A DNA stretch of 64,000 bases from Fabrea salina. Taxonomy: Eukaryota; Ciliophora; Heterotrichea; Heterotrichida; Fabreidae. Where the stretch lies: positions 168,501 to 232,500 of the forward strand of contig JALIHJ010000042.1 of assembly GCA_022984795.1 (NCBI GenBank), given 5' to 3'. Of this stretch, positions 1 to 64,000 are shown one piece after another; position 1 is the stretch's first letter, and each line of letters begins with the position of its first letter. The position numbers were made by a program, and so were the translations under genes. Below the pieces are notes generated by a model. The model saw only the letters and a list, made by a program, of their open reading frames with translations, ran no database searches and was not told the DNA's origin.

Positions 1-144
1 TTGGCTGCTGGGTTTTCTATGATTCTAATTGGCTACCTGCAAAGCGTCTCCTGGCAAATAGTGTTCAGTTTTATGATTTTTGTCAACAGTATCAGCTTAG
101 TGCCTCCCTTCGTTATGCTTCTCAAAAGAAAAATCGCACAATAA
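1..144 (+). CDS. C-terminal fragment of an SLC37-type MFS transporter
   Basis: The window opens inside a reading frame of 47 codons ending in TAA. Its translation (with the segments GYLQSVSWQ and SISLVPPFVM) lines up with the last 47 residues of the next gene (GWLQSFSWN, NITSLVPLVFM). It is therefore the end of a paralogous sugar-phosphate transporter in tandem with the complete copy, 52 bp upstream of it. The segment covers the last transmembrane helix and a short basic cytosolic tail. The start lies outside the window. Confidence 0.8.
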   Translation: MAAGFSMILIGYLQSVSWQIVFSFMIFVNSISLVPPFVMLLKRKIAQ

Positions 145-196
145 ATGCTATAAATAACTAATGAGTTTTACCAGATAAGCTTTTAATAATTCCAAA

Positions 197-1438
197 ATGA
201 AAGATTCGCGTTTTAAAACGGGTCAAGCAGTTGTTTTCAGTGTTACTTTCTTAAGCGTTGTGGCACGACGGGCTTCTTTAGAAGGCTGGTCAATGGTAAA
301 GCCTAAGATTTCAAAAGACATGCATTTCGAGTCGACCTGGCTTGGAGTATTTGACACAGTCCAACTCTTCAGTTATGCTATTGGGACTTACATTAATGGC
401 TCCCTGTGTGACTACTTTTCTAAAAGAGCAATAGTTTCAATTGGGCTTTTAGGAGGTAGTTTGAGCTTTTTGGCAATGGCATTACTGGGCTACCTTGGCA
501 TTAACAATGGCTTCATTTTCAGTGTGCTGTGGGCTGTAGAGGGTTACTTTCTTTCTGCAGCTTGGCCAGGTAGTTTAGGAGTCATGGGCAACTGGTTCAG
601 TTCCAAAGAGACCGGCAAAGTCATGGGTATTTGGAGTTCCAATGCTTCTGTTGGAAATATCTTTGGCGCGGCCTTAGCAACAGTGATGTTTGCTGGGTTT
701 TACTCTAGTTGGGAAGCAGTGGTGGTAGCCCTCAGTGTGTTTTTGCTGCTGGTGGCTCTGTTGTTTTACTTTACGATTAGTGAAAAGCCCAAGCACAGAC
801 TTGAAGAGCCCCTTTTAGAAGGGACTAGTCAGTGCATTGGGTTTTGGGAAGCATGGTTAATTCCAGGAGTGATTCCTTACACAGTGTCTTACACGTGCTT
901 GAAACTTCTTAACTACGGAGTGCTGATGTGGCTTCCTTTCTACTTAGAAAAGAAGATTGGAATGAGCACAGGGAGTTTAGGAGTAGCAGTTGTTTTATAC
1001 GACGTAGGTGGAATGCTCGGGTCCGCTTTTTGCGGATGGGTGTCAGACATGAGGGGAGGAAGGGCACCTGCAATATCTTTGATGCTGTTGGTGTCGATTC
1101 CTTTGTTGTTTTTGTTCAAAGTAGGAGACGAAGACACAGCTTGGATGTTCTTCACTTTAGTGCCTTTGTTGGGCATTTTAGTGAACGGAGCTTGCAACAT
1201 AATGTCAGGAGCTGTAGCTACTGACTTAGCTAACGATGGAAACAAGGACCAAGACAAAACAGCTACTATCTCTGGAATCTTAGATGGAACTGGAAGTTTA
1301 GGTGCAGCTTTAGGACAGTTTTTGATAGGCTGGTTACAGAGTTTTTCTTGGAACTATGTTTTTTTGTTTTTGATTGGAGTGAATATTACTTCTTTGGTTC
1401 CTTTGGTTTTCATGATTTTTAGGAAGCTTTGCTCTTAG
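197..1438 (+). CDS. MFS sugar-phosphate/phosphate antiporter, SLC37 family
   Basis: A 413-residue membrane protein with about 12 hydrophobic segments. The N-terminus (VTFLSVVARRASLEGWSMVKP) and the next helix (LGVFDTVQLFSYAIGTYINGSLCDYFSKR) follow the SLC37/GlpT pattern, in which the loop after helix 2 carries G-x-L-x-D-x-x-x-x-R. In animals SLC37 proteins exchange glucose-6-phosphate for phosphate across the ER membrane, so a similar role is likely here; the substrate cannot be read from sequence. The short central loop (EKPKHRLEEPLLEGTSQC) separates the two six-helix halves. The start ATG is preceded by CCAAA. The upstream neighbour is a paralogue, so this is a local tandem duplication. Confidence 0.85.
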   Translation: MKDSRFKTGQAVVFSVTFLSVVARRASLEGWSMVKPKISKDMHFESTWLGVFDTVQLFSYAIGTYINGSLCDYFSKRAIVSIGLLGGSLSFLAMALLGYLGINNGFIFSVLWAVEGYFLSAAWPGSLGVMGNWFSSKETGKVMGIWSSNASVGNIFGAALATVMFAGFYSSWEAVVVALSVFLLLVALLFYFTISEKPKHRLEEPLLEGTSQCIGFWEAWLIPGVIPYTVSYTCLKLLNYGVLMWLPFYLEKKIGMSTGSLGVAVVLYDVGGMLGSAFCGWVSDMRGGRAPAISLMLLVSIPLLFLFKVGDEDTAWMFFTLVPLLGILVNGACNIMSGAVATDLANDGNKDQDKTATISGILDGTGSLGAALGQFLIGWLQSFSWNYVFLFLIGVNITSLVPLVFMIFRKLCS

Positions 1439-1466
1439 AATTTAAGTTAATAAAATAGACAAAACT

Positions 1467-2393
1467 ATGGGCGGTTCTTGCTCTAGAAGGGAAAAAAATC
1501 CCCCTGAAAACTGTAATGTTAATGGATTAGACCAGTGTGAGATATGCAGAAGACTACTTAAATGTCTTGAAACAGAGTGCGGACACTGTATGTGTTTAGA
1601 TTGCTCAAGAAATCATTGCTTATCCCAAACAAACTGGACTTTAATAGGAAGTATCCGGTGTCCAGGCTGTGAAGGAATCTTAGGTGAAACCTTTTTATTT
1701 AAAGCTTTTAGTGAAAAAAAACTACACAGAATCAGAAATAAAATAGATAAGCCCAAAAAGATTCCTAGGTTTGACTGCAAAATCTGTTTGTGCAACTACC
1801 CTGTTGACCAAAGCATTACACTGACTTGCAACCACAGGTTCTGTGAAGCTTGCATCAAAAGCTACCTACAAGGCCAAATAATGTCTTCTAAAGTAGCTGA
1901 GTCTGAACTTATTTGTCCTATTGAAAACTGTCAACAAGAAGTTACTCCCCAAGAAGTCCAAGGCAACGTTGAACCCCAGATTTATGAAAGGTTCCTTGAA
2001 TTCCGACTCAGAGAGCTGCCTATGAAAGAGTGTCCTCACTGCAACTTTAAGTTCCAAGTAGAAAGAAATGCCCCAGAAATTAACTGCCTAAACTGCAAAA
2101 AAGACTTTTGTCCAGAGTGCAACCAAAGCCACAAAGGAATGAAATGCGAAGAGTTCAAAAAAGAAGAAGAACTAAAAGACCTGGACTACTCTAAGTGTCC
2201 TAATTGTCAAGAAGGTGTAGTTAAAGATTCAGGGTGCAACTTTTTAAGGTGTCCTTATCCAAGGTGCCGGACTTACTTTTGTTTGTTGTGTGGAGATAAG
2301 TTAGTCAGGTCAGATCACTACTCCCATTATAAGAAAACAGGACCTTTCGGAACTACTTGTAACACCCTAGATGAGGCTAAAAATAATAATTAA
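1467..2393 (+). CDS. RBR-type E3 ubiquitin ligase with N-terminal acylation signal
   Basis: A 308-residue protein. It starts MGGSCS, a plausible N-myristoylation site plus palmitoylation cysteine, so membrane attachment is likely. A first Cys/His-rich segment lies at about residues 20-70. RING1 (CKICLCNYP..CNHRFCEACI) is at about 102-155, an IBR at about 170-230 (CPHCNFKF..CLNCKKDFCPEC) and RING2 at about 242-276 (CPNCQEGVVKDSGCNFLRC..CLLCG). Cys257 in the SGCNFLRC segment is at the position of the catalytic thioester cysteine of RBR ligases such as parkin and HHARI. RBR enzymes take ubiquitin from an E2 onto this cysteine before passing it to substrate. The substrate is unknown. The stop codon and the next ATG overlap by one base in TAATG. 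Confidence 0.88.
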   Translation: MGGSCSRREKNPPENCNVNGLDQCEICRRLLKCLETECGHCMCLDCSRNHCLSQTNWTLIGSIRCPGCEGILGETFLFKAFSEKKLHRIRNKIDKPKKIPRFDCKICLCNYPVDQSITLTCNHRFCEACIKSYLQGQIMSSKVAESELICPIENCQQEVTPQEVQGNVEPQIYERFLEFRLRELPMKECPHCNFKFQVERNAPEINCLNCKKDFCPECNQSHKGMKCEEFKKEEELKDLDYSKCPNCQEGVVKDSGCNFLRCPYPRCRTYFCLLCGDKLVRSDHYSHYKKTGPFGTTCNTLDEAKNNN

Positions 2394-4030
2394 TGCAAAG
2401 TAACATGCTTAAAACTAAGAGCCTGGAGTTCAAAAACTCCATGGTAGCAGCTATTAGAAGTGTCAGAAAAAGCAGAAATAAATACCAACAAATTAACGAC
2501 TCTATGGGACCTGAAAAAACCACGAAAAGAATCAAATCTTGGCGAAACTCAGTTGATTCCCTGCACAAAGAGTTAACTTCCCACGCTAACCAACTCAGAG
2601 CTTTGCAGTACAGCCAGCAGTCAACCTCTTTTACAGGGTCAAAGTCCTTGTCTATTTTAGTCGAGTTCTGTGAAAAAGCATCTAACGAAATCCAGGACCT
2701 AATCAAAATGCTGAAGTCAGTGGCTTTTATTTCAAACTCGTGTGAGTTCCCAGACTGGGAATTGGTTGAGCAAAGCCTAAAACACCAAGTCAAAAAAGCA
2801 ATTAAAGCAGAAATTAACAACGAAAAAGAAACTATAGAGATCTTCCAAGAAATGCACCAGCTCAAAGAAAACTTGTTGTGCCAGATAATTAAAGGACTAC
2901 TACACAAAAAGGTAGTTCTGTGGATGGACTTAGGAATACTGGAAACAGGCTACACCAAAGGAGAGGTTTTAGAAGTGATGGAGTACATAAAGAACTACAA
3001 CAAAAAACACGGACACCTTCCTTCTAAAATTGAGTACCAGCACCCTTCTTCTCTGCCTGGGTTTCAGTCTTCCACCAACAAGCTCACAGGGTTCCTCAAA
3101 GCTTTTTACGACGAGTTCCACGCAATGGTCAGACTGATCGAAAACAACTTTGGACTAGCAACTGTAAGTTTTACTTAGAAGCAAAAAAAAAAGTCACCTA
3201 TGGCTGAAAGTTTAAGGGAAGAACTCGAAAAAGCCTACTTAGGAAACGAAAAACTCGAAAGAGAAGTCCAGAACCTCAGGTACATGGTGCGCAGCCCGGA
3301 CAAAAAAGAATCCATTCAACTCCAAAAAGAAGTCGAAGAACTCCGCAACAAAGCTCAACAAAACAGAAGGAAGTTCCAAAAAGTAACCATGGAAAAACTT
3401 TCCTTCGAAAACGAAAACGCCCAACTCAAACAAAAAATATCTGACTTAGAGTCCAGACTCAAAGAAATAAACGAATACTACTTACCCCGACTCCAAGAAA
3501 TGCAAGAACTCAACGAAGACCTAAGTCAAGAAGTTAAAAACATCCGACAAGACGCAGAACTACTTCCGTCAATGTTCCGAAACGAAGCTTTTAAAAAGAA
3601 AAAAATCTGTGACCAAAAAATAGAACTCGAACAAAAGTACAACGACACACTTAAACTCTTACAAGAAGAACGCGGAAAGTTCAACTCACTCCTCAACGAC
3701 AAGTCTCGCAAAGAAAAGATGGCTTTGCAAGCTGTAGCTGCTCGCAACTCTCTCAAAAAGGACTTAGAACAAGCTAACCAAGAAATCCAAAGACTCTCTG
3801 ACATCATTGCTAACTCAGAAAGCATCGAAGAAAAGGCCAAACAAACTGTTCAGCAGTACAAAGAAAAGTACCAAGAAATGCAAGAACACATCTACGTCCA
3901 AAATAACCGAATAAGTGAACTTGAACAGCAAAAGAAAGTACTTATCCAGCAACTCAAAGGAAAAGGAATCAGTTCTGAAGCCCACTACACCTTCAACCTT
4001 ATAAAAGGTGAAAAGCCTAACTCTGAGTAG
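2393..4030 (+). CDS. Helical/coiled-coil protein, two exons joined by a 15-nt intron
   Basis: Exon 1 is 2393-3163 (257 codons) and exon 2 is 3179-4030 (283 codons plus TAG). They are separated by the 15-nt intron 3164-3178, which is GT..AG, phase 0, and contains the only stop between the exons. Splicing runs straight into the second frame without using its ATG at 3200. The joined protein is 540 aa. The first half is helical and basic-polar, with no domain I recognise. The second half (from about residue 260) is a long Glu/Lys/Gln coiled coil (ELEKAYLGNEKLEREVQNL and onward). It could be a cytoskeletal or ciliary structural protein, but that is a guess. Start choice: ATG 2393 overlaps the previous stop; ATG 2405 is an alternative. 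If the intron were not real, these would be two genes of 261 and 276 aa. Confidence 0.72.
3164..3178 (+). other. 15-nt spliceosomal intron
   Basis: The sequence is GTAAGTTTTACTTAG, in phase 0. The A at intron position 10 and the terminal TAG match the tiny introns of heterotrich ciliates. Retention would end translation at the TAG that forms the 3' splice site. Confidence 0.8.
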
Positions 4031-4051
4031 TATACTAATTAGTGTTAATTG

Positions 4052-4363
4052 TTACAGATACGGGTAAGTGTGCAGGTACTCAACTCCTCCTTCAAACAAC
4101 CACTTGTCTTGCAAGAAGTCTTTGATCATTTCTTTAATTTCGCACTTAAGTTCGTTTTCTTTTTCGCGTTTTCTGTGTTTTTGACGTTCCATCTCAAATT
4201 CCTTCGAAAAGGAGTAGTCTATTTCTTCGAAAGTCCTTATTTTGGGAGGCGTCACTGAGCACTCTAGTTGCGACCTCCTGGGTGCTCTTGAGTACTCTGA
4301 AGAGTGGTAGCTTGGCGCTGTGCTCCTTGGAGGAGTGTTCATGATTTCGTCGAACCCCGACAT
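4052..4363 (-). CDS. Small basic hypothetical protein
   Basis: A 103-residue frame starting MSGFDEIMNTPPRS and ending TAA. The first 50 residues are Ser/Pro/Arg-rich and probably disordered. The rest is a charged helix (EFEMERQKHRKREKENELK) followed by an amphipathic segment (IKEMIKDFLQDKWLFEGG). I do not recognise a family. Support for a real gene: the ATG has the local start context ATAATTAATG, the frame fills the space between its neighbours, and no better frame exists on either strand. It ends 21 bp from the convergent coiled-coil gene and lies directly upstream of the thiolase on the same strand only in the physical sense, since the thiolase starts much further away at 5559. Confidence 0.6.
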   Translation of the reverse strand: MSGFDEIMNTPPRSTAPSYHSSEYSRAPRRSQLECSVTPPKIRTFEEIDYSFSKEFEMERQKHRKREKENELKCEIKEMIKDFLQDKWLFEGGVEYLHTYPYL

Positions 4364-4377
4364 TAATTATTATGGAA

Positions 4378-5559
4378 TTAAAAACTAACTAGCACTGCTG
4401 AACCTCCTCCGCCTCCGTTGCAGATACCAGCTACTCCGAGTTTCTTGTTTTCTTGGCGCAAAGCACTCAGCAAAGTAACTATTATCCTAGCTCCTGAACA
4501 CCCTAAAGGATGGCCTAGAGCTATAGCTCCTCCGTAGACATTCACCTTTTGAGGGTCCACTCCTAAAAGGTCTGTGTTTACTATTCCCACTACAGCAAAG
4601 GCTTCGTTTAACTCAAACAAGTCTACTTGGTTTATATTCACTTGTGTTTTTTCAAGGAGTTTTCTAACAGCTAAGTTAGGACTCGTGGTGAATTCAATGT
4701 TGTCTTGTTCAGCGTGAGCAAAGTTCTCTAATTTGCCCAGCACACTCCACCCCATCTCTTGGGCTTTGGAGCGTGTAGTCAAAACTAGCATTGCAGCTCC
4801 GTCGCTTAAAGGAGAAGCGTTTCCTGCAGTGACTCTTCCTCCTTGCTTCCTAAACACTGTGCGCATTTTGCTGAAGTTTTGGTTGATGGGTTTCAGTTGG
4901 TCTTTGGTTACAGAGTTTCCGTCTTGTTTGACAACAGGCACTATTTCGCTTTGGAACTTGCCAGTTTCCCAAGCAGAGTGTGCCTTTTCAATGGTTTTCT
5001 GAGAAAACTCGTCCATTTGTTGTTTGGTCACTCCGTACTTGTCAGCACACCTTTCAGCGCACTCTCCCATGTGAACGTTGTACTTAGCATCCCACAAACC
5101 GTCTTTAATCATTCCATCGGTAGGCTTGGCTTGGGACCCTTTGTACTGGTAAAGAGGCACTGCACTCATAACATCAACTCCGCCCACAGCTACTGTGTCG
5201 CAATTGCCTAGCAGAATGTCCATGTAGCCTGTGGTAACAGCTACCATGCCGCTGCTGCATACTTTGTTCATGTTTACACAAACTGTAGAAGGGGGCAGTC
5301 CAGCCTTAACAGCAACTTGTTTAGCAGGGGACTGCCCAAGGTTTGCAGAGTAAACGTTGCCTAGGTAAAGCATTTCAATAGCTTGAGGAGGCACTTTGTG
5401 CTTAGCCAAGGTTCCACTTAGGGTCTGGGCAGCCAAGTCTGTTGCATTCAGTTCAGAAAAGTTCCCTCTGAAGGCTCCTAAAGGCGACCTGCCTGCTGCT
5501 ACTATGACAACTTCCTTTGGAGCTTTGATATGTTTTTCCACCAAAGAAAGTCTTTCCAT
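4378..5559 (-). CDS. Acetyl-CoA acetyltransferase (thiolase)
   Basis: A 393-residue thiolase. It catalyses reversible condensation of two acetyl-CoA to acetoacetyl-CoA, or thiolysis of longer 3-ketoacyl-CoA. The nucleophilic cysteine is Cys101 in NKVCSSGM. The C-terminal signatures are present: ALGHPLGCSGAR with the active-site His, and GICNGGGGGSAV with the second catalytic Cys. The N-terminal RSPLGAFRG is also typical. I start it at the ATG at 5559 (MERLSLVEKH), which follows GTAATA. A longer frame exists upstream but begins with a non-ATG codon and overlaps the divergent gene. There is no clear peroxisomal C-terminal signal (ends AVLVSF) and no strong mitochondrial presequence, so the cytosol is the simplest location. 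Confidence 0.93.
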   Translation of the reverse strand: MERLSLVEKHIKAPKEVVIVAAGRSPLGAFRGNFSELNATDLAAQTLSGTLAKHKVPPQAIEMLYLGNVYSANLGQSPAKQVAVKAGLPPSTVCVNMNKVCSSGMVAVTTGYMDILLGNCDTVAVGGVDVMSAVPLYQYKGSQAKPTDGMIKDGLWDAKYNVHMGECAERCADKYGVTKQQMDEFSQKTIEKAHSAWETGKFQSEIVPVVKQDGNSVTKDQLKPINQNFSKMRTVFRKQGGRVTAGNASPLSDGAAMLVLTTRSKAQEMGWSVLGKLENFAHAEQDNIEFTTSPNLAVRKLLEKTQVNINQVDLFELNEAFAVVGIVNTDLLGVDPQKVNVYGGAIALGHPLGCSGARIIVTLLSALRQENKKLGVAGICNGGGGGSAVLVSF

Positions 5560-5603
5560 TATTACGCCAAATTGCAGTAACACCTTTGAAATAATTGACC
5601 AAA
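5560..5603. promoter_or_regulatory. 44-bp divergent intergenic region
   Basis: Both flanking genes read outward from here: thiolase to the left and the helical-repeat gene to the right. All promoter and 5' leader information for both must lie in these 44 bp or within the coding regions. No TATA-like element other than A/T runs is visible. Confidence 0.5.
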
Positions 5604-6908
5604 ATGGAAAAGCAACAGTTTGAATCCGATGCAGAAAGCTACGACTCACGTTCTGAAGACCTAAGCAAGTCAGCTAGTTCGAAGGACTCAAACATGAAAA
5701 GCATCCTTAACTCGCTTGAGTCAAACGCAATCCAAAAAATCAACGAAAGCAATTTTGAAAAAGCAATTAAAATACTGAGAAAAACCGAAGACATGCTTGA
5801 GATAATGACTACAGAAGGAAGCTTAGTGGTTTCAGAAAAAGTACTAGCTGTACTCCATAACTTAGCTTCTTGTTACCAAAGCAACGGCTTGCTCGAGAAG
5901 TCCGCTGCTTACTTAGACGCTTGCTTATTTAACGTGAATTCTTTAAAAGCAATGAAAAACAACAAAGAAAGCATTGCTTACGAAATCAAAAAACTAAAGT
6001 ACATTGGCACTGTACAAATACAGATGTGTGCAGTTTTGTCCAGACTCGGCAAGCATAAAGAAGCTATCAAGCACGCACGTGGAGCTAATAAAACTATAAT
6101 GAACGTTGTGAAACTTCTGATTTCGGCTTCTAAAGCCCAAGAAAAAAAGGTAACTTCTTGCAGACGGAAGAACTACGAGTTGACTGAACAGCAGTTACGT
6201 TGCTACAACAACATTTCTCTTGTAAAGCCTACTTTGAAGTCTATAGAGAAGTACTTAACCACTGGAAGGATAAACGAACCCCAGCAAATCAGAACAGCTT
6301 TAGGGGTCAAGCACTACCCTGACTGGGTTAAAACTTACAGCATTGCAGACGTAATGATGATCAGACCTGTCACTGCTAGAGAACTCAGAACCTCCTCTAA
6401 ACTCTACAGAGAGTACACCAACGACTCCCTTGTGCACGTTGTGTGCTTACTTGCAGTTAGTTACTTCTGTATGGGAACTGAACTCAAGTACCTCCAAACC
6501 ACACAACCCTTCGACTTTAAGTCTGACAACGAAATCGAACAAACCCAATTTAAGTCCCAAGAACTCTTAACTGCTTTCGTGCCCCCTAACTGCCCTTTAC
6601 TGAACCACATCAATGAAAGCCACCAAAGCAGGTTCAAAGAAAACTTACAAGAAATAGTAAAAGCCACTTAGAAAGAAGAGGACGAAAAAGAGTCTAGTTT
6701 GAAGCTACTCAGATACGCCTTCAAAAAAACTCTGAAGCCCAAGCCACGCAGGTTCTCCCTAACCCCCATTCCTCACTCAGTCAAGAAACACTCCAGAAGG
6801 TCTAGCGATCACCAAAGATTTTCAGCTTACAGATGGCAAAACTCGCCTTCTCACATGAAGAGGAAGTTCCGCACTCGAAGCATAGATTACTCCATAATTA
6901 CAGACTAA
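5604..6908 (+). CDS. Helical-repeat (TPR-like) protein with basic tail, one 15-nt intron
   Basis: Exon 1 is 5604-6656 (351 codons) and exon 2 is 6672-6908 (78 codons plus TAA), giving 429 aa. The start is the ATG at 5604 (MEKQQFESDAES). The intron 6657-6671 is in phase 0 and removes the only stop between the exons. Residues 40-170 show helical pairs with TPR character (NFEKAIKILRKTEDML, VLHNLASCYQSNGLLEKSAAYLDACL, GKHKEAIKHARGANK). A less regular helical middle follows, then a strongly basic, probably disordered C-terminal tail of about 75 residues (KPKPRRFSLTPIP, HSRRSSDHQRF). Tails like this are common in ciliate cytoskeleton-associated proteins. No specific function can be assigned. Confidence 0.72.
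6657..6671 (+). other. 15-nt spliceosomal intron
   Basis: The sequence is GTAAAAGCCACTTAG, in phase 0, with A at position 10 and an in-frame TAG at the 3' splice site. Its removal joins the main frame to a 78-codon frame that has no early ATG of its own. Confidence 0.78.
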
Positions 6909-6925
6909 ATGTAACATAATTTTCA

Positions 6926-7888
6926 ATGCAAACAAAGCAAGAAATCCTGGACATACTCAAAAGACCTTGTTACTCACGACAAGGAAAAGCTTCAACGCAC
7001 GTTCCAGTGTGGTTAACTCACACTTCTAGGAAAAACAGCCCTATCCGGCACAAAACTCCTCGGAAAAAACAATCTGAAACCTCTATCAAGGCTCCTACAA
7101 AACAAGCTAACTCACCTTGTTTCCTCTCAGTAGGCAGAAAAACCAAGCTAGAAACTCCACTTTCTTACGCTGATTACGATCCCAAGTACGACTTTTTAAA
7201 AACCAAAACTATTTGCTTGACTTCTTTTTCTCAGACAAAACACTACCCCCGCCAACCAATCATCAAAACCCCAGACTGCATAGACCCCCTCCACCAAAAG
7301 TGCAAACGTACTGTTAAAACTGCCACTAGCTCGCCCAGAAAACCTTCTTCAAGACCCCAAACAGCCACTAAAAAATCCCAGGATCAAACTTTTGTCACCC
7401 AAAGCACAAAAGAACTTCCCTCAACAAGGTCCCAAAAGTCCATTGGGTTTTCTTTCGAAAGGAAACCAGGAAGACCAGAACTCTTTGAAAAAGAAGTAGT
7501 TGACGTGCTTTACGACTACAACTACACAGTCAACAAAAAAAAGCTTTCAGTAGGAGTACTTAACTTTGCCAAAACTTCATACCGCAAACCTTTTAGAACC
7601 AATCAAAGCAACATAGAAGTGAACTACGACAAAGCCATTACTGGGTTCCAAAGAACTATGCCAAGAACCAAAGTTCACAGTTTTTCTTACAAGCAAATTA
7701 AACCCCAGTGTTCCGAACCCCTTAATTCTCCTAAACCCAAAGCTAAGCCTCCTTCAATTTGCCTTTCAAACAAAAAACCCCAAAAACCCCAAAAATCCAA
7801 AAAACCCCAAGAAACCAGTCAAACCCTTCTTATAGGCAAAGAGCACATCCAAGTAATTAAAAAGAAGCTTTCAAGTAATTATATTTAA
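6926..7888 (+). CDS. Basic, disordered Lys/Pro/Ser-rich protein
   Basis: A 320-residue frame rich in Lys, Pro, Ser and Thr with short repeated motifs (KTPRKKQSETS, SPRKPSSRPQTATKK, KKPQKPQKSKKPQ). No globular domain, membrane segment or zinc motif is visible. The composition suits a microtubule- or cortex-associated structural protein, but this is inference from composition only. It starts 17 bp after the previous gene on the same strand and ends with TAA two bases before the stop of the convergent gene on the other strand. There is therefore no unshared 3' untranslated space. Confidence 0.68.
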   Translation: MQTKQEILDILKRPCYSRQGKASTHVPVWLTHTSRKNSPIRHKTPRKKQSETSIKAPTKQANSPCFLSVGRKTKLETPLSYADYDPKYDFLKTKTICLTSFSQTKHYPRQPIIKTPDCIDPLHQKCKRTVKTATSSPRKPSSRPQTATKKSQDQTFVTQSTKELPSTRSQKSIGFSFERKPGRPELFEKEVVDVLYDYNYTVNKKKLSVGVLNFAKTSYRKPFRTNQSNIEVNYDKAITGFQRTMPRTKVHSFSYKQIKPQCSEPLNSPKPKAKPPSICLSNKKPQKPQKSKKPQETSQTLLIGKEHIQVIKKKLSSNYI

Positions 7889-7890
7889 CA

Positions 7891-10176
7891 TTATCTTTTT
7901 ATGAAATCTAGGTACTCAGTTCCGTGCTTTTCTAAGAAGTCTGCAAAGCCTCCAAGCAGTCTAAGGCCTTTCAAAACCTGCTCATCACCTAAGTTCTCCA
8001 GCACATGCTTGTAGCTTTCACACTGGCACTGACAACACTCCGTCTGGACTCTTTTAGCGTTAGAGTCTTCTTCAGTTGTGAACCCTTTGAAAAGTCCTTT
8101 TTGACCTGACTGGACTGAAAGACTTGGAGAAGAAGATCTTTCTACAACTAAGCTTTCTGCCGTGCCAAAACTGGGTTGTCTGTAAGCAGCTGTTTTTTTG
8201 TAGTTGAGGAGTTCCTGGGTCTCTTGGGAGTACTCTGCAGGGTGTTCGTTTATAGGCTCTGAAACAGAACGCATTCTTAAGGAGTCTTCTGCATTCTCGG
8301 GGTTTTCTGCGGAACTTCCAGTTTCTTGCTTTTTGGACTCTTCAACAGACTCCGCTGGAGTTGCTTCTTGGGACTGTGTTTGCTCTTCAGACTTCCAAGT
8401 GAGTCGCGAGAACTGCTCAGGTGTTTCTTCTGGGTACTTAACTTCGCTTTCTTCTATGCTTGGGAACTCTTCGTTTTCGATCCTCAAAGAAGGTTCGCCT
8501 GAACCTATTTCTACTCTGTCGTCCATAGGAACCTCTTCGAGTTTGAAAGGTGACTCTTGGGGGTCTTGGGGATCGGGAAAGTCAATGATTTCTTTAATGG
8601 ACTCGTTGACTTGTTTTTCTTGGAAAGCGTCTGGAAGTTCTTTGATTGAAATTGTGGGTTGTTGGACTTCTTGGGGTTCTTTTTCGTAAGGACTTTGGAG
8701 TCTTGAGGACTCTTTGGAGAACAAGTCAATTAGTCCGGGACTGAACCTTTCGGGGCTTGGACTTTTGGGTTCTTTTTCTTCTTGAGAAGTTAAGTTTTTC
8801 CCCTTCACTCGGATGTGGCCTTCTTCCTGGCCTCTTTTGGAACTAAGTACAGGTTCGAAGCTTTTGACGTGGCCGGCTTTCAGTTTGTTGTCTCGGAAGT
8901 CACTTATGCTTTTGCTTTCGTGAGTGAACTCCATTTCAGACTTGTCTTCGTCAGGTTCAGTTTTGACTCTTTCGGATTCTTGTTTAAGTTCTTCTTGCTT
9001 GGGTTCGTCTTTTTTGAGGTAAGAAGGTTTATCGAACCCACTCAGTCTCAAGTCTGTTTCGGACTTAACAGGTTGTAGTCGTCCAGACCTTCTCACAGCA
9101 ATCTTTTCGATTATGTTTTTTTTAATTGAGTTCCTGAAAGAAGCTATTTCTGACTCTGTGTACTCTGAGTTCTTAGTTTGGTCTTCTCTGGACCTAGGCG
9201 TTGAACTTATTGACTTTCTGGGAGTTGAGGCTAACTTATTGCTTCTTCCAGATCGAATGGAAGACCTTGGGGAATTAGCAGACTTGTTTTTGGCAGTTAT
9301 GTAGCCAGTTTTTTGGCTGATGCTGTTGGTTTTCTTTTTTTCAGGACTGTTTGTTTCGGACTTTTTGATCCAGTTAAGTTCTTCTGGCGTGGGTTCGTCG
9401 TCAGGTTTGTCCGAGTAGGTGTTTTGGATGATTGCTTTGGAAGACCCTTTGACTCTGTTGGCGTACTCAGCTCTTCTGACAGCCACTCTTTTCCTTTGTT
9501 CTTCTTTAACGTACTTTTGAGCCACTGAGTTGTGGAACAGGCTTTCTTTCAAAAGCTGGGACTCTTCGTAGTTCAAAGGAGTCAAAGAGTTCTTGGGAGC
9601 CGGACAAACTTCTTTGTAGTAAACACAGTCAGCTGTGCCTCCACAGTCTTCTACTTCAAAGTCCCCTTCTTGGAGTTCTTCTTGTTCCTCGCCTGCTTCT
9701 AAGGGTCTAGTTTCAGTTATGCACTTTCCTTCGCGAAAGTCTTCTGAAGTAGGACTTCTAACTTTTTTGATGATTTTAGTAAAAGCCCCTGAGTCTTCAG
9801 AGCACTCTTCACACACTAAGGGCTGGTTCGAGGGGCGGACTTTAGGAGGGTGCTCGTTGTAGGTGTGGGAAATCTTTTCAATAGCTTTGGTGCCACAGAC
9901 ACTGCACCCCACTACGTAGTCTTCGGCAGTCACTACTCCGAGGCGACTTACGGTAGGTGACTGGTAACGGGGAGAGGCTGAAACTCCTTCTCTGATCTTA
10001 AGGTCCATAACGCTGTTGGACCTGCCTGACCTAGTGGGTGAAGAAAAGGTCATGCTTGAAAACTCCAAACTCGAACTTGTTTTGCCTGCTAAGAACTGCT
10101 TAGTGTAGTGCTGCTTGAACCAGTTCTGTAAAACCTGGACCTTAGTAGGGGTTTGTTGGGTGGAAGATTCTTTCAT
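7891..10176 (-). CDS. Large acidic disordered protein with paired CxxC motifs
   Basis: A 761-residue protein of unknown function. Near the N-terminus are a C-S-V-C and a C-E-E-C pair about 35 residues apart (GCSVCGTKAIEK and LVCEECSED), a likely single zinc site. Residues 200-700 are low-complexity and rich in Glu, Ser, Pro and Lys (EEVPMDDRVEIGSGEPS, QSQEATPAESVEESKK). The last 60 residues look folded, with a Cys cluster (ECCQCQCESYKHVLENLG) and a helix (LLGGFADFLEKHGTEYL). It could be a scaffold. The start ATG has the context TTAAATAAATG. It ends convergent to the basic protein with a two-base gap. Confidence 0.7.
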   Translation of the reverse strand: MKESSTQQTPTKVQVLQNWFKQHYTKQFLAGKTSSSLEFSSMTFSSPTRSGRSNSVMDLKIREGVSASPRYQSPTVSRLGVVTAEDYVVGCSVCGTKAIEKISHTYNEHPPKVRPSNQPLVCEECSEDSGAFTKIIKKVRSPTSEDFREGKCITETRPLEAGEEQEELQEGDFEVEDCGGTADCVYYKEVCPAPKNSLTPLNYEESQLLKESLFHNSVAQKYVKEEQRKRVAVRRAEYANRVKGSSKAIIQNTYSDKPDDEPTPEELNWIKKSETNSPEKKKTNSISQKTGYITAKNKSANSPRSSIRSGRSNKLASTPRKSISSTPRSREDQTKNSEYTESEIASFRNSIKKNIIEKIAVRRSGRLQPVKSETDLRLSGFDKPSYLKKDEPKQEELKQESERVKTEPDEDKSEMEFTHESKSISDFRDNKLKAGHVKSFEPVLSSKRGQEEGHIRVKGKNLTSQEEKEPKSPSPERFSPGLIDLFSKESSRLQSPYEKEPQEVQQPTISIKELPDAFQEKQVNESIKEIIDFPDPQDPQESPFKLEEVPMDDRVEIGSGEPSLRIENEEFPSIEESEVKYPEETPEQFSRLTWKSEEQTQSQEATPAESVEESKKQETGSSAENPENAEDSLRMRSVSEPINEHPAEYSQETQELLNYKKTAAYRQPSFGTAESLVVERSSSPSLSVQSGQKGLFKGFTTEEDSNAKRVQTECCQCQCESYKHVLENLGDEQVLKGLRLLGGFADFLEKHGTEYLDFIKR

Positions 10177-10197
10177 TTATTTAACGGATTAAAATTG

Positions 10198-11112
10198 CTA
10201 CTTAATTCCTATTAGATTTTTTATGTGCTCGTTGAGCCAAAACAAAACGGCCATTGTAGGCACTACTTTAAGTAGAGTTGGCACTAATCCGTTGTAGAAC
10301 CCAGGCACTCCTTCAGTTGCCATTATAAACTTAACGCACTCAACAATATTGTTGTAAGGAACGTTTTTGGTCGGTGAAAAAGCTTTAAGTTGCATTTTCC
10401 TCCGGAGCAAGTCGCTTGGGTAAGTCAAGACAGTTGCAGTAGTGCCTGCAGCTGCTCCTAAGAATAAGTTCATCGTTCCAAACTTGGGGTCGTCAGCAGG
10501 CGGCATGTACTTGCTCTTAAGCAAGTCGAAAGTAGTCATCTTAATCCCAATGAAAGGACCTATTCCGGCAAGCGTCATTCCAATCCCTCTATAAAGCCCC
10601 ACTACTCCTTCTTGTTTAAAGATCCGGACTCCTTCTTTTACCAAGCCTTCACTGGCCTTTTTAGTGTCAATTGACAAGTAGGTCCTTACTAAGTCAATTG
10701 GGTACGTGAAGAAGCTCGCGCAGATACCCGAAATGCTTCCACAAGCCAACAACCACCCTTTGTGTCTAGGGTTGTCTTCAGGCAGCAGGTAGTTCTTGGA
10801 CTTTTCGAAGGCGTAGAACTCTATTGCAGAGAAAGGCACTATTCTTATAATGTTGCTTCCGTTTCCTTTGAAGAACCCAGTAAGTCCTTCCGTTTGGTAG
10901 AACTGCTTCATAGAATGGACCAAGCTAACCCCTGCGTACTCTTTGGTAGAGCACTGTCTGATGATTTTAAGTCGCTCAAAGGGCGCCGTGACCGTTCTAG
11001 AAATGCCCCCTGAAATGCCTCCTGAAAGCAGGTGCCAAAACTTACTGTCGTCGTTAGGCAGAGGCAAGGGAATCGGAACGGTGTATGTGTGTTTAGGTTT
11101 TTTATCTCCCAT
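10198..11112 (-). CDS. Mitochondrial carrier family transporter (SLC25)
   Basis: A 304-residue carrier with three repeats of about 95 residues. Each odd helix ends in the P-x-[DE]-x-x-[RK] signature: APFERLKIIRQ, YPIDLVRTYLS and YPSDLLRRKMQ. The sequence around GGISGGISRTVTAPFERLK and FFKGNGSNIIRIVPFSAIEF is closest to the adenine nucleotide/CoA branch (SLC25A16, A24, A42) of inner-membrane carriers. There are no N-terminal EF-hands, so it is not a full-length SCaMC. I start it at ATG 11112 (MGDKKPKHTYT) after AAAATATTA. The frame is open further upstream but would overlap the WNK kinase gene. Transported substrate: not determinable. Confidence 0.88.
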   Translation of the reverse strand: MGDKKPKHTYTVPIPLPLPNDDSKFWHLLSGGISGGISRTVTAPFERLKIIRQCSTKEYAGVSLVHSMKQFYQTEGLTGFFKGNGSNIIRIVPFSAIEFYAFEKSKNYLLPEDNPRHKGWLLACGSISGICASFFTYPIDLVRTYLSIDTKKASEGLVKEGVRIFKQEGVVGLYRGIGMTLAGIGPFIGIKMTTFDLLKSKYMPPADDPKFGTMNLFLGAAAGTTATVLTYPSDLLRRKMQLKAFSPTKNVPYNNIVECVKFIMATEGVPGFYNGLVPTLLKVVPTMAVLFWLNEHIKNLIGIK

Positions 11113-11140
11113 TAATATTTTACATACTATTATTAAACAA

Positions 11141-12835
11141 CTAAGTAAATCCAGGGATAAGCTTTTCTTCCAAGTCGTTCTGTGAAGGTTTCTTGGCAAT
11201 ACTCTTCTTCCTGACTAGGTTTTTAGCTCCCCACTTTTTTTTTCTTTCGAAAGAGGTCATGATATGGTCCCATAAAGGCTTGTTAACAACTCCGTTTACA
11301 ATGAACCCTGCGTTCTCCTGGAACCTTTTGACCAGACACTCAGTTTTTTTTCCGTAGTAACCGTCTAACTTGCTGCGTACGTTCATAATGCTGCTTAAAG
11401 CTTCTTGTAGCAACTTAACGTCAGAAGGGTCGTTTGGTTTGTTTTTGGAAAGTTGTTGTTTGAGAGGAGGGAACTGGATGTCGTCTTTTTCCTGCATGAG
11501 TTCTAGTACGGACTTAATATGCTCTTTGCACTCTTCTTTTTCGTGTTCAATTGGCGAAATGTTTCCACTTGAAAAGGGCGAAACCTTGTGTTTTTGGATC
11601 TTATGCAGGTTTTCTAGTGAAGACACTGAAAAGGACAAGTTCAGGGTTTCGTAGTGTTTAGAGTCAGTTAGTTTTTCTTGGATGCTTGCTGTGAGTGAGT
11701 TAGTGAATTCTTCAGGCAAGTTTAACTCGCAAAGAATCTCTTTTGCAATCTGTGAAGGAGTGTCTTGTGAAAGGTTGTAAGGAAACTCCACCTTAAGGAT
11801 CTTAGTGCCCTCTGAGTCCCTGATGCCTAAGCGTATGCTTAAGTTGAGTTCTTCAAAGGAACTACTTGGGTCTGGCTTCACTTGGGCAAGTGTGGGTGTG
11901 TACTTTTCAACAGAGCAGTCTTCAACTACTTCCACAGGCAAGTGGAGTTTTCCTGGGTTTTCCTGGGCTGAAAGGAAGCTGTGGTTTAAGAGTTCTTGTG
12001 CACTAGGGCGTTGGCTGCCAGGGAGCAGGCACAGATTCAAGAAGTCTTTGACTTCTGCGTCTAGGATTCTGTGTAAGCCAGAGGGCTTTACTCCTTGGCT
12101 GATCTTTTTGTAGATTTCTACTGGAGTTTTGCAGTCTGAGTAAGGAACACTAGAAGTAACTATTTCCAACAAGCACAGTCCAAAAGACCATATGTCAGCA
12201 CTTGGTCCGTAGTGCTCTTCAAAAACTTCAGGGGCCATGTACTGAGGAGTGCCTATTATGGTTTTGGTGTACGAGTTCTTCATAAAAGTAGACTGCCCTA
12301 AGTCACCAATTCTTAACTCGCCAGTGGCTGAACTCACAAAGATGTTGTCAGGTTTAAGGTCTCTGTGGATGATGGCGTAAGGCTTAGTTGAGTGTAGGTA
12401 GTGAAGCCCCCTCAGTATACTCCGACACCACTGCTTAACTACTTTTAAGTGGGGTCTCTTAAACCTTTTCAAGTACTGCTTTAAAGAGCCTCCAGTCATT
12501 ATTTCTGTAATGAAAACTACCTGGTCTTTGTTGTACCAAGCACTTTTGAAGTTTATGATGTTTTCATGGTTGAGTTGCTGGATCATCTTGATTTCGTCCC
12601 TTAAACTTTCAAGTTCTGCCTTCGTCATTGAGTTGGTTTTCATCACGTTCCAAGCCACTTCGCAACCTGTTTCGTTGTCAAAAGCTTTGTACACATGCTT
12701 GAAAGTGCCGCTTCCGATTTCTTCATTTAACTACTTAGAACTTACCTTGATGTACCTGCCTTTCGGAGACACCTCTACTGGTTCGCACTTGAGCTTTCTA
12801 GTGAGTTCTTTTAAGAACTTGCCCTGCAGTTCCAT
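11141..12835 (-). CDS. WNK-family protein kinase with C-terminal peptidoglycan-binding-like domain
   Basis: Two exons: 12835-12746 (30 codons) and 12730-11141 (529 codons plus TAG), 559 aa in total. The intron 12745-12731 interrupts the very start of the kinase domain; splicing restores GRYIK-LNEEIGSGTFKHVYK. The lysine lies in the glycine loop (Lys41 in TFKHVY) and the usual VAIK lysine is replaced by Asn58 (EVAWNVM). This is the diagnostic WNK arrangement. HRDLKPDN, GDLG and MAPE motifs are intact. A second region (about residues 290-355, LNLSIRLGIRDSEG..QDTPSQIAKEILCEL) resembles the PF/OSR1-C domain that binds RFx[VI] peptides in WNKs. The last 75 residues (VKLLQEALSS..LDGYYGKKTECLVKRFQENAG..GVVNKPLWDHI) match the pattern of a PG_binding_1 fold. 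WNKs control ion transport and osmotic response through SPAK/OSR1 kinases. Confidence 0.9.
12731..12745 (-). other. 15-nt spliceosomal intron
   Basis: On the minus strand it reads GTAAGTTCTAAGTAG, in phase 0, with A at position 10 and a terminal in-frame TAG. Its reality is strongly supported by protein homology. It splits the WNK glycine-rich loop region, and both sides are needed for a complete kinase domain. Confidence 0.93.
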
Positions 12836-12840
12836 TATTA

Positions 12841-13470
12841 TTACTTAAGAAAAGGATTTTGAGCTTTCTCACTCCCAATTGTAGTTTCTTCGCCGTGTCC
12901 AGTAATGACTCTTGTGTCATTTGGAAGGTTCAGTATTTTGCTTCTCAAAGACTCCATGATTTGCTCGTAACTTCCTCCGGGCAAGTCAGTTCTTCCTATT
13001 GACCCGCAAAACAAAGTATCCCCACTCACTAAAACTGAGTCGTTTGGGAAGTAAAAGCAACAGGAACCCTGTGTGTGTCCTGGAGTGTAAAGGCACCTAC
13101 CTCCGCGTACCAGTAGTTCTTGTCCGTCTTGGAGGGCGTTCTCGGGTGGCTTCAAAGTTTTATTTGGAGAAGGCAGTCCTAAGAACATGCACTGCAGGGG
13201 CAAACTCAACCACAGTTGTCTGTCACCTTCGTGGTAAAATACCGGTGCAGAGGTGTACTCCTTAACTTCTGCAGTTGCAAGGATGTGGTCTAGGTGGGCA
13301 TGCGTGATTAGTATTTGCTTGATTATGTAGCCTTTAGAGTTTATAAGCGATATGATCCTTTCAGGATCCCCGCCTGGGTCTACAAGAACTGCTTCCATAG
13401 TTTCTGGGTCCGCAATAATCACCATGTTGCACCCCAAAGGCCCTACAGCTAGCACTTCAACTATTGCCAT
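12841..13470 (-). CDS. MBL-fold hydrolase, glyoxalase II-like
   Basis: A 209-residue metallo-beta-lactamase-fold protein. The metal-binding motif is THAHLDH. Further ligands are in YTPGHTQGS, the bridging Asp in SGDTLFCGSIGR, and the last His in ITGHGEET. The N-terminus (LGCNMVIIADPETMEAVLVDPGGDPERI) is typical of the YcbL/glyoxalase II group, which hydrolyses thioesters such as S-D-lactoylglutathione. It lacks the C-terminal substrate-binding helices of true glyoxalase II, so a short YcbL-type enzyme is more likely and the substrate is uncertain. It lies five bases upstream of the kinase start on the same strand, and six bases separate it from the nephrocystin-like gene. Confidence 0.88.
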   Translation of the reverse strand: MAIVEVLAVGPLGCNMVIIADPETMEAVLVDPGGDPERIISLINSKGYIIKQILITHAHLDHILATAEVKEYTSAPVFYHEGDRQLWLSLPLQCMFLGLPSPNKTLKPPENALQDGQELLVRGGRCLYTPGHTQGSCCFYFPNDSVLVSGDTLFCGSIGRTDLPGGSYEQIMESLRSKILNLPNDTRVITGHGEETTIGSEKAQNPFLK

Positions 13471-13476
13471 TTTAAT

Positions 13477-16400
13477 TTACTCGTATTCAATTTTAAACAT
13501 AATAACCTCAAAAATGTTTTCTTCGGTGTCAGACGCAAACACACAAACCTCTGCCAAACTAGGCTGGTGCACAGCTGGAATGTATACTGGCAGGTACCCC
13601 TTAGCTCCACCTTCTAAGCCCATTCTAGGCTCTCTGACTTCTAACACGTTGGGGTGGGAAGACCTAAAGTGGAACATTGCCCAGGACTGACTTCTGTTCA
13701 TAAACACTATTTTCTTAGTTGAGTCCTGCCCTACTTTGGCTTTGATTTCGTAAACAGTGTTGATGCTGCTAGCTGAACTTTGAATCGTAAGCACCCAAGC
13801 GTGCACTAAGCGTTTGTGGTAAATGTCTACACAGTGGATTCTGACTCTCTGGATTTGAGTAGAGTCACTCCGAACTATCACTGGCAAGCTGTTGACACTT
13901 CTAGGCAGCAGAGTGAAGGGTTGGTCGTGAGGCGCCGAAAAAGAAACCACTTTGGGGTGGGAAGAGTAAAGTTTAACAGTTCTGGCTTCATCTCCTGGAC
14001 ACGCCAAGCGTAGCGAGGTTGTTTGGCCTGTAGTTACATTTACGTCCACTCCTACGTAGGAGTGCAACTTCACTTCCCAGTTGGCTTTGACTTCTGAAGC
14101 GTATGGGTCTTCGTAAGCTAGTATGTTGAAACTTATGACTTTGGGTGCTGGAGGCACTTTTAGTTCTACTGATATTTCGCTTTCTGACTCCCACTGCACT
14201 ATAGACTTGGGCAAAGTGCACCTTAGAATAGGTTTGTGTAGGCTTTTTTGTGACCCAAACAAAGGAGGGATACACAGTTTGACAGTTCTGTTTTCGCTTT
14301 CATAGTACCTAAAAGTGTGGTCTATGGGAGCGGCCTCAGGAACTATCTCTAGTTCCAGAGCACAAAGTGGGCCTGCTTTGCTTTGGTGGACCCACGCAGA
14401 TATCATTTTGGGTTTGGGTTCCCAACTTAGGAACTTAAAAATCACTGGGCAGCTTTCTCCTGGTCTCAAAATTATAGAGTTGTCTTCGGTAATCATGTCG
14501 TACTCAGAAGGTCTGTCAAAGTCCTGACGGCTCACCCACCACTGCCACTCAGAGACTTCCTTAACTACAATTAGTTCGGAGTCGTCACAGACTACTGTAA
14601 AGCATTCTTCTGTGTTTTGGGGGTTCTTGACTAAGTACTGGAAAGCAAAAGCTTTGCCTGCCCTGGCGTGGATTTTCTCAGCTGTGCTTAGGTATTCCCT
14701 GATGGCCTGTTTAATCACCATTGGTTTTTGGGCTTGTCTGACCATGTTGAGTTCCTGGATTTGTTTGTCTTTTTCCCAGTACTCGTCTTTTCTTTCTAGG
14801 TTTTTGGCTTTTTTGTACTCCATGATTCTTAGTTTCTTTCTGGAGTCTTCATCGTCCACTGGCAAGGGTTTTTGTGCCTGGTCCATTTGGATTTCTTTGG
14901 CCCTTACTTTGTACTTGTGTCTGGCTTGGGCTCCTGAAAGCTTCTTGGGGCACTGCGAAGGCTGGGCTCTTACAGAAGCACTTACTCCTTGGTTCCTTAT
15001 AAGTAACTGCAAGCTTCCAATTTGGTTGTCGTCTTTAAACACTGGAAACTCCTTTGTAACTACTACACTGGGTTTTCCTTGTCTAAGGGCTTCTACTAAG
15101 TGCACTCGGGCATTTCCAATGTGCATGTGGCTTTCTGCGTCCCAGATTTCAACAGTAAGGTTCTTTTGCAAAAGGTACTTGGCAAAGTCCAGTTCATCCC
15201 AACTGCAGGGTTCCACCTCGAACTTAATAACTATTTCCTGGTCAGAAGAGGCACTGTCAATAACCCAAGGAGCTCCTTTTTCTCCTTGTCTTATTTTGCC
15301 CACTTCAGACATCATGTGGGCAAAAGTGTAGAACTTAAGTCCAAAAAACACCCTTTCAGGCAACTCGCTTCCTCTCAGCGGAGGACGGTAAGCAAGGAAC
15401 TGGAAAATAAAGTTACTGGCTTTTAGTGGGTCTTGAGCCTCTACGTCAAGTCTAGGCTTGTAAACAGGAGCTACTTCTTCATGGTCCATAAGCCCCCTTA
15501 CTCCTGCCCTTACAAGTCTTGCTTTGTCAGCTCTCGTTAAAGCACGTGGAATTTCAACTGGTAGGGCTGCGAACTCTTGAGAGTACTCTGAAAAAGGTTT
15601 GGGACGTCCCACTGCGTCTAAGTAGCTGTAATCAGGGTGGGACTCGTATTGGGGAGCTAGTTCTTCAGGTTCAGCATACAAAGTCTGGACTTGGACTTCT
15701 GACTTGGGAACAGGAGGAGGTGGTTCTATCTCAACTACCTTTGAAGAAGCTTGTCTGTTTCTTTCAACAGCAAGTTCGTCTTGTAACTTCTTAAGTTCTC
15801 TTTGCTTTTCCCTTTCCAAGTCCCTTTTTATTCTTTCGATGTCTTGTTTGGGCTGGTGAGTTATGCTTATGTTGCTTGTTGAAGTGTCCCCAGAAGATAG
15901 GCTGAAACTCAGAATCAAGTCCAGTGCTCCTTGAGGCTCCCAAAGTATTTTTCCAGACACTGACCTTCCAGGTCCTGTTTGCATCCTCATTTCAAACTCG
16001 CCTTGTCCTTGCCCTACGTAGTAAGCCCAAGAAACTGTAATGCGTATGTAGTCTTCTGATTCACCTGCTTTTCTAGGAACTGTTAAGCTGTACTCAAGCT
16101 CAAAAACCAAAGCTACAAGTGGATCCCTAATGGCTCTTTTTATAGTCACAATGCTTGAAGCTTCTAAGGTGTTAAACGAAGTAGGTCTAAGAAGTGCTGC
16201 ACTTTCAGGCCCACTGCCTCCTAAGTAGCACCAAGTGTTATGTTGGCCCAGCAGAATTCTTCTTTCGTTGATTTTGGGTTTTCGGTTGTCAGAGACTCCG
16301 TAGTTGTCTTCGCGCCACTTGTTTCCAAAGTCTACAACTTTCCTGTCAATGGCATCAGCGTTTTCTATACTGATGTCGTTAACGTTGAGAGTCGAACTTT

Positions 16401-16989
16401 CAGAAAGGTAAATTGGTTGTTCAGCTGACCTAGGCAGGTGCCTTCCTTCGAGTCCCGGAAGCACTTCGTGTGGCCCGCAAAAGCAGTTAGCTGGCAAAAT
16501 GTCAAACACGTTTTTGAGTTGGTCACAGATGCTGACCGTGTAGTAAAGGTAAAGTCCTTGCTTGACTTCTTGTTTGCTGAGGTGGACAAGCTCCCTGGGG
16601 GACCCTGAGTAGACGTAGGAGTACTGGTCTCCTTCAGAGAAGCAGAACAGCTTGCACCAGCCCACAGGTGTGAAAATCCCGCTTTCTGACTCCCACAAAA
16701 CTTCACAGACTCCTTCGACTTCTTCGTTCTTCAAAGGAGAGTGGTAGTATGTAACTAACTCACTTCCAAACCTAAACGTCCGCCCTAAGAAACTGTTTCC
16801 TTTTTTGAAGTATAAAGACAGAGAAAACCGAAGTTCCCCAAATTGATAGTTGCCGCCTTCGAAACTTGTAATTTTAAGAAAGAAAGGACTAGACACTGGT
16901 TCTTTTTTGGCCTCTTCTGTAGCTGGAATGGGCTCGTGCAGCACGAAGTTCCGCGACCATTCTCTTGCTGCGCTTTTGTCTATTTCCAT
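13477..16989 (-). CDS. NPHP4: Nephrocystin-4-like ciliary transition-zone protein
   Basis: An 1170-residue protein. The N-terminal third is beta-rich (FFLKITSFEGGNYQFGELRF..GRTFRFGSELVTYYHSPL), followed by LLGQHNTWCYLGGSG and a segment with LVALVFELEYSLTVP, which recall NPHP4. A charged helix at about 380-420 precedes a second beta-rich half with repeated Ig-like (MSP-type) sheets (VVKEVSEWQWWVSRQDFDRP, KMISAWVHQSKAG). NPHP4 works with NPHP1 and RPGRIP1L at the transition zone, gating entry of proteins to the cilium, which fits a heavily ciliated cell. Human NPHP4 is about 1,430 aa, so this copy is somewhat shorter. The assignment rests on overall pattern, not on a catalytic motif; another MSP-domain ciliary protein is the main alternative. 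Confidence 0.68.
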   Translation of the reverse strand: MEIDKSAAREWSRNFVLHEPIPATEEAKKEPVSSPFFLKITSFEGGNYQFGELRFSLSLYFKKGNSFLGRTFRFGSELVTYYHSPLKNEEVEGVCEVLWESESGIFTPVGWCKLFCFSEGDQYSYVYSGSPRELVHLSKQEVKQGLYLYYTVSICDQLKNVFDILPANCFCGPHEVLPGLEGRHLPRSAEQPIYLSESSTLNVNDISIENADAIDRKVVDFGNKWREDNYGVSDNRKPKINERRILLGQHNTWCYLGGSGPESAALLRPTSFNTLEASSIVTIKRAIRDPLVALVFELEYSLTVPRKAGESEDYIRITVSWAYYVGQGQGEFEMRMQTGPGRSVSGKILWEPQGALDLILSFSLSSGDTSTSNISITHQPKQDIERIKRDLEREKQRELKKLQDELAVERNRQASSKVVEIEPPPPVPKSEVQVQTLYAEPEELAPQYESHPDYSYLDAVGRPKPFSEYSQEFAALPVEIPRALTRADKARLVRAGVRGLMDHEEVAPVYKPRLDVEAQDPLKASNFIFQFLAYRPPLRGSELPERVFFGLKFYTFAHMMSEVGKIRQGEKGAPWVIDSASSDQEIVIKFEVEPCSWDELDFAKYLLQKNLTVEIWDAESHMHIGNARVHLVEALRQGKPSVVVTKEFPVFKDDNQIGSLQLLIRNQGVSASVRAQPSQCPKKLSGAQARHKYKVRAKEIQMDQAQKPLPVDDEDSRKKLRIMEYKKAKNLERKDEYWEKDKQIQELNMVRQAQKPMVIKQAIREYLSTAEKIHARAGKAFAFQYLVKNPQNTEECFTVVCDDSELIVVKEVSEWQWWVSRQDFDRPSEYDMITEDNSIILRPGESCPVIFKFLSWEPKPKMISAWVHQSKAGPLCALELEIVPEAAPIDHTFRYYESENRTVKLCIPPLFGSQKSLHKPILRCTLPKSIVQWESESEISVELKVPPAPKVISFNILAYEDPYASEVKANWEVKLHSYVGVDVNVTTGQTTSLRLACPGDEARTVKLYSSHPKVVSFSAPHDQPFTLLPRSVNSLPVIVRSDSTQIQRVRIHCVDIYHKRLVHAWVLTIQSSASSINTVYEIKAKVGQDSTKKIVFMNRSQSWAMFHFRSSHPNVLEVREPRMGLEGGAKGYLPVYIPAVHQPSLAEVCVFASDTEENIFEVIMFKIEYE

Positions 16990-17012
16990 TTAAATTCTTA
17001 GGATGCTTGAAG

Positions 17013-18265
17013 TCATATTAAGTTAACTGAGTAGTGCGAGGACTGCTCGCTTCTTAAAGTCGAAACTTCCTTTGCCGTTTTAAGGTTCCAGATTCTAACT
17101 GAGTAGTCTCTGTAAGTGCTTGAGGAAACCAAGTACTGGCTGTCACTTGACAAACTCACTGATAAAACTTTTTCAGAGTGACCATTGAGTGTCAGAATTC
17201 TTTGTCCAGTGGCAACTCTCCACGCTTTAATGGTTTTGTCATCTCCTGCAGACACTATGAACTGCTCATTGCTAGAAATAACAACTGAGTTCACAGTTTC
17301 ACTATGACCTCTTAAGACTTTGTTCTGCTGTCCGGCCCAGATCCTAACTGTTTTGTCGCAGCTTCCTGAAACTAAGAAGCTGTCACTGTTTGAGATTGCT
17401 AAACAAGTCACAGATTCATTGTGGCCCTCTAGGTTCTGAGTTTGCTGCCCGTTCCACACCTTAATGGTTTGTCACGGCTTCCAGAAGCTATGAAGTTGCC
17501 TCCTCTTGAAATAGCCACTGCATTCACAGGGCCAGTGTTCCCCTCTAGAACTTGAGTCTGCACTCCAGCGTTCAAGTTCCGAACCCTAATGGTTTTGTCG
17601 TTGCTTCCAGACACCACAAAGTCATTTCCGCTAGAAATAACTACTGAGTTGACTTTGTCCGTGTGGCCTTTTAAAACTAAAGACTGCTGCCAAGTGTTGA
17701 GGTTCCACACCCTCACAGTTCTATCTTCACTTCCAGATACAATAAACTGCTTGCTATTAGACACAGCTATTGACCTTACTGCTTTTTCGTGGCCTTCTAT
17801 TGTTTTAAACTTCTTTCCGCCTTTCCAAGTTACTATTTTGCCTCCAGAACCACTTGAAAGTACCAAAGAGTTAAGTTGCAGCAGTAAGTCTTCGAGCTAG
17901 TCTAAGTCTTTGCTTTGTGACTGTTCGAGGTTGCTTAGTTCTTTGAATGCTTGATTGTAAATAGTTTTTGAAATGTTAGCACTGAGTCGGTCGGCTCTTT
18001 TTTGGAAGTCTTCAAGTTGGGCTAGTTGGAATGACACTAACTTTCCAATTTGCTCGTTTAAATAGTTTCCTCTTTGGATAAGTTTTTCTTTTTGTTGGGA
18101 AATTTGAGTGAAAACATTTGAAAACGAATTCACCATTCCAGCTTGGGTTAGTAGTTGCACAGAGTGGCTTTGTATCATGTGGCATCTCATTGTATGGGAA
18201 CACAAAAACTCCCGGCATTCACACTGTGCAAGAGGCTGGCAGTTCTGGAAGCAGTAACTTTCCAT
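17013..18265 (-). pseudogene. Zinc-module/WD40 family member, broken by a stop and a frameshift
   Basis: It is the third of three tandem paralogues. The frame starts MESYCFQNCQPLAQC and carries the family zinc module and helical region. It hits TAG at 17897-17899, exactly where the two sister genes encode Gln (KDLDQ). The frame continues after the TAG into propeller blades. Near 17467-17471 one base is missing from a T run (TTT here, TTTT in other blades), moving the rest into another frame until TGA at 17013. Read across both lesions, all seven blades are recognisable. No 15-nt intron could remove the TAG. Nucleotide identity with the neighbouring gene is very high (for example 17330-17400 against 18570-18640), so duplication is recent. 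A sequencing error could explain the base loss but not both defects. Confidence 0.75.
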
Positions 18266-18271
18266 TTATAG

Positions 18272-19513
18272 TTATATGAATTTGATTGAGTAGGGATATA
18301 CATTATCAGTTGTTTGAATTTGACTGGCCGTTTCAAGGTTCCAGATTCTTATTGAATTGTCTGCAGAAGCTAAGTACTTATCATCACTTGATAAGTTTAT
18401 TGATGAAACTCTTTCAGTATGCCTGAGAGCTAGAATTTGTTGAGCAGTAGCAACACTCCATACTCTGACAGTCTTATCTTCGCTTCCAGACAGTATGAAT
18501 TCCTCATTGTTAGAAATAACAACCGAGTTCACAGCACCAGTGTGACCTCTTAAAACTTGGCTTTGCTGTCCATTCCAGATCCTAACTGTTTTGTCGTAGC
18601 TTCCTGAAACTAAGAAGCTGTCACTGCTTGAGATTGCGACTGAATCCACATGACCAGTATGACCCTCTAAGCTTTGAGTCTCTTGACCATTCCATACCCT
18701 GACTTTATGGTCCCAACTTCCAAAAACTATGAACTTGTTATTACTCGAAATAGCTACTGATACAAAAAAGCTAGTATCTCCCCTAAACATTTGAGTTTGA
18801 GACCCAGTAGAAATATCCCAAACTCTTACTGTTTTATCATCTCCACAAGAAACTATAAATTCATCGTTACTAGAAATAGCTACTGAGTTGACTTGTTCAG
18901 TATGGCCAAATAGAACTCGTATTTGTTGAGCAGTGATTATGTTGAATATTCTAACTTTTTTATCAGAACTCCCAGTCACAAAAAACTCCCTGCTTTTAGA
19001 CACAGCTATTGAGTTTATCTTTTGATTATGTGCTTTCGTTCTTCTAATCTCTTCTCCGTTCTTCCAGACCTTCACATCACCTAATATATTTCCATAAATA
19101 ACTCCAGTACTCAACGCTAAAATAAGTTTATCTACTTGATCTAAATCCTTGGTTTGCATGTCTTTCAAGCAATAAAGCTCCTTGAAAGAATGATTGTAGC
19201 TATCTTGGGTCAGCTTGGACATGCCAGAAGCTATTTCGTTCATTCTTCTTTCAAACTGCTCAAGTCGGGCTATTTGAGAAGATACTAACTTTCCAACTTG
19301 TTGAGTCAAGTAAGTGCCTCGCTGAACAATATTTTCCTTGTATTCAGAAATCAAACCAAAAATACTGGGAAACGAATTCACTAACCCAGTCTCAGTCATG
19401 GACAACGCAGAGTGCCCTAGAATCATATGGTGTCCCATTGTATGGGAGCACAAAAACTCTCCGCACTGACACTTCACAAGAGCCTGGCAGTTCTGAGCAC
19501 AGAAACTCTCCAT
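18272..19513 (-). CDS. Zinc-module, helical region and seven-bladed WD40 propeller protein
   Basis: A 413-residue intact member of the family. Residues 5-34 hold an eight-ligand Cys/His module: Cys5, Cys9, Cys15, Cys17, Cys22, His24, His29 and His34. Residues 45-140 are helical (FGLISEYKENIVQRGTYLTQQ), recalling the B-box plus coiled-coil order of TRIM proteins. From residue 145 to the end come seven WD40 blades, each close to the pattern GHT-x-x-V-x-SVAISS-(N/S)-D-x-F-(I/L)-VSGS-x-D-K-T-V-R-(V/I)-W. The blades are far more alike than in ordinary WD40 proteins. The start ATG overlaps the stop of the upstream paralogue by one base (TAATG). No catalytic domain is present, so an adaptor or recognition role is likely, though the partner is unknown. 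Confidence 0.85.
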   Translation of the reverse strand: MESFCAQNCQALVKCQCGEFLCSHTMGHHMILGHSALSMTETGLVNSFPSIFGLISEYKENIVQRGTYLTQQVGKLVSSQIARLEQFERRMNEIASGMSKLTQDSYNHSFKELYCLKDMQTKDLDQVDKLILALSTGVIYGNILGDVKVWKNGEEIRRTKAHNQKINSIAVSKSREFFVTGSSDKKVRIFNIITAQQIRVLFGHTEQVNSVAISSNDEFIVSCGDDKTVRVWDISTGSQTQMFRGDTSFFVSVAISSNNKFIVFGSWDHKVRVWNGQETQSLEGHTGHVDSVAISSSDSFLVSGSYDKTVRIWNGQQSQVLRGHTGAVNSVVISNNEEFILSGSEDKTVRVWSVATAQQILALRHTERVSSINLSSDDKYLASADNSIRIWNLETASQIQTTDNVYPYSIKFI

Positions 19514-20760
19514 TAGCTTAATATTAAATTAACCGAGTAGACCCAAATGTTTTCATCCCTGAGAACTGAAACTTTCTTGTCTGTTTCTAAGTTCCAAGCC
19601 TTGATCAAATAATCCTTACAACTAACCCCGAAAAATACATAACCACCAAGCAAATTCACAGACAAAACATCACCTTCGCACTGCAGTACCTGAGTTTGTA
19701 CTCCATGTTTCAGAGTCCATAGTCTCACTGTCTTATCCTTGCTTCCTGACACTATAAGTTTGTCGTCGCTACAAATAGCTACTGAGTTCACAATGTCAGT
19801 ATGCCCTTCCAAAATCCTGACTTGGTTCTCCCAAATCCTCACAGTGCCGTCGTAGCTGGCTGAGACTACTGCTGTGTTGTTGTTTGCTATGGCTACTGAA
19901 GTGACCCAGCTGTGATGGCCCTGTAAAACCTGCACCTCCTGTCCATTCCACACTCGAACGGTTTTGTCCCAGCTTCCAGAAACAATGAAGTTGTCGTTGC
20001 TTGAAATAGCTAAAGCTACAATGAACTCAGTGTGGCCTCTTAGTGCTTGGATTTGCACTCCGTTTAAAAGGTTCCAAACCCTGATGGTTTTGTCACTACT
20101 AGCTGAAGCTGCAAACTGGTCGTTGTGGTTAATAACTACTGAGTTAACCTTATCGCTGTGTCCTTCTAAAACTAACATCCGTTTCCCAGTGGCCATGTCC
20201 CAGACTTTAAGTGTTTTATCGTCGCTTCCAGTTATAAAGAATTCTTTGCTGTGTGCCACTGCTACTGACCTCACTGAGGAAGCGTGGTCTTTAACTGCTA
20301 GGATCTGGCTTTCGTTCTTCCAGACCCTCGCTGCAGTATCGGGGCCTCCTGAAACAATCAAGGCGTTCATTTTGAAAAGGAGTTCCTGCATTTGGTCTAA
20401 GTCATTGTCGTGGGACTGCTTGATGACTGCTAGACTTTGAAATACTTCGTCGCAGGTGTTTTCAGTTAGTTTTGAGAGGTCAGTTCGACTGGCCTTTGCT
20501 TCAAAACTTTCGAGTTGAGTTATTTGGTAGGATATTAAGTTGTTCAGTTGTTCAGTTAAGTACTTGCTTCTTTCAATGATGCTTTGTTTGTACTCAGAAA
20601 TCAAACTAAAAACACTGTTAAAAGAACTCACTAACTCAATTCCAGGCATAGGGGAAGCTGAATGCCCTAAGTTCATGTGGGTAATCATTTTGTGGGAGCA
20701 CAAAAATTCTCCGCACTGACACTTTAGAATGCGTTGGCAGGTGTAGTTACAAGTTTCCAT
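19513..20760 (-). CDS. Zinc-module, helical region and seven-bladed WD40 propeller protein
   Basis: A 415-residue intact paralogue and the first of the minus-strand tandem. The zinc module is at residues 4-33 (Cys4, Cys8, Cys14, Cys16, Cys21, His23, His28, His33). A helical stretch with DNDLDQMQELLFK precedes seven blades (VRSVAVAHSKEFFITGSDD, VNSVVINHNDQFAASASSD and so on). The last blade is the most diverged and ends IWVYSVNLILS, the same tail type as its sisters (YSVNLI, YSIKFI). It sits 47 bp from the divergent decayed DUF229 gene. Confidence 0.85.
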   Translation of the reverse strand: METCNYTCQRILKCQCGEFLCSHKMITHMNLGHSASPMPGIELVSSFNSVFSLISEYKQSIIERSKYLTEQLNNLISYQITQLESFEAKASRTDLSKLTENTCDEVFQSLAVIKQSHDNDLDQMQELLFKMNALIVSGGPDTAARVWKNESQILAVKDHASSVRSVAVAHSKEFFITGSDDKTLKVWDMATGKRMLVLEGHSDKVNSVVINHNDQFAASASSDKTIRVWNLLNGVQIQALRGHTEFIVALAISSNDNFIVSGSWDKTVRVWNGQEVQVLQGHHSWVTSVAIANNNTAVVSASYDGTVRIWENQVRILEGHTDIVNSVAICSDDKLIVSGSKDKTVRLWTLKHGVQTQVLQCEGDVLSVNLLGGYVFFGVSCKDYLIKAWNLETDKKVSVLRDENIWVYSVNLILS

Positions 20761-20807
20761 TTACACAGTGGCTAAGCTTAGACTCTATAAAGTAGTTCTT
20801 ACTAATA

Positions 20808-22753
20808 ATGGTGCAAACAAAAATCAGGGTGATTCTGGGAGTTAATATTTTAGTACTGGCATCAATTAGTTTGTTTGGTACTCTTAAAAGCAAAGAAATA
20901 GTCACTCCAGACACTGTACACCTTAGAAGCTCAGAGTACTTTGAACCTAAGTTCTACATTGACACTCTTGATTACTTAGATCACTTCCAAATAGCAGCAC
21001 TCCTTCCTGCTACGGCTATTCTTTATCTAAAGGAGGAAAACTGTTTCCTTACAAAAGGTTTCCAAAATGTTCAAGCTTGCTTAGAAAACCTCCAAAGGAA
21101 ACATTGAACTTTACTACCAAAATGGATAATTGAACATGAGCAAAGGAAAGTACTTAATGGGGCCTAGACAGAACAAAACAATGTCGAGTCCTATTTCTGA
21201 GGAATGGCAACCTTTAGCTTACAAAGAACCCCAAAGATTAGAGCCTCAAACAGAATTTGCCTTAGGAGCCTGTGGAGAGGAATTCAACATAATGCAGACT
21301 TTTCCAAGGTTCAAACAAGAAGCCTACAACAGAGCTATAGGGGTTGCCAAGTCTTTGGAACTTAAAAAGGAAAAGCCTTTGCATATACTTATGTTGGGGC
21401 TTGACAGTTTCTCAAGGAGCCACTTCTACAGAAAGCTTATAGGGACCATAAGCTACTTAAGAGAACTAAGTTTAGAAAGCAACTGGGAAGTTTCTGACTT
21501 TACATTGCATAACATTCAAGGAGCAGACACCTCGGAGAACCTGTCTTTTTTCTTAGGAGAGTACTTCCAAAAAGGCTCACTAGGCGGAGAACCTATTTGG
21601 AACTTACTTAGAAGCAAAGGCTTCGTAACTATGATGGGGTTTGACTCTTGTACTTACAAAATATACGAAACTCTAGGTGAAAATCCCCAAACAGACCACT
21701 TAGTTAACTCCTTTTACTGTGCACTCTCTAGAATAACTGACCTTCCTCAGCGTAAAACAGAAACCGCCCAGAAGTATGTAGGAGACCACATGGCCCATTA
21801 GTACTTAATGAATTACATAAGCCACTTTTCTAAGATCTACAAAGGAGCTAACCAGTGGATATACGCGCACTTTGACACAGCACATGAAATAACTGGGCAG
21901 CAAGGCCAAGCACTTGATGACGACTTAGTTGAGTTCTTGAAGAACTACTTCAAAGCCCACTCAGAGGACGCCAATGTAGTAGTTTACCTAGTTGCAGACC
22001 ACGGAATGAGGTTTGGGAACTTTGGAACTGACCCTGAAGCTATTCAAGAACACAGGCTGCCTGCTTTCTTTCTTTTGACTCCAAAAGTATACTGAACTCT
22101 ACAGACTCTCCTCTAGCACACAACTCGCAGAAACTTACTACCAAAGGAGACCTTAGGAGGTCCATATTCTTCTTAGTTAAGTGGCAAAGGAGCTAGACAT
22201 TCCCAGTGCTTCTCAGTACTACGACTTGTTTTCAGAAAGAATCCCTGACAACAGAACTTGCAAAGATGCTCACATTCCTGAGTGGTTTTGCTGCACCAAC
22301 GTAATGAACCCTATATCTTCAAAAGTCTACTTACCTAGGAGATTGTATAGTGACGAGCACAGGGAGATGCGTGACGTCCTTGATACTATAGCTCACCAGA
22401 TGGTGCTTGAGATGAACGAAAGTACTTTACCTGCCGAAGAACTATGCAGAAGACTTGAATTTGGTAAAACAAGAGCTGCACTCTACAGAGAGTTGGACTC
22501 TTCCAGTGTTTTGTTTAGAGTTGTGATCAGTGTAAGGCAAAACACTCTTCCTAGATTCGATGCTTGGGTTATAACTTCAGGTACTAATGGTACTGGGTTG
22601 TTTCCAATCACTTATAAAGGAGTGACTGTTTATGCTAAACTTATCTACACTGAAAGACAAGACTCTTTCAAAGGTAAGTGCGAAAGACTTGCTCAGTCTT
22701 TTGGAGTAAACCCTAAGCATTGCTTGTGCCGCAAAAATGCTTTGGACATTTAA
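20808..22753 (+). pseudogene. Decayed DUF229 (sulfatase-like) membrane protein gene
   Basis: Four frame segments together look like one DUF229 protein of the alkaline-phosphatase/sulfatase superfamily. An N-terminal signal anchor (IRVILGVNILVLASISLFG) is followed by LMLGLDSFSRSHFYRK, LHNIQGADTSENLSFFLGEY, YLVADHGMRFG and the C-terminal Cys motif NRTCKDAHIPEWFCC. The frame is broken by a shift between 21060 and 21130, TAA at 21127-21129, TAG at 21799-21801, and shifts near 22087-22130 and 22180-22205. No 15-nt introns of the local type fit these points. DUF229 proteins have the metal-dependent phosphatase/sulfatase fold; their substrate is unknown. Heavy decay is unusual in this otherwise compact macronuclear DNA. 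Confidence 0.7.
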
Positions 22754-23604
22754 CTTTAAGATAACCGGGGTTTTTCAATAGTTATAGTCTTAGTTATTCT
22801 AGAGTCGAACAAAAGACCAAAAAAACAACAGCAGAAGAAATTGACAAGTTTTACCCAAGACACGAAGAGAGGCCTGAAAACGGTACACTGACGTTCCCAA
22901 ATCACGAAGATACACGAACGCCACTTTATAGGAAAAGAATGGTTGAAGAAAATGACAACCAAAAAACTTAAGAACGAGCGGGGCCTAGCTACAACAACCA
23001 AAAAATAATAAATAGTCTTAGTTATTGCATAAGAATTGGTTTTACGCTTGGAAGCTCGGTTCCTGATTCCCTCACTAGCCATTTTTAGGTTGTTGAGAAA
23101 ATTCAAAATCCCTTTTGACACACTCACTTGGCAGTTAAAATGGGTTTTAAGAAGCATGAATCATTCCTGAGCTCTTAAATACCCTGTGGGCTTTTGGGAA
23201 GGATCAAGTATCCACCCAGAAGAGTAATTATTATAAATAAACAGCCTTAGGGTGTGGAAGAATTGATTATTTTCTAAGTCCAAGACAACTAAGACTTAAA
23301 ACCAGAATTGGTCAGAAACCCTGGGGCAATCCCAATATGCAAGGACTTTGGGACCCCAAGGGGGAAAGCTGGGGCCGCCTTTTTTTTGTCCTCCCCGGGG
23401 TCCCCCCTTTCTTTCCCAAAGGGGGGTGGGGGGTCTCCTTTCCCCCCCCCCCCTCCCCTCCTTTTCTGTTAGGGGGGGGAGCAACCAGGGCCCCGGGCCC
23501 CCGCCGCGGGGGGGTGGCGCCCCCCCCCCTTAATAATCCAGAATTGCCATAAGTGGATACTTAACATTAAGCTTTTAACTTTACCACTTTATGATACAAT
23601 TAAA
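22754..23604. other. 850-bp gene-poor stretch with G/C homopolymers
   Basis: This is the longest region without a clear gene. About 22770-22975 on the plus strand is open without an ATG and its translation (AEEIDKFYPRHEERPENG) looks somewhat protein-like, perhaps a remnant. A 14-bp repeat (TAGTCTTAGTTATT) occurs near 22785 and 23011. 23340-23530 is dominated by runs of G and C. The last 50 bp return to A/T-rich sequence and lead to the next ATG. I see no RNA gene. Confidence 0.6.
23340..23530. repeat. Low-complexity G/C homopolymer tract
   Basis: About 190 bp of alternating poly-C and poly-G runs of 4-13 bases, including mixed GGGG/CCCC stretches. Nothing like it occurs elsewhere in the window. 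It could be a true secondary-structure element but looks more like low-quality sequence at an assembly junction. Short open frames in it are compositional accidents. Confidence 0.75.
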
Positions 23605-24947
23605 ATGGTTGTTGAAAAAATTGCTTTTCTGAGCCTCCTAGGTTTGGCAGCCAGCGGATACGAATGCACGCGATACGAATTCGCCGAAATCAAATCAGAT
23701 ATAGACATAGACCAGTGTGGGTTCTATGATTATTTGGATGACTTGTTCCTGGTAGACCCTAGCATTTGTGGAGGAAACACTACCTGTATGAACAACCACA
23801 CTGATTACAGCTATGATATTATTATTATTATTAAATCTTGTTACCGATCGGAAGGTCAGCTGTCTTAGCCCTATCTCCGAAGAGACCCTTCGTAGCCCTC
23901 GGTGTTCCTTGCCCTCATAGCATATATGGCAGCACAGCGTGCGCGGGATTCAGAGGTTACAGCTATGATATTGATATCATAGATATAATGACGACCTATA
24001 ATGGAATATACTGCATTGAATATCTGCCTTCGATCTATTACACTGGCTATAGATGCTCCTACCCAGGCTCAAAATGCAGTAATGATTGGGATTGCTATAT
24101 TTACCAATACTACAACTTTAAACCTCGAAAGGGTTGTAACAAAACCAAGAAGATCTGTGAAGGCTTCGAGAAAGATGAAGTATTTAAAACTCCATACGAC
24201 TCTGAAAATCCACCACAAGTATGCAATCCAGGTCTTTTCGCTAAGGAAAATGGTATGATCAATTATACAGAGACATACAAATGTGTCGACCAGTACAAAG
24301 AGGGTCATCAATGTTCAAAATCCTATCAATGCCCCAACGATTGTGTATGTGTGGATAGTAAATGCACAAAGATTGGTTCTTTAAATAATGGAACCAAATT
24401 CAATGTTACTAATTATGCCTACGAAGATCGTCCCTGGCTTGCTTGCGAAAATCTCCATTTGAAAAATCTGACTACTACTGGAGGTGTAAGTGAACACCAG
24501 TGTGACAATCCTCCAAAGAGCATAAATGGACAAGCAGCTGTATGCCAGAGAGATAGTGACTGCAAAGTGGAGGATGGTTCCAATACCGACTGCGACTGTG
24601 GACTCAGCGGAAAAATGCATTGTGAGCTAGCTGAAGGCGACCATTATTCATTGGAATTCAACAAATTCCACAAGCAATGGTTCCTTTCTCCTGAAGTTAG
24701 TAACTGTAACGCAATGGGAAGGTTTCATGATGAATGTATTCTCGATTACATGAGCAAAAACTTGTCTACTTACTATGACTACTACTACATCTTGAAAAAC
24801 AAGTACCAGCATATCAAAGACGCAGACGAAAAGCTTGTTAAAATCTTTGCTCCTAGAATCTATTCACTCAACCAAACCATCAACGGTGAAGATAGTTCCA
24901 GGCTGATTGGAATATTCTACGCACTTATGGTGCTTATCTTAGCCTAA
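23605..24947 (+). CDS. Cys-rich, probably GPI-anchored surface protein, interrupted by a 152-bp insertion
   Basis: The N-terminal segment (from 23605) has a signal peptide (IAFLSLLGLAASGYEC). The frame breaks inside an insertion flanked by two copies of TTACAGCTATGATATT (23805-23820 and 23957-23972). Removing one copy plus the intervening bases (152 bp) restores a single frame: the first segment ends ..NHTDYSYDI and continues with the DIIDIMTTYNGIYC part of the second. The joined protein would be about 397 aa with some 30 cysteines in short spacings (GHQCSKSYQCPNDCVCVDSKC, VCQRDSDC), several N-glycosylation sequons and a hydrophobic C-terminus (SSRLIGIFYALMVLILA) after a small-residue SS site, as in GPI-anchored proteins. 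It may be a surface or cortical-matrix protein. The base composition is more A/T-rich than in its neighbours. Confidence 0.7.
23805..23972. repeat. 152-bp insertion between 16-bp direct repeats (IES-like)
   Basis: Direct repeats at 23805-23820 and 23957-23972 enclose 136 bp that starts with ATT repeats and is otherwise more G/C-rich than the host gene. The offset of 152 bp is not a multiple of three, and exact excision leaving one repeat restores the surrounding open frame. The repeats contain TA dinucleotides, as required at the ends of ciliate internal eliminated sequences. An assembly duplication or cloning artefact is the alternative. Confidence 0.55.
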
Positions 24948-24997
24948 TAACTCTAACTATCTAGTCTTAACTTCACCTTTCCCGCCTATAATTCATA

Positions 24998-25840
24998 ATG
25001 GAAGATACTTGTACTCCTGAATGCAAGGCTGCTTGCAAGTCCTTGCAAAAGAAAGTTGCTAAACTCACTCAACAATTAAACGAATCCAAGAAAAAAGAAC
25101 AATCCAGAGGCCAAACAATTCAAGAAAGCCAGAAAAGAATTAGTGTTTTGAAAAAAGAACTGCAAAAAGCCAAAGAAGACCATGAAAAACAACTCAAAGA
25201 ACTAGGTAGAATTGAGCGAGAAAGAATATCCTTCCGCAAAAAGCTAACTGAGAAGTCTAAAGACCTAGAAATACAACCCAATCAGAAGATCGAAAACCAA
25301 AGAATTCAAACACTGAAGACCAGAATTAAGTCTTTGGTTGACGAATTTAAAAGCCGCAAAGTCCACCCAGAAGAGATACAACTACTTGTGTTGGAAATGG
25401 ATGAACTAGACTTAGAAAAAGCATACTGCTTGCATTACTTAGGGTTTCTGTATGGTAAAATCGAACACTACGGTAAAGCGGAGCAGTGCTGCTTGAGAAG
25501 TCTCAGAATCAGAGAAGCTTTAATTCCTCAGAGTAAGGACTTAGCAGCTACATACAACAACTTAGGGCTCATTTACTACAACACAAGCAACTACTCCAAG
25601 GCAGAAGATTACTACCTTAGATCTCTGGGAATCCAAGAGACTATAATTCCTGGCAGCGCTACTTTAGCTGCGGTGTATAACAACTTAGGACTCCTTTATG
25701 AAAACATAAAGGACTACTCCAAATCAGAAAACTACTACACAAAAAGCCTAAAAATCAAAGAAACAATCAATTCCCCTACTGTGGAAACTACGCGCAACAG
25801 CTTAAGATTGGTACTTGATTCAGTAATCAATAGAAGTTGA
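24998..25840 (+). CDS. Coiled-coil protein with kinesin-light-chain-type TPR repeats
   Basis: A 280-residue protein. It starts with a Cys cluster (DTCTPECKAACK), then a coiled coil to about residue 110 (QQLNESKKKEQSRGQTIQE, KELQKAKEDHEKQLKEL). Then come three tetratricopeptide repeats of the 42-residue KLC type, each with the signature A-x-x-Y-N-N-L-G-L-x-Y, S/D-Y-S-K-A-E-x-Y-Y-x-(R/K)-S-L. Such TPRs bind peptide partners in cargo adaptors and signalling scaffolds. The order coiled coil then TPR matches kinesin light chains, but the protein is only half their length. It ends in TGA, one of only two genes here to do so. Confidence 0.78.
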   Translation: MEDTCTPECKAACKSLQKKVAKLTQQLNESKKKEQSRGQTIQESQKRISVLKKELQKAKEDHEKQLKELGRIERERISFRKKLTEKSKDLEIQPNQKIENQRIQTLKTRIKSLVDEFKSRKVHPEEIQLLVLEMDELDLEKAYCLHYLGFLYGKIEHYGKAEQCCLRSLRIREALIPQSKDLAATYNNLGLIYYNTSNYSKAEDYYLRSLGIQETIIPGSATLAAVYNNLGLLYENIKDYSKSENYYTKSLKIKETINSPTVETTRNSLRLVLDSVINRS

Positions 25841-26146
25841 ACTTTTAGGGTATGGTCTAAGTTTTCTTTCTAGTAGTTAAATTGGTTCCAGCGTATAGGC
25901 GCTTCTAAATGCCAGAAATTACGCCATATTTTTGCCTCAAGCTAAAATTTTCTTTCTCCAGCATATTTATAAATAGGTTTCTATCCAATTTTCAAAACAT
26001 CTATGGTTGTCCCTGTGAAATGCAACCATGTGGCCACGTACTCCTCCAGTCCATAACGCTTACTTTACGCCTTTCGACTTTGGAAGAAGTGATTTAAAGA
26101 GAAAAAAGACGAACAACACCCAAACAAGAAATCCAAGACTAGAAAC
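25841..26146. other. Intergenic region with a possible zinc-module relic
   Basis: About 300 bp without a convincing gene. On the plus strand, near 26005-26050, the translation GCPCEMQPCGHVLL repeats the core of the family zinc module (C-x-C-x4-C-x-H-x-L-L), preceded by TATAAATAGG, the same string found just before the start of the neighbouring gene on the other strand. It may be a remnant of another family member. Confidence 0.35.
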
Positions 26147-26617
26147 TTATAAACAAAAGGTAAACCCAAGGTCTTTAGTCTCAAGTTGTTGGTAGAGCTT
26201 AGTTGCTTCTTCGAAATGCTCAGTGCTTTGGTTCTCTAGGGCTTGAAGTTGGTTGCTGAACCCCAATTGGTTGATTATTTGCTCGAAAGTGTTGGTAGAT
26301 CTGACCTGATTGATCCGATCAATGGTTGAATGAATAGTAGACTGGGACTTAAGTAGGTCACTCTTTAGTTGTCCAAGTAGAGTGAGCTGCTCAGAAGTCA
26401 CTCTCTCAACTTCTGAGATGATGAGAGTGCTTAGTTGGATGACTTCCAGTTTTTCGCGAGAAATCATCCTCAGCACTTCGTTGACTTGGTCACTTTGAGT
26501 CAGAGGGCTAATAAAGTGGCCTCGAGTAGCATGACTGAGAAGTATATGCCCACACAGTAACTCTCCACAACTGCATAAAGAAATAGCTCTACACATGGAA
26601 GAACAGTTGGGTTGCAT
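26147..26617 (-). CDS. Stand-alone zinc module plus helical region, no propeller
   Basis: A 156-residue protein starting MQPNCSSMCRA. The eight ligands are Cys5, Cys9, Cys15, Cys17, Cys22, His24, His29 and His34, with the family spacing. It continues with a helical region (RMISREKLEVIQLSTLIIS, SEQLTLLGQLKSDLLK) as in the WD40 members but stops after LETKDLGFTFCL. The KDL at the end falls about where the full-length genes read KDLDQ and enter the propeller. It is either a truncated family member or a real single-domain partner able to oligomerise with the full-length proteins. The following sequence shows no WD40 blades on this strand. Confidence 0.68.
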   Translation of the reverse strand: MQPNCSSMCRAISLCSCGELLCGHILLSHATRGHFISPLTQSDQVNEVLRMISREKLEVIQLSTLIISEVERVTSEQLTLLGQLKSDLLKSQSTIHSTIDRINQVRSTNTFEQIINQLGFSNQLQALENQSTEHFEEATKLYQQLETKDLGFTFCL

Positions 26618-26821
26618 TATAAATAGGAGGCGGAAAATGGAAACTTGAGTTTATGGACAATTAGCTTTAGGAATCAAAGCAATATAAATAAAATTCTGAG
26701 TAGTTAGAAGTTAGGTGAGTAACACACAGTTAATGAATACCAGTGTTGAGGTCAAATGGCAAAAAGAGTTAACTCAGAGGAACAAGACAAGCACAACAAC
26801 AGGCAACAGCCCAGAGAATCA
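26618..26821. other. Short intergenic region, nothing recognised
   Basis: About 200 bp of A/T-rich sequence between the zinc-module gene start and the end of the acyltransferase gene. No open frame, RNA or repeat is evident. The bases next to the zinc-module ATG read TATTTATAATG on the minus strand, the local start context. Confidence 0.5.
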
Positions 26822-28609
26822 CTAAGACTTACTTAAAGAAGGTAATCTATCAACACTCCTGATGACACCTGCTAACTGGTCGCAAGCTAAGTGCACACTT
26901 CGAGTCCACTTAGAAGAGCTTATTTTGGGTGCCTTTTTAAAAGTAGAAGCGTTGTGAATAGACCACTCATCTTGGATTGTGTAGCAACTCGTTATTCCTC
27001 CAGGGTCTTTTGCAGCATACCCTATGAAGGTTTCAGAGTCGCCTAGATTAGAAGTATACAAAACAAACCCGCACGACTTTTCCCAAGCAGGGTCTTTGAA
27101 CACAGGGAGTTCTATGCCCATTTCCTCAGCTTGGCACATGTGGGCCCATAAAGGTCTGTCTATTCCTTTGCCACTCATGGACATTTTAATCAACTCAGAG
27201 TGTTTGTCTCCTGCTTTCTTGACAGCTTTTAGTTTAGCTTCGTTGCAACTAACTTCTGGATTGCTGAGCACCTTGCACATTTCTAAGGTTTCTTTGGAAC
27301 AAACCCTTACGTTGTCAGTTCTTCCTTCATAAAAAGTTCGTGTAATAGCTGTTTCGTAAGTAACTGGAACCTCTCCAAAGTTGTTGTACCAGGCTAGCTG
27401 GTAACTCAGTTGCACAAAGGAGTCTGGCCTTAGAACACCAGTTTCCTTGGCTAAGTTCTTCCCAAAAGGCAGTATTGATACCTTAACTTCTCGGTCTGAG
27501 CATTCTTCCAGCACTCCTTTTTCAGCTTTTTTCATTAACTCCTTTAAGTGCTTATCGTATTCAAATGACAACTTAGTAACTTCTTTGACAGTAGGTAGGC
27601 CTTGGTCAACCCTTTCCTTAAAGCAAGCTTCAATGTACTCAATCATATTTTTAAACACTACGCCTTCTGCGCTAGAGTGCTCTGCTTGGAAACCCCCTTT
27701 ACAGTCCCTGTAAAACACAACGTGCAAGCTTTTGTCTATCCACTTGTCTTTGGCGTCTCCCATATAGATGTCATAGGATAACTCACTAAGGTCCTCGAAA
27801 CTCTTGTCACTTAAAGACACCGAAAACACAGTTGAGTCTATTGAGTCTAAGTTCTGAGCATTCTTTGGGGAGATTTCTTCCATTCTCGACCTAAACTCCG
27901 CCCAGTGAGGCCTTTTGTCGTAGGTCATCATTGCTAAGGGGCAGGTTTCTTCTGAGTAGGTTTGTTCAACTACCTTTCTGAACATTTCAACATAAGTAGC
28001 TGGTGAGAAAAGGTTTCCCTCAGAGTCGTAGGCGGGCACTAGGAATATGTGGTTGTTGCGCAGGACTGCTATGTTAGAGGGGTTCTGGGACCTTTTGAGT
28101 GTATCAATGTCCTTCTTTGGCATTCTAGTGACTCCAAACACCCTTTTGTATTGAATCATACTCATAGGTAACTGGCCTAGGTACTCAGGTTCTATTGCTT
28201 CGGAGTCCACTAGTTGTTTGTACTTAAGAGCTCCATAGACAAACAACCCTGCAGCTTCACAGTAATCTTTCGCGCCCAGAAAAGGTTTGCCGCAGTTAAT
28301 TACTCCGTAAAAATTAGAGTACACTGCTGTTGAATCTCTTACACTCAAGTAGGTTTTTTCAGCCCACCATTGAGTCGTGTGATTTCTGTACTTGGTGTTT
28401 TTCTCTTTGAGTGCAGAGTGGACTTTAGGCCCCTCTAACTTAAGAGTCTCCTGAATGGCCTTTTGAGTCAGGGAGAGTTCATGTGGGGAAAGAATGGGAA
28501 GCAAGGAGTTGTAGTACCTTTGAAGAGTAGTTTCAAGGGGCTCTAAAGGAAGGTTAGGTAGTTTTTCTTCGTTTATAAGCATCTTGCCTTTACTCAGGAG
28601 CCTTTTCAT
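26822..28609 (-). CDS. Carnitine O-acyltransferase family enzyme
   Basis: A 595-residue protein of the choline/carnitine acyltransferase family, which moves acyl groups between CoA and carnitine. It begins LPNLPLEPLETTLQRYY, the usual family N-terminus. The catalytic His is His311 in QAEHSSAEG, corresponding to the family E-H-S-x-x-D/E-G motif. The carnitine-binding region is recognisable (SFVQLSYQLAWYNNFGEVPVTYETAITRTFYEGRTD), with the STxxF-type segment in the last fifth. Length matches short/medium-chain enzymes (CrAT or CrOT) rather than CPT1, and there is no N-terminal membrane pair. It ends LPSLSKS, which is not a good peroxisomal signal. Substrate chain length is undetermined. Confidence 0.9.
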   Translation of the reverse strand: MKRLLSKGKMLINEEKLPNLPLEPLETTLQRYYNSLLPILSPHELSLTQKAIQETLKLEGPKVHSALKEKNTKYRNHTTQWWAEKTYLSVRDSTAVYSNFYGVINCGKPFLGAKDYCEAAGLFVYGALKYKQLVDSEAIEPEYLGQLPMSMIQYKRVFGVTRMPKKDIDTLKRSQNPSNIAVLRNNHIFLVPAYDSEGNLFSPATYVEMFRKVVEQTYSEETCPLAMMTYDKRPHWAEFRSRMEEISPKNAQNLDSIDSTVFSVSLSDKSFEDLSELSYDIYMGDAKDKWIDKSLHVVFYRDCKGGFQAEHSSAEGVVFKNMIEYIEACFKERVDQGLPTVKEVTKLSFEYDKHLKELMKKAEKGVLEECSDREVKVSILPFGKNLAKETGVLRPDSFVQLSYQLAWYNNFGEVPVTYETAITRTFYEGRTDNVRVCSKETLEMCKVLSNPEVSCNEAKLKAVKKAGDKHSELIKMSMSGKGIDRPLWAHMCQAEEMGIELPVFKDPAWEKSCGFVLYTSNLGDSETFIGYAAKDPGGITSCYTIQDEWSIHNASTFKKAPKISSSKWTRSVHLACDQLAGVIRSVDRLPSLSKS

Positions 28610-28661
28610 ATACTATTGACCAAGCATGCTTACAGAGTTAACTTTAGTAATTTGAAATAAA
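28610..28661. promoter_or_regulatory. 52-bp divergent intergenic region
   Basis: It separates the starts of the acyltransferase (minus) and the EDC4-like gene (plus). The plus-strand start is preceded by GAAATAAA. No longer motif is visible. Confidence 0.45.
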
Positions 28662-30614
28662 ATGGAGTCAGGCGATGTTAGTAATCTTTTAGGAATAAAG
28701 TCAAAACAAACTCACCAAAGCAAGGTTGAAGTCTTTGAATTAACCCAAAAACAGGACTTCCCAGAACTTCCTATACAAAGCCTAAAAAGGTTAAAAGGAG
28801 AAAAACTAAGTCCGAATTGCAAAGCTTTTGAAACTAAAGGCGAGTGCTTCGCACTGGCTGAAAAAAACCAAATTAAGATTTTCAAGAACTTCGAAGAAAA
28901 GTCTTACTCTGAAGAAAACGTAGTGGAACTAGCCTTTTCAGTGGACTGCAAACTACTGGCTTTGCTCAAAGACTCTGAAATAAAAGTCATCAACATTGAA
29001 GACGGCAAGGAGAGTCAAGTACTTAGCCGAGAACTCCAAGAAAGACCCATAACTATGAAGTGGAGCTGCAACAAACTCTACTTAGCTTTTAGACAGAAAA
29101 TAAACACTTACGGAATCAATGGAGTTTACTCTGAGTTTGAGCCTTTTTTGGACAAGTACTTAGATGTACAGGTTTTTCCTAACTCAGAAGTTGTTTGTTT
29201 GCGTTCAAAAAAAGAAATTCTGCTGCAAGACACTCAAGAAATCATTTCAAGGGTTTCAGAAGACGAAGAAATCGGGGACTTTTGCTTGGTACGCGAAAAG
29301 TGCGTGTGCTACTACTTAAAAGGTTCTAGAGTGGTTAAGTTCTACAACACAGAGTCCAAAAGAAAAGACTCTTTGCAACTCAAAAGCAGTGTAGACAAAA
29401 AATTACAGTTCTTTGAAGACCAGTTGTTTATAGTTAGTCTTGAAGGCAGAAGAGTCATTGTTTTCAACTTGGATAAGTCACTGAACATCTTAAGTCATAT
29501 ACAGTACAGTACGGACTACAACATTTTGGACTCTAAAGTTGGACTCAAGCATAAAGAGGGTCAAAAACACCTTCAGTTATTTGTGAACCACTCTAATAGT
29601 GTTTGGTGCTACTCTATTAAAAAGAAGTTCACTAAAAAGGCACTTAAAGAAACTGATTCTTCAGTTGAGGACTTTCGTGAGCCTGAGGCAACCCAGGAAG
29701 AAGAGCCTGGTGAGTCTGAGCCAACCCAGGAAGAAAAACCTGGTGAGTCTGAACCAACCCAGGAAGAAGAGCCTAATGAACCAACTCAACAAAAAGACTC
29801 TTGTAAGCCTGAACCAACCCATAAACACCCCAGTGAATCCAAAACAACTCAAAACTGTAGCCAACACCAAGAAAAAGCTCCAGATAGCTTTGGCACTAAA
29901 CCAGAAGTAACCAACATAAAAAACCAAATTGACCAAAAATTCCAAGAAATAGAAAACAGCATTCGAAAAGTCTTTAACGAAGACAACATCAGAAGCATCG
30001 TCAAAAAAGGACTCCTAAACCCAACTTTGAAACCAGACACTAAAGAAGTGCTTTATGAACTGCTTCAACAACAAAAAGAAACCTTAAACTCCTTAGAAAA
30101 ACTAACTGCAAACACCATAAAACAAAGCAAGTTGCTTAACCACCTTCAAAAGAAACCACAACCCCTTGAAACTCCACAAACTAAAGACACCACCAAACAA
30201 GAACTAAGCCTTTCTGAAGAAAAAATCACCCAAAACTCCCTAGAAAAACCCTACCCTAAGAACTACCTTGGGTACTTCGACGTAGTGAACTACTTAGTGG
30301 AGTCCCATAGGTACAAAGAAGCCTTTAAAACCCTCCTTGCAACCCAAGACAGCGACAAGTTAATTTTGTTCTTACTAAGAGTTAACTACGAATTCTTAGT
30401 AAGTTTAGACTCAAACGACTTACTGAGTTTAGGAATTTGGGTACTGGACTTGATCAGTAAGTGGGACTTTTTAAAGGGATTTGAATGGCTAAAAGAAATT
30501 GCTGAAAGGTTTAAACCCCAAGACCCCAATGCACTTTCTTTTTGTCAAATCTTGCAAGACAAAGTTGACCAAAGATTTGACAAAGTCATTGAAATCCTAA
30601 GTAATAAACTTTAA
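28662..30614 (+). CDS. EDC4/Ge-1-like mRNA decapping scaffold
   Basis: A 650-residue protein. Residues 40-325 form a diverged WD40-like beta propeller (CFALAEKNQIKIFKN, LAFSVDCKLLALLKDSEIKVINI). Residues 340-400 are acidic with 11-residue repeats around EPTQEEEPGES. A coiled coil follows (NIKNQIDQKFQEIENSIRKVF), then a C-terminal helical domain (VESHRYKEAFKTLLATQDSDKLILFLLRV..LLSLGIWVLDLISKWDF). Propeller, linker and this helical domain are the order in EDC4 (Ge-1, Varicose), the scaffold joining Dcp2 to Dcp1 in P-bodies. The C-terminal A-F-x-x-L-L-A-x-x-D segment is the best evidence. It shares its stop palindrome TTAA with the convergent ABHD gene. Confidence 0.62.
   Translation: MESGDVSNLLGIKSKQTHQSKVEVFELTQKQDFPELPIQSLKRLKGEKLSPNCKAFETKGECFALAEKNQIKIFKNFEEKSYSEENVVELAFSVDCKLLALLKDSEIKVINIEDGKESQVLSRELQERPITMKWSCNKLYLAFRQKINTYGINGVYSEFEPFLDKYLDVQVFPNSEVVCLRSKKEILLQDTQEIISRVSEDEEIGDFCLVREKCVCYYLKGSRVVKFYNTESKRKDSLQLKSSVDKKLQFFEDQLFIVSLEGRRVIVFNLDKSLNILSHIQYSTDYNILDSKVGLKHKEGQKHLQLFVNHSNSVWCYSIKKKFTKKALKETDSSVEDFREPEATQEEEPGESEPTQEEKPGESEPTQEEEPNEPTQQKDSCKPEPTHKHPSESKTTQNCSQHQEKAPDSFGTKPEVTNIKNQIDQKFQEIENSIRKVFNEDNIRSIVKKGLLNPTLKPDTKEVLYELLQQQKETLNSLEKLTANTIKQSKLLNHLQKKPQPLETPQTKDTTKQELSLSEEKITQNSLEKPYPKNYLGYFDVVNYLVESHRYKEAFKTLLATQDSDKLILFLLRVNYEFLVSLDSNDLLSLGIWVLDLISKWDFLKGFEWLKEIAERFKPQDPNALSFCQILQDKVDQRFDKVIEILSNKL
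29685..29777 (+). repeat. 33-nt in-frame tandem repeat, about three units
   Basis: Units start at 29685, 29718 and 29751 and encode variants of EPTQEEEPGES. They lie in the linker of the EDC4-like protein. The nucleotide sequence is nearly identical between units, so the copy number is likely to vary between strains. Confidence 0.8.
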
Positions 30615-31723
30615 TTATCCTCTAACACAGTTTCTAAGAACTCAACAACCGGGTAGGAGTACCAGCGTTGGGGGGCTTTGACTCCAGTGAACCAACCAAT
30701 GTGTCCTCCAGCCCGTGTAGTTGCCAGAATAAGGTTGGGGTTTGACTTAAATTCTTCGTAAGGAATACAGTCTTTAGTAACTACAGGGTCGTCTAAGGAA
30801 CTCAGAGCCAGCACGGGCACCTTGATTTTTTCTAAGTAGTTCACACAACTTACTTGGCGGTAGTACTGCTCAGGGTTCTGGAAACCCAGAATTTTGCAGG
30901 TGATTCTAGAGTCATACTCCCAGCTCCGAGTGCTTTTTAAGGTCTCTTCTAAGTCCACACCTAGTTCTTTCAAAGGCTCAAGTACTTGGATGTTGGGTTT
31001 CAGCGAGTCCAAAATGGTTGTTACCAAAAAGTTGTCTGCTATGTACGAAGTCGGCCAGGGCTTTCTTAAATAACGACTGCAAATTACTATATCGAAAGGA
31101 GTCGAAACTGCTGCCCCTGCTTTTAGGGGACAGTTTTCACCAGCTTCGCCTAAGTACTTCAGTAACAAATTGGCTCCCATTGAAAAACCTACCCCAACTA
31201 TGTGGGCTTCAGGGTAGGAGTTCTTTATATGCTCAACTGCTTGTGCAAAGTCCTTAGTGTTTCCTAAGCAGTTAGGAAGTGGAGTAGTGAGGGGTGTGCC
31301 GTTAAGTCCTCTGCCATGCACTACCACAACACTGTATCCCTGCTCTGCAGCAATCATGGTTATGTTCCTTACGTAAATAGACTCGCTGCCTCCAGTTAGT
31401 CCAGGAGCTACGACTAGGATTTTTTGGTCTCCATTTCTGGCCCAGTCGAGCCCAAGAGTCCCTCCGTCTTTTAACGTGAAAAGCTCCCTTTCAAAGTTAC
31501 ACTCACAGTCCTTTTCCTCAGGAGTGGCTGCACAGCCGTAGTAACTCTGCAACAGGCCACTTGACAGCCAAGGTGTAGGCTGGAATATTTCATCCTTGAG
31601 ACTCGGACAGTTTTGGATGATTTCTTTGTTCTTTTGGTTATCGTGGCAGTAAAACTTGATTTTGTTGTCCACAATGGGATAAGCTACGTACGCACCAGCA
31701 CTTGCAAAAGCTACACGAAACAT
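30611..31723 (-). CDS. ABHD1/ABHD3-type alpha/beta hydrolase
   Basis: A 370-residue hydrolase. An N-terminal hydrophobic segment (VAFASAGAYVAYP) suggests a membrane anchor. The fold starts with VVAPGLTGGSESIYVRN, where the LTGGSE oxyanion loop is typical of the YheT/ABHD1-3-15 family. The nucleophile is in GVGFSMGANLLLKYLGE, the acid in LSSLDDPVV and the His in AGGHIGWFTG. In animals ABHD3 cleaves medium-chain and oxidised phospholipids; that activity is possible but not shown here. It is convergent with the EDC4-like gene (overlap of four bases) and divergent from the TBC gene (65 bp). Confidence 0.88.
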   Translation of the reverse strand: MFRVAFASAGAYVAYPIVDNKIKFYCHDNQKNKEIIQNCPSLKDEIFQPTPWLSSGLLQSYYGCAATPEEKDCECNFERELFTLKDGGTLGLDWARNGDQKILVVAPGLTGGSESIYVRNITMIAAEQGYSVVVVHGRGLNGTPLTTPLPNCLGNTKDFAQAVEHIKNSYPEAHIVGVGFSMGANLLLKYLGEAGENCPLKAGAAVSTPFDIVICSRYLRKPWPTSYIADNFLVTTILDSLKPNIQVLEPLKELGVDLEETLKSTRSWEYDSRITCKILGFQNPEQYYRQVSCVNYLEKIKVPVLALSSLDDPVVTKDCIPYEEFKSNPNLILATTRAGGHIGWFTGVKAPQRWYSYPVVEFLETVLEDN

Positions 31724-31788
31724 TCCAGAAAATGTCTTTTAAAATGGACTGTGTTTCTACCGACTTTTTAATGAACCAATGATAATTT
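31724..31788. promoter_or_regulatory. 65-bp divergent intergenic region with a four-codon uORF
   Basis: It lies between ABHD (minus) and TBC (plus) starts. On the plus strand an upstream ATG at 31771 reads ATG AAC CAA TGA, a minimal uORF repeating the first three codons of the main frame (ATG AAC CAA at 31789). Confidence 0.45.
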
Positions 31789-33576
31789 ATGAACCAACAT
31801 CTTTGTTGTAATTGCAAAAAGTCAGAGTCGAAGACACTTTGCAAGGTTTGTGCTAGTTACTTTTGTGAGGACTGTGTTGAACTCAACGTATTAGTCAAAA
31901 GTGCCTCTGAAGAAGGCGAAGTGTGCTTGGTCTGTTTTTCACTAGTGAGGTCTTTAGAAGAGCTGCTTGAAGAGGAAAAAATCAACTGGGGAACAAATTC
32001 TGTGAGGGGCCAAAGTTGGATGAGGGACTCTGGAGCTTGGAATTTTATGAAAGCCCACCCTGGAGTTTACAGGAGTTATGATGTTGCTAAGTTAAACCAG
32101 GAAGACCGTGATGCTATTGAAAAAGACGTGCTCCACGGAAGAACTGACCCTGGAGTCTTTAACTGGGAAATCAAAGAAACTCTGTTAAGGCTTGAAATTG
32201 CCTCTTACAGAGAAGACATCAGCGAAGTGCTTCAGAAGTACTGCATAAGGAACCCCAACATAGGTTACTGCCAAGGACTCAATTACGTAGCTGTTTGGCT
32301 GTTGATGTTTTTCGACAAGGAGCACGCTTTCTGGATGCTGTGTTACCTTATTGAAAGGTGGTTGCTTCCTGACTTTTATAGTGGAAACAAAAGAGGTAAT
32401 TCACTCAACGGGTTCTACATTGAGTCAACAGTTATTTCAGCCCTGCTCAAGTACACCCACCCAGACATTGAACTAGCTTGCATGCCCTCTGACGAGTTTT
32501 CTGACTTCTTTTCACTCCAGTTGTTGATTCAGATGTTTGTGAACACCATTGACTTTGCCAGCACTATTTTTTTGTGGGACAAGTTGTCCAAAGAAGGGTC
32601 AATAGCACTTATAAAAGGGGTGGTTAGTTGTGTAAGCATTTCTATGGCAGCTATACTTAACCAAGAGCACCCCATCCAAGTGCTTAAGATCCTAGCCCAG
32701 TCGCGGATTTCAGTGCAGTTAGGAGTTACTTACGCAGAGGTTTCTGGACAAATCACTCCAGAAAGAGTCACTAGACTCCGCAACCACGCACGTGACTACC
32801 GAGCTAAGCAGTGGCAAGAGTGTGAGTCCTTTATAGTAAAGCGGCTTGAAAACTGTTCTAACTTTTCAAAACAAGAAATAGAAGCACTCCAGAAAGAATT
32901 TAAAAAACTACTTCTAAAGAAAAGACAAACAAAGGGTCCTTCTAAGCCAAGGAAACGCAGAACTACTGTTTTTCTGCACCCCAAAATCCAGGAACAGATT
33001 GCCAACACAGACGGAGAAGTTGACATAGGCATCAGCAAGGATGAGTTCTTAGAGATGATGAACGCTCTTAACCAAAACATGTCCTACGCAGCAGAGGTAC
33101 TTTTTGACCAGTTTGATGAAGACAAGTCAGGTTACTTGGACTTTAGAGAACTCATGATTTGCATGAGTGTGATCAGCAAAGGGTCCTTCCAGGATAAACT
33201 GAGGATTTGCTTCGACGCTTACGACATCGACCACTCTGGGTACTTAAAAACCAACCAAATGCTGAGTTTGATAGAGAACCTTTTGAAGCCTTACTGTTTG
33301 CAGTTAGTTGAAAGGTTCACCCAAGACCTGAAGAACCTGATAGACAAAGTCTACACCAAAATGATGACTCTTGCTGAGAAAAACGGGAACTTGGTTTCCT
33401 TTTCAGACCTTTACAAAGGAATAACTTCTGACCCAGTGCTGTATTCCTGCTTTTCAGAACACGTGAAGGCCAGAAAGACCCAAACCCAAAACTTAGCTAA
33501 GTTACTTTCTGAAGCTTCCAGAAACACTGACAACCAAACTGGACAGGTTGCTTGTTCGAAATGCCAAGTTTTTTAA
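31789..33576 (+). CDS. TBC-domain RabGAP with N-terminal zinc finger and EF-hands
   Basis: A 595-residue protein. Residues 6-48 hold a Cys-rich finger (CCNCKKSESKTLCKVC..FCEDCV..CLVC), FYVE-like in spacing but without the basic lipid-binding patch. The TBC domain spans about 85-320: IEKDVLHGRTDP, then NPNIGYCQGLNYV with the glutamine finger intact. Two EF-hands lie at about 430-500 (FDEDKSGYLDFRE and YDIDHSGYLKTNQ), both with acidic calcium loops. The order TBC then EF-hand resembles TBC1D8/TBC1D9, but the PH-like GRAM domains are absent. It would stimulate GTP hydrolysis on a Rab in membrane traffic, possibly under calcium control. In the first TBC motif the Arg is two residues later than in I-x-x-D-x-x-R. 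Confidence 0.9.
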   Translation: MNQHLCCNCKKSESKTLCKVCASYFCEDCVELNVLVKSASEEGEVCLVCFSLVRSLEELLEEEKINWGTNSVRGQSWMRDSGAWNFMKAHPGVYRSYDVAKLNQEDRDAIEKDVLHGRTDPGVFNWEIKETLLRLEIASYREDISEVLQKYCIRNPNIGYCQGLNYVAVWLLMFFDKEHAFWMLCYLIERWLLPDFYSGNKRGNSLNGFYIESTVISALLKYTHPDIELACMPSDEFSDFFSLQLLIQMFVNTIDFASTIFLWDKLSKEGSIALIKGVVSCVSISMAAILNQEHPIQVLKILAQSRISVQLGVTYAEVSGQITPERVTRLRNHARDYRAKQWQECESFIVKRLENCSNFSKQEIEALQKEFKKLLLKKRQTKGPSKPRKRRTTVFLHPKIQEQIANTDGEVDIGISKDEFLEMMNALNQNMSYAAEVLFDQFDEDKSGYLDFRELMICMSVISKGSFQDKLRICFDAYDIDHSGYLKTNQMLSLIENLLKPYCLQLVERFTQDLKNLIDKVYTKMMTLAEKNGNLVSFSDLYKGITSDPVLYSCFSEHVKARKTQTQNLAKLLSEASRNTDNQTGQVACSKCQVF

Positions 33577-33623
33577 GGTTTAATTAACATAAGTTTCTTA
33601 AAAGCTGGTGAACAAATAATAAA

Positions 33624-34679
33624 ATGGAACCCTTCTTCAACGAAAGAAGTCAAACTTCCCAAAAGAAAGGACTAGTTTTGGGAGCTATTGCTGTTCTTGG
33701 AGTAATTGGAGTCGTTGCAACTGTTGCAGCTGTGAGCAGTTCGCCTTCTGCTCCTCTTTCCCAAGTTGAAATTGAAGCTATGGAATTCAGGTCATTCATG
33801 GAGACGCACAACAAACAGTACGCTAGCGAAGCTGAGTTTGAAGCTCGTTTTAAGAACTACCGTGACAACACCGCCTTGATCAGGGTGTTTAACTCCAGAA
33901 ACAAGAACTGGGTGCTAGGAGTCAACAAGTTTGCCGACATGAGCTTCGAAGAGTTCAAACAAATCTACTTGCCCAACAAATTCGACACCAGCCGTCACGA
34001 AGGCCAAGAAGTACCTTCTGAAGGACTTTCCCTTCCCAAAAAGATTGACTGGAGGTCCAAGGGAGCCGTTACTCCTGTCAAAAACCAAGGCCAGTGCGGT
34101 AGTTGTTGGTCTTTCTCTGCTACTGGAGCAGTAGAGGGAGCCTGGAAGTTGGCTGGAAACCAACTAGTTTCTTTAAGTGAACAAGAACTTGTGGACTGCT
34201 CCGTGTCCTTTGGCAACCACGGATGTGATGGTGGACTTATGGATGATGCTTTCAAGTTCATCATTCAAAACGGAATTACTTCTGAAAGGGAGTACCCCTA
34301 CGAAGCAGCCCAAGGAACTTGCAAAACCCAAGACGAAAAAGATGTGGTGGCTAAAATTACCAGCTACCATGACGTTAAGTCCAGAGACGTTGAGTCTTTG
34401 ATGATTGCTGTTAACAAAGGACCTGTGTCAGTGGCAGTTGAAGCAGACCAGATGGCTTGGCAATTCTACTTTGGAGGAGTGATTGACAGTGACTGCGGCG
34501 ATAACTTGGATCACGGAGTTTTGGTAGTGGGCTACGACACCTCCAACAACCCTCCCTACTGGATAGTGAAGAACTCTTGGGGTTCCAACTGGGGAGAAAA
34601 CGGTTACGTAAGAATCGGAATCAAGCCTGGCAATGGAGTTTGTGGTATCCAGATAACTCCTTCCTATCCTATCGTTTAA
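33624..34679 (+). CDS. Cathepsin L-like papain-family protease
   Basis: A 351-residue proenzyme. A hydrophobic segment at residues 17-37 (VLGAIAVLGVIGVVATVAAV) is preceded by a 15-residue cytosolic-like tail, so it is a signal anchor rather than a cleaved signal. The I29 propeptide follows (FRSFMETHNKQYASEAEFEAR, WVLGVNKFADMSFEEFK). The mature enzyme begins near KIDWRSKGAVTPVKNQG. The catalytic triad is Cys161 (QCGSCWSF), His297 (LDHGVLVVG) and Asn317 (VKNSWG), with the oxyanion Gln in KNQGQCG. Endolysosomal digestion is the expected role in a phagotrophic ciliate. Confidence 0.95.
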   Translation: MEPFFNERSQTSQKKGLVLGAIAVLGVIGVVATVAAVSSSPSAPLSQVEIEAMEFRSFMETHNKQYASEAEFEARFKNYRDNTALIRVFNSRNKNWVLGVNKFADMSFEEFKQIYLPNKFDTSRHEGQEVPSEGLSLPKKIDWRSKGAVTPVKNQGQCGSCWSFSATGAVEGAWKLAGNQLVSLSEQELVDCSVSFGNHGCDGGLMDDAFKFIIQNGITSEREYPYEAAQGTCKTQDEKDVVAKITSYHDVKSRDVESLMIAVNKGPVSVAVEADQMAWQFYFGGVIDSDCGDNLDHGVLVVGYDTSNNPPYWIVKNSWGSNWGENGYVRIGIKPGNGVCGIQITPSYPIV

Positions 34680-34694
34680 TTGACTAGCAAATAA

Positions 34695-36332
34695 ATGGAG
34701 AGTTTTAAGAAAAAGAGCTATAAAGTAGTTTCTGCAGGCGCTACTACTGTAGAAAACGTTGCAAAGCCTACAGTGAAGCATTCACACAAAATACTTCTAG
34801 AGGGGTCTAACCACATGCTTGACGGGTTCTCAGGGTTCTTGGAGCAAGTAGACAGAGGCACTGGAAAAAAGGCTTCTTGGGTAATGCTTACTTAGTTCTT
34901 CAGAGGAATAAAGAAGTTTGCCAGAGGAATACACAAACTTGCTAGCTATAGCATCATTTCCAACTACCAGAACTCCATGGACAGCTTAAGTGTCATAGAA
35001 AGGGGTTTGAACTACCAACAGCTTAAAATGGAAGACTACTTCAAAAAGCACGGGATCAACCTCCACGAAAGTTGGGTGTTTTCTTCAGAAAACAGAGAAA
35101 GCATCCGAGAAATCACTGAGTTCATTAAAGAAAACACCAAAGACTGCTCACAAATCCCCTACCACAGGATCTGGCAGTACTTAATGGCCTACATAGTTCT
35201 CCAGCGAAAAGCCAGAGAGGTACTTTGGAACCCAGTCGTTTTGCAAAGGACTCCAGAACTCGAAGGAAGACTCCAAGAAATGGCTACTTTTTCTACATAC
35301 GCTGTGGGAATCTACGGAAAGTTACTGGTCAGAGTTATCATGCAAGAAAAGCTTCTGGACTTGTTCCGCTCAATTACTGACCACGAGATCTTCAGAATGT
35401 ACTGCGACCTCCAAGTCAAAGACGTTATTTACCACCAAGCAGAGTCCCGCAGGTTCATTCCTGCACATGCTTTGTGCTTCGATCACCCTAACAAAGCACT
35501 TGTAATTACTATAAGAGGAACCATGTCAGTCTTTGACTGCTTGAATGACCTCAAAGCCAATTACGAAGAGTACCAACTCAAAGATCCTTTTAGCGAGCAA
35601 GTCCTGGCAACTGGAAAGGTCCACTCAGGAATTCTGCTTTGTGGACAAAACTTAGCAAAGGAACTGAAGCCTTTAGTTATGCAAAACTTAAGAGAAGACT
35701 ACAAACTTGTAATAGTAGGACACAGTCTGGGGGCAGGCACTGCAGCCTTACTCAGTTTAACTTGGCTTTCAGACCCAGACATTATGCTCCACGGGTTCCG
35801 CACTTATGCCTACGCACCCCCTGCAGTGGTGTCTTCCGAACTAAATCTTTACTTAGAGAACTACGTGACCTCGTGTTGTTTTGGGCATGACATAGTTCCT
35901 AGACTTTCCTTTGGAACTATCAGGGACATTTGCGAACTAATCAAAGGGTTTGAGGCAATCCAGACCCAAGACAGACAACTCAAAGCATCAGTAATAGTAA
36001 GTAGAGTGTTCTACCAGGGCAACTTGGACGATTTTGAGTTGTTGGAGCTCTACAAAGAACTTAAGTCCCAGATGGTCTCGCCTAAACTAGAACCTCCTGG
36101 GTATATCTACCAAATGTTCCAGAACTCCAGACACAAAGACTTTAAAATGATTTCTGACCAGCCTAGTTTGTACTCAGGCGAGTTCCTGGAGGCTTCTTTT
36201 TACAAGGAAGTAGTTTTCTGCAAAACCATGATAAGCGACCACGTGCCTGACCAGTACGAAAAAGCCTTGAAGTCCCTGGTTCTAGGGGACCAAACCCAAC
36301 TTAAAGCCTTAGAGGATGAACTTACTAACTAA
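34695..36332 (+). CDS. Class 3 (DAG-type) lipase, one 15-nt intron
   Basis: Exon 1 is 34695-34880 (62 codons) and exon 2 is 34896-36332 (478 codons plus TAA), 540 aa in total. The intron 34881-34895 is in phase 0 and removes the only stop between the frames. The hydrolase domain begins around ALVITIRGTMSVFDCLNDL, the oxyanion segment of class 3 lipases. The nucleophile is in VIVGHSLGAGTAALLSL, the Asp probably in LSDPDI and the His near CCFGHDIVPRLS. The nearest characterised group is the diacylglycerol lipase-type enzymes, which release fatty acid from sn-1. The N-terminal 100 residues are basic and amphipathic (FRGIKKFARGIHKLASYS), which suggests membrane association. The next gene starts six bases after the stop. 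Confidence 0.88.
34881..34895 (+). other. 15-nt spliceosomal intron
   Basis: The sequence is GTAATGCTTACTTAG, in phase 0, with A at position 10 and terminal in-frame TAG. Splicing joins GKKASW to FFRGIKKFARG. Confidence 0.85.
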
Positions 36333-36338
36333 ATTAAA

Positions 36339-38765
36339 ATGAATTGGAACGCCTTAGGGATCCTTTTGTTCACTACAGGAGTTGTTTTCTCAGGAGTTTT
36401 TCATTACTATCTAGGGTTCTTCCTCACAAGATACGAAATCACAAACATTTCTCAGAAGCACGAGTTCCAACCCCCTCCTCAGTTTCAAAGGGCCATTGTT
36501 TTGATAGTAGATGCTTTGCGGTACGACTTCGCTCACTACGACGCAAGCTCTTCTTACTACTCAAATAAGCTGAAAGTCTTCAATGAAACACTTGAGTCAG
36601 AACCCCAGCAAAGTTTGTTATTTGAGTTAGTGGCAGACCCCCCCACTGTTACCATGCAGCGGATCAAAGGCATCACTACAGGCTCCCTTCCTACCTTCAT
36701 TGACTTCAAAGACAACTTCCACAGTTACCAGGTTGAAGAAGATAACTTGTTAGTTCAGCTTAGAAACAAAACAGTAGTGTTTATGGGGGATGACACCTGG
36801 CTAGGACTCTACCCCTCCCACTTTGCCAGGGCGTTTCCCTTCGAAAGCTTCAACGTCAAAGACCTCCACACAGTGGACAACGGAGTAATTTCACACATGC
36901 AAAGCGAACTGAGTTCTGACTGGGATTTGATAATAGGCCACATGTTGGGAGTTGACCACGTGGGCCACCGCTACTACGCCAACCACCCTGAGATGGAAAA
37001 GAAGTTACTTCAAGTAGACTCTTTTATCAGAAGCATCAAAGCAGAAATGGACCAAGAAACTGTACTGATGGTGTTTGGGGACCATGGAATGACAGATGAC
37101 GGAAACCACGGAGGCACCACTAAGAAAGAAACTAACTCTGCACTGTTTGTTTACTCCAAAAAGCCTTTTAACAATCAGTGGAAAGCAAGAAGTGTACTTA
37201 AACAAATAGACCTGGTGCCAACTATTTCACTGCTCTTGGGAGTGGCCATCCCTTTCAACAACTTGGGCAGTTTGATTCCTGAGATGTTTCTGGAGTCAAG
37301 TTACCTAGAGAATGCCACTTACGTAAATGCTTTGCAGGTCAAAGAGTACCTCAGCACTTACGACAAACTCGTTAAAAAGCTTCCTGACCCTCTTTACGAC
37401 AACCTAGAAATTGACTTTGAACAACTTGAAAAAAAATACTTGGAAGGGAACACTGACTTGGAGGGATTTATTGAGTACATCAACCGAGCTGCTGACATGT
37501 GCAGAAGCATCTGGACTACGTTTGACACCAGAAACATGACAGTTGGACTATTAGTATTGAGTTTAGCTGTAGCAGCCAACATAGTGTTTACCTTTGCAGG
37601 TGTTGAAAACTTAAACCTGCTTTGGGTAGTTGCCTCAGCACTAGGTCACTTTATTAGTCCAGTGTTGTCAGGTGTTTTGCTTTTTGTGTGTGTTTTGAGG
37701 AACAAAAAACCCTTGGAACCTAGTCAGGACCTTTTTTTGGTAGTTGGAATTCAGGCTTTGCACGGATACGGACTGTTTTCCAACAGTTACATACTTAAAG
37801 AAGACCAGGTTCTTAGGTTCCTGCTCCAAGTACTGCTGGGTTATATTGCCAGTTGCAACCCTAAAGCCACCAAAAACCTTTTAGTAGCAGCCTTTGCAGT
37901 TAGGTTCTCTGCAAGTTTAGACATAATCACCCAAAAAGAAATGATTGACCACTTAAGTTCCTTCGACAAGCTACTTATGAACCCAGTAGTGTGCACTTAC
38001 TTGCCCATTGCAGCTTTTTTAGTTATAGTTTTTTGCAAATTAGAAGTGAACTTAAAAGTGCTTGGGTTCAGTGCCAACGTTTTAGTAGTGGCCAGTTTCT
38101 GGGCGCTCCAAGACACTTACGTCCTAACTGAAAACTCTGTTTGGATAAAAGCTTATTTGCCGAGGATTAGTTACTTTTTGTCAGGAGTACTTATGCTGGG
38201 CAAAGACCCTCTGTACTTCTTGTTAGGAGTGTTTCCAAGTCTTCTTCTGATACTAGGCTACCAGTCCCCGCTAGTGGTTCTGTGCTTTTTTGTGCAAGTT
38301 TACTTCTTTGAAAAGGCACAGTTTCCCAAAAAGGGGCCAGTTGTGGGGCTTTTTTATGCCCTTGCAGTGTTTCAGTACTTCTACGTTACAGGCCACAGGT
38401 GCAACTTTCCCTCTTTGCAAGTTGCAGCTGCCTTTGTGGGGTTTGAAACCTTCAACTTTTACATTTCTGGAGTGCTGATGCTGCTCAACACCTTTGGAGT
38501 GTTTTTTGCGTTGTTTGGAATCAATTTAGTCCACTCCCCCCAAACACAAGTTGAGGCGTATAAGTACGTCACCAAGTTCTTCTTTGTAAACTTGCTTTTG
38601 ACTACCCTGAACACAGCAGTTAACCGGAGACACCTGATGGTTTGGCCAATATTTGCCCCAAAGTTCATTTTTGACTTTTTCATTTGCATGTTTGTAGTGG
38701 TAGTTTCAAGCACTGGGTTGGGCTGGTTCTACAGAGGAGTTCCCCCAGAAACTAAGTGTAGATAA
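36339..38765 (+). CDS. PIGO: GPI ethanolamine phosphate transferase 3 (PIG-O type)
   Basis: An 808-residue ER membrane protein. A signal anchor (GILLFTTGVVFSGVFHYYLGFF) is followed by the luminal alkaline-phosphatase-fold domain. The metal and nucleophile motif is IVLIVDALRYDFA, then LPTFIDFKDNF, IIGHMLGVDHVGHRYY and MVFGDHGMTDDGNHGG. About 13 transmembrane segments fill residues 400-800. PIG-O/GPI13 adds phosphoethanolamine to the third mannose of the GPI anchor, the group later joined to protein. The DALRYDF and DHVGHR motifs favour PIG-O over PIG-N and PIG-G. Its presence fits the GPI-anchored-type protein predicted at 23.6-24.9 kb. Confidence 0.88.
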   Translation: MNWNALGILLFTTGVVFSGVFHYYLGFFLTRYEITNISQKHEFQPPPQFQRAIVLIVDALRYDFAHYDASSSYYSNKLKVFNETLESEPQQSLLFELVADPPTVTMQRIKGITTGSLPTFIDFKDNFHSYQVEEDNLLVQLRNKTVVFMGDDTWLGLYPSHFARAFPFESFNVKDLHTVDNGVISHMQSELSSDWDLIIGHMLGVDHVGHRYYANHPEMEKKLLQVDSFIRSIKAEMDQETVLMVFGDHGMTDDGNHGGTTKKETNSALFVYSKKPFNNQWKARSVLKQIDLVPTISLLLGVAIPFNNLGSLIPEMFLESSYLENATYVNALQVKEYLSTYDKLVKKLPDPLYDNLEIDFEQLEKKYLEGNTDLEGFIEYINRAADMCRSIWTTFDTRNMTVGLLVLSLAVAANIVFTFAGVENLNLLWVVASALGHFISPVLSGVLLFVCVLRNKKPLEPSQDLFLVVGIQALHGYGLFSNSYILKEDQVLRFLLQVLLGYIASCNPKATKNLLVAAFAVRFSASLDIITQKEMIDHLSSFDKLLMNPVVCTYLPIAAFLVIVFCKLEVNLKVLGFSANVLVVASFWALQDTYVLTENSVWIKAYLPRISYFLSGVLMLGKDPLYFLLGVFPSLLLILGYQSPLVVLCFFVQVYFFEKAQFPKKGPVVGLFYALAVFQYFYVTGHRCNFPSLQVAAAFVGFETFNFYISGVLMLLNTFGVFFALFGINLVHSPQTQVEAYKYVTKFFFVNLLLTTLNTAVNRRHLMVWPIFAPKFIFDFFICMFVVVVSSTGLGWFYRGVPPETKCR

Positions 38766-38795
38766 ATTCTAGCAAAAGTAACTAAGTTATAATAA

Positions 38796-41700
38796 ATGTC
38801 TGAAGGCGAAGAATACATCCGGAAGTATCTAAGGTTCCAGTTCTTGCTGGACAAAGGTAACAACTACTTAGACGAGTGCAGCCCTCAGGAACACTTAAAT
38901 GAAATACTAGAAGACCTTAGAAAATTAGACCAAGCCCAGCTCGGGAAGAACCAGGCCTTATCCCTAGTCAACACCCACCTGCCTAAGTTCGTCAAAATCC
39001 TTTTGGATCGGAAGTACTTCAACCTGGAGTCCCAAGTTTACCTTACAGTCAACAACTTCTTCAAGGAAGTGCTGCTTTTTTGCATCCGGCATCTCAGCAG
39101 GGAATACTTCGGGTTGCTGGACGTCCTCAGAAGGGTCTTTAATGACGAAAAGTTATTTTACGATAACCGGTTTAACTTCCACTCCTCGGAAACTGACTCT
39201 GAAATCCAAGAAGTCTGGGAAACTGAAATCCAGAACTTGGAAGTTGAAGTCCTTCCTACCAGTCCTCAGTTCGCCAAAATGCAAACCTTCTCTACAGTAA
39301 GTGTTTTGTTTTCATACAACATATACGTGTTTGGAGTAAACGGAGGTTTTAAAAGACTCCTGGAGTTCGTGAGTGAACACTCTTCACTTGAGCACATCAA
39401 CAAAGTCCTTTACCTAACTATCCTCATCAGGGACTCAGTGTACCAGTCCTTTTGGAGGAACTTGGTGAAGGACCTGCGCAAAGTAGTAATCAACACTATA
39501 CTTACCCTTACGGACGAAGAACTCAGAGTCACCCAAAAGCAAGACTTGGTTAACCTCATCAAGTACCTAGAAAGCCTTTTGGAAAAGATTTACTCAGACG
39601 AAAAAGTTGGCAAAATACTAGAAAGCTTTGAACTAGAACTCAGTATGAAATGCCTCAACAGTCCTTACTTGGAAAAAAGGATTTACGGCATAAGTGAAAT
39701 CATAGAAAAAATCACCTACGCCAAAAACAAAGACGAAGAAGACCAAAAAGTTGCTAGAGGCATCTACACTTACCAGTACTCAATCTTCAAAACAGCAAAG
39801 TGGCTCAACTCAGCAGCCCTGCTTGAGTGGATAGACCGACAAAACTTGTTCGAGATCATTTTTGGCCCTAGGTCCCACCCCCAAATTGTAATGAGGAGTG
39901 CTGAACTCATTAAGTTCCTTTACACGAACTCAAGGTTCACCAGAGACAACATAGACGTGATTTGGAACTCAGCTGCAGGGAAACACGAAGCAGAAAGAGA
40001 AGCTCTCATCAACTTGATCCAAGAAGTAGTTTCCTGCTTTTCTCCCCAAGACCTGCAGTACTTCTTTTCCAAACTCACCAGTCTGTCTTTTCCGGAGATC
40101 GACAGCCAAATACTGTCTTTAGTCAAGTCTCTCGTCAAGCAGATGTCTAACCTCTGCAAAGCACCCCGCAGAACCCAACCGGAACCCCCTTTACTGAGTC
40201 CTTGGGCTGACGACAACGACTTCACCAACAAGTCAGAGTTCGTGCAGGTTCCTTTGCAAGAAGAACCTATTCCAATGGGTCCACCCCAGTACGTCAACTT
40301 CAACCCAGAAATACATAACGAAGAAGACGCAGTGTCAACAGCGCCAGAAGAACACGAACACCCAGAAAACATTGAGTTTTCCCAAGCACTAGAGTTCATT
40401 TGGAGTCTCTGGCAAGAAGAAGCCCTGGATTCAGGAGTCCCAGAAGACATCGCAAAGACAGCTTTAGAAGCTTTGCAAGACCTCCTCACTATCCATTTCA
40501 GAGCTGAAAGAGTTAAGTTCCTTCTGCGCTGCATCGAAAACGTCCGCAAAAACTCAGTGGTGCTTTTCTCGTGCCAGTTGATGGAACAAATATTGAGTTC
40601 CTACAACGCTTCACGCATTGCAAACTCGCTTTTAGAAAGCAAACAGCACATGATTAAGTGGCTGGAAAGGGAACAGCACTTAATAACTGAGTTGTTCAAC
40701 AGTTTGCTTGTGTTTAAGCGCGAAGCTGTTGAAGAAGCCGAACGAATTATGGGCGAAGAAAAGCCCCAAGAAGACGTGGACTCTTACTCTACTTGCTCTG
40801 AAGAGGAAGAAGACGCTCTTTTGCGGCGCACCAAGTACGAGTCTCTGTTCAACCAGATTTGTGTTTCAAAAGACAATAAATTGAACTACATACAAGAAAT
40901 AAAGGCCAGACTGGAGTTTTTGAAGTTCCTTTACTCCAACTCAAGCGAAACTCTCCACCCCAGACACGCACAAGTGATGTGGGAGATGATGGTTTTGAAC
41001 GCAGTGACTGAGTCCGAACAGAACGAATACTTCAACTGGATGTGCTCAGTACTGAGTAACTGGCTAGGTGACTACAACGCCATTGACGACGACGTAATCC
41101 ATCTGATCTTCACAGACATGATACTTAAACTAGACCCTCGGTACCTGACTTTTCCTGCTTTCCAGTGCTTCGATAAGTTCTTCATCAATATCAACAAACA
41201 ACACGGACTGCTTTACAAGTACGAATTCGACGATGAAATCGACGTTAAGGACATTGACTTGCTAGGAATGAAAGCTCTTTGGGAAGTAGTTCTGCAAGCA
41301 AGGGACGAAGTGGTTTTTAAAGAAGCTTTGTCGCTTTTGAAAAGACTCTACATTGGACTTAGAAAGTGTTCGGAAGAGGACCAAGAGTGCTTTTTGAGGC
41401 AGTGCATGGAGCAACTCAAGGAAGGCAGTGACCAACTCAGACAGGCCGAAACTCAAGATGCTATTAACCGAGTTTCAAGGGCAGTTCTACTGCTGAACGA
41501 CTTCATTCAGGAATTCGAGGGCAAAGGCCAACCTAAATTCAAGGACAAAGGAACTCCAGTTGAAGTAGTTATCAACAACATGACTGTCAACGCACAAGCC
41601 CCCAAAAGCTTTAAAGTGACTCTTTTTTCAGAAATGCCCATTTTGGACGCGAAAAAGCTCATTGCCAGCAAACTCAACCCGCCCTTGCCTCTAAATTCGC

Positions 41701-44700
41701 TGCAGATGTTTTCTAGTGGCAAAATACTGGACTACAAACAAGACAACAAAACAGTTGAAGAAGCAAAACTAGGTCAAAAAATAATGGTGACTACGGGGGA
41801 AGAAGAGTGGGGAATGCCTGAACCTGAAGACCTTGAGTTCGAAAAGCAAGAAAAACTCATCCAATTCAAAAGCATTTTCCAGGACCTAGAAGAAAACTTA
41901 CTGACTTTGGCTCTGCATAAAAGTGTTTGGAACTTAGAAGAAGCTGCTGACCTGCTGATGGACGAGTTCAGCAGACAAAACTTGCAAAAACAACTAATGG
42001 ACTCTAGAAAAGCCTCTCAACCCAAAGTTGAAACTTACCGTCTGAGCAGCATCCTTTCAAACACTCACCAGTATTTCAACTTACTGTTTGACTTGCTAGA
42101 ACTAGGCAACCCCAGCGTCAACTCTCTTATTTGGAACTTGCTTAACAAAATCCCAGTCAACCAGTACATGTTTGAAAACATCAAGAAACTAAATGTAGTT
42201 AACCAAGAAGACTGGGAGCGACTGCTGGATTCTTCTTGCATGTATAAACTCCTTTACTCCCTCCAAATCGTTAACTCATTCGTGAGTGGTTCTGAAACCA
42301 ACTCTTCACCTGAAGAAGTCGAAGAAAGACAGGCTTGGAGAACCAAGTTCTTGGAACTGGGAGGCTTTGAGCACCTCTATAACATTTTGATGAGCGCTAA
42401 GTTGTCCCAGAACTCCCAGGACTGCGCTGCAAAGTGCATAGGGCTTTTACTAGGTGTTTTGAAACTCTTCATCCAAGCCACTCTGCTTAACCAGCCCTGT
42501 GAACAACTCCAGTCAATTTTTACTCCTTTTATTTCTTCTGAAAGCATGGCTCTGGAGTTCCCTAACTTAATTCGCCAGATGAGCGAAGGTGCAGGCAAAA
42601 AGGTAATGGAAGTCATTCACTTCCCTGCCTTTATCTCTAAGTTGCTTGAAATAGTTGAAACTTCCATAAACATTTCTTCTTTGGAGTCAGTCCAAAGCAG
42701 TCTTGACTTGCTTTTGCCTATGATTGTGTTCAAACCTGAACTCCTGCCTGACCTCTACAATAGATCCAACTTCAACAACTTGATAGCCAACACCTTGCTT
42801 ACCTGCAGTTGCTCTGAAGTAAGGGAGTCCATCAAAGCCACTTTCGGCATTGTAGCTGAGTCTGTTGGAGAACTTCCTGAAAGCATCCAGTTGCCCAAAC
42901 ACTTCTTTTTAGAAACCCTTTTAGCAAAACTGCCCTCTGGCCAAAACCCTTACTGTCACGAGTTCTTTGAACTAGTTAACAAACTACTTGAGTTGTGCTG
43001 CTACAAAGACGAAGGGTTGCTGGAAGTAACTAAAAACTTCATAGAGTCTAGAGAAATGGTAGAAAGCAGACACCTCAAAAACCAAGACCATGTACTCACG
43101 GGCTACCTCAAAATAACTAGTTCATTGGTGTCCCAAATGCCTTACAAAAAACAAAGCCTCCAAGGGCTCCTCAGTTACATCTACAACTGCTTGTTTGAAA
43201 TTCCAGAAGTTGCTGTAAACAGCAGCCAAAACTCACCTCCCAAGTACAAGTCAGAAGAAACTCGCCAGGCAGGCTTCCAGTTACTTCTTAAACTCTCAGA
43301 AGACTGTCCAGAAAACTCTAGTTCGCTGCTTAACCAACTCTACCTAAACCACTCCCAAAACAACCTTTACTACTACTTCGAGCCTGACATTTCAACTCGT
43401 TCAGGACTTGTGGGCCTGAAAAACTTTGGGTGCACTTGTTACATGAACTCACTTATGCAGCAGTTCTTTATGATGCCTCAAATGAGAAACGGCATCCTCG
43501 ATGCAAAGATTCAAGTCCAAGACTCCGAAGAAACAGTAGACCCAGAAAACCTTCTTTACCAAATCCAGTTAGTTTTTGCGAACTTGCTTGAAAGTGAAAA
43601 GCAATTTTACTCTCCAATTGGGTTTTGCAAAGCTTTTAAAGGCTACGACGGAGAACCTATGGACGTGCATGTGCAACAAGACGTGGACGAGTTTTTTAAC
43701 TTGCTTTGTGACAAGCTTGAGGACTTACTGCGTCCCACTAAGTACAGCAAACTCCTCAGAAGTCACCTAGGAGGCACACTAGTGCACGAAATCCTTTCCT
43801 GCGAAAGCGAACTGCCCTACAGGGGGGAACGGGAAGAACAGTTCATGAGGTTGTCTTTAGAAATCAAAAACAAAAAGAACTTGCAGGAAGCCCTTGACCT
43901 CTACATCAAAGAAGATGTTTTGGACGGAGACAACAAGTACTTCTGTGAACAGTACAACCAAAAAGTCACAGCTAAAAAAAGGTGCTTGATCAACAGTTTG
44001 TCCAACACTGTAGTGGTCCACTTGAAAAGGTTTGAGTTTGACTTCACAAGGATGCAAAGAATCAAGGTGAACGACTACTGCGAGTTCCCCATGAACTTGA
44101 ACTTCAAGCCTTGGACTAAAGACGGAGTAATGGGCACCAACGAAAAACCAGACGACTACTACGAATTTGAGTTAGTGGGAGTGTTGGTCCACTCTGGAGT
44201 AGCTGACGCTGGGCACTACTACTCTTTTATCAAAGACCGCAGTTCCAAAGTTTGGTACCGCTTTGACGACCGGAACGTAGAGGTGTTTAATCCTGAAAAC
44301 CTTAAAGAAGAATGCTTTGGAGGCGAAGGCAACCTGAGTTGGGGCTACGGAGTCCATATTTTCGAAAAAACCAAAAACGCCTACATGCTTGTTTACGAAA
44401 GAGTGAATCCTTTTCCTACAGAGGATCTAGACGAGGAAGGTCCAGCTGAAGGCTGCAAGTTAGTTACCAAGACCCAGGAAATCTTCCAAAACGTGTGGAA
44501 CGAAAACATGATGTTTTTGAGGGACCTGTTGTTTTTTGACTCGAGCTACTTCAAACTTATTAAGAGTTTTGTGGAGCAGTACCAGTTCGAACCAGTTCTG
44601 GAAGTAACTCCCCAAATGTCAGACAGCGAAAACTTCATTCAGGAAAAAAAGTTAACGGAGTTCATGCTTGAAGACGAAACTCGGATGTCCTTGCCCCCTC

Positions 44701-46223
44701 AAAGCATAATGCAGATTCCTGAACTGCAGCAAATGTACTCTGCCGTAGCTGAACTAATTTCAGAGGTCAAAACCCAAGAAGAAAGGGACGAACCCCTCAA
44801 ACTCATCAAGTTAGCTACTTTGTTTGGATACGAAATGCTTATAAGAGCCAGAAACACCACTAGATTCATAGAGTGGATTCCTACTTTAAGTGAACTCTAC
44901 AAAAAACACGCTCCTGCTTGTCTTTGGTTTTTGAAGTACTTAACTTCCAACAGTGCTATTGTGGAGGAGATCCTTTTGAATGTCAGAGACTCAGAGGTCA
45001 GAAGAGCCTTTGGCGAACTTCTAGAAAGTATTTTGGTGCTTGGAAGTGAGTACGAAATTGACTTGCTTTTTGAGGAGTGCAAGATCTTCGACACACAAAA
45101 CTTGCCCCGTTCGCTTTACTTGAATAGCCAACAAGTATTTGTTTACAAGTCTAAAGCTGCCTCGGGACGGTTTGTTGAGTTGCTTTTCTCAAGTTTGCTG
45201 AAAGAAGCCAAAAAGAACTGGCGCAAGTTCGATGAGTTCTTTTCAGTGATCAACAAGTTCGTGAACTACGGAGCAATCCAAGCTAAGTTCGTGATTGAAA
45301 AGGACGGAATCACCAGTTTGCTGAAGTTCTTTATGAACGGAGAGTACCCCTTTGGCACAGAAAAACACATCATGGGAGACCAGGTTACAGAACCAGACAT
45401 GGCTGCAGTGCTGGACATTCTGTGTACTCTGGTATGCACTTCTCTGACTGAAGAAATCATTAGTTCTGGGAAGTACACTGAGACTTGTCTGTTCAAAGAG
45501 TCTCCTCTCAAAACCCAATTGCCTGGAGTGGCTAAAAGCTACTTTCAGGACTACAGAGTGTTTAGGAACCTGCTTAAGTACATCAGGCATCAAGCAGTTA
45601 CGAGGATAACTCTGCACCTTAGTTACAACAACTTAGGGATCTCTGTGAGTTTTATTGAAGAGATTTGCAACTTAGTGTTTCTGAACAAAATGAACTGGAA
45701 CGAAGTCAATCCTTACCTGAAGTTATTGTCCTACATTTTAAACTTAGACGACGACGTGAAGGAAGCCCGGGTCTTTAAGTTCTTTGAACTGCAACTTGAA
45801 ACTAGGGGACTTATTTCAGCTTCTTCGAACTTTTTCGACATGCTTTATAGGTACAAAGACGTGTACTTGATGTTTACGATTGTGGTCACTATTTGGTGGA
45901 GTGACATGTTGAGTGTTCCCCACGTGTTTGGAGTAGCAATGCAAGAAAAGGCCAAGTACAGGTGGATACTTTTGCACATCCAAAGCATCAATTCCCGGCT
46001 AATTCCACACCCTAGTTTTGTGGACTGTTTCGGAAGGGTGAGGTTCGTGAGCGAAGAACTTTCGAGTGTCAGGAACAAACTAGCTGACTGGGTGGAATCT
46101 GACTCTGAAAGTTCAGTTGAAATGGAACTGCTTCCAGACCAACCTCTTGACAACAACCAAGAAGAACAAAAAGGAGACGACTCCACAGCTTCTGAAGGCG
46201 AAGATAACGTGGCTACCCAATAA
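38796..46223 (+). CDS. Giant ubiquitin-specific protease (USP9X/24/34 type)
   Basis: A 2,475-residue deubiquitinase in one open frame without introns. The first 900 residues are helical armadillo/HEAT-like. A ubiquitin-like domain lies at about 918-1000 (VEVVINNMTVNAQAPKSFKVTL..LNSLQMFSSGKIL), followed by a UBA-like helical triplet (LHKSVWNLEEAADLLMDE). The USP catalytic domain begins near 1540: Cys1548 in GCTCYMNSLMQQ is the nucleophile and His1807 in VADAGHYYSF the general base. The zinc-finger region reads LDGDNKYFCEQYNQKVTAKKRC with only partial Cys ligands. A helical C-terminal third and an acidic tail follow. USP9X, USP24 and USP34 share this length and order. Substrates are not predictable. 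Confidence 0.92.
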   Translation: MSEGEEYIRKYLRFQFLLDKGNNYLDECSPQEHLNEILEDLRKLDQAQLGKNQALSLVNTHLPKFVKILLDRKYFNLESQVYLTVNNFFKEVLLFCIRHLSREYFGLLDVLRRVFNDEKLFYDNRFNFHSSETDSEIQEVWETEIQNLEVEVLPTSPQFAKMQTFSTVSVLFSYNIYVFGVNGGFKRLLEFVSEHSSLEHINKVLYLTILIRDSVYQSFWRNLVKDLRKVVINTILTLTDEELRVTQKQDLVNLIKYLESLLEKIYSDEKVGKILESFELELSMKCLNSPYLEKRIYGISEIIEKITYAKNKDEEDQKVARGIYTYQYSIFKTAKWLNSAALLEWIDRQNLFEIIFGPRSHPQIVMRSAELIKFLYTNSRFTRDNIDVIWNSAAGKHEAEREALINLIQEVVSCFSPQDLQYFFSKLTSLSFPEIDSQILSLVKSLVKQMSNLCKAPRRTQPEPPLLSPWADDNDFTNKSEFVQVPLQEEPIPMGPPQYVNFNPEIHNEEDAVSTAPEEHEHPENIEFSQALEFIWSLWQEEALDSGVPEDIAKTALEALQDLLTIHFRAERVKFLLRCIENVRKNSVVLFSCQLMEQILSSYNASRIANSLLESKQHMIKWLEREQHLITELFNSLLVFKREAVEEAERIMGEEKPQEDVDSYSTCSEEEEDALLRRTKYESLFNQICVSKDNKLNYIQEIKARLEFLKFLYSNSSETLHPRHAQVMWEMMVLNAVTESEQNEYFNWMCSVLSNWLGDYNAIDDDVIHLIFTDMILKLDPRYLTFPAFQCFDKFFININKQHGLLYKYEFDDEIDVKDIDLLGMKALWEVVLQARDEVVFKEALSLLKRLYIGLRKCSEEDQECFLRQCMEQLKEGSDQLRQAETQDAINRVSRAVLLLNDFIQEFEGKGQPKFKDKGTPVEVVINNMTVNAQAPKSFKVTLFSEMPILDAKKLIASKLNPPLPLNSLQMFSSGKILDYKQDNKTVEEAKLGQKIMVTTGEEEWGMPEPEDLEFEKQEKLIQFKSIFQDLEENLLTLALHKSVWNLEEAADLLMDEFSRQNLQKQLMDSRKASQPKVETYRLSSILSNTHQYFNLLFDLLELGNPSVNSLIWNLLNKIPVNQYMFENIKKLNVVNQEDWERLLDSSCMYKLLYSLQIVNSFVSGSETNSSPEEVEERQAWRTKFLELGGFEHLYNILMSAKLSQNSQDCAAKCIGLLLGVLKLFIQATLLNQPCEQLQSIFTPFISSESMALEFPNLIRQMSEGAGKKVMEVIHFPAFISKLLEIVETSINISSLESVQSSLDLLLPMIVFKPELLPDLYNRSNFNNLIANTLLTCSCSEVRESIKATFGIVAESVGELPESIQLPKHFFLETLLAKLPSGQNPYCHEFFELVNKLLELCCYKDEGLLEVTKNFIESREMVESRHLKNQDHVLTGYLKITSSLVSQMPYKKQSLQGLLSYIYNCLFEIPEVAVNSSQNSPPKYKSEETRQAGFQLLLKLSEDCPENSSSLLNQLYLNHSQNNLYYYFEPDISTRSGLVGLKNFGCTCYMNSLMQQFFMMPQMRNGILDAKIQVQDSEETVDPENLLYQIQLVFANLLESEKQFYSPIGFCKAFKGYDGEPMDVHVQQDVDEFFNLLCDKLEDLLRPTKYSKLLRSHLGGTLVHEILSCESELPYRGEREEQFMRLSLEIKNKKNLQEALDLYIKEDVLDGDNKYFCEQYNQKVTAKKRCLINSLSNTVVVHLKRFEFDFTRMQRIKVNDYCEFPMNLNFKPWTKDGVMGTNEKPDDYYEFELVGVLVHSGVADAGHYYSFIKDRSSKVWYRFDDRNVEVFNPENLKEECFGGEGNLSWGYGVHIFEKTKNAYMLVYERVNPFPTEDLDEEGPAEGCKLVTKTQEIFQNVWNENMMFLRDLLFFDSSYFKLIKSFVEQYQFEPVLEVTPQMSDSENFIQEKKLTEFMLEDETRMSLPPQSIMQIPELQQMYSAVAELISEVKTQEERDEPLKLIKLATLFGYEMLIRARNTTRFIEWIPTLSELYKKHAPACLWFLKYLTSNSAIVEEILLNVRDSEVRRAFGELLESILVLGSEYEIDLLFEECKIFDTQNLPRSLYLNSQQVFVYKSKAASGRFVELLFSSLLKEAKKNWRKFDEFFSVINKFVNYGAIQAKFVIEKDGITSLLKFFMNGEYPFGTEKHIMGDQVTEPDMAAVLDILCTLVCTSLTEEIISSGKYTETCLFKESPLKTQLPGVAKSYFQDYRVFRNLLKYIRHQAVTRITLHLSYNNLGISVSFIEEICNLVFLNKMNWNEVNPYLKLLSYILNLDDDVKEARVFKFFELQLETRGLISASSNFFDMLYRYKDVYLMFTIVVTIWWSDMLSVPHVFGVAMQEKAKYRWILLHIQSINSRLIPHPSFVDCFGRVRFVSEELSSVRNKLADWVESDSESSVEMELLPDQPLDNNQEEQKGDDSTASEGEDNVATQ

Positions 46224-46273
46224 CTCTAAATTAAAGGTGCCTTTGTTCAGTTAAAATGTCCAGTGCTTAATAA

Positions 46274-48730
46274 ATGTCAGAGGATATCTTTAAAAGAGAA
46301 GTTTGTGAGGGACTGGACTTGCTGGTTCTTAAGTGCATTCCAGAAAGGAAAATAGAGTTCCACTTAAACAATTCCACAGAGTTCATTTTTTTGTTCACTT
46401 TTGACTTCACAGAGCTGTCTAACTTAGTCCCTGCAAACGGAGAAACAAGCATGGAAATAGAAGTGTTTCCCAACTCAAATTTCAAGTTCACAGAGCTAGT
46501 TATAGAAGGGTCCTTTTCTTACAAGTACCACTTCAAGTACCAAAAACTCAACCCTCAAACCAAGGTAAAAAACCAACCTATAGCAGACAACTTAACTTTG
46601 CAAATCCAAAGAACTGACCTAGAACAGAAAATCACCTTTAGACTCTGCAACTACAGAGAAGAAAGTGTCAAAATAGAACTTTCTTTTTTCGAAACAGACG
46701 GAATCGTTAACCCAGAAGACCAAAAAATGACTTACACAGCCCTTGCTGAGCCAAACACCGAAACTGAAATATGCGACGTTTACTTTGAAGGGGAGTGGAA
46801 ATACAAGTACACTTACAAAATCTGGCTTTCTGACTCTGAACCCCAAAGCACTTACCTCATGGAATGCTACAAGTCACTTCACCTCACCAGAAACTTGCCC
46901 TTAGAAACCTTGTCCTTTGAATTTTTAAGCAGAGTTTTTGGGGACGACAAGTTCACAGACCCTTTCTTCATGCCTAGTGAGTTGTCTTTAAGCACTGAAG
47001 TTGACTGGAAAAGACTAGGAGGCTTCCAACTCTACACTGAGTTTCATGAGAGTCAAATTATCCCTGGCTTTGACGGAAGTCCTTGGTTTTTGTGCCCTTT
47101 AGCTGCTTTTGAGCAACCGCTAATAAAGTCTCTCATTGAAAATCTTTCTACTAATGAAAATGGCATTTACAGGGTAAAATTATGCATTGCTGGGGAATGG
47201 ACTCCTGTAGTCATTGACGATTACCTTCCTTGGTTCAAAGACGACCAAGCAGTTTTTTCTACCAACTTGGGTGAAGAAATATGGGCCTCACTACTAATCA
47301 AGGCTTATGCAAAATCCCATGGATGCTTTGAGTCACTTGTAAGGGTTAACGGAGCTTTGGCGTTCACTGTACTTACGGGGTGTCCTGCTTTTACATGCCC
47401 CTTTTCTGTAGATAACCTTTGGAACCAGATTTGGGATTGGAAGACCACCGGGTGCAGTGTTGTAGCTACTTTGGAAAGTGAAGACGGAAATGGTTACTTT
47501 AGTGTTGAAGCAATGGAAACTGTTCAGGGAGTCCACTTGGTCAAGCTAAAGAACTCTTGGTGCGACTTGGAGTGGCTGACAGACTTAAGCGAATCCTCTT
47601 CTTTGTGGACTCCTGACATGCGGGAGTCACTCAAACACACTCTTGACTCTAAAGAAAAATCTTTTTGGATGAGTGCAGACAGTCTGCACAAAGTCTTTAG
47701 TAACTTAGTGGTGGGAAAAGGTCTTAACTATCACCAAACTAGAAAAAAGACGCTTCTGGACATTCAATCCCAGCTGTTCCAGAACTACTGGGAAGTGACT
47801 GTTACTGAGAAAACCCATGTGATTTTGGGAATGCACCAAGAAGATACTACAAGTTTAGGTTCAAAAACCCACAGAAAACTCCAGGACTTGAGCTTAGTTG
47901 TTTTTAGCCAAGATAAAACCTTCCAAAGTGCCTCTTCAAAGAGTGAGCTCCCCGAAAGTATTTACTGGGAGTCAGAACTCCAGCCTGGCAAGTACTACTT
48001 GGTTCCAGTGTCCTCTGGAGAAATAATCGACTCAAAAACCAAACCCTTTGAAGTTTATGCTCAAGAAAACTTGCTTTCTCCCCAGTTACTAGTTACTTTG
48101 AAGGAACTTTTTCGCAAACTCGACACAAGGTGTTTAAACCTAGTTAGTTATGAAGACTTCAAGGAGTTTTACTCAAGAGTCTGGGGAGAAATCACCCTAG
48201 AAGATTTCAAAGTCAACATAATAAACAAGTACTCCTCCGCAGAACAAGACTTAACTTTCCAGGGGTTTCTGGAACTCTTTCAAGAAGTGCTTTGGAAAGA
48301 AGGCTTTGCAGGCTTAGTAGAGGTGCTCAAGAAAGTGGGGTACACTGAAAATCTAGAAAGTGTAGAGACCAAGCCCTTGGTCTTATCAGCCCACTCTTCT
48401 TCCCAAATAGTTGTAAGTCCTCTTGACTTCAGTCAAAGCCTTGAGGAATACACCTGGACTTCTTACATTAGTGAAAGGGGTTATTTAGTTCTGGCCCAGG
48501 ATCAAGTAGTTCTAAGTGCTTTGGATTGCTGCTCAGGATCTATTTTCTTGCTGGCCAATAAAAACTCCCAAAAGGTGTCTGCTGAATTAAGTTTCACTTC
48601 TCCAGACTTAAGTGCTCCTCTCAGCAGCACTATTGCACTAGAACCTCTTGGCTCAGCCATCATTAAGCAATTCCGGAATCTATTGTTTTCGGACAAAATG
48701 CAAGTCAAAATTACCGTTTCCTTCGAATAA
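46274..48730 (+). CDS. Calpain-like pseudoprotease
   Basis: An 818-residue protein. Residues 20-205 contain two beta-sandwich-like repeats (ERKIEFHLNNSTEFIFLFTF, LEQKITFRLCNYREESVKIEL). The calpain core is at about 255-480: GFDGSPWFLCPLAAFEQ, VVIDDYLPWFKDD, ASLLIKAYAKSHGCFESL and VHLVKLKNSW. The catalytic Cys expected in the motif G-D-C-W-F-L is Pro270 here (GSPWFL), and the His segment H-A-Y-S-V reads G-Y-F-S-V. Only the Asn (LKNSW) remains, so proteolysis is unlikely. The C-terminal 300 residues contain a further C2-like sandwich and EF-hand-like helices (LFRKLDTRCLNLVSYEDFK). Inactive calpains act as scaffolds in several protists. Confidence 0.85.
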   Translation: MSEDIFKREVCEGLDLLVLKCIPERKIEFHLNNSTEFIFLFTFDFTELSNLVPANGETSMEIEVFPNSNFKFTELVIEGSFSYKYHFKYQKLNPQTKVKNQPIADNLTLQIQRTDLEQKITFRLCNYREESVKIELSFFETDGIVNPEDQKMTYTALAEPNTETEICDVYFEGEWKYKYTYKIWLSDSEPQSTYLMECYKSLHLTRNLPLETLSFEFLSRVFGDDKFTDPFFMPSELSLSTEVDWKRLGGFQLYTEFHESQIIPGFDGSPWFLCPLAAFEQPLIKSLIENLSTNENGIYRVKLCIAGEWTPVVIDDYLPWFKDDQAVFSTNLGEEIWASLLIKAYAKSHGCFESLVRVNGALAFTVLTGCPAFTCPFSVDNLWNQIWDWKTTGCSVVATLESEDGNGYFSVEAMETVQGVHLVKLKNSWCDLEWLTDLSESSSLWTPDMRESLKHTLDSKEKSFWMSADSLHKVFSNLVVGKGLNYHQTRKKTLLDIQSQLFQNYWEVTVTEKTHVILGMHQEDTTSLGSKTHRKLQDLSLVVFSQDKTFQSASSKSELPESIYWESELQPGKYYLVPVSSGEIIDSKTKPFEVYAQENLLSPQLLVTLKELFRKLDTRCLNLVSYEDFKEFYSRVWGEITLEDFKVNIINKYSSAEQDLTFQGFLELFQEVLWKEGFAGLVEVLKKVGYTENLESVETKPLVLSAHSSSQIVVSPLDFSQSLEEYTWTSYISERGYLVLAQDQVVLSALDCCSGSIFLLANKNSQKVSAELSFTSPDLSAPLSSTIALEPLGSAIIKQFRNLLFSDKMQVKITVSFE

Positions 48731-48732
48731 TA

Positions 48733-49602
48733 ATGTTAAAAGCCAAAAACAAGTTGACAGCCTTACCCACTGGAAATGGGTTCCGAGTTAAAGTGCCACT
48801 TCCCAGTTTGGGAGACTGTTGGTTCAGTGTTGACGACACCCAGTCAGTTGAGTCCTTTTTGGAAGAAGTAAAAGCAGAAGACAAACTAATTACCAAAATA
48901 AGTGCAGAAGTACCCGTCTCAAGCAACTTCAACCAACTAGTTCACAAAAGCCCGATTTCATTAACTATTAACGAGAGACTTTTTGAAATAAAAGCCAGCG
49001 AACTAACTAAACTCAAGTATGAAACTAGCACTTTAAAGAACTTTGTCTCAAGCATAACATCTTACTCGCCTTCAAACCAAAAAGAACTTGAAAACTCACT
49101 TCGAAAGAGTTTGTCCTTGCTTGGGGAACAGTCCATGGAGTTCCTAAGTGACTTAAAATCCCAACTCAACCAAGTCGAACACGAACTAGAAAAAATCAAG
49201 CAACAAGAAAAGCAGATAGTTCAAAAAATCAACTCTAGTGCCAACTTGAGAATGGGAGCAGGGCTCAGTTTAGTTGTAGGCAACTTTGGGTTTTTTTACT
49301 ACACCATATACTGTGTGGAGTGGTTAGGGTGGGACTTGATGGAACCCATTACTTACTCAGTGGGCCAAGGAACCTTTATTTTGGGACTTTACTACTACTT
49401 GAAGTCAAGGCAAGAATTCACCTACGACAACATGCTTAGTTCCTACCAAAACCAAAACTTAGACAAGCAACGTGAAGTCCACGGAATCCCTAAAGCAAGA
49501 CTAAACTCCCTTATTCAAGAAAAGCAAAACCTCCAGTCCACCATTGACCTCATCGAAAGCAGGATGCTGCACGTGCCCAAGAACAACTCTAATTCAAATT
49601 AA
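48733..49602 (+). CDS. MCU: Mitochondrial calcium uniporter pore subunit
   Basis: A 289-residue MCU homologue. The N-terminal domain (about 1-110) precedes a coiled coil (QLNQVEHELEKIKQQEKQIVQ). Two transmembrane helices flank the selectivity-filter segment: MGAGLSLVVGNFGFFYYTIY, then WDLMEPITY (Asp201 and Glu204), then QGTFILGLYYYLKSRQEF. Animal MCU reads W-D-I-M-E-P, so the Asp and Glu rings are conserved. A second coiled coil ends the protein. MCU carries calcium into the matrix of mitochondria. The N-terminus shown here lacks an obvious presequence. The gene starts two bases after the previous stop (TAATAATG). Confidence 0.92.
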   Translation: MLKAKNKLTALPTGNGFRVKVPLPSLGDCWFSVDDTQSVESFLEEVKAEDKLITKISAEVPVSSNFNQLVHKSPISLTINERLFEIKASELTKLKYETSTLKNFVSSITSYSPSNQKELENSLRKSLSLLGEQSMEFLSDLKSQLNQVEHELEKIKQQEKQIVQKINSSANLRMGAGLSLVVGNFGFFYYTIYCVEWLGWDLMEPITYSVGQGTFILGLYYYLKSRQEFTYDNMLSSYQNQNLDKQREVHGIPKARLNSLIQEKQNLQSTIDLIESRMLHVPKNNSNSN

Positions 49603-49634
49603 TAAGTTAGATTTAGAAAAACCCAAACAAAAAA

Positions 49635-50438
49635 ATGAACCCAGAAAGGGACATTCACCCCCTGGACAACATACTCCAGAACCCCTCAAAAGCCACCAAG
49701 TACCTCATAAGTGAGCATTTAATAGGACTAATAAGCAGCTTGTTTATATTTCCTCCTTCCTTAGATTTGTTTTACAGTAATTCCTCTCAATGTTTTGCCT
49801 GCGACTCTTATTTAACTTACTGGCTAACAGGGTTCGTGAGTTTGAGGTGTCTGGACTTTCCATTCAGACTCATTAACTTGCAGAAACTAGTAAGTCTGTA
49901 CTTCAATGACGCTTGGGACGACGGGATCTTTACTACCAGGAAACTTATGAGGCTGGTCAGGAGTCTGCCCTTTAGTTTGCTCAAAGCCAACAACATGTTT
50001 GGCTACCTGGTTTTCATTTTGGGGTTTCTGAGACTCAAGTACGGGAACCCCTGTCCCGAAACAGACACCAACTTGTACTCAGTGTGCATTTACGTTTCCT
50101 GTGTTTATTTGACCAGAATCTTCTTAGGAGTAATAAGGTTCCATTTCGAAGCCAAGTCTGCAAGGGAGTACAGAAACCTAGACATCACTCAAGTCCTTAC
50201 GAACGGAGCCACCATCGACATGATTGAAAAAATAGAGCTAGTCAAACTCAGTGGCAAATTCAAAAACTTAAGGGAAGAGTGCCCTATTTGCACAGAGGTA
50301 TTTCAAAAGGGCGACTTAGTCAGACTTCTTCCCTGCAACGAAACTCACTATTTCCACCAGCATTGTCTTGACAGGTGGTTGATTCGCAAGGACAAGTGCC
50401 CATTGTGTGCTATTTCAGTATCTAAAAAACTCAACTAA
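49635..50438 (+). CDS. Membrane RING-H2 E3 ligase
   Basis: A 267-residue protein. The N-terminal 190 residues contain three or four hydrophobic segments (LISEHLIGLISSLFIFPPSL, YLTYWLTGFVSL, FGYLVFILGFL, IYVSCVYLTRIFLGVI). A RING-H2 (C3H2C3) finger occupies the C-terminus: CPICTEVF, PCNETHYFHQHCLDRW, CPLC. Such membrane-bound RINGs ubiquitinate ER, Golgi or endosomal proteins. The specific substrate is unknown. The start is at AAAAAAATG, 32 bp after the MCU stop. Confidence 0.85.
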   Translation: MNPERDIHPLDNILQNPSKATKYLISEHLIGLISSLFIFPPSLDLFYSNSSQCFACDSYLTYWLTGFVSLRCLDFPFRLINLQKLVSLYFNDAWDDGIFTTRKLMRLVRSLPFSLLKANNMFGYLVFILGFLRLKYGNPCPETDTNLYSVCIYVSCVYLTRIFLGVIRFHFEAKSAREYRNLDITQVLTNGATIDMIEKIELVKLSGKFKNLREECPICTEVFQKGDLVRLLPCNETHYFHQHCLDRWLIRKDKCPLCAISVSKKLN

Positions 50439-50449
50439 TGAATTAAATA

Positions 50450-50719
50450 CTAAGGCACAAACCCACTGAATCCCGAAACGTCGTCCATTTCAGCGTCGCT
50501 GCTTTCGCAGGAGTCGTTGTCTTCGTAGTCTTCGTCTTCAGAGTTCTTCCGGTCAACTCCAGGTGCCACAAAGTTAGTTTCGGGGTAAAACAGCTGCTTG
50601 ATCTCTGAGTGGAGTTTTGCTTCCTGCGCTAAGAGTTCAGTTTCTTCTATAGCTGGTTTCTGCTGCACCCAACGCAAGCCTTCACCTGCTAGGGACAAAT
50701 CGTTTGTTAGTCTGTTCAT
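50450..50719 (-). CDS. Small acidic hypothetical protein
   Basis: An 89-residue frame beginning MNRLTNDLSLAGEGLRWVQQ. The first half is helical (IEETELLAQEAKLHSEIKQLF); the second is acidic and disordered (NSEDEDYEDNDSCESSDAE). No family is recognised. It is supported by tight packing: its stop is 11 bp from the convergent RING gene and its ATG lies 13 bp from the stop of the upstream RING gene on the same strand. Confidence 0.6.
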   Translation of the reverse strand: MNRLTNDLSLAGEGLRWVQQKPAIEETELLAQEAKLHSEIKQLFYPETNFVAPGVDRKNSEDEDYEDNDSCESSDAEMDDVSGFSGFVP

Positions 50720-50732
50720 CTTTAAATTACAG

Positions 50733-51341
50733 TTAAATACTCCTACCGAACCTCCTCTGTTCGTAGTCTGGGTCGTCAGTTGGGAGCTGAAACCTACAAA
50801 CAGGGCAGTTGTTATGGGTGTTCAGCCAAGGAAGAAGACACGAAGAGTGAAACAAGTGCAAACAAGGCATTTCCAAAGCCTCGTCATCACACTTAAGTTC
50901 CTCTGTGCACACAGGACACTCCAGAACACTTTCGTCTTCTCCCCACCGGTACCCGCACTCGTCTACCTTAGTCACTAAACGACCTCTTTCGGTTTTGAGT
51001 TCTTTAGTTATTAAGGTCCTCCGCAGTGATGATATTGCAGACTGAGATGCTGGGGGCGGGCCATATGAGTTTGGGTCGTTCTGCATGATGGTGTGTATGA
51101 TGTTGTCTAAGTTAGGTTCTGAGTCTGCTAGGTGGAAGTAAGTGCGTGTAGAAGGAGAAAGCAGCAGTTCTGCAAGTATCTGGCCGAAACTAGGGGTTGG
51201 TTGGTAAGGTCTGAAGTTCCTTGGGTCGTCATCTTGGTTTTCTAACTCCTCCACAAAAGGAGACCGGCACTGAAAACAAGTCAATTGGTTGCCTTCTACT
51301 ACTTGGCACTCTCGTTTACACACATGACACCAGTATTCCAT
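50733..51341 (-). CDS. RNF115/RNF126-type RING-H2 E3 ligase
   Basis: A 202-residue protein. An N-terminal C4 zinc ribbon (WCHVCKRECQVVEG..TCFQC) is followed by a disordered linker and a C-terminal RING-H2 finger (CPVCTEELKCDDEALEMPCLHLFHSSCLLPWLNTHNNCPVC). This two-finger layout is that of RNF115/RNF126 and the plant RZF ligases, where the N-terminal finger binds ubiquitin or BAG6-type clients in protein quality control. The helical segment FGQILAELLLS between the two is also typical. Translation starts in the context AATATAAATGG. Confidence 0.9.
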   Translation of the reverse strand: MEYWCHVCKRECQVVEGNQLTCFQCRSPFVEELENQDDDPRNFRPYQPTPSFGQILAELLLSPSTRTYFHLADSEPNLDNIIHTIMQNDPNSYGPPPASQSAISSLRRTLITKELKTERGRLVTKVDECGYRWGEDESVLECPVCTEELKCDDEALEMPCLHLFHSSCLLPWLNTHNNCPVCRFQLPTDDPDYEQRRFGRSI

Positions 51342-51346
51342 TTATA

Positions 51347-54001
51347 TTATGAATCTACTTCAGGCACTTCTATGTTTTTGTACTTGAGGGGGTAAGGAAT
51401 CCCTCTGACTTTGTGCTTTATCATCATTGCTCGTTTCAAGTGCTCGCACTCCGCACCGCATCTTGAGTCACTGTGGTTCTTTAAGCACTTAAGCAGTTCG
51501 TCTTTCACTGCAACAGGCATTCTTTGGAGTTCTTCGTTTTCAAATACTTTAATCACAAGACTTATTTCTTTGAGTTGTTTGTACTTTTCCGAGTCTAGTT
51601 GTCCTTCATAGTTTATTTTGTAGTGGTCTATAATTGTTGACTGGTAACTTCCTCCTATTCCCGAAGAAATGTTCACCTTAGGCAGTCCTAACTTAGAATT
51701 GTAGTCTGGAGACTGACTCCTGTTGGTTGCTTGTGAAGTTTCTTGGTGCTTGAAGTACAACTCAGGAAAGTTGCCAAACAACAGGTTTTTGAAAGTATCA
51801 AACAAGTCCTTTTGTCCAGAGTCCAGAGTCACTACTAAGTTCTGTTCGGCTTGCTTCAGTAACTCGTTGTTTTCAAAAGGTTCGGTAGTTTCGCGACTCT
51901 TTAACTCTAGTCTCTCGTTTTCTTCAATATGCTCCAAACCTTTGTTGACTATTCTGGGTTTTTTGGGTTGGAGTGTTTCTATGGAGTCCATAGAGTGGTT
52001 TCTTGTTTTGTTCTTTTTTGCTACGTTTACTACCATCTTTGAGCTTCCTGAGTGAGTTCCAGCTCCAGAACTTTTGAAAGAGTTTTTAGAACCCTCTTTG
52101 TTCAATGCACCTTTTTGAGAGCCTTGCTTGGCAGGAGCCTGTTCCGAGGAGCCTTGTTTACTTGGAATCTTCTTTGTCTGTTTTTGTTCCGAACTGTTTT
52201 TGTCTTGATTCTTAGTTCGAGTTATGTCTTCACTTTCACTTTGAATTTCTTTTTCTCCACTCCACCCACTTTCAATGCCTTTGTTGTCTTTACTTGACAC
52301 TGAACTCTTTCCAGTGTTAGACCTCGATATAACTCCTTTGCTTTCTTTTTTTTGGATTTTGGATTTAGTGTCTGTCTCCCCAAAAACTGGTTTGGTAGGT
52401 TTTTTGTAGTTCCTTAGAGGAGAGTACCTTTCGTCTCCAGAGTCCCGCGAACTCAAAGTGTTAGTTCTTGACAACTTAGAAACTCCAAAGTTTGTCATTC
52501 GACTAGTTTCTTGATGGGGTCTTCTGTTCTCGGGAGAGTTAGTGCTTGAAAGCACTTTATTCCCCTTTTTAGGGTTGGCTCTCTGGAGTTTTTTTGGTTT
52601 TTGACTGGAACTTCTCGAGCCAGTTCCTTCAAATGATTCGGATTCATCTTTTTCTAGGATTTCATCTTCACTGATTTCTTCACCTTCAAACTTGGCAATT
52701 CTGTACTTCTTTATCACAGAGTTCGCGTCCACATTCTGGTACTCAAAAGGAATTCCGTTTAGTTTTACCCAAGCCTTTTCAATCTGGCTGTTTTTTTCTT
52801 CAGCAATTCGGTAGTAGATGTTGGCGTTGTACAGGGACTCGTGCATTTGGTTCAGTTTATTCATTGTAGCCTTTTTCTTGGACTTAGCTTCTTCAATGTT
52901 TCTTTTAAACAACTGAACTTTTCTTTTTTTCTGTTCCAGTTTGGTGCTTAGACCCCTTGACTTTTGTTTTTCTTCGTGGGTTTCCTTAACTAGGTTTTTG
53001 TTTTTCTTGTCTAGTTGGTTCATTTCTGTTTCTCTCTTAGCAAGGCTTCTTTCAAGTTGCTCAATGTACCTCTTCAGTCTAGCCAAAGTGTTTTCTAAGT
53101 CGTTTTTTTCCTTTTCAAGTCTGTTCATGTAGGTTTTTTGTTTGAAGTACTTCATTTCTCTTTCATAGTCTTCGTTGTCCTCTTCATTCAGTTCTGGAGA
53201 ACTGGGCTGCTCTGTTTGAGTTCCGATTTCTTTCCTCATCGACGAGTGCTTCCCTCCAGAACTGCCTTTTTTTTGGTCAGCTTCTTCCTTGTAAACCTTG
53301 TAGGAGTTTTCAATGTCCCTCGTAATTGACTTGAAGTCAATTTCTATGATAGGAGGGATCTTAGATGGCATAGGCACTTCTGTGTGCATTTTTCTTAAGT
53401 TTTCATACAAGTCGTTTAGCTTTTTAGTCAACTTTTTCAGTTTGAAGTCTTTGAGTTTTTTACTGAGGTGCTTCAGTTCTTCTAGTTGCAAAGGTTCTGA
53501 GTCTTCCAGTGTTGTCTCCAGAGTGTATTTACTACTGAACTCCGGCTCTGTTTGAACTCCTGAACTCTTGACCCTAACACCCTTTTTGGAAGGTTCTTGG
53601 TTACTAACTAAGCTTTTGATTTTCGAAAAGGACTTTTGAACCCCCCTGAGCCCCCTTATTAGTTGGTTGCCTAACTTTTCTTCCTTGATTTTAGCATGCA
53701 AAGACAAAAAGTCCAAAAAGTTAAAGTAAGTTCTGTACTCAGTTTCCATTGCAGAGAAGTCACACTGTGTTTGAGTGCTGAAAATACCAAACTCCAATTC
53801 CCAGTTGTCTAAGTCCTTTTCTAACTTAGTGAGTTCGGCATGGTAGTTTTTTCCAGTTGTTATACGTTTAAAAGGCAAAACAGGTTCTATAGGCTCACTT
53901 GAACTTTTAAGCCACTGTGATATGTCAGATTTTTTTCTCCTATGTCTTTCTTCAGCTCCTGACTTTTTAAGTGCATCCAGTTTAGGCAAAGTTGAGTTCA
54001 T
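51347..54001 (-). CDS. Long coiled-coil and disordered protein
   Basis: An 884-residue protein of unknown function. Coiled coil is strong at residues 60-140, 175-215 and 285-420 (KNDLENTLARLKRYIEQLERSLAKRETEMNQLDKK). Residues 460-700 are Ser/Lys/Gly-rich and disordered (SSKDNKGIESGWSGEKE, KQGSSEQAPAKQGSQKG). The last 110 residues look folded and hold a Cys/His pair (SRCGAECEHLKR). Centrosomal or basal-body linker proteins have this profile. The gene starts only 13 bp from the divergent EIPR1 start. Confidence 0.72.
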   Translation of the reverse strand: MNSTLPKLDALKKSGAEERHRRKKSDISQWLKSSSEPIEPVLPFKRITTGKNYHAELTKLEKDLDNWELEFGIFSTQTQCDFSAMETEYRTYFNFLDFLSLHAKIKEEKLGNQLIRGLRGVQKSFSKIKSLVSNQEPSKKGVRVKSSGVQTEPEFSSKYTLETTLEDSEPLQLEELKHLSKKLKDFKLKKLTKKLNDLYENLRKMHTEVPMPSKIPPIIEIDFKSITRDIENSYKVYKEEADQKKGSSGGKHSSMRKEIGTQTEQPSSPELNEEDNEDYEREMKYFKQKTYMNRLEKEKNDLENTLARLKRYIEQLERSLAKRETEMNQLDKKNKNLVKETHEEKQKSRGLSTKLEQKKRKVQLFKRNIEEAKSKKKATMNKLNQMHESLYNANIYYRIAEEKNSQIEKAWVKLNGIPFEYQNVDANSVIKKYRIAKFEGEEISEDEILEKDESESFEGTGSRSSSQKPKKLQRANPKKGNKVLSSTNSPENRRPHQETSRMTNFGVSKLSRTNTLSSRDSGDERYSPLRNYKKPTKPVFGETDTKSKIQKKESKGVISRSNTGKSSVSSKDNKGIESGWSGEKEIQSESEDITRTKNQDKNSSEQKQTKKIPSKQGSSEQAPAKQGSQKGALNKEGSKNSFKSSGAGTHSGSSKMVVNVAKKNKTRNHSMDSIETLQPKKPRIVNKGLEHIEENERLELKSRETTEPFENNELLKQAEQNLVVTLDSGQKDLFDTFKNLLFGNFPELYFKHQETSQATNRSQSPDYNSKLGLPKVNISSGIGGSYQSTIIDHYKINYEGQLDSEKYKQLKEISLVIKVFENEELQRMPVAVKDELLKCLKNHSDSRCGAECEHLKRAMMIKHKVRGIPYPLKYKNIEVPEVDS

Positions 54002-54014
54002 TTATTAACATACT
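54002..54014. promoter_or_regulatory. 13-bp divergent intergenic region
   Basis: Only 13 bases separate the ATG codons of two genes transcribed in opposite directions. The bases read TTATTAACATACT, A/T-rich on both strands. Neither transcript can have a 5' leader confined to this space. Confidence 0.6.
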
Positions 54015-54992
54015 ATGCAAGAAACTGTTTATAGACTAAGTGAAAGTTCCCATGCACGGGCTATCAGTGCTGCAAAGTTCAACTCTTCCAGCACCCAGTT
54101 CGTAGTTGGGACTGTGGGACTGAGGGAACCTAACAAAGTAGCTGTCTTAGAGTTCGAAGAAGACAAAGTAGCTCTTGAACTAGTTTCTTCTTGGGACTAC
54201 CAAGAGGAAGTTTGGGAACTAGCCTGTTCCCCAAGTGCCCCCCAAGTAGCAGTTGCTAATACAAGCAACTCAGTAGAAGTACTTAGCATCCAGGAAGACT
54301 TGCAAAGACTCATTGCTTTGGAGCACTCTGGTCTAGTGAACTCACTTGACTGGACAGAAAGGTCTTTTTGCACCTCCACAAAAACTGAGCTCCACAATTG
54401 GGACCTAGAGAAGCAAACTTCTGACAAAGTAACTGACACAAACATCACAAGGTCACTAACAGACCCCCACCATGAATCCCTTTTTGCCTACTCGAACTCC
54501 AGTGCAATTAAGGTCCACGACTTCAGACACAAGTCTTCAGCGTTTGAAATCAAACAGGCTCACTGTGACGAAATACTTAGTTTGGACTTCAACCCCAACA
54601 ACCCCTACCACATGGTTTCTTCTTCAAAAGACTGCACTGCAAGGATTTGGGACATGCGCAAAGAAAAGCCACTTAAAACCATTCAGGAACACACTCACTG
54701 GGTGTGGCAAGCAAAGTTCAACCACTACCACGACCAGTTGATGCTTACTGCTGGCTCAGACAACTGCGTCACACTCCAAAGAACAATCACTGGAAGTTCA
54801 GCTCCCATTGACGAGTCCTTTTTCGAAAGAGAAACTGACGCCACACTTTCTAGAATAGAGAACTTTGATGATTCTGTTTACGGTGTGTGTTGGAGTGCAG
54901 CAGAAGCTTGGTACTTCGGGTGCATAAGTTACGACTCCAAAGTCACAGTAGGGGTGGTTCCGACTGAAGAAAAGTACAAGATTTTGCTTTAA
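54015..54992 (+). CDS. EIPR1: EIPR1 (TSSC1)-like WD40 protein
   Basis: A 325-residue propeller. Blade sequences such as CDEILSLDFNPNNPYHMVSSS, CTARIWDMRKEKPLKTIQEHTHWVWQAKFN and the C-terminal DSVYGVCWSAAEAWYFGCISYDSK match EIPR1/TSSC1, where the last segment (D-D-S-V-Y-A-V-E-W-S) is highly conserved. EIPR1 binds the EARP and GARP tethering complexes and supports endosome recycling and dense-core vesicle formation. The sequence is an ordinary WD40 protein, unlike the near-identical blades of the zinc-module family. It ends with TAA two bases from the convergent gene's stop. Confidence 0.88.
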   Translation: MQETVYRLSESSHARAISAAKFNSSSTQFVVGTVGLREPNKVAVLEFEEDKVALELVSSWDYQEEVWELACSPSAPQVAVANTSNSVEVLSIQEDLQRLIALEHSGLVNSLDWTERSFCTSTKTELHNWDLEKQTSDKVTDTNITRSLTDPHHESLFAYSNSSAIKVHDFRHKSSAFEIKQAHCDEILSLDFNPNNPYHMVSSSKDCTARIWDMRKEKPLKTIQEHTHWVWQAKFNHYHDQLMLTAGSDNCVTLQRTITGSSAPIDESFFERETDATLSRIENFDDSVYGVCWSAAEAWYFGCISYDSKVTVGVVPTEEKYKILL

Positions 54993-54994
54993 TA

Positions 54995-55642
54995 TTACTT
55001 GTTTCTCGCAGATAGCAAAGAGTTGCTTGACTTCCAAGGAGACAAGTCCTTTATTGAAAGGACTCCAGGAACTTCTTTAGGTTTGTTTTCAAGACAAGGA
55101 AACTTTTCTGGTTTCAACTGCAGAAAAGGACTGCCTTTGGGCCTTGATATGTTCACTATAGTTGAGGGTCTTTCGTAGCTTGACTTCCTTTTGTTGGAAG
55201 CTTTGTGAAACGGTGTGTTTCTTGTTTGGGACCACTCGATTCTTTTGCCTTCTAGAGTTAACTTGTTTTGTTTCTGCTTAGCATGGGCTTTCTTTTTCCG
55301 TCTGGGTTTTAAAAGTGCTAAGTCTTTGAACAACTCCTTTTCCATAGTCATCAGCATACTTGTTTCTTTTTTGCCCCAGAAAGACCTAGAGTCCCTTAAG
55401 TATCTACTTAACTGTGAGGACTCTGAATTAATTGGAAAGGGACTAAAGGAACTCCTTGCTGCAGACGAAGAATTCCTACTTGAGTTTGTGTTAGCATTGA
55501 TTTTCCGTTTGAAGGTTGCCCTTGAAAAGTTAGGAGCTTTGTTTTGTTGGGGAGTTCTACTTATGTTCAAGTTGCTTTCCTTTGCTAGGTGCTTTGGACT
55601 TTGCGCCATTAAGCTTTTTCGTGGACTTGGGTGAAAATACAT
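54995..55642 (-). CDS. Basic Ser/Lys-rich hypothetical protein
   Basis: A 215-residue frame with no recognised domain, rich in Ser, Lys, Asn and Arg (FSRATFKRKINANTNSSRNS, LKPRRKKKAHAKQKQNKLTL). It has no membrane segment. Composition suggests nuclear or cytoskeletal binding, but nothing specific. The ATG at 55642 (MYFHPSPRKSLM) is the first; a second Met lies 11 codons later. Confidence 0.62.
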   Translation of the reverse strand: MYFHPSPRKSLMAQSPKHLAKESNLNISRTPQQNKAPNFSRATFKRKINANTNSSRNSSSAARSSFSPFPINSESSQLSRYLRDSRSFWGKKETSMLMTMEKELFKDLALLKPRRKKKAHAKQKQNKLTLEGKRIEWSQTRNTPFHKASNKRKSSYERPSTIVNISRPKGSPFLQLKPEKFPCLENKPKEVPGVLSIKDLSPWKSSNSLLSARNK

Positions 55643-55723
55643 TTGTTATCTAAGTAAACTTACAAAGACCAACTGTTAAAAGTTAGGTATCCATACCACA
55701 GAAAAACTATTGGTAGTAATAAT

Positions 55724-56092
55724 ATGGTGAAGAACATGCTTACGGATCGACTTCTTTCTGAGTGTAAACTCAAGCAGAAGAAGTACATAGTTTCTCGCAA
55801 CAAGGAATACTACTTGACTATGCAAGAGGACGGCAACTTAGTACTTTACAACTCCCGTGAATTCGTAGCTTCAAACGCAGTGTGGGCATCGGGGACCAAC
55901 GGTCAGGGAGAAGCTCCCTTTACTTTTAGAGTCCAGGATGATGGAAACGCGGTAGTTTATGATAAAGAAAAGAACCCAACTTGGGCTACTGGGACCCATG
56001 GCCAAGGACAGGGTCCTTACTGCGTCGTTGTCTCCAACGAAGGAAAACTTTGTGTCTACGACACCAACGACCAAGAATTATGGAGTTCTTAA
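55724..56092 (+). CDS. Bulb-type (GNA-like) mannose-binding lectin
   Basis: A 122-residue single-domain lectin. It shows the beta-prism II repeat with carbohydrate motifs Q-x-D/E-x-N-x-V-x-Y: MQEDGNLVLYN, VQDDGNAVVYD and a degenerate third, VSNEGKLCVYD. Each subdomain ends with a conserved Trp strand (AVWASGT, PTWATGT, ELWSS). Two of three mannose sites keep the core residues, so sugar binding is likely. No signal peptide is present, so it is probably cytosolic or released by another route. It lies 35 bp upstream of the kinesin-hydrolase gene on the same strand. Confidence 0.88.
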   Translation: MVKNMLTDRLLSECKLKQKKYIVSRNKEYYLTMQEDGNLVLYNSREFVASNAVWASGTNGQGEAPFTFRVQDDGNAVVYDKEKNPTWATGTHGQGQGPYCVVVSNEGKLCVYDTNDQELWSS

Positions 56093-56127
56093 TAGAATAA
56101 GTAATCCTTTAAAACTAATTACTATTG

Positions 56128-58608
56128 ATGGACAAGAAACCAAAAGTCAATAAGGAGACAGGAAAAAAAGCAAGTTTGGTTCCTTGCTCAGTATACGTCC
56201 GGATTCTTCCCGAGATGGCAGAAGGAGGCCACGGAACAACAGGTGAACCTGCAGCTTCTAAGGAACTCCAAGGATGGGATACCAATTCTGTAATTGTTGG
56301 GTGGAGAGGAAGCTACTCAAGTATAGGCCAACCTCTTAAAAACGGGAAGAAGTACAGGTTTCCGAAAGTAGTAATACCCCCTGAGGCCAGTCAACAAGAA
56401 ACCTACGAAACTATAATCTCTCCCCTACTAGATAAGTTGCTTGCTCCAAGTGGACAAGCTCAGGACGCAATGGTTTTTGCTTATGGGCAAACAGGCACAG
56501 GCAAAACTTATACCATGATGGGTCCAGACTTCAGTCTTGACACAAAACCACCTGAAGGAATTAACCCTTACTGGGGCTGCTTTCCAAGGGTAGTCTACGA
56601 TGTGTGGTCGTGCCTAGAATCTTCAAGCAAACCCTTTGTCCTTTGGATGAGTGCAGTTGAGTTTTACCTCATGGAAGGCAAAGACCTACTACAGGGTAAT
56701 ACGCCTGTTTGCATGTCAACCGACAACGAGTTGTTGGGAACCAAAAAAGTTATACTTCGCAAACCAAGCGACGTAATTGACATTTTAAATACAGTAAGAA
56801 GAAACCGCCATACTCGGTCAACTAGGATGAACAAAGCTAGCGATCGCCACCAAGGGTCTTCCAGAAGTCATGCTGCCCTAATTCTGAGTGTAATGCGTTT
56901 TGAAGGAGACTCAGACAAATATATCGAAACGAAGTTCCACTTAATTGACCTTGCTGGAGCAGAGAGACCCGGCAAAAATGGTGCAGAACGCATGAGTGGA
57001 ATGGAAGCGTATAGTGAAATCCTTAAAGACCCCACTGGCAAAAACATAAGTATAGGTTGCCAAGCTGCATTGATCAACTATGAACTCTATATGATTGGGA
57101 ACGAAATGATTACAGCAACTGAAACCCACCGGGCAGGAAAATCTTACAGCTGCAAGGCGCTATTAAGCACCCATACTGTAAGGTTTCTTGGAAAATGCAT
57201 TTCAGGGAAGGCTGCCGTAAGCGTAGTTATTTGCCTTTCACAAGCTGCTCAATGCGGATGGGAAACATGGTTCTCTTGTGAGCTGGGAACTCAGTTTAGT
57301 CAGCTGAAGACTCCAAGTACAACCTTTTCTTCAAAAAGCATTTTTAGGACCATTGAATCCATTAAGACCAGCATCGACCAAAAGCGAAAATCCCTAGCAG
57401 CTAATAAAAGGAAACTAGACAGGTATCAAATTCAACGGCAGTGTAGTGTCCTTGAGGACTGTTCCCAGCTTACTACTTTGCGTGAATTACTTAGTGAGTC
57501 CGGTCTGTTTTCGCAAGATGAAATCCCAAGCACTTCCAACATTCCCAAACCTGCTAGTGACGGCTTTTCCTTCGAAGGTTCAACTTTTTCTTACCCTCTT
57601 GAAGAAACCTGGGACTCAGTGGCTCTTTGTGAATACGAAGAAACCGCCGCTTTTTCGCTTCCAGAAATGAACTGGGGAGAATCCCTCAAAGACCAGCGTG
57701 AATTTATGAATGAATTCGTTGAAGCTGATGCCCAAAATTCCCATTCCGAAGTCTGGATGCAAAAAGTAACTACTCAAGTTTTAACCATTGATACAACACA
57801 GTTCAATTCCTGTGACAATCCTGCACTCAAGGTTTACCTGTACAAACCCATTGGTGCTGGACCAGAACTTAAAGCAATAGTATATTGTCATGGAGGTGGT
57901 GGAGTGTTTTTGTCTGCAAGCCACTACAGGTACCACTGTGCACGCTACGCAGTTGAGAACCACGCAGCTGTGTTCAACGTAGAGTATAGACTTGCTCCTG
58001 AAAGCAAGGCACCTAGAGGAATAATGGATACAGTAGGAACTGTTCAGTACTTAGCCCAAAATGCAGTTAACTTAGGCATTAATCAAAGTTTAATTTTCCT
58101 TGCGGGTGATAGTGGAGGTGGTTACATTGTAACTGGTGCATGCATTGAACTTACTAAAAGAGGACTTTCTAGTCTAGTTAGACTTTGCATTGCGATTTCC
58201 CCACAAGTGAGTGACATGTTTATCAGGCCTGGTTTTGAGGTGAAAGGAGTTGAATCCCAAGAAAAAGATGTTTCGAAAAGGATTCATAACTGGTTAACTC
58301 CTTCAGAAGCTCAAAAGAAAAAGGACTCTAGACTTTGGGGACCTTGGGACCCAGCATATGTGTACCCAACTAAGATGTCAACCGAAATTGCAAGAAACTT
58401 TCCGCCTACTGCAATCATAACAGCAGAGTTTGATTTTTTGAGGAGACATGCAGAGGAACTTGGAGCACTTCTCCTCTCTCATAAACGCCTTGTGGAGTTT
58501 GTTGTCCACCCTGGACTTACTCACGGTTGGAACTTCAGTATGTCCCATCCCAAAAGTGACATGTACTGGTCTGATTTCAGAACTATTGTTGAGATAAACT
58601 CCTCTTAA
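56128..58608 (+). CDS. Kinesin motor fused to HSL-type alpha/beta hydrolase
   Basis: An 826-residue protein in a single open frame, starting at ATG 56128. Residues 20-400 are a diverged kinesin motor: VYVRILPEM, P-loop GQTGTGKT (120-127), switch I HQGSSRSHA and switch II LIDLAGAERPGKNG. Residues 400-430 could be a short helical neck. After an acidic linker (about 500-550), residues 555-826 form an alpha/beta hydrolase of the hormone-sensitive lipase family: oxyanion motif HGGGG (588-592), nucleophile Ser662 in GDSGGG, Asp769 in AEFDFLRRHAEE and His799 in THGWNF. All catalytic residues are present. A motor carrying an esterase/lipase would be able to act on lipid or ester substrates along microtubules. 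I know of no such architecture among named kinesin families. Confidence 0.9.
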   Translation: MDKKPKVNKETGKKASLVPCSVYVRILPEMAEGGHGTTGEPAASKELQGWDTNSVIVGWRGSYSSIGQPLKNGKKYRFPKVVIPPEASQQETYETIISPLLDKLLAPSGQAQDAMVFAYGQTGTGKTYTMMGPDFSLDTKPPEGINPYWGCFPRVVYDVWSCLESSSKPFVLWMSAVEFYLMEGKDLLQGNTPVCMSTDNELLGTKKVILRKPSDVIDILNTVRRNRHTRSTRMNKASDRHQGSSRSHAALILSVMRFEGDSDKYIETKFHLIDLAGAERPGKNGAERMSGMEAYSEILKDPTGKNISIGCQAALINYELYMIGNEMITATETHRAGKSYSCKALLSTHTVRFLGKCISGKAAVSVVICLSQAAQCGWETWFSCELGTQFSQLKTPSTTFSSKSIFRTIESIKTSIDQKRKSLAANKRKLDRYQIQRQCSVLEDCSQLTTLRELLSESGLFSQDEIPSTSNIPKPASDGFSFEGSTFSYPLEETWDSVALCEYEETAAFSLPEMNWGESLKDQREFMNEFVEADAQNSHSEVWMQKVTTQVLTIDTTQFNSCDNPALKVYLYKPIGAGPELKAIVYCHGGGGVFLSASHYRYHCARYAVENHAAVFNVEYRLAPESKAPRGIMDTVGTVQYLAQNAVNLGINQSLIFLAGDSGGGYIVTGACIELTKRGLSSLVRLCIAISPQVSDMFIRPGFEVKGVESQEKDVSKRIHNWLTPSEAQKKKDSRLWGPWDPAYVYPTKMSTEIARNFPPTAIITAEFDFLRRHAEELGALLLSHKRLVEFVVHPGLTHGWNFSMSHPKSDMYWSDFRTIVEINSS

Positions 58609-58669
58609 CTAAATTGAATCCAAAAAGTGCTGCAGCTTCTTGGTAAATTTAAGAAATCATTATTATGAG

Positions 58670-60073
58670 TTAGTTACCCTTTTTAGTCATTAACTTTTGG
58701 ATTTCTTGTTTCGACAAGGCTTTAGTTTCGACCATATCTACTGCAAAATAGACAGTTGCTACTGAACAAATTCCAGCAAGTATCCAGAAAACTATTTCTT
58801 CTCCAATAGCATGCTTCAAGTAGTAGAACCCAAAAGCTACAACAGCAAAAGAAACAAAGTTAAAACTGGAGCAAATACTTATTCCCTTAGAAGTCAGTAT
58901 GTCTCCACAGTAAGTCCAGCAAATAGGTCCTGATGAAAGCGAAAAGAACGCCAAAAACAAAAAAAGAAAACAAGCTTTAACCAAATAGTTTACTGAAATA
59001 ACTCCAGCAAAGAGCCCCACCACTAGCTGGCAAACTCCCATTCCTGCAAACCCCCACACTAACAAAGTTTTTCTCCCAAAACTGTTGACCAGAGGAGCTG
59101 AGGCTAACGATGCAATCAGACTCACGATTCCTGAAACCGCAGTGTAGACTGCCCCCATTAGCCCTCCTCCTGTGATATGGCCAAAGAAGTTGGTGATTGC
59201 ATTGATTCCTGAAAACTGTTGGAAAAAGCTATTTGCATACCCTAGTCTCATAGATTTGCTGGTGTTTTGTTTGCAAAGCAGCAAGTCTAAGTAAGAAGGG
59301 TCATAGTTCTTTTCAGAAACAAAAGTCTCTGTTAGTTCCTTGTCTTGTTTCTCGATGTTCAGTTCTTTTAGCACTTTCTGAGCAGTTTCTTCTGGGTAAA
59401 CTTGCTTCAAACTTTCCAGAGCGTCTTCGCTGAAGTTTTTTCTCCAGTACCAGGCTGGAGTCTCTAACCTGTAGACCAAAAGCAGTAACAAAAACTGTGT
59501 GAATGCAAAAACGATTTGCAGACCAAACATGAAAATCCACCAGTATTCGCGTGAAGTTGAGTCTTGGTTGTCGTCTTTCAGGAAAATCCCTAGAGCTTGA
59601 GCTATCAGGATTCCCAAATTAGTTTTGATTTGAAACAAACTGCCTGTCTTGCCGCTGATCTCGGTCGGAGAACTTTCGTTGATAAATATTGGAACCAAGG
59701 CAGCGTAAATTCCAACACTCAGTCCAGTTATGGCTCTTCCAATCACGAAAGTAATTGTGTTTGGGACCATTGTGATCCCTGCACCTAGTATGTTTATTAG
59801 GTTAAAAAGCATCAGTGTCTTTCTTATCCCTATCTCATCAGAAACTGTTCCTGCAAAAGGTGCAGATATTGCAGCCCCCAGTGGCATTACAGAAGTCAAA
59901 AGCGAACTTACAATTCCGTCGTTTGGAAACTTCAAACTTGAAGCTACTGAGTCCAAGGCCTGTCCAACCACTGCTATGTTATACCCAAACAAGAAGCTCC
60001 CTATGCTTGCAGTAACACACATTTTCCAGACTGCTTTCGAGTCATAAGAAGTAACCAATCCCTCACTTGACAT
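58670..60073 (-). CDS. MFS sugar transporter, GLUT/SLC2-like
   Basis: A 467-residue, 12-helix transporter. The N-terminal half has GSFLFGYNIAVVGQALDS and the conserved loop D-E-I-G-I-R-K (2-3 loop G-R-R/K type), then GRAITGLSVGIYAALVPIFINE with the PxYxxE-like segment altered to PIFINE. The second half has NSFFQQFSGINAITNFF, the QQxSGxN motif that lines the sugar path in GLUT proteins, and SFGRKTLLVWG. These place it with SLC2/sugar porters. The substrate is probably a hexose. It is the second transporter of the superfamily in the window but not a close relative of the SLC37 genes. Confidence 0.88.
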   Translation of the reverse strand: MSSEGLVTSYDSKAVWKMCVTASIGSFLFGYNIAVVGQALDSVASSLKFPNDGIVSSLLTSVMPLGAAISAPFAGTVSDEIGIRKTLMLFNLINILGAGITMVPNTITFVIGRAITGLSVGIYAALVPIFINESSPTEISGKTGSLFQIKTNLGILIAQALGIFLKDDNQDSTSREYWWIFMFGLQIVFAFTQFLLLLLVYRLETPAWYWRKNFSEDALESLKQVYPEETAQKVLKELNIEKQDKELTETFVSEKNYDPSYLDLLLCKQNTSKSMRLGYANSFFQQFSGINAITNFFGHITGGGLMGAVYTAVSGIVSLIASLASAPLVNSFGRKTLLVWGFAGMGVCQLVVGLFAGVISVNYLVKACFLFLFLAFFSLSSGPICWTYCGDILTSKGISICSSFNFVSFAVVAFGFYYLKHAIGEEIVFWILAGICSVATVYFAVDMVETKALSKQEIQKLMTKKGN

Positions 60074-60484
60074 TTTCGAGTGGTTTACTGGACAACATTA
60101 AATTAGGGTGTTAAAGTTTGAAGTCAATCCAAAGTGAAGGGAGCCCCTGAAAAATTAGGTCCTCTTAACTTTAGATTCCAAATAGTCCTCAGTGTTGCTA
60201 TTTCTCATTCTGGCAGTCGAACTAACCACAGAATCTTTATCGCCAAACTACGTTCCATAGCTTTCTCTGGTCAGAAAGATTTGCTAATTCGCTTCAACTA
60301 GATCCCAATCACTATTTAGCTTCTGGTCTTGTTTGTATCTGGGACTTCTGAACAATAACTTCTTCAAACTTCTTCTGTTTAGGATTAGTTAGTTATTAGG
60401 ATGATTCAGGATCCAGTTGATAAATAGTCAGAAGAGTCCAGCTGCAGTCCTTTGCATATTTCAAGGATTACTCCCTTTATTAAT
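60074..60484. other. Intergenic region, no feature recognised
   Basis: About 410 bp without a convincing frame, RNA or repeat. Some short open stretches occur on both strands. The region contains the start context of the next gene at its right end (TTAATATG). Confidence 0.45.
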
Positions 60485-61747
60485 ATGATCCACATTCCTA
60501 TAAATGGATCAACCTGCCCTCAAAAGTGCAAAGCTATTTCTCATTGTGAATGTGGAGAGTCTTTGTGCACCCACAACATTGTTGACCATGCCACCAAAGC
60601 CCATGTTATTTACCCCGTTACTCGGCAATTGAGTTTGAATCAGTCACTCAAACTAATCTACAAGAAGGAGGAAGAGATCATAAAAGTAAATGAAAGCATT
60701 ATCTCAGAAGTCAAAAAAATGGGCTCCCACCAACTCACTCAACTAGAAAATCTGAGATAAAGAGTAGTTGACTCAGGCATCACTGACCGGGTCAAAGAGG
60801 AAGTAGGTGTAATTGGACCATCTAGAGAACATCTTAACCGACTCAGCGACTTAATCAAGTCACTAGACACCGAAAAGCCCCCTATTGTTTTATCAGGGAG
60901 TGCTGGCAATACGATTAGAGTTTGGGAAGATGACCAGGCTAAAGTACTGGAAGGCCACACTGCCCGAGTTAATTCCTTAGCTGTGTCCCAGAACAAAGAG
61001 GTGCTTGTGTCGGGTAGTGACGACAACACCATTCGAGTATGGAATTTAGTTACTGGCAAAATAGCTCAAGTATTGGAAGGCCACCGCTACGGAGTATTCT
61101 CTGTGGCAATTTCTGGCGACCTAGTGGCTTCTGGCGGTGGGGATGACACACTTAGAGTTTGGAGTTTAGCTTTTGGGCAGCAAACTCTGGTTCTTAAGGG
61201 CCACAGTGATACTGTTAGGTCCATAGCAATTTCAAATAAGGATGAATTTGTTGTTTCAGGCAGCGATGATTGTACGCTCAGGATCTGGAGCTTAATCACT
61301 GGGGAGCTTATTAAAGTCCTTGAAGGTCATAGTGACTGGATAAACTCCGTAGCTGTTTCTAAGAGCGACTTATTTGCTGCTTCTGCAAGTAGTGACCGCA
61401 GTATTAGAGTATGGAGTATTCCTTCTGGAGAGCAGCTTAGAGTTCTTCGAGGGCATACTTTGATTGTGAACTCAGTCGCTATTTCAAGTAACGAGCAGTT
61501 TGTAGTTTCGGGAAGTGCAGACAAAACCATTAGGGTTTGGAGTCTTACTTCCGAAGAATCAATTCAAGTACTCAAAGGACACAGTGGAGAAGTCATTTCA
61601 GTCAACTTATCAAGTGATTCCAAGTATTTAGTGTCTGGAGGTAACATTGCAGACCCTTCAGTTAGGGTTTGGGACCTTAGTAAAGGTCAGCAAGCTCAAT
61701 TGTTGGAAGTCCATTCTCATAACGTGTGGTCAGTTGAGTTTATTTAG
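60485..61747 (+). pseudogene. Zinc-module/WD40 family member with one in-frame TAA
   Basis: The frame starts at ATG 60485 (MIHIPINGSTCPQKCKAISHC) and has a complete zinc module and helical region. TAA at 60758-60760 interrupts it. The reading frame is otherwise continuous to TAG at 61747, through seven WD40 blades ending WSVEFI, with no other lesion. No intron of the local type can remove the TAA. In the neighbouring paralogue the equivalent stretch (LLQTLEEEVDNS) is uninterrupted. A single-base change or a sequencing error would suffice to explain the stop. It could still give a zinc-only product like the 26.1-kb gene, or a propeller from an internal ATG. Confidence 0.72.
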
Positions 61748-62094
61748 TTTGCTTGGTATTCCTTTAGTTCTAGTTTGCGAAGTGTCTTACTATTTTCTTT
61801 GACTATCAGTACTTAAGTTCTGCTACCTCTCATAACTATACTGGCTTCGCTCACGGTGTCTTTACTTGCGTTCCTTTTTAAGTACCTCTTCCATTGGATT
61901 TGGTGAGTCTTCCAGAAATTCAAGGCTGAGTGTCAAATTCTTGTAAGGTGTAGTCCAGCGTAGCTTTGTTTTGGAGTAGTTATGGCACACCAAATACTGG
62001 GGTGTAGACTTTTCTAGTTAAAGTGATAATCCAAACTAATTATTCTTATGCTTAGATTACTTAGCCTAGTTAAAACCACTATTTTAGTATATAA
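61748..62094. other. Intergenic region, nothing recognised
   Basis: About 350 bp, T-rich on the plus strand, between two plus-strand zinc-module/WD40 genes. No frame longer than about 60 codons reads as protein. The right end (TAGTATATAAATG) is the promoter-proximal context of the next gene. Confidence 0.45.
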
Positions 62095-63351
62095 ATGCAA
62101 CACGAAGAACGCTGTCGTAGAAGATGTGAACCTAAAGGACAATGTTATATCTGTAAAACTATTTTGTGTGCTCATAAAGTCATTGAGCATCTTGACAAAG
62201 GTCATATTATCTACCCCCTGCCCTGCCATGTGAAATTCAATCCCACTTTTGAAGAAGAGGAAAAAGTACTTGAATGCAACAGATGTATTCTCAACGAAGT
62301 CTGGAGGATGACTACTGAGAGAATGATCCTGCTCCAGACCTTAGAGGAGGAAGTAGATAACAGTGTTTACACGACCAAAGAGTCATTGACTATTAACCAG
62401 GTTAGAGAAAAGTTAGATGCTATTGAGCCAGTCAGCGAACTGTTGTTCCAACTCAATAACCAAATTGAAGAACTCACTGTTAGATTCTTAGAGCCTGTGG
62501 TTGTTTCCGCAAGTGAAGACCAAACCATTAGGGTGTGGAAGCTAGGACAATCTAAAGTGCTCGAAGGCCACACTGCTCCAATTAAGTCGGTAGCCGTGTC
62601 TCAAAATAGACAGTTGCTTGTGTCGGCTAGTGAAGACAGAACCATTAGGGTATGGAGTTTAGCTACGGGGCAAACAACTAACCTACTAGAAGGTCACACT
62701 CAAGAAGTGTGGTCTGTTGCTGTTTCTAGTGAATATGTGGTGTCTGCAAGCCAAGACAAAACAGTAAGGGTCTGGAGTCTAGATGCCGGGAAACCGATTC
62801 TAATTCTCAAAGGCCATAGAGGTACTGTGGCTTCAGTGGCTATTTCCAGAAACGAAACATTTATTGTCTCAGCTAGTCATGACCTTACTCTCAGAGTGTG
62901 GAGTTTAAGCAACGGAGAACTAATTAGGGTGTTTAAAGGCCACAGTGATTGGGTTAAATCAGTGGCTATTTCTGAAAGTGACCTCTACGCTGTTTCTGGA
63001 AGTTACGACTTCACTGTCAGAGTTTGGAGTCTAGTTTCTGGAGACCAGATTAGTGTTTTGAAGCATAGTGGTTACATCTATTCAGTGGCTATTTCAAGTG
63101 ATGAATGTGTAGTTTCAGCAGGTGAAGAAGGTATCAAGGTTTGGAGTCTTTCTTCTAAAGAAGTAATTAGGGTGCTCAAAGGGCACTCAGGGTCAGTGCT
63201 TTCTGTCAACTTGTCGAGTGACGAAGAGTACTTAGTGTCTGGGGGCAATTTTGCAGACCCTTCGGTTAGAGTTTGGGACCTTTCAACAGGCGAACAAACT
63301 CAGTTGCTGAAAGGTCATACTGATGAAGTCACTTCGGCGATTCTAATTTAA
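62095..63351 (+). CDS. Zinc-module, helical region and seven-bladed WD40 propeller protein
   Basis: A 418-residue intact family member. The N-terminus (MQHEERCRRRCEPKGQC) is the most diverged zinc module, with two residues instead of one between the third and fourth Cys, but all eight ligands are kept. A helical region follows to residue 130 (ERMILLQTLEEEVDNSVYTTK). Seven blades of the form VKSVAISESDLYAVSGSYDF then IRVWSL make the propeller, which closes with VRVWDLSTGEQTQLLKGH. The last blade and a half are nearly identical at nucleotide level to the upstream paralogue (61590-61680 against 63190-63290). Confidence 0.85.
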   Translation: MQHEERCRRRCEPKGQCYICKTILCAHKVIEHLDKGHIIYPLPCHVKFNPTFEEEEKVLECNRCILNEVWRMTTERMILLQTLEEEVDNSVYTTKESLTINQVREKLDAIEPVSELLFQLNNQIEELTVRFLEPVVVSASEDQTIRVWKLGQSKVLEGHTAPIKSVAVSQNRQLLVSASEDRTIRVWSLATGQTTNLLEGHTQEVWSVAVSSEYVVSASQDKTVRVWSLDAGKPILILKGHRGTVASVAISRNETFIVSASHDLTLRVWSLSNGELIRVFKGHSDWVKSVAISESDLYAVSGSYDFTVRVWSLVSGDQISVLKHSGYIYSVAISSDECVVSAGEEGIKVWSLSSKEVIRVLKGHSGSVLSVNLSSDEEYLVSGGNFADPSVRVWDLSTGEQTQLLKGHTDEVTSAILI

Positions 63352-63705
63352 CTTATTGCTTATATCATTTAGAATCAGGTTATTCATTCTTAGTGTTTGT
63401 TATGAGCCACACTCTTAGGCTGTGTTTGTTACAGTCCATTTACTTCTTAGATTTAGTGTTTTACAGTTCTGATTGTGCACTTAGTGTTCCTATTCTCTGA
63501 GATTCCTTTATAGTTAGTAGCCTTATGCTTCATAATTCTTGCCGCTTTAACTTTTTAAGTCCTAAACTACCTTGTATAAACTTTAAGGCATTTATGGCTT
63601 TTACTCCTTCATTCTTTTAGACGAAATTAGGTACTTAAACTGATAGACCAAGACTGTGATGTGCATGAGTTGGTGTTCAACTGCCTAGAAGAAGTTACTC
63701 AATGA
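63352..63705. other. Intergenic region, possibly with the 5' part of the next frame
   Basis: The first 280 bp are T-rich and hold nothing I can name. From about 63635 the plus strand is open in the frame of the following ORF and reads LKLIDQDCDVHELVFNC, then a TGA at 63703-63705 directly before the ATG. A real upstream exon or a recoded TGA cannot be excluded. Confidence 0.35.
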
Positions 63706-63969
63706 ATGAATCAAATAGCTGCAATGCACAACAAGTCAGTGAGTAACCAAGACCTAGAATTGTTCATGAAGCATAGTGGGTCTCTTAGACTGTTCGGAAA
63801 GTTCTGTAGGGAAAAGGAAACAGATATGAGGGCTTACTTGTGGTTCTTTATAAGACGAAAACCAACCCATATAAGAGGTCAGATCAAAAGATCACGAGTT
63901 GATGGGTCTGAACTCAAGGAACTCGTAAACCTTTTTCAAAGACTCACCAAATGGAAAGCTTCTTTCTAG
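63706..63969 (+). CDS. Hypothetical protein or gene fragment
   Basis: An 87-codon frame ending in TAG. The sequence LELFMKHSGSLRLFGKFCREK and AYLWFFIRRKP has amphipathic helices with some likeness to the start of an RGS domain, but this is weak. It continues open protein-like sequence upstream of its ATG, interrupted only by TGA. It may be a fragment of a larger or decayed gene. The base pattern resembles coding DNA in this window more than the flanking gap does. Confidence 0.35.
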   Translation: MNQIAAMHNKSVSNQDLELFMKHSGSLRLFGKFCREKETDMRAYLWFFIRRKPTHIRGQIKRSRVDGSELKELVNLFQRLTKWKASF

Positions 63970-64000
63970 GACTGATAGAAGATAATATTCCAGAAGAGTT

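Follow-up and report, generated by a model that had tools for sequence, protein, structure and literature searches.

Kinesins usually hold their cargo through tails and adaptors. The main text of a survey of 1624 kinesins from 45 eukaryotes records 105 domain architectures, the majority of them confined to a single organism, and 1300 of the 1624 proteins without any other domain (PMC2867816); one-off kinesin domain combinations are, by that account, already common in eukaryotes. The words 'lipase' and 'hydrolase' are absent from the same main text, its supplementary list aside (PMC2867816). For Tetrahymena, the available text of one study describes KET1/2, in which a kinesin is fused to a vesicle tethering protein, and KRC1/2, in which a CENP-E-type kinesin is fused to RCC1 (PMC3143110). 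In ciliates of the Colepidae, the accessible part of another paper describes Carb::Aldo, a fusion of bacterial-type enzymatic domains with an RNAi phenotype (PMC13344042).

The locus analysed here lies in a 64,000-nucleotide stretch of Fabrea salina DNA (hereafter the window) and encodes a kinesin motor followed by a hormone-sensitive-lipase (HSL)-type hydrolase. It resembles KET1/2 and KRC1/2 in that one gene combines a kinesin motor with an unrelated partner, and differs from them in that their partners, as far as that text describes them, are tethering or RCC1 proteins and not a lipolytic enzyme (PMC3143110). With Carb::Aldo it shares the character of a protist fusion with bacterial-type enzymatic domains, whereas Carb::Aldo, as the accessible part of its description has it, carries no motor and has a function tested by RNAi (PMC13344042). 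No kinesin-lipase or kinesin-esterase protein was found in the open-access literature among the matches listed, which is consistent with the earlier note's statement that no known kinesin family ends in an Abhydrolase_3 domain, and as far as searched the pairing of the two is a new domain combination. The reading we favour, with a probability of roughly one half, is that of a genuine gene fusion whose motor most likely positions the esterase on microtubules or tethers it there under ATP gating, the enzyme cleaving an ester or lipid there.

The open frame and its kinesin motor

Positions 56128-58608 are a real, intact single frame that joins both domains (Table 1). The claim that two domains share one uninterrupted frame stands, with 826 codons from the ATG at 56128 to the TAA at 58606-58608, zero internal stops and both Pfam matches far above their curated cut-offs. 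The frame is closed upstream by an in-frame TAA at 56116-56118, its 826 open codons would arise by chance at window composition with a probability of ~2e-22, and the five alternative frames across the same positions hold 31-68 stops apiece. Scored for start context against the 36 other ORF starts in the window (median 2.94, 5th percentile -1.68), the ORF's own ATG is weak (-2.28), so that its exact N-terminus is less sure; the top-scoring internal ATG (aa 327, context 1.28) lies within the motor. Short GT-AG introns were also considered, and candidates of 14-20 nt occur all along the ORF, the junction between the domains included. None was compelling by eye; the candidate stretches have an AT fraction of 0.45-0.65, and the frame stays open without removing any of them.

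Table 1. Features of the fusion ORF, with residues and positions in the window
Feature	Residues (aa)	Position	Strand	Remark
Single ORF, 826 aa: kinesin motor, helical neck, linker and HSL-type hydrolase		56128..58608	+	
Kinesin motor, Pfam PF00225 match	71-289	56338..56994	+	117.5 bits against a cut-off of 29.3
P-loop GQTGTGKT, intact	120-127	56485..56508	+	
Switch I MNKASDRHQGSSRSH, 6-residue insert	234-248	56827..56871	+	aligned to five kinesins
Switch II DLAGAE, intact	274-279	56947..56964	+	
Diverged C-terminal part of motor; loop 11/alpha-4 enlarged, HVPYRDSKLTRIL lost	291-400	56998..57327	+	
Helical neck, possible short coiled coil	402-458	57331..57501	+	modelled helices and heptad scan
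Linker, acidic, Ser-rich, coding-like	459-513	57502..57666	+	
HSL-type (Abhydrolase_3) hydrolase, N-terminal cap helices probably included	514-826	57667..58605	+	start approximate
Oxyanion-hole motif HGGGG	588-592	57889..57903	+	
Predicted catalytic Ser662 in GDSGGG (aa 660-665)	662	58111..58113	+	invariant in 50-sequence alignment
Predicted catalytic Asp769	769	58432..58434	+	invariant in 50-sequence alignment
Predicted catalytic His799	799	58522..58524	+	at least 90% conserved in 50-sequence alignment

The PF00225 match spans profile positions 38-247 of 327, and the P-loop, SSRSH and DLAGAE motifs that the earlier note had named were all located. SSRSH (aa 244-248) is intact, and the switch I insert, a further divergence that the note did not mention, sits upstream of it. 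The nearest solved chains to the motor in the PDB are kinesin-1/kinesin-14 chimeras, kinesin-1 and kinesin-5. The protein is thus like the kinesin superfamily in these three motifs, in the order of its motor elements and in having an N-terminal motor followed by a helix; it differs in the 6-aa insert of switch I, in the extra residues of loop 11/alpha-4, in a degenerate loop 12/alpha-5 and in its enzyme tail.

The reference for the motor alignment was a set of five kinesin motors. Compared with these, loop 11/alpha-4 is ~19 residues longer and the HVPYRDSKLTRIL motif of loop 12/alpha-5 is unrecognisable, and a profile of the five full motors aligned to aa 70-294 only. The note's view that the motor diverges after switch II was borne out: searched alone, aa 281-440 gave no PDB match at E values up to 10, and the part after switch II gave no Pfam match on its own. 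Against a profile of the C-terminal halves of the five motors, aa 291-410 scored 9.5 bits, a value reached by none of 2000 shuffled sequences (maximum 8.9 among the 1839 reported), and hhalign on the same residues returned P 0.0073 with a probability of just 5%. Judging from the sequence, the motor is probably complete, yet strongly altered at the face expected to contact microtubules. Structure prediction of the motor was of low confidence in both models, with a mean pLDDT of 32.3 for the single-sequence model of the whole protein. A kinesin search of IMG/VR yielded 116 pattern matches and, among them, 0 relatives of the first sequence of the query alignment.

With a C-terminal half that is hard to recognise and without the microtubule-binding motif, the motor part is a doubtful tether to microtubules. 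Its track-binding face is so degenerate that it may be a non-walking tether or switch, and this fits the earlier note's suspicion that the motor may bind microtubules without walking. These features bear directly on the strongest competing explanation, a real possibility that we hold at clearly less than even odds, in which the fusion is genuine and the motor is degenerate, serving as a kinesin-fold nucleotide switch, an anchor or a passive N-terminal appendage of what is essentially an esterase. The switch I insert, the enlarged loop 11/alpha-4, the loss of HVPYRDSKLTRIL and the failure of Pfam and PDB searches to recognise the C-terminal half all speak for it. So does the weak codon preference of the ORF, which suggests fast evolution or low expression: its NAC codon share is 68/111, and just 4 of the 35 other tabulated ORFs have a lower NAC fraction. 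On the other hand, the P-loop, SSRSH and DLAGAE are retained, although one would expect them to be missing from a dead domain, and the C-terminal half outscores every one of the shuffled sequences.

The HSL-type hydrolase

The second domain is matched by Pfam PF07859 at aa 584-801 with 122.8 bits (cut-off 25), over profile positions 1-208 of 210. The HGGGG and GDSGGG motifs named in the earlier note were both found, and its positions for Asp769 and His799 proved exact. In a 50-sequence hydrolase alignment, which takes in 49 of 80 kept bacterial loci, H588 is also invariant. The structure model derived from this alignment, the second of two models, shows block-mean pLDDT values of 81-98 over aa 561-826, but of 55-66 at aa 701-740, and its top Foldseek matches are TrLipB and a Pyrobaculum esterase (E 4.3e-20; target TM 0.75 and 0.76). 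The hydrolase half thus models as a complete-looking HSL-type esterase with an alpha/beta hydrolase fold. The closest solved structures are the prokaryotic HSL-type esterases 2YH2, 1JJI and 1QZ3. With the bacterial/archaeal-type HSL esterases (PDB 1JJI, 2YH2, 7WOL) the domain shares HGGG, the GDS(G)GG elbow, the Asp and His residues and the fold; it differs from them in having GDSGGG instead of GDSAGG and in being attached to a motor.

The completeness of the N-terminal cap is less certain, and the start of the domain is approximate. Cap helices at aa 517-536 and 539-549 were modelled at pLDDT values of 36-77, and for 9 of the 80 kept loci the alignment to the hydrolase query begins no later than its residue 13. 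The alignment with 1JJI begins at residue 19 of that structure when the whole protein is the query, versus residue 73 with the hydrolase-only query.

The best NCBIfam model was LipP1 (NF058653), whose 99 bits fall below its cut-off of 350. A prokaryotic hydrolase search gave at least 591 pattern matches, at least 529 of them encoding relatives, of which 80 were kept. Because best-segment identities to these 80 loci are only 23-33%, no close donor is found among them, and a recent bacterial transfer of the hydrolase gained no support. The domain may be an ancient bacterial acquisition or an old eukaryotic copy.

The junction and the proposed origin of the fusion

Between the two domains the second model places neck helices at aa 402-441 and 445-458 with block pLDDT values of 46-71, and the very low-confidence first model places them at aa 402-441 and 446-457. 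The heptad regularity of this neck is modest, 63 of 2000 shuffled sequences being equally good. The acidity of the region beyond it is seen in a net charge of -10 across aa 452-512.

The spacing of genes in the window bears on how the two halves came together. Neighbouring genes on the same strand lie a median of 31 bp apart (n=22), and at such distances a fusion through the loss of a stop codon would be easy. The same compactness, together with the weak codon bias described above, lends something to the idea of a recent neutral read-through of two neighbours that have no joint function and whose domains act or decay separately. We consider this unlikely, as the neck-like helices and the 55-residue coding-like linker exceed what a lost 30-bp gap would yield, and both halves retain their catalytic or nucleotide-site residues.

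The junction was further examined with a codon score trained on the 35 other ORFs of the window and read in windows of 30 codons. Across aa 461-530 (three windows) the ORF frame scores 0.30-0.48 bits per codon, and the five other frames score at most 0.06. The ORF-frame score is positive throughout aa 421-570 (0.07-0.48); it is slightly negative in five windows, the lowest at -0.15, none of them at the junction, and a reverse frame outscores the ORF frame in at least the windows at aa 441-470, 741-770 and 781-810. GC content is 42-48% over aa 431-540, compared with 42.6% for coding sequence and 36.9% for short intergenic DNA, and is lower at aa 391-440 (37-40%) and aa 541-570 (33-38%). The candidate starts for an independent esterase, ATG 514, ATG 527 and ATG 544, have context scores of -4.37, -1.86 and -4.87, respectively. 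Motor and hydrolase show the same weak preference for NAC codons (32/50 and 28/50), which speaks for the fusion.

With a codon score that is positive across the junction and no start-like ATG near the hydrolase, it is unlikely that a frameshift or a boundary between genes was missed; the frameshift or assembly join near 57,700 that the earlier note had named as the finding that would separate two genes is likewise improbable, as the coding score is positive there and the frame unbroken. That two genes were wrongly joined, because assembly or base calling went wrong or because an intron or gene boundary near 57,700 was overlooked, can draw on the tiny gene gaps, a Met (aa 514) near the expected esterase start, the GC dip at aa 541-570, a messy stretch of the window at 21.1-23.5 kb and the finding, in the available text on Tetrahymena, that roughly a third of the identified fusions proved to be artefacts of annotation (PMC3143110). 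It is nevertheless very unlikely, as no frame change is required, ATG 514, ATG 527 and ATG 544 all have poor start contexts and, according to the same text, 24 of the 25 Tetrahymena artefacts that remained had an intron of more than 413 bp between the domains (PMC3143110), of which there is none here.

For the favoured reading, a genuine fusion with a placing or tethering motor, we infer the fusion history, the tethering, the substrate and dimerisation. Protists offer precedents for such a fusion in the kinesin fusions of Tetrahymena (PMC3143110) and in Carb::Aldo of the Colepidae (PMC13344042). A kinesin gene that evolves fast would have come into one frame with an HSL-type esterase gene lying downstream on the same strand when the stop codon and the intervening gap, probably of only tens of bases, were lost. 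In the product, an N-terminal motor whose nucleotide-site motifs are intact and whose track-binding face has changed would be followed by the neck, the acidic linker and the esterase. Placed or tethered at microtubules by the motor part, in an attachment gated by ATP, the esterase would cleave a small ester or lipid substrate there. A search of IMG/VR for relatives of the whole protein gave 4 pattern matches and 0 relatives.

A bolder version is tentative at best: a kinesin restricted to its lineage would have its own enzyme as cargo. As an ATP-gated motor or tether, it would bring the covalently attached HSL-type esterase along cortical microtubules to membranes, lipid droplets or an esterified substrate, and the motor itself would set the place of lipolysis. 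A motor covalently bound to a lipolytic enzyme would offer a natural test of motor-driven positioning of lipid or ester hydrolysis in cells, and the very short gene gaps of compact genomes are a possible source of new domain combinations.

The surrounding window

The window is gene-dense, with long ORFs without introns and 42.2% GC. A Pfam scan of all 37 of its ORFs, at E-value limits of 1, 0.001 or 0.00001, revealed no second kinesin and no second Abhydrolase_3 domain among the matches listed. Hydrolases of other families were matched, namely Abhydrolase_1/Hydrolase_4 at 30611-31723 and Lipase_3 at 34977-36332. A second unusual domain combination, a protein kinase with a C-terminal PG_binding_1 domain, lies at 11141-12643 on the reverse strand. 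Over the window, Rfam gave 0 matches and ARAGORN 0 tRNAs.

A DUF229-like gene at 21136-22760 has an in-frame TAG at 21799, beyond which, as judged by eye, protein-like sequence goes on, first in the same frame and later in others; a pseudogene, unspliced introns and a sequence error are the candidate explanations. The stretch at 23320-23535 is rich in G/C homopolymers, unlike its surroundings, and is possibly a sequencing or assembly fault. Given the gene with the in-frame TAG and the homopolymer stretch (21.1-23.5 kb), the window sequence can hold faults or pseudogenes. A local WD40 family has members at 18272, 19513 and 62095, a shorter WD40-less relative at 26147, and a further member at 60488-61747 whose protein is intact but for one in-frame TAA at 60758. 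On the reverse strand at 16990-18271, WD40-like repeats are divided between two reverse frames with 155 and 152 open codons, and this is apparently another broken copy of the family.

The 37 ORFs end in TAA 28 times, in TAG 8 times and in TGA once. TGA as a sense codon was considered, and as the extensions it would allow were only out-of-frame or marginal by eye, the standard code was kept. Codons ending in C are strongly preferred across these ORFs for Asp (GAC/GAT 644/159), Asn (AAC/AAT 742/163), Tyr (TAC/TAT 548/92) and His (CAC/CAT 262/102); the preference is weak for Cys (216/169) and absent for Phe (379/477). Asp, Asn, Tyr and His are the amino acids with queuosine-carrying tRNAs. Because the preference falls on these amino acids, the lineage may lack or underuse queuosine modification. 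The optimal codons of the Heterotrichea covered by a published account, two Stentor species among them, all end in A or T according to its available text (PMC10384029), unlike the C-ending preference for Asp, Asn, Tyr and His in the window.
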